Virus record (IMG/VR): IMGVR_UViG_3300047297_000281
Span: 1-31,802 of that record
Origin: a virus
Direction: 5' to 3' (one strand)
DNA length: 31,802 bases
Below are positions 1-31,802 of the stretch, piece by piece; within the stretch, counting starts at the first letter, position 1, and every line of letters begins with the position of its first letter. The notes below the pieces were generated by a model. It was not told the origin of the DNA. It ran no database searches and worked only from the letters and a program-made list of their open reading frames with translations. The position numbers and the translations under genes were made by a program.

Positions 1-139
1 GCGCCAACCACGCTTGGCCGTCTCTCGGTAAACGATTAACGTCTGGAAACCAGAGTCCACGATTACCAGCCCAGGGTTAACCCCATGCAGATTAGCGAAC
101 GCTTCCACCTCATCCCATGTGGCCAGCTTGCTGAACGCC
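1..139. repeat. Terminal redundancy, left copy
   Basis: This stretch is repeated at 31664-31802 with one mismatch (C here at 127, T at 31790). It lies inside the large-terminase gene. Joining the ends through one copy keeps the terminase frame open, giving 1797 nt from start to stop. The mismatch changes a lysine codon from AAG to AAA on the minus strand and is silent. The simplest reading is an overlap left by assembling a circular or terminally redundant genome from a mixed population, rather than a biological short terminal repeat. A physical direct terminal repeat inside terL is less likely. Confidence 0.95.
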
Positions 140-1395
140 ATCAGGCGGCTGTGGCCGTCCTTGCTCCACCGGCGAACCACGGCCCACCAGTGATCGCCCT
201 GCATATCCACGCCCATCGTGCGGAACGGAATTGAATCTTCGTTTTTCTCGGCCCGCGAGCTGAGCCAAGCCCGCTTGCCCACGCGGTTAATCACCGCCTC
301 ATCGGCCCAGTCATCGGCCATAGCGTAGTCACCCGCCTTGACCGGGCTGGCGATTGCCCCGCCATCCTCGCTCCATGGAAGAGCCAGATACTTGGTCTTA
401 AATACTTTCCTCGGCCCATCGTCAGCGTACAAATCCCACGCTTCACGCGCCTTAACCATATCCACCGCGAGAGATCCCCAGCTCGATGACGCCAGCGAGT
501 TAACGTGCGTCCCCACCCAGCCCTCTTTCTCGCTCTCACGCGTAGCCCAGAAACGGCCGTTCAGATTGCGCCGCGTCTCGTTATCGTCCGTCAGCCGGTG
601 CTGGCACGAACAGCATTCATAAGTCGTACCAGCCTCGACCAGTTTAAGATTCCACCCGCTCTCCGTCTTAGCGTTCTCTGGATACCTTACGTAATCCCAT
701 AGCCAGGGCTGGTACGTCTTACACTTCGGGCATTCAAACTGCCATTCCATCTGGTTGGTCATTCCCCAGATCTGGTCGGTCTCGTCTCCTGCCTCACCGC
801 CCTGACTGCAATACATCTTTTTCGACACGTGCTCGAACGCCTTGGTTCGCGCCATGCTCTGACGAATTGCATTCGGAGGCCACTGCCACGTCTCATCTCC
901 GAACACGTACCGCGTTGAAATTCTTTGCAGGTCTTTCTCCGTGCCGGCCGAATTATTGTAAACAATACTGCCGTCCGCAAAGTCTATCACGTCTGACTTC
1001 GGGTTATCCATCGGGCTTAGCTTGGCCTTCACTGCGGCAACCTGGTCAAACATCGGACGCAGATAACGGATGCAGAAATCCTTAGCGTTCTCCTGATTGT
1101 CCATATATATGACCATATTCGCCGGAGCCGATGCCATCAGCCATGTGGCGTTCAGTCTCATGTTCAGCGTCTTCCCGGTCTGGATTCCCCAAAGGTTTAC
1201 CATCACCCGTGTACGCGGGTCGTTAAACAGCCGGATATTTTCCGCGATCCACGGCCAGCGCTTCGGGTCGTACCCGCCGTCAAACGCCCCGCTCGGAACC
1301 TTGCGAACGTGACGCGTCAGGAATTCCACCGGGTCATCTTCGGCCATCGGCGCAAGCATCGCCATGCCGTAGGCCAGCAGCTCGTCTTTCGTCAC
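1..1395 (-). CDS. terL: Terminase large subunit, N-terminal 465 codons (GpA-like), cut by the window edge
   Basis: This is the ATPase and start of the nuclease of the DNA-packaging motor, which translocates DNA into the prohead through the portal and cuts concatemers. The GTG start at 1395 overlaps the terS stop as GTGA and has an AAGGAG ribosome site inside the end of terS. A Walker A-like GIQTGKT follows the N-terminal region, then a YVFGDE acidic motif and a Cys-rich stretch with CPKC and CCSC pairs typical of the lambda GpA family. The first nuclease aspartate is seen in GVDMQGD. The gene runs off the left edge and continues at 31802-31262; the joined product is 598 residues, usual for GpA relatives. 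Confidence 0.93.
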   Translation of the reverse strand, partial: MTKDELLAYGMAMLAPMAEDDPVEFLTRHVRKVPSGAFDGGYDPKRWPWIAENIRLFNDPRTRVMVNLWGIQTGKTLNMRLNATWLMASAPANMVIYMDNQENAKDFCIRYLRPMFDQVAAVKAKLSPMDNPKSDVIDFADGSIVYNNSAGTEKDLQRISTRYVFGDETWQWPPNAIRQSMARTKAFEHVSKKMYCSQGGEAGDETDQIWGMTNQMEWQFECPKCKTYQPWLWDYVRYPENAKTESGWNLKLVEAGTTYECCSCQHRLTDDNETRRNLNGRFWATRESEKEGWVGTHVNSLASSSWGSLAVDMVKAREAWDLYADDGPRKVFKTKYLALPWSEDGGAIASPVKAGDYAMADDWADEAVINRVGKRAWLSSRAEKNEDSIPFRTMGVDMQGDHWWAVVRRWSKDGHSRLMAFSKLATWDEVEAFANLHGVNPGLVIVDSGFQTLIVYRETAKRGWR

Positions 1396-1913
1396 GCGGA
1401 TAACTCCTTACGCATCTTACGAATGAAACTAGCCATAGCGGCCATCGCCACCGCAGGGTTCTTAGGGTTCGCTTCCTCACAGCAAACTGAAGGCATCTTA
1501 TCCCACGCGTCTAGTACCCGCGTCATCGCATCGGCCATGGCCTGCTTACTCTCGCTGGCCTTAATCGTCTCGCGGTTACTCATCGCCCGGCGCTCTAGCT
1601 CTTCCTCCAGATTAATCAGCGTCTTCAAACTCTGGTTATAACTCGTCTGGGCTCTAGCCTGGTTGTCATCGCCTGCGTCCATCAACGCTCCCCAGATCTG
1701 GCGAGCCTGTGCCACCTTCACGCGGTGCTCAGCAATCGTCTGCTCTAAATTTTTGTCCACGTCCGCAGTCGGCAGCGGCTTGTGCTCTGGCAAAGGTTCA
1801 CCCGCCAGCCACGCCCGCGAACCGTCCAGAGTGTCCGGCATTCCATCGCGGAAGTGCCGATACATCGTGGCGGTGCTAATGCCCAGCGCCTTGGCTAAGT
1901 CATGCTTTTTCAC
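1392..1913 (-). CDS. terS: Terminase small subunit
   Basis: This 173-residue protein probably recognises phage DNA and recruits the large subunit. The N-terminus (about residues 3-25) reads as a helix-turn-helix: LAKALGISTATMYRHF, as in Nu1-type small terminases. The middle and C-terminus are charged and helical, suiting the oligomerisation part. The start is GTG at 1913, with a GGGGGA ribosome site 8-10 bases upstream. The gene lies directly upstream of terL with a GTGA overlap, the usual order in lambda-like packaging operons. Function is assigned from position, size and HTH. A transcription regulator with the same fold is the main alternative. Confidence 0.8.
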   Translation of the reverse strand: MKKHDLAKALGISTATMYRHFRDGMPDTLDGSRAWLAGEPLPEHKPLPTADVDKNLEQTIAEHRVKVAQARQIWGALMDAGDDNQARAQTSYNQSLKTLINLEEELERRAMSNRETIKASESKQAMADAMTRVLDAWDKMPSVCCEEANPKNPAVAMAAMASFIRKMRKELSA

Positions 1914-1967
1914 GCGGGGAATTCCCCCTGGAGATTGGCACCCTCACAAAAGGCCCAAATATAGCGT

Positions 1968-2504
1968 TTAATCACGTTTTTTTTCATCGGGGTGTCCACG
2001 AGCGCGAGGTGTGGGGGGGGTAAAAGAGATGCCTTTCAAGGGGGTATACCCCTGTTGAGCCTTCACGTACTTGCTTATGCTATCTCTTCCCTTGCCCCAC
2101 TTAGCCGCGAGCTGGTGCTGTTGAAGTGCTCCGGGTAGATTTAATACGTGACGCATTATGTCCAGGTGTAGCCTGACTTGTCTTCGCTTGCTGTGGCCTA
2201 GCATATCAACCACGCCGGATAGGATGGCCCCTAACTCTGTTCGCGTTAGAGTTACGGTAGCCTCGGCCTGTAGCTCATCAGGTTCTTGCCGCGCTGGATC
2301 GTGAGCGCCGTTGTCAGTCCAGGCTGGTGAGGCTTCCATGATTGGGAATACCCATTCATCTTTCAGCTGCTCATCGTACAGGGTCAGGCCGTTAGCCTTG
2401 GCTTGCTTCACCTGCTCTGCCGTCATGCGCTTAAACTGTTCACGCACGAACGCGTCACACCGTTGACGGTGCGCTGAATCCGACTGCGAGTTATCGGCGG
2501 GCAC
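1968..2504 (-). CDS. Hypothetical HTH-like protein, first gene of the late operon
   Basis: This 178-residue protein belongs to no family I recognise. Residues 125-150 (QLAAKWGKGRDSISKYVK) resemble a helix-turn-helix, so DNA binding is plausible. The C-terminus is Pro- and charge-rich. The start is GTG at 2504 with no clear ribosome site, which may mean a very short leader. It is the first gene leftward from the control region and precedes terS, a place where phages often encode a late-gene activator or a DNA-packaging accessory protein. Two 8-base homopolymers (C8 and A8 in the coding sense, at 2013-2020 and 1977-1984) lie near its 3' end and could allow slippage. Confidence 0.7.
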   Translation of the reverse strand: MPADNSQSDSAHRQRCDAFVREQFKRMTAEQVKQAKANGLTLYDEQLKDEWVFPIMEASPAWTDNGAHDPARQEPDELQAEATVTLTRTELGAILSGVVDMLGHSKRRQVRLHLDIMRHVLNLPGALQQHQLAAKWGKGRDSISKYVKAQQGYTPLKGISFTPPTPRARGHPDEKKRD

Positions 2505-2551
2505 GTTAGGATAAATTGCACGAAATAGGGCCAGTGCAAGGGGGTAAGCCA

Positions 2552-2656
2552 GAATGCAGATTGCATTCAGTTTGCATACGTTTTTGCATTCACCTTAAGT
2601 CCTTGATAAATAATTAGTTAACCCTCTTCTATTTATTATTAATGCAAGAATGCAAA
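2552..2656. repeat. GAATGCA iteron cluster, left part
   Basis: GAATGCA occurs at 2552-2558 and 2648-2654, its complement TGCATTC at 2562-2568 and 2585-2591, and near copies such as TTGCATA (2572-2578) and AATGCA (2641-2646). The 14-base string TGCAAGAATGCAAA at 2643-2656 recurs exactly at 2802-2815. These are plausible binding sites for an initiator or regulator. Confidence 0.7.
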
Positions 2657-2683
2657 TATATATATATACAGGGGATGAATGGA

Positions 2684-2689
2684 TATAAT
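2684..2689 (+). promoter_or_regulatory. Candidate -10 box for the rightward early operon
   Basis: A perfect TATAAT lies in the divergent region, upstream of the primase gene. The stretch where a -35 box would sit is alternating AT, with no good match to TTGACA, so activation by an iteron-binding protein or a non-standard sigma factor is possible. Support is weak because it rests on one hexamer in AT-rich DNA. Confidence 0.3.
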
Positions 2690-2788
2690 GGGTAGGGTAA
2701 TGGGTAACTACGTATATAGGCTTACTCCCAGAAATCTGCAAACAAGTAAACGAAAGCGTAAGTGCGTTAGCCGTCAGCGTGTTGCGGT

Positions 2789-2815
2789 GAATGCAGAATG
2801 TTGCAAGAATGCAAA
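2789..2815. repeat. GAATGCA iteron cluster, right part
   Basis: GAATGCA occurs at 2789-2795 and 2807-2813, the second inside the 14-base TGCAAGAATGCAAA shared with 2643-2656. The copies lie immediately upstream of a G-rich tract and the start region of the primase gene. They may be operators or part of the origin. Confidence 0.65.
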
Positions 2816-2838
2816 CGGAGGGGGGGGAGGGTAAATAA

Positions 2839-2898
2839 ATGTGGACACGGAGCGGTAAGCGGGCAGGTTCGTCCGTCTCGCATGACCCCTGTAATTGA
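2839..2898 (+). CDS. Possible 19-residue leader peptide overlapping the primase start
   Basis: A very purine-rich tract (2817-2831, with eight G in a row at 2820-2827) ends 7 bases before an ATG at 2839. That ATG opens a 19-residue frame ending TGA at 2896-2898. The primase ATG at 2882 lies inside this frame, 17 bases before its stop, so ribosomes that finish the leader could restart on the primase. The strong ribosome-site-like tract is out of character with most starts here. No function for the peptide is known; coupling or a control role is inference. Confidence 0.3.
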   Translation: MWTRSGKRAGSSVSHDPCN

Positions 2899-5551
2899 TT
2901 TCGACCGCATCAACGCGGCTGCCCTCTCGTCTCTGGAATCTTGGCTGCTCTCGCTGTTCCCAGCTGGGAAGCGTGACGGCCGAGAGTTTAAGATCGGGAG
3001 CGTGGCCGGTGAACCTGGCACTTCCCTATCCGTTAACCTGCACAGTGGAGTCTGGTGTGACTTCAGCAGTGGCGATAAGGGCAGTGACCCGATCAGCCTG
3101 CTGGCCGCCGTGCGTGGCTGTAAGATGGGCGAGGCCGCGAAGGAATTGGACGCCATGCTGGGGGCGGGCATCGTGCCGAGTAAGGCCGATGTGTTGCGCC
3201 GTGAGCGTGGCGGTTCGGCCGATGACTGGACTGCCTTGGCCTGTGCGCCTGCGGACTGTGCTGAGCCCGACACGGTGCATTACAAGTACGGTATGCCGAC
3301 TATGGTCTGGACGTATCGTAACGGAGCGGGCGAGCGGGCTGGCATCATTGGCCGATACGAAGAGCCGGACGGCGGTAAGCAGGTTCTACCGATTACCTGG
3401 TGCCGACATAAGGACGGCCGCGAGGGCTGGCGGTTCAAAGCCATGGGGCGTCCGCGTCCCCTGTATGGCTCTGAGCTGCTGACTGCCCAGCCGACTAAGC
3501 CGGTGCTGGTGGTCGAGGGGGAGAAGACGTGCGATGCGGCCCGCAGGTTGATGCCCCATATCGTCTGCGTGACGTGGGCAGGCGGGTGTAAGGCAATCGA
3601 GTTAACGGACTGGAGTCTGCTGGACGGCCGCAAGGTGGTTGTGTGGCCAGACGCAGACGAGCCCGGTATCCGTGCGGCTCTCGCGGTGCAGGGCTATCTG
3701 CCTCAGTCGCTGATCGTGCAGTTTCCAGTAGGGGTTAAGGACGGCTGGGATTTGGCAGACGCGGAAGCCGAAGGGTGGAGCACGGCGAAGGTGCGCGAGT
3801 ACGTCAAGGGGGCGAGCACTGCGGCGCCTGTGCTGACTCTGGACGTGCCGCCTGTGGGCGATGGGCTATCAGAGCAGGACGTGGCCGAGATAGCGGCACA
3901 GGTGGAAGAGGCGAAGGAATGGCAAGCGGAGCCTGTGAGCCAGGGGCCAGCCGAGACGCCTTGGCCGTTCCGTATGCTGGGTCACGATGCGGGGGGGTAT
4001 TTCTACCTGCCTGCGGGTAGCCAGCAGGTTGTCAGCCTTACGGCCAGCGAGCATAAGCACCTGCCGCTGTTGCGTCTGGCTCCGGTGTCTTTCTGGGAAG
4101 CGGTATTCCCTGGTCAGAAGGGAGCGGACTGGAACGCGGCCGCTAACGCTCTGATTCAGCGCCAGCACCAGAAGGGCATCTATGATCCGCAGAAGGTTCG
4201 CGGGCGTGGTTGCTGGTTGGATAAAGGGCAGGTGGTGTTCCATGCGGGTGACCGTCTGATGGTTGGCGGTTCGTCCGTGCGGTTCCACGAATGGCAGACG
4301 CCTTGGATTTATGAGGCCAGCGTGGCGATGGAGTTTGTAGAGGCGCCTATGCTGCCGAATGCCGAGGCCGCCAGGTTGCTTCAGCTGTGCGAGCTGTTGC
4401 CGTGGAAGGAAGCGATTAACGCGAAGTTCTTTGCGGGCTGGGTGGTCGTGTCGCAGATTTGCGGGGTGATGGATTGGCGTCCGCATATCTGGGTCAACGG
4501 CCCAGCGGGCTCTGGTAAGACCACGGTGATGAATACCGTACTCCAGCCGTTAGTCGGCGGGGTTGCGGTGTTCGTGGCAGGCGATACGAGCGCGGCGGGT
4601 ATCCGTCAGAAGATTCGGAGCGATGCCCTGCCTGTGCTGTTTGATGAGTCCGAGAGCGAAGACAAGACCGGGCAGGCTCGTATGCAGCACGTGCTGGAAT
4701 TGGCCCGACAGTCATCCAGCAAGACAGGGGCCAGCATCATCAAGGGCACGATCAGCGGGCGCTCACAAGAGTTTCGGGTGCAGTCGTGTTTTGCGTTTAG
4801 CTCGATTGGCACGGCGGCCACGAAGCGGGCCGACACCGGACGCATTACGTCTCTGGAGCTGAAGCGTCCCGACGCCACGGACGAAGGCCGCGAGATGTTC
4901 CGACAGTTTAAAGTGATGGTATCCGATACCGTGGCTATGCCAGGCTATGCTGAAGGGTTACGCCAGCGGTGCCTGACCCATGCGCCTACCATATGCGCTA
5001 ACGCACGGATGTTCGCACGTGCCATCTCTGGCCGACTGGGTGACCAGCGTATGGGTGACCAGCTGGGGGCGTTGCTCGCGGGGGCGTTCAGCCTTACCAG
5101 CACGAAGGAATTGACGTACGAGGCCGCCGTGGAATGGGTAGGGAAGCAGGACTGGGCTCCGTATGAATCGAACACGGCTGACTTAGACGAGGTGCGGGCG
5201 CTGTCGTGGCTGATGGATAAGCAGGTGCGGTTTGAATCAGAGGATAAGGTGTACCAGCGTAGCGTGGGCGAATTGCTGACGGCGTATTACCGGGATGACG
5301 TGCGGAGCGATGAGGCCGAGAACATCCTGCGTAATCTGGTGCGTAACGGCATCAAGCCGGAGCGTGAGAGCATCTGCGTGTCGAACCACCACCCAGCGCT
5401 GCGGGCTCTGTTTGCGGAGACGCCCTGGGCCGATAAGTGGAAAGACCAGCTGGCCCGCGTCATGGGTGCCAGCCACGTACCGGGCGTCCGCATCGGTGCG
5501 TCCACGCATCGGGCCGTCCGCTTGCCTACCAGCGTGGTTACAGGGGAATGA
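2882..5551 (+). CDS. DNA primase/helicase with Toprim and DUF927-type ATPase domains
   Basis: This 889-residue enzyme probably primes and unwinds phage DNA. Residues 36-80 (GSVAGEPGTSL to ISLLAAVRG) match the N-terminal region found in phage primases. A Toprim domain follows with VEGEKT (211-216), PDADEPG (256-262) and DGWDLADA (287-294). A DUF927-like region begins near 360 and carries RGRGCW and HAGDRL. The ATPase core has Walker A GPAGSGKTT (540-548) and Walker B VLFDESE (585-591). The start at 2882 was chosen because the earlier in-frame ATG at 2798 would put iterons inside the gene and adds a low-complexity basic tail. No DNA polymerase is encoded, so synthesis probably depends on the host replisome. 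Confidence 0.88.
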   Translation: MTPVIDFDRINAAALSSLESWLLSLFPAGKRDGREFKIGSVAGEPGTSLSVNLHSGVWCDFSSGDKGSDPISLLAAVRGCKMGEAAKELDAMLGAGIVPSKADVLRRERGGSADDWTALACAPADCAEPDTVHYKYGMPTMVWTYRNGAGERAGIIGRYEEPDGGKQVLPITWCRHKDGREGWRFKAMGRPRPLYGSELLTAQPTKPVLVVEGEKTCDAARRLMPHIVCVTWAGGCKAIELTDWSLLDGRKVVVWPDADEPGIRAALAVQGYLPQSLIVQFPVGVKDGWDLADAEAEGWSTAKVREYVKGASTAAPVLTLDVPPVGDGLSEQDVAEIAAQVEEAKEWQAEPVSQGPAETPWPFRMLGHDAGGYFYLPAGSQQVVSLTASEHKHLPLLRLAPVSFWEAVFPGQKGADWNAAANALIQRQHQKGIYDPQKVRGRGCWLDKGQVVFHAGDRLMVGGSSVRFHEWQTPWIYEASVAMEFVEAPMLPNAEAARLLQLCELLPWKEAINAKFFAGWVVVSQICGVMDWRPHIWVNGPAGSGKTTVMNTVLQPLVGGVAVFVAGDTSAAGIRQKIRSDALPVLFDESESEDKTGQARMQHVLELARQSSSKTGASIIKGTISGRSQEFRVQSCFAFSSIGTAATKRADTGRITSLELKRPDATDEGREMFRQFKVMVSDTVAMPGYAEGLRQRCLTHAPTICANARMFARAISGRLGDQRMGDQLGALLAGAFSLTSTKELTYEAAVEWVGKQDWAPYESNTADLDEVRALSWLMDKQVRFESEDKVYQRSVGELLTAYYRDDVRSDEAENILRNLVRNGIKPERESICVSNHHPALRALFAETPWADKWKDQLARVMGASHVPGVRIGASTHRAVRLPTSVVTGE

Positions 5552-5877
5552 TTATGAAGCCGAAGCAGATCACTACGGGCACGGGTTATAAGCTGACGCC
5601 ATGGCAAAGCCGCGTAGAGAATACCGATGAACAGGTGATTATCCACTATGGCCCAAACGGTTTGGTCGGGCGTTGGAATCCTGTCTGGCGCTGTGAGCTG
5701 TGGTTCAAATTCAAGTCTAAAAAAGCCATGAAGATAATGGACCGAAACCTGCCGCTTGAGAATGGCTTCAAATACGATGGCCGCCAGTGGAACATGGATG
5801 AATGGTCATGGTCGGTCTTTCCCGACGCAAAGGGATTCTGGTTCGCCAAAATTAAAGGCGTACACCGGCTAGATTAA
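5548..5877 (+). CDS. Hypothetical protein
   Basis: This 109-residue protein begins at an ATG that overlaps the primase stop (ATGA), with AGGGG just upstream; a second ATG at 5554 is also possible. It is rich in Trp and Lys (for example WNPVWRCELWFKF and WNMDEWSWSVF) and has no motif I know. The tight coupling to the primase suggests joint expression in replication. Its stop overlaps the stop of the convergent nuclease gene by four bases (TTAA, 5874-5877), so the two opposing transcripts meet without a spacer. Confidence 0.75.
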   Translation: MIMKPKQITTGTGYKLTPWQSRVENTDEQVIIHYGPNGLVGRWNPVWRCELWFKFKSKKAMKIMDRNLPLENGFKYDGRQWNMDEWSWSVFPDAKGFWFAKIKGVHRLD

Positions 5878-6209
5878 AGCCCCAGCACGTCCTCTGGATC
5901 GCGAGCGACGACGGCCAGCCCGCCGGCTTCGTTGACGACCTTAAGCCACTGTTTCTGGTCAGGTCTCACGGTCCCCTTGGCGGTCTTGACTTCAACCGAG
6001 AGGAATTGGGCGATTGGCTTGCCGACCATATCGGGCGTGATGATGACGGTGCGCCAGCCTATCAGGTCGCCTGAGCCGACTTGCAGGCCGTAACGAATGA
6101 ACGTGCCGTCCATCGTGTAGCCCGTTCCGACGTTGTTCCTGAACGCGCGTACATGGGGCTTCTTACCGATGGCCAGCATGATGCGCGATTGGACGTGTTT
6201 CTCCCTCAC
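5874..6209 (-). CDS. VRR-NUC domain nuclease
   Basis: This 111-residue protein has the full small VRR-NUC core of the PD-(D/E)xK nuclease superfamily: GSGDLIGW (45-52, metal-binding Asp), VEVKTAKG (72-79, catalytic Glu and Lys), then RPDQKQWL (82-89, the conserved Gln). Such phage proteins are thought to cut branched DNA structures. The start is GTG at 6209, overlapping the helicase stop as GTGA, so the two are co-translated. Helicase plus VRR-NUC pairs are frequent in phage replication modules. The pair is on the opposite strand from the other replication genes. Confidence 0.88.
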   Translation of the reverse strand: MREKHVQSRIMLAIGKKPHVRAFRNNVGTGYTMDGTFIRYGLQVGSGDLIGWRTVIITPDMVGKPIAQFLSVEVKTAKGTVRPDQKQWLKVVNEAGGLAVVARDPEDVLGL

Positions 6210-7588
6210 CTAGCCAAGCGTGCACGGAAAACGTGCCTTGCCCAGCCGTAAGGGTTCTTCATGCCGCGAGCCCGGCCGACGGCGATCAGGTCATCCAGCG
6301 TCTGCGCGCGTCCCTGTTCGCGTCTGGCCTCACGGCGCATCATGTCGGCCTTCAATTCCTCCAGCTCTCCGGCAACCTGGTCTGGGGTGCGGTCTTCGAT
6401 GGCATGGGCATATCCGCACTGTGGGCAGGTCGGGGCGGGCGGGTGGACGGCATAGCACTGTGGGCATTGGCGATACTTGGGCCCGGCGTCCTTGGACCCA
6501 CGGCCACGGCGCACGGAGCCTTCCAGCGACCAGTCGCGGTGGTCTTCGGCGAACCCATGGCGCATGACGTTGCCCACGTGGTCCAGCACGATGGCCCGCT
6601 TCTTACCTGGGTGAATCCGCATGACGCGGCCTAGCTGCTGGAGATAGAGGCCGAGCGATTGGGTGGCACGGAGCATCTGGCATACGGTTACCACAGGCAG
6701 GTCAAACCCTTCGCTCACGATATCGACTGTGACCAGATGGGTGATGCGTCCATCAGCCAGGGCGGCCACGGCATCAGCGCGCGCGGCATCGGTCATCGTG
6801 CCCTCAAGGACGCGGGCTTGATAGCCAGCAGAGACATACTGAGCGCATACGTTCTCAGCGTGTGCGACTGAGGCACAGAAGACCACGCAGGGCAGGCCGT
6901 GGGCTAACTTGCGGTAATGGGCTATGGCATCGCCGGTAATGGTCGGCTTATCAACGCGTTCGTTTAATTCCTTACGGTTATAATCCCCTGCCACAGTGTG
7001 AACGCCAGCCAGGTCAACGGTGCTAGGGGCGTAGTAACTGACCGGGCACAGGTAACCGGCGGCCATGAGCTCAGAAACCTGCGGGCCGATTATCAGCTCA
7101 TCGAAGACGTCACCTAGGTTACCGCCGTCCAGTCGGCAGGGCGTGGCCGTGACTCCGAGTACGCGGGCCTGCGGGTAATGGGATAGGACGCGAGCCCATG
7201 AGCCTGCCATAGCGTGGTGCGCTTCATCCATGATAATAAGGTTAGGCGCTTGGATATGGTCGAGCCGTCTTACGAGAGTCTGAACGCTGGCTACCTGCAC
7301 GTGATGCGTAGGGTCTGCCGTGCGCTTGGCCGAGATCAGGCCGTGAGCCACGCCGATATCTGCGAGCGAGCGTGAGCACTGAGCCATTAACTCCTGGCGG
7401 TGTACCAGAATCATTACGCGGTTACCCTTGGCCGCAGCGCCTGCGGTGATGTGGGAGAAGCATACGGTTTTACCCCCGCCTGTGGGCAGTACCAGCAGGG
7501 GGCGGTGTTTCCCGGCACGATAGGCGGCCCGCACGGAGTCAACGGCGGCGGCCTGATAGGGGCGTAAAGTAGGGGGTTTAGGGGGCAT
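6206..7588 (-). CDS. SF2 DEAD/DEAH-box helicase
   Basis: This 460-residue ATP-dependent helicase has motif I PTGGGKT (35-41), motif II DEAH (121-124), motif III VTATP (146-150) and motif VI QLGRVMR. A C-terminal zinc ribbon has two CPQC pairs. This is the ResIII/Helicase_C layout of phage recombination and replication helicases. The start at 7588 (MPPKPP) was preferred to the upstream ATG at 7666. The longer form adds 26 residues with no family counterpart and would overlap the divergent gene starting at 7665. No Shine-Dalgarno sequence is seen. Its 76-base divergent spacer (7589-7664) must hold start signals for both directions. Confidence 0.9.
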   Translation of the reverse strand: MPPKPPTLRPYQAAAVDSVRAAYRAGKHRPLLVLPTGGGKTVCFSHITAGAAAKGNRVMILVHRQELMAQCSRSLADIGVAHGLISAKRTADPTHHVQVASVQTLVRRLDHIQAPNLIIMDEAHHAMAGSWARVLSHYPQARVLGVTATPCRLDGGNLGDVFDELIIGPQVSELMAAGYLCPVSYYAPSTVDLAGVHTVAGDYNRKELNERVDKPTITGDAIAHYRKLAHGLPCVVFCASVAHAENVCAQYVSAGYQARVLEGTMTDAARADAVAALADGRITHLVTVDIVSEGFDLPVVTVCQMLRATQSLGLYLQQLGRVMRIHPGKKRAIVLDHVGNVMRHGFAEDHRDWSLEGSVRRGRGSKDAGPKYRQCPQCYAVHPPAPTCPQCGYAHAIEDRTPDQVAGELEELKADMMRREARREQGRAQTLDDLIAVGRARGMKNPYGWARHVFRARLAR

Positions 7589-7664
7589 TAGCGAGTTTCT
7601 GCAATTTTGTGCAAAGATGCCTTGACGGAGCAAAGTAAATATAACAGGGTGTATGGACTCGCCC

Positions 7665-7796
7665 ATGTCTAACTCGCAAGACTTGACCGTAACCGAATCG
7701 CCCGCCGTCCAGCAGGATATCCCCGCTGACGTTTACGAGCGCTTGGCCATGGTCTTTATGGCCTGCGGTTTTACCCTTTCCACCCCCACCAAATAA
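7665..7796 (+). CDS. Small hypothetical protein
   Basis: This is a 43-residue reading frame, MSNSQDLTVTESPAV and on, ending PTPTK-like at TAA 7794-7796. The ATG follows CTCGCCC with no Shine-Dalgarno. It is the first gene rightward from the helicase divergent spacer and is followed after 7 bases by the next gene. The N-terminal half is polar and acidic, while residues 22-38 are hydrophobic. No function is recognised. It could be an early host-takeover peptide, but that is only inference from position. Confidence 0.5.
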   Translation: MSNSQDLTVTESPAVQQDIPADVYERLAMVFMACGFTLSTPTK

Positions 7797-7803
7797 CCAA
7801 CCC

Positions 7804-8271
7804 ATGAAAACTGATACCACCCATATTACGATCAAGTGCCTTAAGTTGAACCTTACGTTCTCTCGCGAAACGTATTGCTTCACGGCCAAGGTTTACCACG
7901 GCCGCTCCGAAATCGGCTTTGCAGAGAATGACGGCAACGGCGGTTGCACGTTCGTGTGCCTCAACGCCACCGGCCGTGCCAATGACTTTGACGCCAAGGC
8001 GATCGAGGAAAAGGTGGACGCTTTGGTGCATGAAGCCGCACAGGCTAAAGACTTGGCCCGCATCATCCGCACGGTTCGCAAGGACATGAACACTAAGGTT
8101 CTCTTTATCAAGGCTGGCGAGACCACCGAAGGGGCTTACTCTTACTGCAAGCATAACGGCACCGTGCCGGGCTTTGATATCGCTTTGGCCGCCATGAAGA
8201 AGAAGTACCCAGATGCGGTATTCCTTAACGGAATGAGTGACTGCCAAATTGCCCACACCCTTGGCCTGTAA
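7804..8271 (+). CDS. Hypothetical protein
   Basis: This 155-residue protein starts at an ATG in the context CCAACCCATGAAA without a Shine-Dalgarno. Residues 1-60 look beta-rich (ITIKCLKLNLTFSRETYCF), the middle is a charged helix (60-90), and the C-terminus contains several Cys. The N-terminal half has an antiparallel-sheet pattern. I recognise no family. It belongs to the block of small early genes between helicase and exonuclease. Confidence 0.7.
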   Translation: MKTDTTHITIKCLKLNLTFSRETYCFTAKVYHGRSEIGFAENDGNGGCTFVCLNATGRANDFDAKAIEEKVDALVHEAAQAKDLARIIRTVRKDMNTKVLFIKAGETTEGAYSYCKHNGTVPGFDIALAAMKKKYPDAVFLNGMSDCQIAHTLGL

Positions 8272-8281
8272 TTTACCACCC

Positions 8282-8389
8282 ATGAAAACACTACTAACCC
8301 TGCTGGTTCTCGCCGCGTTGACGTTCGCCGTATATGCCCTGGCTGACGGCCCTTCGCTTATCCAAATCATCGACAACCCCCGCCTGTAA
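8282..8389 (+). CDS. Small membrane or secreted peptide
   Basis: This 35-residue frame begins MKTLLTLLVLAALTFAVYAL: a short basic start followed by a hydrophobic stretch (4-20), then a polar tail. That matches a signal peptide ending near ALA, or a single membrane segment. The start context is TTACCACCCATG, 10 bases after the previous stop, and the next gene begins 4 bases after its stop. The regular spacing and shared start context support it as a real gene. Function unknown. Confidence 0.5.
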   Translation: MKTLLTLLVLAALTFAVYALADGPSLIQIIDNPRL

Positions 8390-8393
8390 TACC

Positions 8394-8756
8394 ATGCTCT
8401 CTGCTATCAAACCATTGAAGGTAACGGACGAAGCCCGACTGCAGGCCGCCAAGGAATTGGTTTCCGCTAAGCGTAAGGAGACCGGCTGGAAGGCCGCTTA
8501 CGAGCTGTACGGAATCCGCTTTGGCCGTGGCTCCGTTAAGACTGCCATTATTGCCATTGAGTCTGCCCCCACATCCGGTGACTTTGCTCCGCTCATTAAG
8601 AAAGGACGTATTGCCCAGGCGCTGGAATCGTTCGACATGATCGTGGAGTTTCGCGGCGCATGGGGTAGCGATGATAAGGCCAAGGTGGTCGTGTACGAAG
8701 AGACGCCACTGATGGGCCAGAAGGAAGTAACCCCAATCGCTTGGCGCACCGCTTAA
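8394..8756 (+). CDS. Hypothetical protein
   Basis: This 120-residue protein starts at the ATG at 8394 (TAATACCATG, 4 bases after the preceding stop). An upstream ATG at 8334 is in frame but would overlap the small membrane peptide. The N-terminal half is basic and helical (LQAAKELVSAKRKETGWKAA) followed by a region like a helix-turn-helix (YELYGIRFGRGSVKTAI). The C-terminus is acidic. It may bind nucleic acid, but no family is recognised. Confidence 0.65.
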   Translation: MLSAIKPLKVTDEARLQAAKELVSAKRKETGWKAAYELYGIRFGRGSVKTAIIAIESAPTSGDFAPLIKKGRIAQALESFDMIVEFRGAWGSDDKAKVVVYEETPLMGQKEVTPIAWRTA

Positions 8757-8757
8757 T

Positions 8758-8919
8758 ATGCAACCCGCACTAGCTGAGAAGATTGCCACGGCCGTTAGCA
8801 CCGGTCACAAGCCCCGCCACATCCGCAAGGCGCTGAAGATGACCGGGCGCCAATTCCGCAAGGCACTGCGTACTGGCCGTATGATCCGTAAGGTTAACGC
8901 CACCCCTGCCATCGCCTAA
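8758..8919 (+). CDS. Small basic HTH-like protein
   Basis: This 53-residue protein starts one base after the previous stop (TAATATG). It is very basic. Residues 19-44 (PRHIRKALKMTGRQFRKALR) have the spacing of a helix-turn-helix. Next gene starts one base after its stop (TAACATG). Likely a DNA-binding regulator; the target is unknown. Confidence 0.55.
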   Translation: MQPALAEKIATAVSTGHKPRHIRKALKMTGRQFRKALRTGRMIRKVNATPAIA

Positions 8920-8920
8920 C

Positions 8921-9487
8921 ATGAGCCGTAACCAAGGTAAGATTATCGCCGCTATAAAGGGGCTTAAGGGCGTTCAGCCCATCACGATTAATGAGTTTGC
9001 CGCTCAGCATGGGTTCACCCGCACCGGTGTATGGGTTGTGTCCCAGCGATATGGCGTGACGTTCAAGCGTGGCACCCGCCCGGTAAAGGCGCTGGTCACG
9101 TTCAACGGCCATAAGATGAGCCAACTGAAACTTAACAGACTGATGGAGTTTAAGGCCATGCTCCCGCAGCTTGACCTGAAAGAGCGCCTGAACGCGGATG
9201 ATATTGGCGGCCGCCTGCGTCTGTCGAATACCACGATCCGTGGCTGGTGCCATATCCTGCGTCACCGCCTGCAGAACCATAACGGCCGTACGGTTTACAC
9301 GCACGATAAGAGCGGCTGGCCTGCCATCATTGACCCGCTGCTGAAGCGTGGCGAGCCTATGAAGGTTATCATGTCCGCTATCCCTGGCGTAAGCACCTGC
9401 TCCATCTACCGATGGCTAGCCAATACGGAACGCATCACGGTTAACGAGCGTGACCGTTCCACCTATAAATCTGCCTCCCCTAACTAA
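8921..9487 (+). CDS. Hypothetical protein with several HTH-like segments
   Basis: This 188-residue protein has three stretches that each read like a helix-turn-helix: residues 21-48 (INEFAAQHGFTRTGVWVVS), 88-114 (NADDIGGRLRLSNTTIRGW) and 146-166 (IMSAIPGVSTCSIYRWLA). It is basic overall, so it probably binds DNA at more than one site. The start lies one base after the previous stop. A transcriptional regulator or a DNA-replication accessory protein are both possible. I know no named family with this layout. Confidence 0.7.
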   Translation: MSRNQGKIIAAIKGLKGVQPITINEFAAQHGFTRTGVWVVSQRYGVTFKRGTRPVKALVTFNGHKMSQLKLNRLMEFKAMLPQLDLKERLNADDIGGRLRLSNTTIRGWCHILRHRLQNHNGRTVYTHDKSGWPAIIDPLLKRGEPMKVIMSAIPGVSTCSIYRWLANTERITVNERDRSTYKSASPN

Positions 9488-9496
9488 TCTACCACC

Positions 9497-10312
9497 ATGC
9501 CCGAATTACTCACTAACCTAACGAACGCTGCGTACCATTCCCACGCGGCGCTCTCTAACAGCCGCTTGTCGCGGTTTATTACCAGCCCCCGCTTGCTGGA
9601 CGTGCCGATGAAGTCCACCCCCTCCCTACGCTGGGGTACTCTGGTGCACACCGCCCTGCTGGAGCCCGCCCTGTTTGCCCAGACCGTCACGGCCATGCCC
9701 GAAGGGCTCGACAAGGGCACCGGTGCTAAGGCTCGCGTGGCCGAGTTTGAAGCCGCCCACGCAGGTAAGGAGATTATCGACAGCGCCGAGGCCGCCAGCC
9801 TTGCCGCCATCGTCAAGCGGGTGACCGAAGACGAATACGCCATGGATCTGCTGGGTGCACCTGGTCGCACTGAGCATTCGTTATTCTGGAATGACGAACA
9901 GACCGGTATTGCCCTGCGTTGCCGTCCCGATTACTGGCGTAACGATGGCATTCTGGTTGACGTCAAGACCACGGCCGACTGCTCCAGCTGGGGGTTCGGC
10001 AAGTCAGCCCTTGATTTTGGCTATGACAGGCAATCAGCCATTTACTGGGATGGCGTAACGGCCGTGACCGGCACGGCGCCTACCGCGTTCGTGTTCGTGG
10101 CTATCGAGCACAGCAAGACCAGCGGAGAAACGTACGTACAGTGCCACAACGTGGAGGCCGAAACCCTCATGCGTGGCCGTGAGCGTTACCGCAAGGGGCT
10201 GGCTGACCTGAAGATGTGCCGCGAGAAATACGGCGCCGAGTCTGCCCGTTATCCCCACACCCTAGAGGCGAGCATTAAACCGCTCCGCGTCCCCTATCAC
10301 TTCCAATCCTAA
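9497..10312 (+). CDS. RecE-like exonuclease (exonuclease VIII, PDDEXK family)
   Basis: This 271-residue nuclease probably resects double-stranded DNA ends to give single strands for the RecT protein encoded next to it. Seen in order are the opening YHSHAALSNSRLSRF typical of this family, GTLVHTALLEP with a conserved His (51), RPDYW (Asp 145), VDVKTT (Asp 155 and Lys 157 as the D/ExK pair) and a YDRQSAIYWDG motif with Gln 179 and Tyr 183. The start is in the context CTACCACCATG with no Shine-Dalgarno. It makes a two-gene recombination unit with recT, 28 bases downstream. Confidence 0.87.
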   Translation: MPELLTNLTNAAYHSHAALSNSRLSRFITSPRLLDVPMKSTPSLRWGTLVHTALLEPALFAQTVTAMPEGLDKGTGAKARVAEFEAAHAGKEIIDSAEAASLAAIVKRVTEDEYAMDLLGAPGRTEHSLFWNDEQTGIALRCRPDYWRNDGILVDVKTTADCSSWGFGKSALDFGYDRQSAIYWDGVTAVTGTAPTAFVFVAIEHSKTSGETYVQCHNVEAETLMRGRERYRKGLADLKMCREKYGAESARYPHTLEASIKPLRVPYHFQS

Positions 10313-10317
10313 CCCGA

Positions 10318-10339
10318 ATAACATACACGATAACATACA
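10318..10339 (+). repeat. Tandem ATAACATACA repeat before recT
   Basis: The 10-mer ATAACATACA occurs at 10318-10327 and again at 10330-10339, a 12-base period, ending one base before the recT ATG. The spacer otherwise holds no Shine-Dalgarno. It may serve as an A-rich translation enhancer or a small operator; chance duplication is also possible. Confidence 0.6.
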
Positions 10340-10340
10340 T

Positions 10341-11180
10341 ATGGCTAAGAAACATACAACCGAAGCCCTGACGGTGGCTGAAAAGCCGATGCAGGACATG
10401 ACCCCCCGCGAGCTGATGACGTCTCGCGGTCTAACCGATCAGGTGGCCAAGGCTCTGCCCGCTATCTTCACCCCTGAGCGTTTTATGCGCGTAACCCTGA
10501 CCGCGTTCAATAAGAACCCGAAGCTCTGGGACTGCACTAAGCAGTCTATCGCCAGCGTGGTTCTGCAGTGCGCTCAGTTTGGCGTAGAGCCTGACGGCCG
10601 ACACGCCCACATTATCCCATACAATGGCGAAGCCACCCTGCAGCTGGACTATAAGGGTCTGGTGGCATTGGTTCGCCGCTCCGGTGATGTAGTCAGCATT
10701 CACGCTGACGTGGTACGCAAGGGCGATAAGTTTAAGGTTAACCTGGGCGAAATCACCTGCCATGAGGTGGACTATTCCAGCGAAGCCGGTGAAGTGTACG
10801 CGGTTTACGCTACGGCCCGCCTTAAAGACGGCTCCAGCCAGTCCGTGGTGCTCCGTAAGGAAGAGGTAGAGGCTATCCGTAAGCGCTCCCGCTCCGGTGC
10901 GTCTGGCCCATGGGCTACCGACTGGGCAGAGATGGCTAAGAAAACGGCTTTCCGACGCCTCACTAAGTGGCTACCCCTGTCCTATGAAGCGGCCGAAGTG
11001 GTCGAGGCAGACCAGCGCCGCGAGTTTGATATCACGGCCACGACCACCACGGAACCCCAGCCAGCCACCGCCCAGGCGTTGACCGAAAGGCTGAAGGCCA
11101 AGCCCGCTAAGGCTGAGCCCATCACGATTACCGAAACTAAGACTAACGAAGATGCCCCCGAAGCTAGCGAAGATTACTGA
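10341..11180 (+). CDS. recT: RecT single-strand annealing recombinase
   Basis: This 279-residue protein anneals complementary single strands made by the neighbouring exonuclease, for recombination and repair of phage DNA. The core is recognisable: LPAIFTPERFMRVTLTAF, SIASVVLQCAQFGVEPDGR, HIIPYNGEATLQLDYKGL and GPWATDWAEMAKKTAFRRL are the hallmark blocks of the RecT/Redbeta family. The length is normal. The C-terminal 60 residues are a Lys/Pro/Thr-rich tail. The end overlaps the next gene by 29 bases in another frame. Confidence 0.95.
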   Translation: MAKKHTTEALTVAEKPMQDMTPRELMTSRGLTDQVAKALPAIFTPERFMRVTLTAFNKNPKLWDCTKQSIASVVLQCAQFGVEPDGRHAHIIPYNGEATLQLDYKGLVALVRRSGDVVSIHADVVRKGDKFKVNLGEITCHEVDYSSEAGEVYAVYATARLKDGSSQSVVLRKEEVEAIRKRSRSGASGPWATDWAEMAKKTAFRRLTKWLPLSYEAAEVVEADQRREFDITATTTTEPQPATAQALTERLKAKPAKAEPITITETKTNEDAPEASEDY

Positions 11181-11361
11181 TCTACGGCCGCTGCTGACTG
11201 AGCAGGAGCTAGTGGCTCGCTGGCGTGGTAAGGTTTCGGCCGTCACGCTGGCAGCCTGGCGCTCTCGCCGGGTCGGCCCTGGCTACATCAAGGTAGGCCG
11301 TTCTATCCTATACCCTCAGTGCTATGTGGAGAAATACGAAGATGGAAAATCCAGACGATAA
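11152..11361 (+). CDS. Small HTH protein, excisionase/AlpA-like
   Basis: This 69-residue protein has LLTEQELVARWRG then VTLAAWRSRRVGPGYIKVGR, the pattern of MerR-like HTH_17 proteins (AlpA and excisionase relatives): a recognition helix, the R-x-GPGYIKVGR turn and a strand. It probably binds DNA as a small regulator or recombination directionality factor. No integrase is visible, so a regulatory role is more likely. It overlaps the recT end by 29 bases and the next gene by 20 bases. Confidence 0.75.
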   Translation: MPPKLAKITDLRPLLTEQELVARWRGKVSAVTLAAWRSRRVGPGYIKVGRSILYPQCYVEKYEDGKSRR

Positions 11362-11587
11362 CGAAGAGCGCGAGATGAATATGGCCTTTGCTTACCGCTT
11401 CCTGTGCGGTGAAGCCGAGACCGTTAAGCGCCACTATAAGACGAAAGACTTAAGCCACGCCACCGCTAGCGATATGCTTAAGGCATCCGTGCTGGAGGCT
11501 CGCGGCCTGTTCCTGGCTAAGTACCCGGACGTAACCCTAACCGCCACGCTGGATAAGCGCGGCAACACCTCAGTAAATATCTCCTAA
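11342..11587 (+). CDS. Hypothetical protein
   Basis: This 81-residue protein starts at ATG 11342 (MENPDDNEEREM), overlapping the HTH gene. Starts at 11324 or 11375 are also in frame. It has an acidic start, a helical centre (SHATASDMLKASVLEARGL) and a beta-like C-terminus. No family is recognised. It lies in the tightly packed early operon downstream of recT. Confidence 0.6.
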   Translation: MENPDDNEEREMNMAFAYRFLCGEAETVKRHYKTKDLSHATASDMLKASVLEARGLFLAKYPDVTLTATLDKRGNTSVNIS

Positions 11588-11590
11588 CCC

Positions 11591-11839
11591 ATGAAACCCA
11601 AAACCGAAACCGTCATTATCAATAACAAAGTATATCACCTTAAGCACCCGATATACAAATCCCGCGCCGCTAAGATTGAGGCCGTAGGCGCCGCCATCGT
11701 GGCGGCTAACGATCGGCAGGCAACCCAGCGAGAATGCGCCACTGAGGTGGGGCTGACCGTACCGGGCTTACGCCTGCAGCTGGCCCTAGTCGGCATCAAG
11801 TGGAATAACCTACGAGACTTTACCCGCCATGGCGAGTAA
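11591..11839 (+). CDS. Hypothetical HTH-like protein
   Basis: This 82-residue basic protein starts in the context CTAACCCATGAAA. Residues 42-70 (RQATQRECATEVGLTVPGLR) have the spacing of a helix-turn-helix: Ala-rich helix, Gly turn, second helix. A DNA-binding role is plausible. It overlaps the next gene by 11 bases. Confidence 0.62.
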   Translation: MKPKTETVIINNKVYHLKHPIYKSRAAKIEAVGAAIVAANDRQATQRECATEVGLTVPGLRLQLALVGIKWNNLRDFTRHGE

Positions 11840-12065
11840 CCCCGAAGGCCACGGCCGTAACGTGCAGGACGTGCTGACCGACACCCGGCTGATGCTGGGC
11901 AAGGCTCAGGATGACTGCACCCGCTGGAAGTCTCTTGCGGACGCCCGGGCCGAAGAGGTCAAGGCGCTGCGGGCAGAGCTCGCCAGCCTGCAGGAATCTT
12001 ACCACCTGCTGAACGCGGCCGTGGCCAAGGTGCTGACCGGGCCTAAGAAGGGGGCTAAGCGATGA
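11829..12065 (+). CDS. Hypothetical coiled-coil protein
   Basis: This 78-residue protein is almost wholly helical. Residues 16-66 have heptad-like Leu and Ala spacing (ARAEEVKALRAELASLQES), followed by a basic tail GPKKGAKR. It probably oligomerises. Its stop overlaps the next start as ATGA. It resembles the two coiled-coil proteins downstream in character but shares no long identical stretch with them. Confidence 0.6.
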   Translation: MASNPEGHGRNVQDVLTDTRLMLGKAQDDCTRWKSLADARAEEVKALRAELASLQESYHLLNAAVAKVLTGPKKGAKR

Positions 12066-12406
12066 ACCTGCTGCGCTACCGCCTGCACCTGTCCTCTAGC
12101 CATGGTGCCCTGGCTCAAATGCTGTACGACCCAGACGGCAACTGGGTTAACGTGGAAGACGTTAAGGGTTATCTACGCAAAAATGCGGAGAATAGCCCTG
12201 CCCAATCTACGCACGGCTGGCGATCCATTGACGAAGAGATGCCACCCGAAAGCGTGGACGTGCTGGTGTGGCTACGCCGTTACGCGGTGGTTGCCCAGCG
12301 TGTCGGCATGACGGAGGAAAATGCACCGGTGTTCGTACGCGCTGACGATTACACAAAGATTGAGCCTGTTTACTGGCAACCCATTACCCCCCCTACCAAT
12401 GAATAA
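12062..12406 (+). CDS. DUF551-like protein
   Basis: In this 114-residue protein, residues 49-110 match the short DUF551 pattern seen in many phages and prophages: GWRSIDEEMPPESVDVLVW near the start and YWQPITPP at the end. The function of that family is not known. The N-terminal 45 residues are separate (LHLSSSHGALAQMLYD). The start is coupled to the previous gene by ATGA, and its end overlaps the next gene by 8 bases. Confidence 0.68.
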   Translation: MNLLRYRLHLSSSHGALAQMLYDPDGNWVNVEDVKGYLRKNAENSPAQSTHGWRSIDEEMPPESVDVLVWLRRYAVVAQRVGMTEENAPVFVRADDYTKIEPVYWQPITPPTNE

Positions 12407-12986
12407 TGACTTCATACAGAACGCGGTTAACAACTTGTACCAGGCTAACGAGCTGATGGCGCTGAAGGCCGAGAACGCCCGCCTGCTCTCCGAGTTGGCT
12501 AATCTTAAGGCAAAGGCTGACCAATTTGAATCCGAGAACCTTTTGGTTCGAGAGGAGGCTGACCGCTATTGTCGATTGTGGCAGAAAGCCCAAGTCGAGG
12601 TAGAGTCTTTAATGACATCACCAACTTCCCGACTTTTGCGAGCCGAGCGTGAGAAGAACGCCCGCCTCAAGGCCGACCTTGCCAAATCGGAGGAACACAA
12701 CGACGCGCTTTGCGAGCGTATGTCCGACCTTAACTCCGAATTGTTTGCGGCCTCAAACATCAACGGAAAGTTACATATGGAACGAGTCCGCGACCTAAAC
12801 CAAATGGGAGGCCAATGCGAGGAAATCGCCCGTCTCAAGGGCGAGGTCGAGCGGCTGACCATACAGCGAGCGAAACTCATCGAGTCCGCAGAGAAGTTGT
12901 TTCGATTTGTGGGACAAGAGTTGTATGGCCCCATCGACCACTTTGAAGCCGCATGGGAAGCCGCCAAGGAGGGCAAGCAGTCGTGA
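12399..12986 (+). CDS. Coiled-coil protein, copy 1 of a partly duplicated pair
   Basis: This 195-residue protein is nearly all coiled coil (ENARLLSELANLKAKADQFE and on), with a globular C-terminal end (LYGPIDHFEAAWEAA). The start is ATG 12399, overlapping the DUF551-like gene. Residues 45-56 are identical in the next gene (SENLLVREEADR) and the DNA under them is an exact 36-base repeat. From about 12570 onward the codons change character (more CGA, TTG and CTC than the neighbours), suggesting that this part came from elsewhere. Function is unknown. Confidence 0.65.
   Translation: MNNDFIQNAVNNLYQANELMALKAENARLLSELANLKAKADQFESENLLVREEADRYCRLWQKAQVEVESLMTSPTSRLLRAEREKNARLKADLAKSEEHNDALCERMSDLNSELFAASNINGKLHMERVRDLNQMGGQCEEIARLKGEVERLTIQRAKLIESAEKLFRFVGQELYGPIDHFEAAWEAAKEGKQS
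12531..12566 (+). repeat. 36-base exact direct repeat, copy 1
   Basis: This stretch is identical to 13103-13138. It codes for the residues SENLLVREEADR in both coiled-coil genes, in the same frame. Exact identity at the DNA level, including third codon positions, points to a recent duplication or recombination. Confidence 0.95.
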
Positions 12987-13276
12987 GCGACCAATTTAAG
13001 AAGCACATGAAATCGGTCCCGCTAGAGGTCACCATGATGAAGCGCATCGGCGAGCTCAAGGCCGAGTTGACCCATTGCAAGGCCGAGGTGGAGCATCTGA
13101 CATCCGAGAACCTTTTGGTTCGAGAGGAGGCTGACCGCCACTATAAACTCTGGGTGAGGCGTGGTTACCAGCTGGATAAACTCCGCAAACTGGGAACCGA
13201 GATGGGCAAACACTTGCCGGATACGGACGCGGCTAACCGGGCTTACATACATTTTGAAGCGGAGGGCGTAGAATGA
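12983..13276 (+). CDS. Coiled-coil protein, copy 2 of a partly duplicated pair
   Basis: This 97-residue protein starts at GTG 12983, coupled to the previous stop as GTGA. An in-frame ATG at 12953 lies within the previous gene and is less likely. The central coiled coil IGELKAELTHCKAEVEHL leads into SENLLVREEADR, shared exactly with the previous gene. It ends with a region HFEAEGVE that resembles the HFEAAWEAA end of the longer copy. A shortened paralogue of the upstream gene is the best description; function unknown. Confidence 0.62.
   Translation: MSDQFKKHMKSVPLEVTMMKRIGELKAELTHCKAEVEHLTSENLLVREEADRHYKLWVRRGYQLDKLRKLGTEMGKHLPDTDAANRAYIHFEAEGVE
13103..13138 (+). repeat. 36-base exact direct repeat, copy 2
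   Basis: Identical to 12531-12566; see that entry. Recombination between the two copies would delete 572 bases and fuse the genes in frame, since both copies are read in the same phase. Confidence 0.95.
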
Positions 13277-13563
13277 ACGAACCCCTAGAGCTGCAGGCCC
13301 GCGCCGTTAGCCTGGGCATGAGCCTAGACAGCGTACGCCGACTGCTGGGCTGTGAGCAATTCGTGGCCCGCAAGACTGACCGGCCGTGGCGTCCTAAGTC
13401 TGTCGGCATTGACCACCATATCCGAAAGCACCCGCGTATGAATACGCACTATATCGTGTTCACGATTAACAACCAGCGGCAGTCTATCAACGGCGCCGCC
13501 ACGCTAGAGGAAACTCGCCAGATACGTGATAAGCACTTTAAACGGTTGGGCATTAACCCATGA
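13273..13563 (+). CDS. Hypothetical protein with an AP2-like C-terminal region
   Basis: This 96-residue protein is coupled to the previous gene (ATGA). Residues 58-95 (THYIVFTINNQRQSINGAAT followed by a helix with TRQIRDKHFKRLGI) resemble the three-strand plus helix DNA-binding fold of AP2-type domains in phage proteins. Residues 5-30 could form a small helical domain. DNA binding is plausible but the match is by eye only. Confidence 0.6.
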   Translation: MNEPLELQARAVSLGMSLDSVRRLLGCEQFVARKTDRPWRPKSVGIDHHIRKHPRMNTHYIVFTINNQRQSINGAATLEETRQIRDKHFKRLGINP

Positions 13564-14024
13564 TCCAGCCAGAACCCATGAACCAATTCTGCGTAATCGC
13601 CCTGTTTCTTATGGGCTGTCAGGCTATGGCTCAGGACGATGCCCGGTTACTCCAGGCTATAGGGCAGGTAGAGGGTGGGGTTCGTACCCAGCGCGGTGAC
13701 GGCGGTAAGGCGTACGGCCTGTACCAAACCCATAAGGCGGCATGGCAGGACGGTAACACGCAGCTGGCCCTAGAGGGGCGGCCGATATACCCGATGACCC
13801 AGTGGCGTTCCCCAGTGGCACAGGATATGGTGGCCCTTGCCATCCTGCGGGTCATCAGAGGCCGTTTGTTTGACGAGGGTATCCGTAACCCTACCCCCCA
13901 GCAGTTAGCCCTGTGCTGGGGCATGGGCTTTACGGGAGCCAAGCGCGTAGGGTTTGACCCCCAGCAGGCACCGGCGGCCAAAGCCGACTACGCCCAGCGG
14001 GTAGCCAACCTGGCTAAGCGGTAG
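13560..14024 (+). CDS. Lysozyme-like endolysin with signal sequence
   Basis: This 154-residue protein (or 148 from the ATG at 13578) is probably the cell-wall-degrading lysis enzyme. A short hydrophobic stretch with a lipobox-like LMGC and an AMA-Q cleavage-like site suggests export. The domain that follows has LLQAIGQVEGG with the likely catalytic Glu, KAYGLYQTH, WRSPVAQDMVALAIL and LALCWGMGFTGAKR, the pattern of lysozyme-like/transglycosylase folds. The start at 13560 overlaps the previous stop as ATGA. It is the last rightward gene, while the holin candidate lies on the opposite strand 430 bases away. A virion-associated lysin is the alternative. Confidence 0.68.
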   Translation: MIQPEPMNQFCVIALFLMGCQAMAQDDARLLQAIGQVEGGVRTQRGDGGKAYGLYQTHKAAWQDGNTQLALEGRPIYPMTQWRSPVAQDMVALAILRVIRGRLFDEGIRNPTPQQLALCWGMGFTGAKRVGFDPQQAPAAKADYAQRVANLAKR

Positions 14025-14123
14025 GGCTTGACCTGCGACTGATCGCGGAGAGTCTGGCTTAGTCGAGCCGGGAGTTTCCGCTGCGAGTCGGGAGCAACAT
14101 CGGGTTAGGTGGCCCGGTAAGAC

Positions 14124-14152
14124 AGCCCTTGCCCCCTTATCGGGGCGGGGCT
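14124..14152. terminator. GC-rich hairpin between convergent operons
   Basis: Arms AGCCC..GCCCC (14124-14135) pair with GGGGC..GGGCT (14142-14152), with a small bulge and a six-base loop. It lies in the 137-base gap between the ends of the rightward and leftward operons, where a two-way terminator is expected. No T-run follows on either strand, so it may need a factor or only slow polymerase. The 12-mer CTTGACCTGCGA occurs on each side (14027-14038 and 14172-14183). Confidence 0.45.
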
Positions 14153-14161
14153 CCATTTGCC

Positions 14162-14497
14162 CTAGGAAGCCCTTGACCTGCGAATCCGTATAGACACCGC
14201 CACGGCACAGGCAAAAGAGCCCACGGCCAAAGCCAGCCCCAAATCCCGACACGCCTTAAGCCCCATGGTGGCGGTTGATAGGTTATGCTGTAGGTTCTTA
14301 TCGTCTGAGACTATCCGGCCAGCGTCCCCTAGAATCATGGCCATGGCCTGAGAGCTCTGGAAGGATGACAGGACGTATTCGGCCAGCAGGTAGATGCCGA
14401 CTGAGCCGACAAAGGAGCAAGCAATCAGGGCCATGTTAGCCCAGAGCAGGTTCTTATCCCCGCTTGCGCTTGGCTTTGCTGGGCTTGGCTTTGCCAT
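14162..14497 (-). CDS. Two-segment membrane protein, possible antiholin or second holin
   Basis: In this 111-residue protein, hydrophobic segments at about 17-44 and 85-103 flank a polar loop, and the C-terminus is basic (RIRRSR). The size and shape fit small lysis membrane proteins. It is the last gene of the leftward operon. Its first 15 codons overlap the Lys-rich tail of the holin candidate in another frame (44 bases), so the true start may be slightly further in. Other membrane roles cannot be excluded. Confidence 0.55.
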   Translation of the reverse strand: MAKPSPAKPSASGDKNLLWANMALIACSFVGSVGIYLLAEYVLSSFQSSQAMAMILGDAGRIVSDDKNLQHNLSTATMGLKACRDLGLALAVGSFACAVAVSIRIRRSRAS

Positions 14498-14840
14498 TTG
14501 GTTTAATTCCCTTGGTTACCTTGGCTACTTCGGCCTGACCACGTGCCTTAATATATTTTAAAATCGTGTCCGCTACCTCCGGCGCTGCGTAACCGCAGGC
14601 TCCCACCACGGCCATTTTAAGACCAGCAGATTGGATATAATCCTGAATGCCATACCCGACCAGGGCCGCCGTCACGGCCGCAGCTGATACGCGCCTGAGC
14701 ACCCAAAAGAAACTGACCTGCTCCGTGCTCATCAGTAGCCGGGCGGTCATCGCCAAGCCGCCTAGGATGGACGCGGTTAAGCCGTCACGGACTATCGCGG
14801 CGCTGGATTCGGTATCAACTGGTGGTACTGGAGGGCTCAC
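14454..14840 (-). CDS. Holin candidate
   Basis: This 128-residue protein has three hydrophobic segments (about 22-37, 48-66, 72-90), a short polar N-terminus and a long basic tail (KAKPSKAKRKRG). The blocks ILGGLAMTARLL, LRRVSAAAVTAALVGY and GLKMAVVGACGYAAPEVADT recall LydA-type phage holins. It should open the inner membrane to let the lysin out. The start is GTG 14840, coupled to the upstream stop as GTGA. Confidence 0.65.
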   Translation of the reverse strand: MSPPVPPVDTESSAAIVRDGLTASILGGLAMTARLLMSTEQVSFFWVLRRVSAAAVTAALVGYGIQDYIQSAGLKMAVVGACGYAAPEVADTILKYIKARGQAEVAKVTKGIKPNGKAKPSKAKRKRG

Positions 14841-15079
14841 TTGAAATAGGTTACAATAGTTATGCGTGTGCCCCGCATCTTCCTTAGGGCCAAGCGGTGC
14901 ACCTTACCCAGTTTCTCTAGCCGCTTCATCATGCGGAACACCTGTGCTCGGCAACAGCCTTGCACCTGCATGATCTGCTCAATCGATACGTACCCTTCTG
15001 GGGTAGGGTCTTCCTGACCCTCCTTCATATTATAATACGCGTCCAGCAGGCGCTGGGCTTTTACTTCGGTAGTTTCCAT
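14837..15079 (-). CDS. Small winged-helix protein
   Basis: This 80-residue protein reads as a winged helix: VSIEQIMQVQGCCRAQVFRMM (helix-turn-helix), then LEKLGKVHRL and GTRITIVTYF as the wing strands. It probably binds DNA. Its place inside the late operon between phosphoesterase and holin is unusual for a regulator. It overlaps the phosphoesterase end by 19 bases and is coupled to the holin. Confidence 0.7.
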   Translation of the reverse strand: METTEVKAQRLLDAYYNMKEGQEDPTPEGYVSIEQIMQVQGCCRAQVFRMMKRLEKLGKVHRLALRKMRGTRITIVTYFK

Positions 15080-15780
15080 GTATCGGTTCCGTCGTGGATG
15101 TGGAGCGTAGGCTGTAAAGACGTGTCGCAGTATTCGCCATAAACGAACCCCTGTGACCAGGCTAGGGTACTCTTACGCGTGTTCGCATATTCCATGGCGC
15201 CCTTCTTAGTCAGGGTGCCCACGGAGATACCGCGTGAAGGGTTGTAGGTTCGGCCGGCCTGAATGCTGGCCTTATGGGTATGGGCAAAGATTACATTACC
15301 GTAGGTCTCTGCCATATCGCGGCAGGAATTCTCGTTATATATCGTGCCGTGCGTAAAGAGGTAGTCCCCCAGCTTGTATGCCTGGAACACGCCGATGTAA
15401 GGAATCAGCCTGGCGTGGAGTTTAAGCGCGGTCACTTCGATAGCCTCAATACAGGTCTCCGCTGCCAAGGCCCGCAGCTGGTTATGGCTGTTCCGGTCAC
15501 GCCATAGCCGGGCTTCATGGTTACCGCAGAGAATGGTGGTGGCCTGCAGCTTGTTTAAAAACTCAATGCCCCCCAGCAGGTCAGGCTTAATTGGGTCACC
15601 CTCTCCACTGGCACTGCCCATGAAAGGGGACATATCCGTGAAGTCACCCAGATGGATCATCTCGTGCGGGGCGTATTGCTTCCGAAACTTGAGCACCGCC
15701 TCAGTAGCCAGCGGGTCAGCGTATATGCCGTGCGAGCAACCGACTGCCATAAACCGCTTCCATGATTTGGTTATATTCAT
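15061..15780 (-). CDS. Calcineurin-like metallophosphoesterase
   Basis: This 239-residue protein has the series of metal-binding motifs of this superfamily: CSHG (15-18) at motif I, LGDFTD (44-49), CGNHE (85-89), FTHG (142-145) and FAHTH (165-169). Such enzymes hydrolyse phosphodiesters, nucleotides or phosphoproteins with two metals. Motif I usually reads DxH; here the first residue is Cys, which may alter metal choice. The start ATG 15780 overlaps the previous stop (ATGA). The substrate is unknown. A nuclease or a host nucleotide-signal hydrolase are both possible. Confidence 0.83.
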   Translation of the reverse strand: MNITKSWKRFMAVGCSHGIYADPLATEAVLKFRKQYAPHEMIHLGDFTDMSPFMGSASGEGDPIKPDLLGGIEFLNKLQATTILCGNHEARLWRDRNSHNQLRALAAETCIEAIEVTALKLHARLIPYIGVFQAYKLGDYLFTHGTIYNENSCRDMAETYGNVIFAHTHKASIQAGRTYNPSRGISVGTLTKKGAMEYANTRKSTLAWSQGFVYGEYCDTSLQPTLHIHDGTDTWKLPK

Positions 15781-16064
15781 TTGATGCGGCGGTAACCCTG
15801 CTTCCAGAGAGCCTTGGAAATATAGATGCCGATATTATCCACCGCGTCTTCTGTGAGAAACGGCTCCACGTCATGCACCAGCTCGTGCACTAGCGTGTCT
15901 AAGAGCTCTTCCTCTGACTGTCTTGGGTCGATGTGTATCCGTCCGGTGCCTTTCCAGCATACACCGAAAGGCGTCTTGCATCCGACTTTATGCGTGGGCT
16001 TGGCCTTCCCTAGTTTGCGGAAGGTGATATCAGGCTCACGGATTTGCTGGCGGCGTTTGGTCAT
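15777..16064 (-). CDS. Small zinc metalloprotein with HELVH motif
   Basis: In this 95-residue protein, residues 59-70 (VHELVHDVEPFL) carry HExxH with nearby Glu residues as possible third zinc ligand, in a helix typical of gluzincin/SprT-like peptidases. The N-terminus is basic (TKRRQQIRE). It is small for a complete protease. It overlaps the lipoprotein gene by 29 bases and is coupled to the phosphoesterase. It might cut a host or phage protein at lysis or help open peptidoglycan cross-links. Function is inferred from the motif only. Confidence 0.65.
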   Translation of the reverse strand: MTKRRQQIREPDITFRKLGKAKPTHKVGCKTPFGVCWKGTGRIHIDPRQSEEELLDTLVHELVHDVEPFLTEDAVDNIGIYISKALWKQGYRRIK

Positions 16065-16770
16065 CGGCTGGGGTACGGTTAGGTTTCCGAAAGAAATAGA
16101 CCGCGCCCATGACCACGACCAGCAGGGCTATACACGCCACTGTCGGCAGGAAATACTCTGAAGCAAAGACATAAGGCAAGGCGCCGATGCCCCCGCCCAC
16201 CGCGAATGCCCCACCTGCCCGGATATACTGGCCAAGGATGGCCAACCCTAACGCGGCAAGGAAACAGGCACCAGCGGCCACCGTGAACGCATTACGGATA
16301 CCCTCCGATTTAACCCGCTCCACCTCGGCCGTCAGCTCGACCAGCCGGGCGTTAGCGTTATCCAGGGCTTGCTTATTCTTAGCGGCGTCCTGCTCAGCCC
16401 TAACCCAGTTAGCGTCTATGACGGCCAGCAGCTTAGCGCCTGCGGCCATAGCCCGCTCGTATTCGGCAGGATCGTTCCGGCGCACACGCTCTGCGATGTA
16501 GCCTAGGTTATGCGGGTCAGGGGCAGGCAGGTAAGAGGCCACCACGGCTAGCTCTTTCTCGACCACGGCGGGCTTCCCCTGGGCATTAGCGCTGCGGGCC
16601 ACCTGTACCCCAGCCGACACGCGGGCGTCTGCCTTATCAATCTGGCTGCCAATCTGGGCCAGGTCATTGACGGGGGGCGTGGCCGTGCCGGTGCCTTGGG
16701 TATCAGTAGTCGCGCAGCCGCCTAACAGCGCCGCGTTAATAAGGAGAATGGTTATTAACGCAGAACGCAT
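16036..16770 (-). CDS. Lipoprotein with C-terminal membrane segments, u-spanin-like
   Basis: This 244-residue protein has a signal peptide with lipobox LLGGC (Cys 19), so its N-terminus probably becomes attached to the outer membrane. A helical region with coiled-coil pattern (about 120-157, ANARLVELTAEVERVKS) follows. Three hydrophobic segments come next (about 161-181, 184-204, 208-227), then a polar tail. One protein linking outer membrane lipid to inner-membrane segments is the layout of unimolecular spanins such as T1 gp11, although those are shorter and have one segment. It lies in the late operon before the holin, as expected for lysis. A plain membrane lipoprotein is the alternative. 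Confidence 0.6.
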   Translation of the reverse strand: MRSALITILLINAALLGGCATTDTQGTGTATPPVNDLAQIGSQIDKADARVSAGVQVARSANAQGKPAVVEKELAVVASYLPAPDPHNLGYIAERVRRNDPAEYERAMAAGAKLLAVIDANWVRAEQDAAKNKQALDNANARLVELTAEVERVKSEGIRNAFTVAAGACFLAALGLAILGQYIRAGGAFAVGGGIGALPYVFASEYFLPTVACIALLVVVMGAVYFFRKPNRTPADDQTPPANP

Positions 16771-16780
16771 CTGGCTTTAA

Positions 16781-16921
16781 TTACCGACCCTTCAGAACAT
16801 CCAGCAGAGATTTACCAGTGGCTTCAGTGGCCTTGAGTTTAGCCGCATGGCGGCGGTATACGAGCAGACCAGCGACGAAGCCGATCAGGAGCCCGGTGAG
16901 GAAGAGGATGAGGTAGGACAT
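16781..16921 (-). CDS. Small single-pass membrane protein
   Basis: This 46-residue protein begins MSYLILFLTGLLIGFVAGLL: a membrane segment (3-21) with a GxxxG-like pattern, then Tyr-Arg-Arg and a helical polar tail. The start follows the previous stop as TAACCTATG, and 10 bases separate its stop from the lipoprotein start. Its place upstream of the spanin-like gene suggests a lysis role such as holin, antiholin or inner-membrane partner. Confidence 0.55.
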   Translation of the reverse strand: MSYLILFLTGLLIGFVAGLLVYRRHAAKLKATEATGKSLLDVLKGR

Positions 16922-16924
16922 AGG

Positions 16925-17128
16925 TTAAATGGTTTCGACTTTTACATACGAGCCAAGGTCAACGGGCGATTGTGGCTCTGCAAATGTTATAACGCACTCC
17001 GCTTGGTTTAGCGATGTTTCAAGAGCGTCTTGCCAAGTTGATGGGAATAAATCCTTAACGAGCGTTGGCGGGTTCATAGACGCATCCAATACGGCATAAC
17101 GCAGAGTAACTTTATATGAATAAGACAT
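16925..17128 (-). CDS. Hypothetical protein
   Basis: This 67-residue protein has a beta-strand rich pattern (YSYKVTLRYAVLDA, CVITFAEP, YVKVETI) and starts after an AT-rich TAATATATG context. It follows the fibre genes directly, so a tail-associated or fibre-folding role is possible. No family is recognised. Confidence 0.6.
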   Translation of the reverse strand: MSYSYKVTLRYAVLDASMNPPTLVKDLFPSTWQDALETSLNQAECVITFAEPQSPVDLGSYVKVETI

Positions 17129-17131
17129 ATA

Positions 17132-18037
17132 TTAAAGTCCGTAATAAACGCGGGGCATTAATTGGCAAATGGTGTTTTGCGATGCCGTGGCCCCGGTGAG
17201 AATGGACGCGCCAATGTTTGTATTATTGTTGGTTGAACCAACTCCCGTCGGGCCATCGGTGACGGTGATTGCTAGGCCGTTTTGAAGGTTGGAGTAACAA
17301 AAGAGTTTAATCGTGCCAGCGCCGTCAGAGTAAAGCGTCCAACTGTTGTTAGCAAAGTTGTTATTTGCTTGGAGCGAGTTGTAGTTAACATAAGCCGAGG
17401 CTTTAGCCGTTGTCCCATCATGGTAGAGGATACGGATCTGCGCCGTGTTGGCGGCAGTCGTGTTAATGTGAATCCCCATTCCTTTGTCGGTAAGAACGCC
17501 AACAAAGTTCGCCGGGTAGGGAAGCCCAATCCCAACCCAATAATTCACATTTGCGGCGATGCCGTTACCCCCGTCATTAAATGCCGAGTGTAGAGCAATT
17601 TTCTTTGACCAGTTAAGGCGATACTTAGCAAGAGCCGCGTTACCGTAAAACTGCCCAACATAGCCAGAAACCGAGGTTGATTTACTGGTGGCCATTGATG
17701 CCCGCGAATTGGCCAACGATGCCGAGGTGACTAGGTTGTGAATATTTGTTGCGTAAACTGAAGTAGCGGCAACGCCGCCATTTACCACGACAGTTGAATA
17801 CGCTGTGTTCGGGTGGTCATACCAGGTAAAGTCTGGGATATCAGCAACCAGAGCCAGCCATGCGGCATCCTTACGGACGTAGGCTTTAGAGTCGGATGGG
17901 GCGTCGGTTATGCCGGGCGTTACTACTTCCCAAGCCGCGTCCTTGCGCGCATAGGTAGAGCCGTCAATCGGAGCGTCAGATAACTTCGCCGCCAGCAAAG
18001 CGTCCGTAGATTCCGAACTGTAAAGACTGACAGCCAT
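17132..18037 (-). CDS. Tail fibre or receptor-binding protein
   Basis: This 301-residue protein has two fibre repeat units of the type DAP-x-D-x-x-x-YARKDAAW at about 21-40 and 44-62, common in phage tail fibre stalks. They are followed by a beta-rich domain (about 70-301) with many Asn, Ser and Tyr, likely the receptor-binding head. The C-terminal part looks like a jelly-roll or lectin-type fold (WTLYSDGAGTIKLFCYS). The start overlaps the previous stop as TAATG. It shares a 20-base identical stretch with the other fibre gene. Confidence 0.75.
   Translation of the reverse strand: MAVSLYSSESTDALLAAKLSDAPIDGSTYARKDAAWEVVTPGITDAPSDSKAYVRKDAAWLALVADIPDFTWYDHPNTAYSTVVVNGGVAATSVYATNIHNLVTSASLANSRASMATSKSTSVSGYVGQFYGNAALAKYRLNWSKKIALHSAFNDGGNGIAANVNYWVGIGLPYPANFVGVLTDKGMGIHINTTAANTAQIRILYHDGTTAKASAYVNYNSLQANNNFANNSWTLYSDGAGTIKLFCYSNLQNGLAITVTDGPTGVGSTNNNTNIGASILTGATASQNTICQLMPRVYYGL
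17925..17944 (+). repeat. 20-base repeat shared between fibre genes, copy 1
   Basis: ACTTCCCAAGCCGCGTCCTT occurs here and at 18733-18752, inside the KDAAWEV unit of two different fibre genes. Such repeats can guide domain exchange between fibres. Confidence 0.9.
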
Positions 18038-18219
18038 TAGGAGAGCGTGTAACCCTTGGCGGCGATGAGGGCTAAGAGGGCGGCTTCGGTAACGGCAAAA
18101 AGAGGTTCGACACCGGGTGCGCTGTGCCAGACTACGTCCTGCTTTACGGCGCCGATGACGCGGGCCTTGCCGTTGATAGCGAAACCAGCGAAGCCGTCAG
18201 ATGGATAGGTTGATTTCAT
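18037..18219 (-). CDS. Small fibre-associated hypothetical protein
   Basis: This 60-residue protein lies between two fibre genes and is coupled to both by TAATG overlaps. The N-terminal half looks like a beta hairpin (FAINGKARVIGAVKQDVVW) and the C-terminal part is helical (TEAALLALIAAKGYTLS). It may be a fibre chaperone or a small tail decoration protein; no family is recognised. Confidence 0.6.
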   Translation of the reverse strand: MKSTYPSDGFAGFAINGKARVIGAVKQDVVWHSAPGVEPLFAVTEAALLALIAAKGYTLS

Positions 18220-19700
18220 TAGGCAATATAGAACGAGGAGTTAGAGCCAGAGATTTGAACCGTATTGTTTGAGGTGCTGATGGCAGAGGCCAGATAGAAG
18301 GACGAGCCAGAAGAATAACTGTAAGCGATTAGCCCGTCGGTGACGTTATAGACGCCCCAGCCGATTAGCCCAGCAATAGATGGAAGGCCGTTGCCTACCC
18401 AAGTGCCAGTCGAACCCGTGATGAAGTTAACGTTAGAGGCGATGGCGTTGGCGGTCAGAACGTCCGCGCTAGGTGGGGCTACTGCCGCCGTACTTTGAAC
18501 GGTAGCGTCCGCAAAAGTAATGCCACCAGACGAAGGGGAAAGGTCTAGCCCGCTGTAAGTGAAGGTCGGATTACCAGATGGGCCTGTGAGTGTAACGCCG
18601 CCACATTCAATGCCGCTAGTGAATACCGGGGAATTAAGGTCTGCCTTGAGGTCTAACTCGCTCTGCAAATCCGTTTGAGTCGAAAGCGTTCCGGTGATTG
18701 CACCCCAAGCAACACCGCCGCCGCCAGCGACCACTTCCCAAGCCGCGTCCTTTCGGGCATACTGCGAGCCGTCGCTAGGTGCGTCTGGGATACCAGCCGT
18801 AGTCTGGGTGCTTGCGTCTGGGAAGGTTAAGCCGCCGCCGTTCGTGGCTAAAACAAACTTGCCATCATTTGGCGTAAACTTGTGGAGGTAATGCGTACCA
18901 GCTCCCGTGTCGTTATAAGAATCAACGACCAAATCCGTATTAAGGATGTTGCGGATTGCAGGTGTGTAAATGCGGGTCGTGAAGGTCGGCGACTCAATCG
19001 TGGCCTTTAGGTCTAGCGCGGTCTGTAGGTCGGTCTGCGTTGAAAGCGTTCCCGTGATGGCACCCCAAGCCACCGAGGTCGCAGGGGTGACACCGCCCAC
19101 GTTAACAACCCAAGCCGTGTAAGTCCCTGCCCCGGTGTGGTTCTTGATGTCTACAGTTAATACCCCGGTGCCGGAGTTATACGTCAACACCTCGCCATGC
19201 ATATGGTGCGCCGCGTCGTAGGAGATGGTAAGGTCTTGCCCCGGTGTGTACGACAAGCCCGTGCCAATCGTAAAGGTCTTGTTACCGTTGCTGACCGAGT
19301 TGCTCGTGACCGAGGTCGTTAGGTAGCGATCACCGGGAATTACAGTAGTCCAATTCGTATCGTAGTTCGTCCCGCTGACCTTGGTGAGCAGTTGTCCCGT
19401 AGTCCCGCCAACGGCAACCCCTGCGCCAGCCGCACCCGTGGCGCCCGTAGCGCCAGTCGCACCAGTCTGTCCGGCGGGGATGCCAAAGTTAAACACTGCC
19501 GCGGAAGAGGTGCCGGAGTTATTTACAGTAGCCGGTGAACCAGCCGAAATGGTCGTGGTAGTGCCTACGGTTATCGTGGCAGCTGTGCCCGCGCTACCAG
19601 CAGCGCCAGGTACGCCTACCTCCAGAACCATCTGCTGAGTCTGGTCTGCGTCCAGCAGAGTAAGGGTTACAGTGCCAGGAGAGAGTGCGACTAGGCTCAT
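18219..19700 (-). CDS. Tail fibre protein with collagen-like segment
   Basis: This 493-residue protein has a short N-terminal beta domain, then a collagen-like run of Gly-x-x triplets (about 75-92, GQTGATGATGATGAAGAG), then two copies of the unit WGAITGTLSTQTDLQ and one DAPSDGSQYARKDAAW unit. The C-terminal domain is Ser/Gly-rich. This is a trimeric fibre layout with a stalk of repeats. The ATGA overlap couples it to the preceding small gene. It is probably the main fibre shaft, with the following gene adding a tip or alternative receptor binder. Confidence 0.85.
   Translation of the reverse strand: MSLVALSPGTVTLTLLDADQTQQMVLEVGVPGAAGSAGTAATITVGTTTTISAGSPATVNNSGTSSAAVFNFGIPAGQTGATGATGATGAAGAGVAVGGTTGQLLTKVSGTNYDTNWTTVIPGDRYLTTSVTSNSVSNGNKTFTIGTGLSYTPGQDLTISYDAAHHMHGEVLTYNSGTGVLTVDIKNHTGAGTYTAWVVNVGGVTPATSVAWGAITGTLSTQTDLQTALDLKATIESPTFTTRIYTPAIRNILNTDLVVDSYNDTGAGTHYLHKFTPNDGKFVLATNGGGLTFPDASTQTTAGIPDAPSDGSQYARKDAAWEVVAGGGGVAWGAITGTLSTQTDLQSELDLKADLNSPVFTSGIECGGVTLTGPSGNPTFTYSGLDLSPSSGGITFADATVQSTAAVAPPSADVLTANAIASNVNFITGSTGTWVGNGLPSIAGLIGWGVYNVTDGLIAYSYSSGSSFYLASAISTSNNTVQISGSNSSFYIA
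18733..18752 (+). repeat. 20-base repeat shared between fibre genes, copy 2
   Basis: Identical to 17925-17944; see that entry. Confidence 0.9.
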
Positions 19701-20011
19701 TTGGTTACGGTGTCCGTGACGATCAGGTGGCCCTTAGTGGTGAACGTCACCGTAGGGCTGAAGATAAATTTAACGTCAGTCTGCATCGGCCCAAGGGCGA
19801 AGAGTGCCGTTTGGGTGGGCGTGTAGCTGATGGTAAAATCGAGGTTATTAACGGCCACGACTACGGCGCCATAGGTCACGGCCCCCGCGTCATCCTCCAC
19901 GGCAGAGGTAACCACGGCACCGGCTAGGGTGGAAGGGCCGCCAGCGATGGGCGTCCATACCCCTTCAAACGTTACGGTTTGCCCCTGCCTGATAACTACT
20001 GGGTCTGCCAT
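19697..20011 (-). CDS. Small tail or baseplate protein, Ig-like
   Basis: This 104-residue protein is all beta strands: VVIRQGQTVTFEGVWT, VTYGAVVVAVNN and FIFSPTVTFTTKGHLIVTD. The pattern of a strand-rich domain opening with an R-x-G-x-T stretch resembles the N-terminal domains of BppU-type baseplate proteins that anchor fibres. The start follows CTAAAGGTATG with no Shine-Dalgarno. It lies directly before the fibre gene and is coupled to it. Confidence 0.6.
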   Translation of the reverse strand: MADPVVIRQGQTVTFEGVWTPIAGGPSTLAGAVVTSAVEDDAGAVTYGAVVVAVNNLDFTISYTPTQTALFALGPMQTDVKFIFSPTVTFTTKGHLIVTDTVTK

Positions 20012-20032
20012 ACCTTTAGGGGTGGGGTTGAA

Positions 20033-22210
20033 TTAAAAGGTTAAGAGATTCTGTGATGGAGCAGAGCCTGTTCCGTCCCATTTACTGTACCCAGCCCAAG
20101 GCCCGTTCCATTCATTCTGCTCCGTTTCGTATAGAGTTTCCGTAGCCCATGCTGGTGGTGGCTCTCCGACTACTACTTCATACTCTTTATTACCAATATG
20201 CCAATTAATGTCTGGGTTTGTCAGTGATCCGATGAGCCACTGTCTTACAGTCCACTGCGAGAAAGTGCCATCCCAGTATAGTTCGGCTATTTTGATGCGC
20301 TGGCAGTTATAGTTATACTGGTGATTGCCCTCTACGGTATCGTAAGCCTTTAGATGAAGTTCTGGAGACGGGGCTGGTGGGCTAGGAATGATTATAATTT
20401 GATCCGTATATGGGCTTACGTCTATCCATGCAACGCCAGCAGTCCAAGGGGTTGATTTAGTATAAGCGTCTGAAGGATAAGCCATAACCGCCAGCAGTGG
20501 GAAATTTAAATTTGCTGGATTACTGACGATATAAACACCCCAAGCATAAGAACCTCCCAAAGTTGGGTCGGTGATTTTAACGTGCCCACCTAGGTTAACA
20601 TAAGGGGAAGCCGTATCGGTTCCGACTACGTTTGCACCAGTCGGGTAGATGGCAAATGCCTGCACGTCCCATTCGGCTACGGCACTACGGCCACCGCCAG
20701 TAATCACTCGGCCCTTAGCCACCTGTAACTGCCATTCCCCCTCTTCTACTCCTGCGATAACCTTAACTTGAAACTGCTCTGGGGGCGGTACATACGGCTC
20801 GGCGCCTGTAGTCTGAGGCCAAGCGATTGAGCCGATAACGCGCTGGTTAACATACCAGTTAGGCTCAGTGTAATAGACTTCGGCCACGCGGAGAACCTGC
20901 ACCGTATGGGTAACGATAGGCGTGGGAATCTCTTCGGGTAGTATTACCGGGCAAGCTGAGTCCTTAGTGCTGTCCGTGGTAACGTAGATGTAAAAGTAAG
21001 CGTCTTCTTCCGTCTCAACCTTATACGCGTAAACGTAATAATCAGACTCATCGTATAGGTTCACGTACCCATCATCCGATGCGTATGGGCTGTAAACGTC
21101 TGTACCAGGGTTAAGGCCGACTGACGCGGCAGGGGTAATAATCTCAGTCCGCAGCTGCTTATCGCAGTCACCCAGCACAGGCCGCCAGATGTTACCTCCA
21201 CGGCCTACGCGTAACTGCCAGTTACCGGGCCCTCCAAATACTTCGGTCTGGTAATGGTTGACGATATCGTCAGGCGCTACCCTAGGGGTATCCGTGGTAA
21301 CGTCACCCCTCGTGGCTTCGGTAGGGAACGTCAGAGTGCCGATGCAATTCTGGACAGCCTTCCAGCCTGCGGTGCCATTATATGCCGAACCGACTAGGAT
21401 ATATCGGCAGTTAGTGCCAGCCGCGTAATCTCCGTTTGACTGAATAAAGGACGGCAGACGGCCGGGACAGCCTGGCGTATATTCACCGCGAGGCATAACC
21501 ACGCAGATCGGGTTATAATCAATACCGCCAGTAACGCCATTAGGGTCTACCCAGTAGGGCTGGAATAGCCATACATCCCATACCGTATCGCCCCAGCTGT
21601 TATCCGTTGAACCGTCTTCCCCCACGGCATAGTCAATAGACTCAACCTGCGGGTTTGCTGGGTCGTAAATGGCTTCAGATTCTAGGACGGCCGTAGCGCC
21701 TTCCGTGATCGTGGTCTCTGAGGAATCCCCAGGGCCCAGCGTAATAGTCGTAGGCACCCCAGCAATCACCATGCTAATGGTCGCGGTGCCACCGGTGCCC
21801 ACCGTGTAATTCTGGGTCGAGCCCTTGCCCAGCGTGGCCGTGACGTTAGACTGAGAGCCAGTGCCAAGGGTATAAGACGCAGTACCAGTCTTACCGGATA
21901 GGCGGCCGTTAGATTCGGTGATATTGCCGCCAGGGTCTAAGGTGTATTTAAGGGTCTTAGAGCCCCCTGCCCCCATGTTATAGGTAGTGGTGCCAGTAGA
22001 TCCCAGCTGCCAGCTGTGCTGGATGGTATCCCCTGGGATAAGCGTCTGGCTCCACGGTACCCCAGCGATAAGCCACTGCGTGGTCACTAGGCCACCACCA
22101 GGCTTAAGGCTATAATTAGTCGTGCCGGTAGAGCCCAGAGAGTAGCTGGTGGTCGTGCCTAGTTTGCCGTTAACTACGCTGGCCTGCCCGCTTTTGTTGA
22201 AGGTTCCCAT
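20033..22210 (-). CDS. Large repetitive tail protein
   Basis: This 725-residue protein has N-terminal (about 1-165) Gly/Thr-rich beta repeats of the type LGSTGTT-x-YSL-x-PGG; the pair IAGVPWSQTLIPGD (48-61) and IAGVPTTITLGPGD (149-162) shows a longer internal repeat. Residues 315-465 and 478-665 are two copies of one module. Each holds W-Q-L-x-V then GTD..SPY then a (G)-x-V strand, ending with an RV/RI-A-E-(V/L)-Y-(Y/W) to VIGS or LIGS block. The same module occurs alone in the upstream 112-residue protein. It is probably a tail-tip or adsorption protein. No enzymatic motif is seen. Confidence 0.7.
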   Translation of the reverse strand: MGTFNKSGQASVVNGKLGTTTSYSLGSTGTTNYSLKPGGGLVTTQWLIAGVPWSQTLIPGDTIQHSWQLGSTGTTTYNMGAGGSKTLKYTLDPGGNITESNGRLSGKTGTASYTLGTGSQSNVTATLGKGSTQNYTVGTGGTATISMVIAGVPTTITLGPGDSSETTITEGATAVLESEAIYDPANPQVESIDYAVGEDGSTDNSWGDTVWDVWLFQPYWVDPNGVTGGIDYNPICVVMPRGEYTPGCPGRLPSFIQSNGDYAAGTNCRYILVGSAYNGTAGWKAVQNCIGTLTFPTEATRGDVTTDTPRVAPDDIVNHYQTEVFGGPGNWQLRVGRGGNIWRPVLGDCDKQLRTEIITPAASVGLNPGTDVYSPYASDDGYVNLYDESDYYVYAYKVETEEDAYFYIYVTTDSTKDSACPVILPEEIPTPIVTHTVQVLRVAEVYYTEPNWYVNQRVIGSIAWPQTTGAEPYVPPPEQFQVKVIAGVEEGEWQLQVAKGRVITGGGRSAVAEWDVQAFAIYPTGANVVGTDTASPYVNLGGHVKITDPTLGGSYAWGVYIVSNPANLNFPLLAVMAYPSDAYTKSTPWTAGVAWIDVSPYTDQIIIIPSPPAPSPELHLKAYDTVEGNHQYNYNCQRIKIAELYWDGTFSQWTVRQWLIGSLTNPDINWHIGNKEYEVVVGEPPPAWATETLYETEQNEWNGPWAGYSKWDGTGSAPSQNLLTF

Positions 22211-22213
22211 GGG

Positions 22214-22552
22214 TTATAGGCCGAGGGTTACGTAACCGTTTTCTGACATAAGCGGAGAGTTAGGGTCAGTACCAATATTAACCGTATCCCCTGTGTATCG
22301 GGCATAGTTATAAACGATAGACTGGTTAGCGCACTTGGCGGTAGGCACCTCTTCGGAGCCCCCAAAGTTATGGGATGCCCACAGGACAGTGCCGCCAACC
22401 ACGCGCAGCTTATCCCCTTCAATAACGATTTGAAACTGCTCTAGGTTTACTTGCTGTCCAATCTGATCCCCAGCGTTTGGGAAATTGATTACCAGAGATT
22501 CCCCTTCAGGGGTGCTGACGATATCATAACCGATGCCAGGCTGGATACTCAT
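22214..22552 (-). CDS. Stand-alone tail module protein
   Basis: In this 112-residue protein, residues 35-112 match the module of the downstream 725-residue protein: EQFQ then KLRVVGG then VNIGTDPNSPLMSENGYVTL, against EQFQ, WQLQVAKG and VVGTDTASPYVNLGGHVKI. The N-terminal 30 residues are separate (GYDIVSTPEGESLVINFP). It starts coupled to the upstream gene (TAATG) and ends 3 bases before the larger protein. The two probably assemble in one structure. Confidence 0.68.
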   Translation of the reverse strand: MSIQPGIGYDIVSTPEGESLVINFPNAGDQIGQQVNLEQFQIVIEGDKLRVVGGTVLWASHNFGGSEEVPTAKCANQSIVYNYARYTGDTVNIGTDPNSPLMSENGYVTLGL

Positions 22553-23451
22553 TAGACCGCGTAAACCTCCGTTGGGAATCCATCAATATTATACCGGATA
22601 GTATAGGTAATTTTATAAACGCCCTGAGAATATCGCTCCGTGGCTACGTTAGTTAACAAGAGTTGAGGTGTACCATCAATCGCGGTAAACTCAGTGCCGT
22701 AGTAATCTGGCAGAATGCGGATATCGCTAATCTTATTCGTGCTCATTAGTGACGCATTCTTATTCCGTATATCATTCATAAAGGCCGTGGACGTGGTATA
22801 GACCACACCAGACCAGGACGTAACGCGGTTTAAGAAAGACTTCTTACCGTAGAATTTTGGAAAGGCTGGGTCAAGGAATCCGACGAAACGGCTACCAGTG
22901 GCATCGATAAAATGTGAACCGTGGTTACCCTGGTAATACTGGTTCTTATCCTGTGGCTGTAGAGCACGTGTAGAGGCTGGGAAGATAGGTGCAATCGTTG
23001 GCGTTGTTTCTCCAGTGCCTACGCCAGCAATCGGGTCACCGCCATAAATAGCCACTTCCTCTTCGGTTTCTACAGTCTTCCAGAAGTGCGGGTGATTCTC
23101 GATAGGCTCCGTGCTGGTGCCATCATTACCAGTGGCCTGCGGGTAAGTAACGTAAATAACGCCTTCGCCGTAAGGTGCGGAAAAGTATACGCCAACATAA
23201 GTAACCGACACGCGAGCCTTTTTGCCACTGCCAAACACACGCTTGCGCTTATCAGCCAGCATGAATGCGTACCGGGCGTCTGGGTGTGGATCGCCAGGGT
23301 TCGGGATATACTCAGAGTTTGGGGCCACCTGCTCCTCGCTGATTTCAAACACGCAGGTGCCGGTGAACAGGCCGTATGAATCGTCATCGATGGTGTACCC
23401 TTCCTGCAGAGTAGCGCCAAGGTGGTTATTACCGATTGTGATTAATGCCAT
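22552..23451 (-). CDS. Tail protein, probably distal or baseplate hub
   Basis: In this 299-residue protein, the N-terminal part is rich in beta strands and Tyr (YTIDDDSYGLFTGTCVFEIS), the centre holds polar loops, and the C-terminus is again beta-rich (YSQGVYKITYTIRYNIDG). Its place just after the tape-measure candidate is where siphophages encode distal tail and tail-tip proteins. No specific motif is seen, so only the general role is inferred. Confidence 0.62.
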   Translation of the reverse strand: MALITIGNNHLGATLQEGYTIDDDSYGLFTGTCVFEISEEQVAPNSEYIPNPGDPHPDARYAFMLADKRKRVFGSGKKARVSVTYVGVYFSAPYGEGVIYVTYPQATGNDGTSTEPIENHPHFWKTVETEEEVAIYGGDPIAGVGTGETTPTIAPIFPASTRALQPQDKNQYYQGNHGSHFIDATGSRFVGFLDPAFPKFYGKKSFLNRVTSWSGVVYTTSTAFMNDIRNKNASLMSTNKISDIRILPDYYGTEFTAIDGTPQLLLTNVATERYSQGVYKITYTIRYNIDGFPTEVYAV

Positions 23452-23460
23452 GGTCGTAGT

Positions 23461-24249
23461 TTAGCGGAAGGTGATTGTAGGGCGGTAGGGCGTACCGCTT
23501 TCGTTCTTAGTGTAATCTTCTGAGCGCGCTGGCAAGCGCTCTTCGATACGCCGGAGGGTGTCGGCCTGCTGGCGCTGCACGTCCAGCTGCTGTTCCATAG
23601 AGGCGATAATCGGACTGGTGCCCATACCGAAGACGGCGTTCTGTACCTCCATGGTGTTAATACCACCAGCCGCTACTGCCTTAGCGCTGGCCTCTTCATC
23701 TCGCATAACATCAGCCCGGCGAATATCGCGAACGGCATTCTGGATACTTTCGTCAGTGGAGAATCCTTCAATGCCAGTAACTAGCCGACCAGCGCCGTAC
23801 ATGAGCTGAGAGCCAGGGCCAAGGCGTTTGAAAAGCCTGTCCATGTCTTCGCTGGTTGCGTTTTTAAGAAAGTCTAAAGCGCCCTGCTGACGTCCTAGGG
23901 CTGTTTTCTCTTTATCAGCGGCCGCGTTCTCGCGATCAAACTTCATCTGGGCTTGGCGTTGAAAACCCGGGTCAATTTGATTAGATTCACCCCTACGCGT
24001 AAAGTCCATCGCATCAGCCGCAGCTTGCCGCTGTTTCTCGATAGACTGGGCGATATAATGAATAGCCTTATTAAGCAGAATCATCGGCGCTACGTAGGAC
24101 AAAATCAAATCTCTGCCCCAGTTGGCCATTTTCTTGTTCAGCCCTTCAACGGCATTCTCCATTTGCCCCATGGATTTTTTAGCCTTGTCGGTCTGCTCCT
24201 GCACATCGGACGTACCCTTGACTTCGTATGTTACTGTGGCGTCTGCCAT
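23461..24249 (-). CDS. Short tape-measure-like tail protein
   Basis: This 262-residue protein has an opening (VTYEVKGTSDVQEQTDKAKK) of the kind found at the start of phage tape-measure proteins, then an amphipathic/hydrophobic helix (WGRDLILSYVAPMILLNKA), then long charged helices with a Gln/Arg-rich coiled-coil end. It follows a chaperone-like gene and the tail tube gene, the expected position. It is far shorter than usual tape measures (commonly over 600 residues). No longer candidate exists elsewhere in the genome. A tail of perhaps a few tens of nanometres, or a noncanonical tail, is inferred. Confidence 0.6.
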   Translation of the reverse strand: MADATVTYEVKGTSDVQEQTDKAKKSMGQMENAVEGLNKKMANWGRDLILSYVAPMILLNKAIHYIAQSIEKQRQAAADAMDFTRRGESNQIDPGFQRQAQMKFDRENAAADKEKTALGRQQGALDFLKNATSEDMDRLFKRLGPGSQLMYGAGRLVTGIEGFSTDESIQNAVRDIRRADVMRDEEASAKAVAAGGINTMEVQNAVFGMGTSPIIASMEQQLDVQRQQADTLRRIEERLPARSEDYTKNESGTPYRPTITFR

Positions 24250-24250
24250 G

Positions 24251-24793
24251 TTAGTTTCGGTTTAGGATTTTTTGGAAGTTAGCTTGGATGTGTTCGTCTT
24301 CGCTGGTGAGCACCTTTAGATCGGCGCCCTTCATCGTGGCAAAGGCCGTAGATAACCAGATGGCCTGGCATTCCGGCATCGTCCAGGCGCGTGACTCTTC
24401 TATACCATTAGCAACCAATGTGGCTATAATGTTTAATATCCACGGCACACCATTGCTCCCAGCCTTACCTTCTTTCTGCCAAAATTTGGGGCTGTTAGCC
24501 TCCAGCATATGGTGCTGAAAGTTAAGTACGGCCACACCCATCTTAGTTTCGTGTTCGTTTAATTCAATCAGCTCACCCAGCTCTTTATTCGTCAGTTTTC
24601 CGATGGGCTCACCGGCGCAAACCTTGACGGCCACCAGCACATCTAAAGCCCGGATATCCCCCCCCTTGACAAAAGGGGAATTCAGCGCGTACAGGTGGAC
24701 GCGGTGACGCAGGCAGAATGGGGAAACCAAACGACCCAGGATGGTTACCTGGGCCGATGGGTCAGTGAAGGCTCTAATGAACCTATCATCCAT
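24251..24793 (-). CDS. Tail assembly chaperone candidate
   Basis: This is a 180-residue protein from the ATG at 24793, which overlaps the tail tube stop as TAATG. The earlier in-frame start at 24838 would run back into the tube gene. It is mostly helical (LTNKELGELIELNEHETKMG, MPECQAIWLSTAFATMKGAD). It lies between tube and tape-measure genes, where tail chaperones (gpG/GT type) are placed. Residues 10-60 also resemble a conserved region of small phage proteins for tail assembly. A frameshift product, as in lambda, is not evident. Confidence 0.6.
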   Translation of the reverse strand: MDDRFIRAFTDPSAQVTILGRLVSPFCLRHRVHLYALNSPFVKGGDIRALDVLVAVKVCAGEPIGKLTNKELGELIELNEHETKMGVAVLNFQHHMLEANSPKFWQKEGKAGSNGVPWILNIIATLVANGIEESRAWTMPECQAIWLSTAFATMKGADLKVLTSEDEHIQANFQKILNRN

Positions 24794-25191
24794 TATGCCG
24801 GAGGAACGTACGGATCGTAAGAACCGATAGCGTCCCACTGAGCCACGGTACCCTTAAAGGTCACGTAATCGCCGTTACGGCCAGACTCCGTGACGTCTTC
24901 CAGCATACCGAGAACAGAATAAGAACCGCCGCCAAGGGTGCCCACATCCGTTTGAATTACGAAAGTAATCTTAGCGCCCTGGTCTGGCATATCGGCCGCG
25001 AGCACCGTACCCTCGATATCCATGGTGCGCTGCTTGCCGTCATAGCGAACGCCAACGGTGACGCCGTCTTGGTTCTTAAGGAGATTCTTAAGCTCGAAGC
25101 CCTTCTTAACGGAGTAAGAGGTAACGATGAGGTTAGTGGCGGTGCCTAAGACACCATGCTTTCCAACTGTTCCGACGATAGTGGCTGCCAT
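24793..25191 (-). CDS. Major tail tube protein candidate
   Basis: This 132-residue protein is a beta-rich barrel-like sequence (LIVTSYSVKKGFELKNLL, QRTMDIEGTVLAA, AKITFVIQTDVGTLGGGSYS, YVTFKGTVAQW). The size and position before chaperone and tape measure fit a tail tube monomer. The start follows CTAAAGATATATG with no Shine-Dalgarno. It lies after the tail terminator with a 26-base gap. Confidence 0.65.
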   Translation of the reverse strand: MAATIVGTVGKHGVLGTATNLIVTSYSVKKGFELKNLLKNQDGVTVGVRYDGKQRTMDIEGTVLAADMPDQGAKITFVIQTDVGTLGGGSYSVLGMLEDVTESGRNGDYVTFKGTVAQWDAIGSYDPYVPPA

Positions 25192-25217
25192 ATATCTTTA
25201 GCCCTTAAGTTGACGAT

Positions 25218-25670
25218 TTATGCAGGGTTGACCACGCAACGGATTTGAAGGCGCACTAGGCTGTTCCAGTAATCCCCTTCAGGGTCAATGCCCTGACCGG
25301 AACCTGGGATACGCGTTACCTGATAGATATACGCCTGCACTTCTGGCTGTCCGGCAAAGTATGCCTTAATGCCTGCTTCATTTGACAGGGTGGCCAGCAC
25401 CGATGCCTCACGCTGGCGATGCGTAGCCAGGTTGGTATCGTTTGCGTTATCGGATACGACCACCCGCATGGAGCAGTCGTAATTCCCTAGGCCGTCTGGA
25501 AACGAGCTGGGCGTTTCGGCGCTTTCGCAGGTTACGACCACCTTGGGGTGTACGGCCGTGGCCGTGCTATCCCCTGGGTAGATGTTGACCCCAGACAGTG
25601 TGGGCTCTGCCTGCAGGATAGCCACTAGGCCAGCCTCCATGATGTGACGTACGGATGTAGTGAATGCCAT
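25218..25670 (-). CDS. Tail terminator or tail completion protein candidate
   Basis: In this 150-residue protein, residues 1-45 form a helix followed by strands (HIMEAGLVAILQAEPTLSG, VHPKVVVTCES) and the C-terminus is a strand (SLVRLQIRCVV). This matches the fold pattern of lambda gpU/SPP1 gp17-type tail terminators. The position between connector and tube genes agrees. The start context is ATAACTTTATG without a Shine-Dalgarno. Confidence 0.6.
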   Translation of the reverse strand: MAFTTSVRHIMEAGLVAILQAEPTLSGVNIYPGDSTATAVHPKVVVTCESAETPSSFPDGLGNYDCSMRVVVSDNANDTNLATHRQREASVLATLSNEAGIKAYFAGQPEVQAYIYQVTRIPGSGQGIDPEGDYWNSLVRLQIRCVVNPA

Positions 25671-25674
25671 AAAG

Positions 25675-26646
25675 TTATTTTCGTTTGGCCCTAGCGGCCG
25701 CGCGCTTAATCATATTTTCGAGGTCTTTACGGATGTTGGATACACGCAGACCCAGCACAAGACTCTTAACGCCTGCTTCATCGGCTACGCTATTGGCGTT
25801 CCCGATCATGTTGCTAATGGTTAGGTTAACCTTGTTAGGTGAGCTATTCATGCTGAAGCGGCCTTCATTACTGGACTGGGCCTTGATGTAGGCATCAATA
25901 CCAGCCCGGCCATATTGCTTTTCGGTACCATTAAATTTAGGGTTAGGAATCATCAGAAGGGCGTCCCACCAGCCTGCCTTAAGGCGGCCGACATGAAGCT
26001 GCCGTTCTAGCACGTAGGATATAATTTCTTCGTCAGTCTGAACCATATAACGGTTACGCCAGTCACCCACAGGGTTAATCGGCGTTAGTCCAATCTTAAA
26101 GCGGCCGCCATATCGCGTAAGCAGGCGCTGGTGAATGGGCCTTAGGTTGCGCTCAAACTGCATGGTTCCGTAGTCGGACTTAGTGTACCGGGTACGGTTA
26201 AGATAATTCTTTGCCTTACGGAAAGCCCGCTCATCGTCATAGTCATTAGCGATCTTCTGCATGACAGGGGATAGCCTGCTCATTACGCCAATTCTGGCAG
26301 TATTAAGAATCTTACGGAATTCACCGGGGTTGTTTTCCTTTACGGCCACGCCTAGGTTTTTGCTTAGCATGAATACCTGAGCCACCCCCCCTTTATCTGC
26401 CGCAATAAAAACCTTTCGGATATCCCGCTCAACTGACTTCATGCCAGCCGCTTGGCCGGTGACCGTCAGGCCGCCCTTGCCGCCGCGACCCATAGGCGGG
26501 GTAAACAGCATAGACTCGCGGCACATCAGCTGCGCGTTCTTTAGGGCGATATCTAGGATACCCTGCCCGGTATGGTTGGCAAAGTCGCTCATGGCCGCTT
26601 GAAATTCGGCCATACTTTTAGGTTCAATCTTTACCTGAACCCTCAT
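25675..26646 (-). CDS. Head-tail connector or neck protein (gp10-like N-terminus)
   Basis: In this 323-residue protein, the start (VQVKIEPKSMAEFQAAMSDF then ALKNAQLMCRESMLFTPP) recalls HK97 gp10/minor tail Z-type neck proteins. However, it is more than twice as long, with a basic helical middle and a Lys/Arg-rich C-terminus (MIKRAAARAKRK). It is coupled to the preceding connector by a 4-base overlap. The extra region has no recognised domain. Confidence 0.55.
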   Translation of the reverse strand: MRVQVKIEPKSMAEFQAAMSDFANHTGQGILDIALKNAQLMCRESMLFTPPMGRGGKGGLTVTGQAAGMKSVERDIRKVFIAADKGGVAQVFMLSKNLGVAVKENNPGEFRKILNTARIGVMSRLSPVMQKIANDYDDERAFRKAKNYLNRTRYTKSDYGTMQFERNLRPIHQRLLTRYGGRFKIGLTPINPVGDWRNRYMVQTDEEIISYVLERQLHVGRLKAGWWDALLMIPNPKFNGTEKQYGRAGIDAYIKAQSSNEGRFSMNSSPNKVNLTISNMIGNANSVADEAGVKSLVLGLRVSNIRKDLENMIKRAAARAKRK

Positions 26647-27020
26647 GCCCCATCGTCCATGACCTGCAGGGTTACCCAGGCTGACGTACGCTTATAGGTA
26701 ACCTGGGTGATCCGTACGCCCCTGCCGTTAACCAGCAGTTTCTTGCCGTAGGCTAGGGATGGTACCACGGCATTAGATGCGATGACTGGGCCAGATGCCC
26801 CCGCCGTGCCGTCTGGGAAGGCCCAGGAAGCCGTTTCAGCCACGATACGCACAGAGTGCCCAACCTTGTCGCTAAAGCCCCCTTCACCGAATTGCTGGCT
26901 AGTCTGGGGTTCCGAAATCATACACCGGAACGTCAGGGTGCCGTCAGCCGTTTGACCGGGCACACCCAGGTCATACATGACCACCTTTGCATCGGGCAGA
27001 AATTCGGCGTAGAGGCTCAT
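26643..27020 (-). CDS. Head-tail connector or head completion protein candidate
   Basis: This 125-residue beta-rich protein (VRITQVTYKRTSAWVTLQVM, DGTLTFRCMISEP) lies directly after the capsid gene and terminator, where head-closure proteins are encoded. The start context is CTAAAGATAGATG. Expression must come by read-through of the terminator upstream or from a promoter within the short gap. Function is from position. Confidence 0.55.
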   Translation of the reverse strand: MSLYAEFLPDAKVVMYDLGVPGQTADGTLTFRCMISEPQTSQQFGEGGFSDKVGHSVRIVAETASWAFPDGTAGASGPVIASNAVVPSLAYGKKLLVNGRGVRITQVTYKRTSAWVTLQVMDDGA

Positions 27021-27031
27021 CTATCTTTAGG

Positions 27032-27059
27032 AAAAAAAAAGCCCCCAGTTAAGGGGGCT
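27032..27059 (-). terminator. Intrinsic terminator after the capsid gene
   Basis: On the minus strand a 7-base-pair stem (AGCCCCC 27059-27053 with GGGGGCT 27046-27040), six-base loop, is followed by a run of nine T (27040-27032). It starts 23 bases after the capsid stop. It would end most capsid transcripts and lower expression of connectors and tail genes. Confidence 0.88.
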
Positions 27060-27081
27060 CAGTTTCAGGGGCTGTTTCCGA

Positions 27082-27939
27082 TTAGGGGTTAAGAGCCAGA
27101 GCCATCGTGCCAGTCGTGATACCCTTCGCGGCGCCGAACATGACTTCAAACGATGCGATGATATTACGCGAAGAGGCATCAACCCAGATGTTATAGTAAA
27201 CAGTCAGGCCGAGCTCATCAATGGTCATGCTGTTGGATTCGAGCATCAAACCCTTGACGTGATCGAGGGCAGGAGCGGCCGAGGCCACAGCGATAGCAGA
27301 CTGGTCGCAAGCGAAGGCAGCCAGTTTAGCAACGCCATTGAAGGACGAAGCGTAGAAAACGCCAGCCTCGAAACCGTACGAGCCGGAGGTGCCGAGAGGC
27401 AGGCCGAGCGCGTTGGTCGGGATGAGGTTCGCGTAGATACCAGCGTTCGTGACGAGACCACGGCGGCGGCTCTTAGAGACGCCAGCCCAGAGCTTGGCAA
27501 GGTCACCAGAGGTAGGCGTGATAGCCGAGTCAGCAGCGGTAACGACAGCAGCGCCGAAGTTAACAACCGTGATAGGAGCGGTAGCCAGGGCCCAGATCTT
27601 GTCGGCGAGGGCGTCCATGTTGACCTGGATAAGATTCTCCAGCTTGATGGCGTTCTGGATATCGGCGTACTCAAGGCCGAACGGCTGGTACACGTGGTCG
27701 AGGGTAACCGTAGCCTTGGCAAGGGTCGTACCGGCAACGCTGTTAAAAGCGGTGGGGTTAAGGACAGTAGCCGAGGTGGCGGTGGCGAGAGGAACCTGAA
27801 TGGTGTCCTTCGGCTTCTTCACCTGGTCGGAGAAGTCGCTGGAGAAAAGGGAGAGAGCGGCAAGGCGGTTAGCCAAAACGGTCTTACCCTTGGTGCTGAT
27901 GGTCGCGGCGATTAGGCCAGCGTCGATGGTGTTTGCCAT
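27082..27939 (-). CDS. Major capsid protein
   Basis: This 285-residue protein forms the shell. It begins MANTIDAGLIAATISTKGK and carries VLANRLAALSLFSSDFSDQV, TIQVPLATATSATV, LDHVYQPFGLEYADIQNA and LENLIQVNMDALADKIW, the pattern of a P22-coat-like family of HK97-fold capsids. The position after portal, protease and scaffold is typical. Its codons are strongly biased toward C- or G-ending, as expected of the most expressed gene; this also creates long false antisense frames. A TATAAT box sits just before the ATG and a terminator follows the stop. Confidence 0.88.
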   Translation of the reverse strand: MANTIDAGLIAATISTKGKTVLANRLAALSLFSSDFSDQVKKPKDTIQVPLATATSATVLNPTAFNSVAGTTLAKATVTLDHVYQPFGLEYADIQNAIKLENLIQVNMDALADKIWALATAPITVVNFGAAVVTAADSAITPTSGDLAKLWAGVSKSRRRGLVTNAGIYANLIPTNALGLPLGTSGSYGFEAGVFYASSFNGVAKLAAFACDQSAIAVASAAPALDHVKGLMLESNSMTIDELGLTVYYNIWVDASSRNIIASFEVMFGAAKGITTGTMALALNP

Positions 27940-27947
27940 GGTAGTTT

Positions 27948-27953
27948 ATTATA
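27948..27953 (-). promoter_or_regulatory. TATAAT box immediately upstream of the capsid start
   Basis: On the minus strand TATAAT ends 8 bases before the ATG at 27939. If used as a -10 box, transcription would begin within a few bases of the ATG, giving an almost leaderless message. The -35 region (GGCTAA at 17-base spacing) is poor. The AT-rich stretch may instead only help ribosome binding. Confidence 0.35.
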
Positions 27954-27970
27954 TAGTGTTAACGGAAAAT

Positions 27971-28378
27971 TTAGCCGATGCGCTTGCGGGCAGCAAAGAG
28001 CTCAGACTTATGCTTGGTGAAGAATTCGTCACGCGCTTTGCCGGCCGACATGGAAGCGAGCTGTTCCAGCAATTCCTTGCCGGTGGGCTTCGCGGTCTGC
28101 TCAGCAGGGGTGACGTTAAGAGGGGCGATAGGAGCGCCAGCCTTGGCGATCAGGTCAGCGGCCTGCTTAGAGGCGGTGGCCTGAGCGGCTTCCAATTCGG
28201 AAACCTTAAGGGCAAGGGCGTCACGCTCAGCCAAGAGGGTGGCGGCCAAATCCTTGGCGGCGGTCAACTCCGCGTCAGCGGTGGTAACCTTGGCCATGAA
28301 AGAATCACGCTCAGAGGTGAGGGCCGACAGGTCAGCCGTCAGCTTAGCGTTAAGGGCTTCAGGAGTTTCTTTGCTCAT
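27971..28378 (-). CDS. Possible separate scaffold product from an internal start
   Basis: The ATG at 28378 (Met 127 of the fusion gene) begins MSKETPEALNAKLTADLSA, a natural-looking scaffold N-terminus, directly after the phosphatase domain. Starting here gives a 135-residue helical protein without the enzyme domain, similar to how lambda makes Nu3 from within gene C. Only weak purine enrichment precedes it. This is inference and is not required by the sequence. Confidence 0.3.
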   Translation of the reverse strand: MSKETPEALNAKLTADLSALTSERDSFMAKVTTADAELTAAKDLAATLLAERDALALKVSELEAAQATASKQAADLIAKAGAPIAPLNVTPAEQTAKPTGKELLEQLASMSAGKARDEFFTKHKSELFAARKRIG

Positions 28379-28756
28379 GTCTTCATCATTAGCCGCCGTG
28401 TTGATAATTTCGGCCGGGTCGATGACCTGTACGCCCAATTCAGCCACCGCGTTGCGGGTGTCTTCGCGGTTATCGATGAATGCCTGCACGTCATAGCCCT
28501 GGTCGAGCAGCGCCTTGACTTCGTTACGCTTGAATTCGGGTGCGTCCTGGCTACCGCCGTTCATGATTAGGCGGCTGTATTCGATTTCCAGCGCGGCCAA
28601 TTCGGCCACGGTGGCGTCACGCGTAGATTCAGCGCGGTTCGTCAGCAGGACTAGCGGGCTCTGGTATGCCTCGATAAAATCCTCCACAGGTTCGATGAGC
28701 ATACCCGCATCGTCAATGAGGGTGCCATCAATATCGGAAATAATGATTTCAGGCAT
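27971..28756 (-). CDS. HAD-family phosphatase fused to capsid scaffold protein
   Basis: In this 261-residue protein, residues 1-115 form a HAD phosphatase with motif I DIDGT (Asp 8 and 10), motif II LLTN (Thr 39), a Lys (76 or 81) at motif III and FIDNRED (Asp 95) at motif IV. This resembles the 3'-phosphatase domain of polynucleotide kinases. Residues 127-261 are a charged coiled coil ending KHKSELFAARKRIG, as expected of a scaffold that shapes the prohead. It lies between the protease and capsid genes, exactly where scaffolds lie. All catalytic positions are kept. The role of the enzyme domain is unknown, and the fusion is unusual. The upstream 8-base overlap with the protease shows coupling. 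Confidence 0.78.
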   Translation of the reverse strand: MPEIIISDIDGTLIDDAGMLIEPVEDFIEAYQSPLVLLTNRAESTRDATVAELAALEIEYSRLIMNGGSQDAPEFKRNEVKALLDQGYDVQAFIDNREDTRNAVAELGVQVIDPAEIINTAANDEDMSKETPEALNAKLTADLSALTSERDSFMAKVTTADAELTAAKDLAATLLAERDALALKVSELEAAQATASKQAADLIAKAGAPIAPLNVTPAEQTAKPTGKELLEQLASMSAGKARDEFFTKHKSELFAARKRIG

Positions 28757-29546
28757 TGGAATTGGGGCTGGTCTTCAGGGCGTCCTCAAGGGAGTTAGCC
28801 AGGCCAGTGGCTAGGCCAAGGGTAGCGGACGTACGGCCAGAGAACGTCTGGCCACGCATGGACGAATCGGCGATGGTCGAACGCGTCTTACGGACGTCAG
28901 CACGGAACGTGGCACCCAGCTCTTCGACGTAGCGGATGGCGTCCTGCATCTCTTCGTCAGAGATTGAGGAACCATCAGCGCCACCTTTCAGGTCACCGGA
29001 CGTAATAGAGATAATCTTAACGCCAGCATTCTCGTATGCCTTAGACCAGTCTTCGATGACGAGCCGTACGCCGATACTGCCCACGATTGCGGACGGCGCC
29101 ACGATTACCCGGTCAGCGGCCGCACCGATGTAGTACCCAGCCGATGCCATGATCTGGTCGGAATAGGTCGCGGTGGGCTTGCTAGAATTGCGGACGAGCT
29201 CTGCCACTTCCTCCACGCCAGTGGCCGTGCCACCAGGGGAGTTAACGTACAGCCAGATTTCAGACACTTGAGGGTCAGCCTCCATGGCCTTAAACGCCTT
29301 CGTGAAGTCGTTAAGGTCAACGCCGCCTAGGGCTTTCTCAAGTGAGCTGAGCCCCTTGCCGATGACACCCACCAGAGGCACGACTGCCACCATACCGGTC
29401 TTAGACGGCGCGGGGCGGTCAGCCACCATCTGCACCAGCTTATCCACCATGCCCAGCTGCTCGCTGGAACGGTAGAGGTCTAGTGCCTGGTTAGGCTCAA
29501 TCATGAGGGGCTCGCGGCCCTTCAAACCTTGGAGTAAGAATTTCAC
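28749..29546 (-). CDS. Head maturation protease, S49/SppA family (lambda C-like)
   Basis: This 265-residue serine protease should cleave scaffold and perhaps portal in the prohead. Seen are LYVNSPGG (oxyanion region), ASAGYY with catalytic Ser 135, ADRVIVAPSAIVGSIGV and SGDLKGG with Lys 187 as partner base, spaced as in SppA-like enzymes. The start is GTG 29546, following the portal stop. The lambda gene C also holds the scaffold in its C-terminus; here the scaffold is a separate downstream gene. Confidence 0.9.
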   Translation of the reverse strand: MKFLLQGLKGREPLMIEPNQALDLYRSSEQLGMVDKLVQMVADRPAPSKTGMVAVVPLVGVIGKGLSSLEKALGGVDLNDFTKAFKAMEADPQVSEIWLYVNSPGGTATGVEEVAELVRNSSKPTATYSDQIMASAGYYIGAAADRVIVAPSAIVGSIGVRLVIEDWSKAYENAGVKIISITSGDLKGGADGSSISDEEMQDAIRYVEELGATFRADVRKTRSTIADSSMRGQTFSGRTSATLGLATGLANSLEDALKTSPNSNA

Positions 29547-29547
29547 G

Positions 29548-31011
29548 TTATTGTTGTGGAGATTCGGTATCTGCTGGCTGGGTCATTGCGCTTACCTGAC
29601 CAGGAGATGAGGGGATATTATTATACCGCTGGCTCAGCGTGTTAACTGGCAGTTTATACTTCTCTTCCAGCATACGCAGGTAAGCGATATCGCGGGCCAG
29701 CTGTTCGCTGTCCGTGTCAAAGTTAGCCGCACGGCGCTTATACAATTCCGTAAAGGACGTAAGCCCCAGCTTCAGGTCTTCGCGATCATTAGACGCGTCA
29801 CGGCCGTTATCGATAGACGGAGCGGGCGGGCACGTCCATGATACTTCCATCCATTCCGGGTCATCGGGTAATTCCCCATCGCTGATACCCTTGGCAATAA
29901 TCTCATTCCAGCTGGGCGTTAGGTCATCCTCAATCAGCATGGTCTGCACGGAGCCGACATAGCGGCCTGCCTTGCCCAGCGTCATACGGATGGTGCCTGA
30001 ACCAGCCTTAGTGCTGTCATGCACGAATTCGTAAGGGAGACCACCGGCGCAGATCATGCGCTGCAGGGCATCGTTAAATCCAATCCAAACGTTCGTGCCA
30101 CGCGTGGGCACCGGGTATTCCAGCTTCTCCCCGGTGTCGAGCACAAGCAGTTTACCGCCCATCTTACGGCTGATATCATCGTAAGCGTTGCCACCGTTCC
30201 CGGTGACTTCGGCGGCCGTGGTCGGGTCAAGGGTGCCACCTGCCTTAGTGATTACGCGTGGAATATCCGAAACGTCTTTAACTGCGGTTTTTTCCATCTC
30301 GAACACCTCTGCCTGATCCTGCATGGTGTTGAGGGCTTGAGCCAGGGGCGGCAGGCCGTGGGCGGCGCTGGCCCGCGTGGCCTTGCTGATGTGGCGAACC
30401 TTATCGGCAGGCACCCTGCGGTCACTGCCGTCATCCATCTTAAAGTTATATTCCAGCACCTCGCCGTAACTGCCGAATTTGAAACCGTCTGACCAGCCTT
30501 CGCCCTGCTGGGCATCGGCAGGGTTAACGCACCGGTGGGCTTCGATAATCTGTTGCTTAATCTCGCCCTGCCTGTCCTCCACGGAGACCACAAACAGCTC
30601 GCCGTCAACGCACCAGGTGTGAATCTTAATCTTCTGGGCATCGCCGTAAGACCAGCGCCCATCAATTGTGGGCTTACGCATCTTACGGAGGTAATAGTTT
30701 ACGTACTGCTTAGCCTTCTTTTCGTCCTGAGCGTGGCTGTTCGGCATGATGCCGTCACCCACCACGTACGTTACCATATCGAGCGCGTACTGCGTCATGC
30801 TCGCGTAATTCTTTTCAGCGTAGCGGGCCTTCTGCAGTAAACGGAATCGGGTCGATTGCGTTACCTCGTTACGGTTATCGGACGGCGCCGTGCCGTAAAA
30901 TTGGATTCGGCGGTCAGTCCATGAAGCCGAATTATAGTTACCCTGGTACTGCTCAGCCTGGCGCGTCTTCGCCTTGGCCTTAACGTTTTTCTTAGAGCGA
31001 GCGGGTGTCAT
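29548..31011 (-). CDS. Portal protein, lambda family
   Basis: This 487-residue protein forms the dodecameric ring through which DNA enters and leaves the head. Recognised are ASWTDRRIQFYGTAPSDN, MTQYALDMVTYVVGDGI, VDGELFVVSVEDRQ, VRHISKATRASAAHGLPPL and MICAGGLPYEFVHD, typical of the lambda gpB group. I chose ATG 31011 over the TTG at 31023, as the family starts with a short basic tail and ATG is favoured. It overlaps the end of the gpW-like gene by 20 bases. Confidence 0.92.
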   Translation of the reverse strand: MTPARSKKNVKAKAKTRQAEQYQGNYNSASWTDRRIQFYGTAPSDNRNEVTQSTRFRLLQKARYAEKNYASMTQYALDMVTYVVGDGIMPNSHAQDEKKAKQYVNYYLRKMRKPTIDGRWSYGDAQKIKIHTWCVDGELFVVSVEDRQGEIKQQIIEAHRCVNPADAQQGEGWSDGFKFGSYGEVLEYNFKMDDGSDRRVPADKVRHISKATRASAAHGLPPLAQALNTMQDQAEVFEMEKTAVKDVSDIPRVITKAGGTLDPTTAAEVTGNGGNAYDDISRKMGGKLLVLDTGEKLEYPVPTRGTNVWIGFNDALQRMICAGGLPYEFVHDSTKAGSGTIRMTLGKAGRYVGSVQTMLIEDDLTPSWNEIIAKGISDGELPDDPEWMEVSWTCPPAPSIDNGRDASNDREDLKLGLTSFTELYKRRAANFDTDSEQLARDIAYLRMLEEKYKLPVNTLSQRYNNIPSSPGQVSAMTQPADTESPQQ

Positions 31012-31255
31012 ATCGAGAGGCAAAACAGGATTGGCGGCGCAGGTTCTTATACGTGGCCGGGTCTAGAATCCATAGGGCATGGTTACATTCCGCGATAATA
31101 GCGGACGGCGGGGCGGTCAGTTGCTTGTTAACGCTGGAGCCAGAGTCAGAATATGAGACCACAATAAGCCCGGACGCGTAACGATCCATGGCAGTCTGCT
31201 TAGTAGCCAACAGCCAAGACTCACTTGCCCCAATGAATAAACCAGTAGCGGCCAT
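30992..31255 (-). CDS. gpW-like head-tail joining protein candidate
   Basis: In this 87-residue protein, the middle reads VVSYSDSGSSV then IIAECNHALWILDP, resembling the strand and helix pattern of gpW-type joining proteins in which a 'VxYxDxS' strand precedes a helix. The position between terminase and portal is exactly that of lambda gene W. The start follows CTAAAAGTATATG, just after the terL stop. Similarity is by eye. Confidence 0.58.
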   Translation of the reverse strand: MAATGLFIGASESWLLATKQTAMDRYASGLIVVSYSDSGSSVNKQLTAPPSAIIAECNHALWILDPATYKNLRRQSCFASRYDTRSL

Positions 31256-31261
31256 ATACTT

Positions 31262-31802
31262 TTAGTCCGTTTGTTGCTCATTCGCTTCTACGGTCTCGGC
31301 CGTGGCGTCTCGCCCGACAATGCCCCAGCGGACGGCGGCCAGCATGGCCAGCAGCTCGCAGTCCAGAGCGTGGTTATCCTTCACCCCCTTCGGCATCACC
31401 CAGATACTCTTCCCGGTCTTCGGGTCACGGCGCCTGACTTCCGAATCCATCTGGGCGATATACTCAGGGGTAGCATCACGCGAATACGTGTGCACCTTTC
31501 GCGTCCGCAGTCCCCCCATCAAATCTTTAGCCGCGAGATTGCTAAACACAATCAGCCACGCCCTCTGCGTCAGGCCCGGTACCAAGTACGGTTGCGGGTC
31601 GGAGTAGAACCTTTTCTGTCCACCCTTCACGCTGAAGTCTTCCCGGTGGTCACCCTTGGAACAGCGCCAACCACGCTTGGCCGTCTCTCGGTAAACGATT
31701 AACGTCTGGAAACCAGAGTCCACGATTACCAGCCCAGGGTTAACCCCATGCAGATTAGCGAACGCTTCCACCTCATCCCATGTGGCCAGTTTGCTGAACG
31801 CC
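31262..31802 (-). CDS. terL: Terminase large subunit, C-terminal part, cut by the window edge
   Basis: This is the continuation of the gene at 1-1395; after joining at the terminal repeat the reading frame is unbroken and ends at TAA 31264-31262. It carries the rest of the nuclease: VIVDSGFQT with its Asp, and DNHALDCELLAMLA, the conserved GpA end motif with His and Asp. The C-terminal 20 residues are acidic and Gln-rich (EANEQQTD), likely the contact with the portal. It is followed 6 bases later by the gpW-like gene. Confidence 0.93.
   Translation of the reverse strand, partial: AFSKLATWDEVEAFANLHGVNPGLVIVDSGFQTLIVYRETAKRGWRCSKGDHREDFSVKGGQKRFYSDPQPYLVPGLTQRAWLIVFSNLAAKDLMGGLRTRKVHTYSRDATPEYIAQMDSEVRRRDPKTGKSIWVMPKGVKDNHALDCELLAMLAAVRWGIVGRDATAETVEANEQQTD
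31664..31802. repeat. Terminal redundancy, right copy
   Basis: Identical to 1-139 except T at 31790 where the left copy has C. It shows that the genome is circularly closed at about 31,663 bases; see the left copy. Confidence 0.95.

What the first reader, a model, noticed from the sequence alone, without database searches (positions are those of the whole stretch)
27971..28756. HAD phosphatase domain fused to the capsid scaffold protein
The scaffold slot between protease and capsid holds a protein whose first 115 residues keep every HAD catalytic position (DIDGT, LLTN, Lys, FIDNRED) and whose last 135 residues are a scaffold-like coiled coil. An active polynucleotide-phosphatase-like enzyme would be carried into every prohead. 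It could trim DNA ends during packaging, act on capsid or portal phosphates, or be a host-defence countermeasure released on injection. An internal Met (127) might also yield scaffold alone, giving two products at a ratio.
Basis: partly seen in the sequence, partly recalled or inferred. Interest (0 to 1): 0.75.

Follow-up and report, generated by a model that had tools for sequence, protein, structure and literature searches.

The report
Phosphatase fused to phage capsid scaffold
A family of uncultured tailed phages has a DNA/RNA-end-type phosphatase welded onto the protein that builds the inside of the virus head (and sister phages weld the same enzyme onto the head protease instead), which suggests that the enzyme is deliberately loaded into every new virus head.

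Summary
Confirmed. ORF 27971-28756 (minus, 261 aa) is a C0-type HAD phosphatase (residues 1-118) fused to a coiled-coil scaffold (127-261), between an S49 head protease and the major capsid protein. It is no assembly artefact: 45 further IMG/VR contigs carry the fusion (32-97% identity). All HAD catalytic positions are invariant in 42 non-redundant scaffold-borne domains, and the HAD half is under purifying selection at least as strong as the scaffold half. The predicted fold is closest to T4 Pnkp 3'-phosphatase. A HAD-only profile search, blind to partners, found 80 viral loci: 43 on scaffold, 32 on an unrelated prohead protease (Peptidase_S78) in HK97-type phages, 4 cut off, 1 free. So this HAD lineage is specifically attached to proteins that go inside proheads. 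Best reading: an active phosphatase loaded into the prohead by its carrier, natural counterpart of engineered P22 cargo-scaffold fusions and a new variant of head-packaged effectors (MuF/portal/peptidase fusions). Retention in the virion, injection and substrate are inferred only. The internal-start idea is unsupported by a Shine-Dalgarno site, though Met127 marks a conserved scaffold boundary. No paper found describes it.

The parts
28403..28756 (-). HAD phosphatase domain, residues 1-118, C0 (capless) PNKP-like type
   Evidence: PHROG 415 E 5.7e-10; AF2 pLDDT ~90; Foldseek top hit T4 Pnkp 3'-phosphatase; profile vs PDB top hit Pnkp1 1.5e-7
28721..28735 (-). HAD motif I, D8-I-D10-G11-T12
   Evidence: invariant in 42 scaffold-type and 26 S78-type HADs
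28610..28642 (-). HAD motif II and PNKP-like signature T39-N-R41-x4-R46-x2-T49
   Evidence: T39, R41, R46, T49 invariant in both sets; same residues in the Pnkp1 alignment
28529..28531 (-). HAD motif III lysine K76
   Evidence: invariant in all 68 domains
28460..28474 (-). HAD motif IV D95-N/D96-x-x-D99
   Evidence: D95 invariant in 42 scaffold-type, E or D in S78-type; position 96 N 30 / D 12; position 99 variable
28364..28402 (-). flexible linker, residues 119-131
   Evidence: pLDDT below 50 at 124-130; variable length and sequence in A4
28376..28378 (-). Met127 codon at the scaffold boundary (possible internal or ancestral start; unproven)
   Evidence: Met at this boundary in 39 of 40 fusions; no Shine-Dalgarno in the window and nearly all relatives
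28142..28363 (-). scaffold coiled-coil helix, residues 132-205
   Evidence: DSSP on AF2 model; homologous to stand-alone scaffold gene
27977..28081 (-). C-terminal helices 226-260, conserved FFxKHKxELFAARK element (probable capsid-binding end)
   Evidence: shared with ClpP-fused tails, FExKHKxxIWAHR; helices in model
28749..29546 (-). S49 head maturation protease; stop overlaps the fusion's ATG
   Evidence: Peptidase_S49 4.2e-19; PHROG 53 3.1e-45
27082..27939 (-). major capsid protein (by position and conserved neighbourhood; no family match)
   Evidence: no Pfam/PHROG match; conserved next to portal/protease/scaffold in over 100 contigs
29548..31023 (-). portal protein, lambda family
   Evidence: Phage_portal_2 8.6e-27

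Best explanation
The gene makes a cargo-carrier protein. The C-terminal half is the capsid scaffold: its C-terminal helices bind the inner face of the coat protein and its long helix lines the prohead. The N-terminal half is a small capless HAD phosphatase of the polynucleotide 3'-phosphatase (PNKP) type, tethered by a flexible linker, so that every scaffold molecule brings one phosphatase into the prohead. The S49 protease then degrades or trims the scaffold. I think it most likely that at least some of the folded HAD domain (about 13 kDa) stays in the head and enters the next host with the DNA, where it removes phosphates from nucleic-acid 3' ends or (oligo)nucleotides made by host defence. 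Shown here: the fusion, its conservation, the catalytic residues, the predicted fold, and the repeated attachment of this HAD lineage to two unrelated prohead proteins. Inferred: enzymatic activity, entry into the prohead, cleavage, retention, injection, substrate.
For: Fusion in 45 further contigs. Catalytic residues D8, D10, T39, R41, K76, D95 at 100% in 42 non-redundant domains whose mean column conservation is 72%. dN/dS 0.081 for HAD against 0.117 for the scaffold half among near relatives, and lower in HAD in two more divergent groups. Unbiased HAD-only search: 75 of 76 complete ORFs are fused to scaffold (43) or Peptidase_S78 (32). S78-type loci have portal before and HK97-type Phage_capsid after. 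The two fusion types are separate, well supported HAD groups (100/100), and the HAD sits N-terminal, internal or C-terminal to the protease, as expected of cargo rather than of a structural part. The other N-terminal partners of this scaffold tail are head proteases (ClpP type; a third type by eye), enzymes that work inside the prohead. Foldseek in a viral library also gives 'prohead protease' records as near neighbours. Literature: enzymes fused to P22 scaffold are packaged in engineered capsids (PMC9962691); natural effectors fused to MuF, portal or the capsid-processing peptidase are proposed to be packaged and injected (PMC5512222, PMC9503650).
Against: No proteomics, no assay, no isolate: neither prohead entry nor virion retention is observed. 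The HAD is dispensable in the slot: 16 related contigs have scaffold alone and 10 have only the other module, and 25 larger relatives carry no HAD anywhere. No DNA ligase was found on ten HAD contigs. T4 Pnkp shares only about 15% identity, and class C acid phosphatases are the next sequence relatives, so the substrate class is open.
Confidence: 0.55

Rival explanations
1. The phosphatase works only during head assembly: inside the prohead it acts on phosphorylated coat, portal or scaffold, or on 3'-phosphates at packaged DNA ends, and is discarded with the scaffold before or during packaging.
For: It is attached to proteins that are normally removed at maturation (scaffold, protease); catalytic residues conserved.
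Against: Relatives with the same coat family lack it, so no assembly step in this family requires it; no phosphorylated head protein is known here.
Confidence: 0.17
2. The phosphatase works in the infected cell's cytosol. Fusion to an abundant late protein is only a way to make much of it, or it is clipped off by the head protease and released.
For: Late, abundant carrier; flexible linker with low pLDDT.
Against: Two separate fusions, both to prohead-interior proteins, and almost no free-standing or otherwise fused close relatives; random fusion for dosage would hit other late genes too.
Confidence: 0.15
3. The HAD is a catalytically idle building block, used as bulk, spacer or oligomerisation domain of the scaffold.
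For: Scaffold N-termini tolerate several unrelated modules.
Against: All four HAD motifs invariant over 32-97% identity; dN/dS low. Caveat: S78-borne copies vary at motif IV (E/D95, varied 99), so some of them may be weaker or altered.
Confidence: 0.08
4. The fusion is an assembly or sequencing artefact.
For: None found.
Against: 45 further contigs from many samples with an intact frame.
Confidence: 0.01

Closest known systems
T4 Pnkp 3'-phosphatase domain and bacterial Pnkp1 phosphatase domain
   Same: C0 HAD fold (best Foldseek match); DxDGT; [ST]-x-R-x4-R-x2-T signature aligned with Pnkp1
   Different: About 15-24% identity; smaller; no attached kinase; carried on a head protein; no DNA ligase nearby
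Polyvalent proteins and head-packaged effectors fused to MuF, portal or capsid-processing peptidase (Iyer et al. 2017 PMC5512222; PMC9503650)
   Same: Enzyme domain fused to a head-morphogenesis protein, inferred to be packaged and injected
   Different: Text searches of those papers found no HAD phosphatase and no scaffold carrier; few domains per protein
Engineered P22 cargo-scaffold fusions (PMC9962691)
   Same: Enzyme on the N-terminal side of a scaffold whose C-terminal end is kept, packaged into capsids
   Different: Those are artificial; here evolution made the same design, with a protease that may remove the scaffold
Lambda C protease / Nu3 scaffold arrangement
   Same: S49 protease, scaffold, capsid order; enzyme N-terminal to a scaffold tail in relatives
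   Different: Scaffold not detectably homologous to Nu3; the extra enzyme is a phosphatase and the protease is a separate gene

Membership tests
HAD superfamily phosphatase | Motif I DxDx[TV] | tested here: met
   D8-I-D-G-T invariant in 68 domains
HAD superfamily phosphatase | Motif II S/T, motif III K, motif IV acidic | tested here: met
   T39, K76 invariant in all; D95 invariant in scaffold type, E/D in S78 type
HAD superfamily phosphatase | HAD Rossmannoid fold | tested here: met
   AF2 model, Foldseek to T4 Pnkp, MDP-1, VSP
PNKP-type 3'-phosphatase | Sequence/fold closer to PNKP than to other HADs | tested here: inconclusive
   Best PDB matches by fold and by profile (Pnkp1 1.5e-7) are PNKPs, and PHROG 415 is named so; but class C acid phosphatases follow at 1.4e-4 and Pfam HAD_PNKP is below its cut-off for the window protein
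PNKP-type 3'-phosphatase | Removes 3'-phosphate from DNA/RNA | not testable with these tools
   needs an enzyme assay
Phage capsid scaffolding protein | Gene slot between protease/portal and MCP | tested here: met
Phage capsid scaffolding protein | Coiled-coil helix plus C-terminal capsid-binding helices, shared with other scaffolds | tested here: met
   AF2; hhalign to stand-alone slot gene and ClpP-fused tail; binding itself untested
Lambda Nu3 scaffold family | Sequence homology to Nu3 | tested here: not met
   hhalign probability 0.1% with a two-sequence Nu3 profile
Polyvalent / head-packaged effector proteins | Enzyme domain fused to a head protein in the late operon | tested here: met
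Polyvalent / head-packaged effector proteins | Several enzymatic domains of disparate activity in one polypeptide | tested here: not met
   window protein has one enzymatic domain; the S78 forms have HAD plus protease
Polyvalent / head-packaged effector proteins | Packaged in the virion and injected | not testable with these tools
   needs proteomics of virions

The most novel reading that the evidence does not exclude
A natural cargo-on-scaffold delivery system: the phage loads a PNKP-like phosphatase into each capsid via its scaffold (or, in a sister group, via its S78 protease), the protease frees it, and it is injected to undo 3'-phosphate ends or nucleotide signals made by host defence in the first minutes of infection.
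Probability: 0.33. Interest if true: 0.82.

Novelty: new variant of a known kind. Interest (0 to 1): 0.66.

Why it matters
Scaffolds are usually regarded as disposable templates. Here the scaffold, and separately a second head protein, has been joined to the same phosphatase lineage, which points to a general route for loading enzymes into virions and to an unrecognised phosphatase step early in infection or during packaging. It gives a natural template for capsid cargo engineering and a clear, testable candidate for a virion-borne counter-defence enzyme.

Tried and rejected
Sequencing-fusion artefact: rejected (45 further contigs). Halves always separate genes: rejected; in four contigs only the other module (PHROG 2859 type) is a separate gene, the HAD is still fused. 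Homology to lambda Nu3: not found. Shine-Dalgarno for an internal start: sought in about 38 contexts, almost none. Host: HAD-scaffold not found in 84,980 reference genomes, GenBank phages or plasmids; related coat genes occur only in three MAG contigs labelled Verrucomicrobiota, Burkholderiaceae and Chthoniobacter, whose scaffold slots hold scaffold alone or ClpP-scaffold, so host unresolved. phmmer of the single sequence against the PDB gave only chance hits. Pontimonas phage phiPsal1 matched only through the PHROG 2859 module and S78 protease, no HAD. DNA and RNA ligase or kinase partners: none convincing in the window (the RNA ligase control did not ring, so that absence is not shown). Literature searches for HAD with prohead, protease or scaffold found nothing relevant.

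Full report
OBSERVATION. The ORF 27971-28756 lies on the minus strand and encodes 261 aa. It is preceded by terminase, lambda-type portal and S49 protease genes and followed by the coat gene. Its ATG lies in the overlap with the protease stop, so it is probably translated by coupling. The window is a whole IMG/VR record.

TWO HALVES. Residues 1-118 match PHROG 415 'polynucleotide kinase' at 5.7e-10 and Pfam HAD models at about 1e-5. AlphaFold2 on a 40-sequence alignment gives pLDDT about 90 there, a disordered stretch at 124-130, one helix 132-205 and helices at the C terminus. Foldseek puts T4 Pnkp 3'-phosphatase first in the PDB. A HAD profile against PDB sequences puts Pnkp1 first (1.5e-7), then class C acid phosphatases. 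The domain has no cap insertion (28 residues from D10 to T39, 37 from T39 to K76), an open active site that in known HADs suits large substrates (general knowledge). Residues 127-261 are homologous to a stand-alone gene in the same slot of relatives (2e-26) and to the tail of ClpP-type head proteases in others (2e-8), but not to lambda Nu3.

CONSERVATION. Five near-identical contigs keep the fusion. Wider searches brought the total to 45 distinct contigs with HAD fused to this scaffold, some with an additional N-terminal module (PHROG 2859 type), down to 32% identity; a few of these contigs carry identical proteins. In 42 non-redundant scaffold-borne HADs, D8, D10, G11, T12, T39, R41, S44, R46, T49, M65, K76, D95 and R101 never vary, while the mean column conservation is 72%. 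dN/dS is 0.081 in the HAD and 0.117 in the rest among near relatives, and lower in the HAD in two more divergent groups as well.

A SECOND CARRIER. The same search met HAD domains fused to Peptidase_S78 prohead proteases of phages with Phage_portal and HK97-type Phage_capsid genes. The HAD stands before the protease, before or after the PHROG 2859 module, and once after the protease (L109). A search with a HAD-only profile gave 80 loci: 43 HAD-scaffold, 32 HAD-S78, 4 cut by contig ends, 1 free-standing. A further search from one S78-type HAD gave 20 HAD-S78 proteins, 4 cut off, and one other large protein beside a portal gene (L271). In the tree the scaffold-borne and S78-borne HADs are separate groups (100/100), each attached to its own carrier, though 118 columns leave the inner order open and one clade of scaffold-borne HADs is neither shown nor rejected. 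The BFVD structure library independently lists 'prohead protease' records among the nearest viral neighbours.

MODULARITY. With the same or related coat genes, the slot holds scaffold alone (16 contigs), PHROG 2859 module plus scaffold (10), HAD plus scaffold (34), separate module gene plus HAD-scaffold (4), all three in one protein (7), or a ClpP-type protease fused to a scaffold tail; a further protease type, judged by eye only, occurs in L150, L164, L167 and L168. So the N-terminal partner of this scaffold tail is often an enzyme that works inside the prohead. Relatives without the fused HAD have none elsewhere (0 of 25 larger contigs), so the enzyme is an optional cargo, not a required part of assembly.

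INTERPRETATION. I conclude that the carrier takes a probably active PNKP-like phosphatase into the prohead. Engineered P22 scaffolds with N-terminal enzymes do exactly this (PMC9962691), and enzyme fusions to MuF, portal and the capsid-processing peptidase are already proposed to be packaged and injected (PMC5512222, PMC9503650). Whether the HAD stays in the virion, is injected, and what it dephosphorylates is inference. Absence of a DNA ligase in ten HAD contigs makes a self-contained repair pathway less likely; nucleotide or 3'-end signals of host defence are a plausible but unproven target.

INTERNAL START. A Met lies at the scaffold boundary in 39 of 40 fusions, which fits an ancestral or internal start. 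Almost none has a Shine-Dalgarno site, nor does the main start. Two products remain possible but unsupported.

LIMITS. All relatives are metagenomic; no isolate, host, proteomics or assay was found for this family. The motif IV region varies in S78-borne copies, so activity there is less certain. The literature tools cover open-access papers only.

Noticed in passing
L077:4581-4919, L010:3143-3478, L103:2758-3084 and others: The PHROG 2859-type module (about 110 aa, 'GDGVT..T..EAR.M..G.VS.DK..R...W..RH') also occurs on both the scaffold and the S78 protease, confidently predicted (pLDDT 92) but without any PDB match by sequence or fold.
   Followed up: partly
L271:2830-6356: After a portal gene, three consecutive ORFs carry the repeated tag 'YELRHPGHPDQSVHNPHKGG'; one also has the HAD and other parts, another a P-loop with a weak Zeta_toxin match. 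It may be a head-targeting or processing tag of internal cargo proteins.
   Followed up: no
L150:2874-3929, L164, L167, L168: Relatives with the same coat family have what looks by eye like a third, non-S49, non-ClpP head protease fused to the same scaffold tail.
   Followed up: no
L118:2660-4627 and L124:71-2371: The S78 proteases here also carry a DUF5824 domain besides HAD and the PHROG 2859 module.
   Followed up: no
window 17132-18037 and 18219-19700: Two neighbouring tail-region proteins share a repeated segment like 'DAPSDGSxYARKDAAWEVV'.
   Followed up: no
window 15061-15780: A calcineurin-like metallophosphoesterase gene lies downstream of the tail genes, a second phosphatase-type enzyme on the contig.
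   Followed up: no
L101:4992-5378 (same as L228): The only free-standing close HAD relative, next to PAPS-reductase-like and ParB-like genes.
   Followed up: partly
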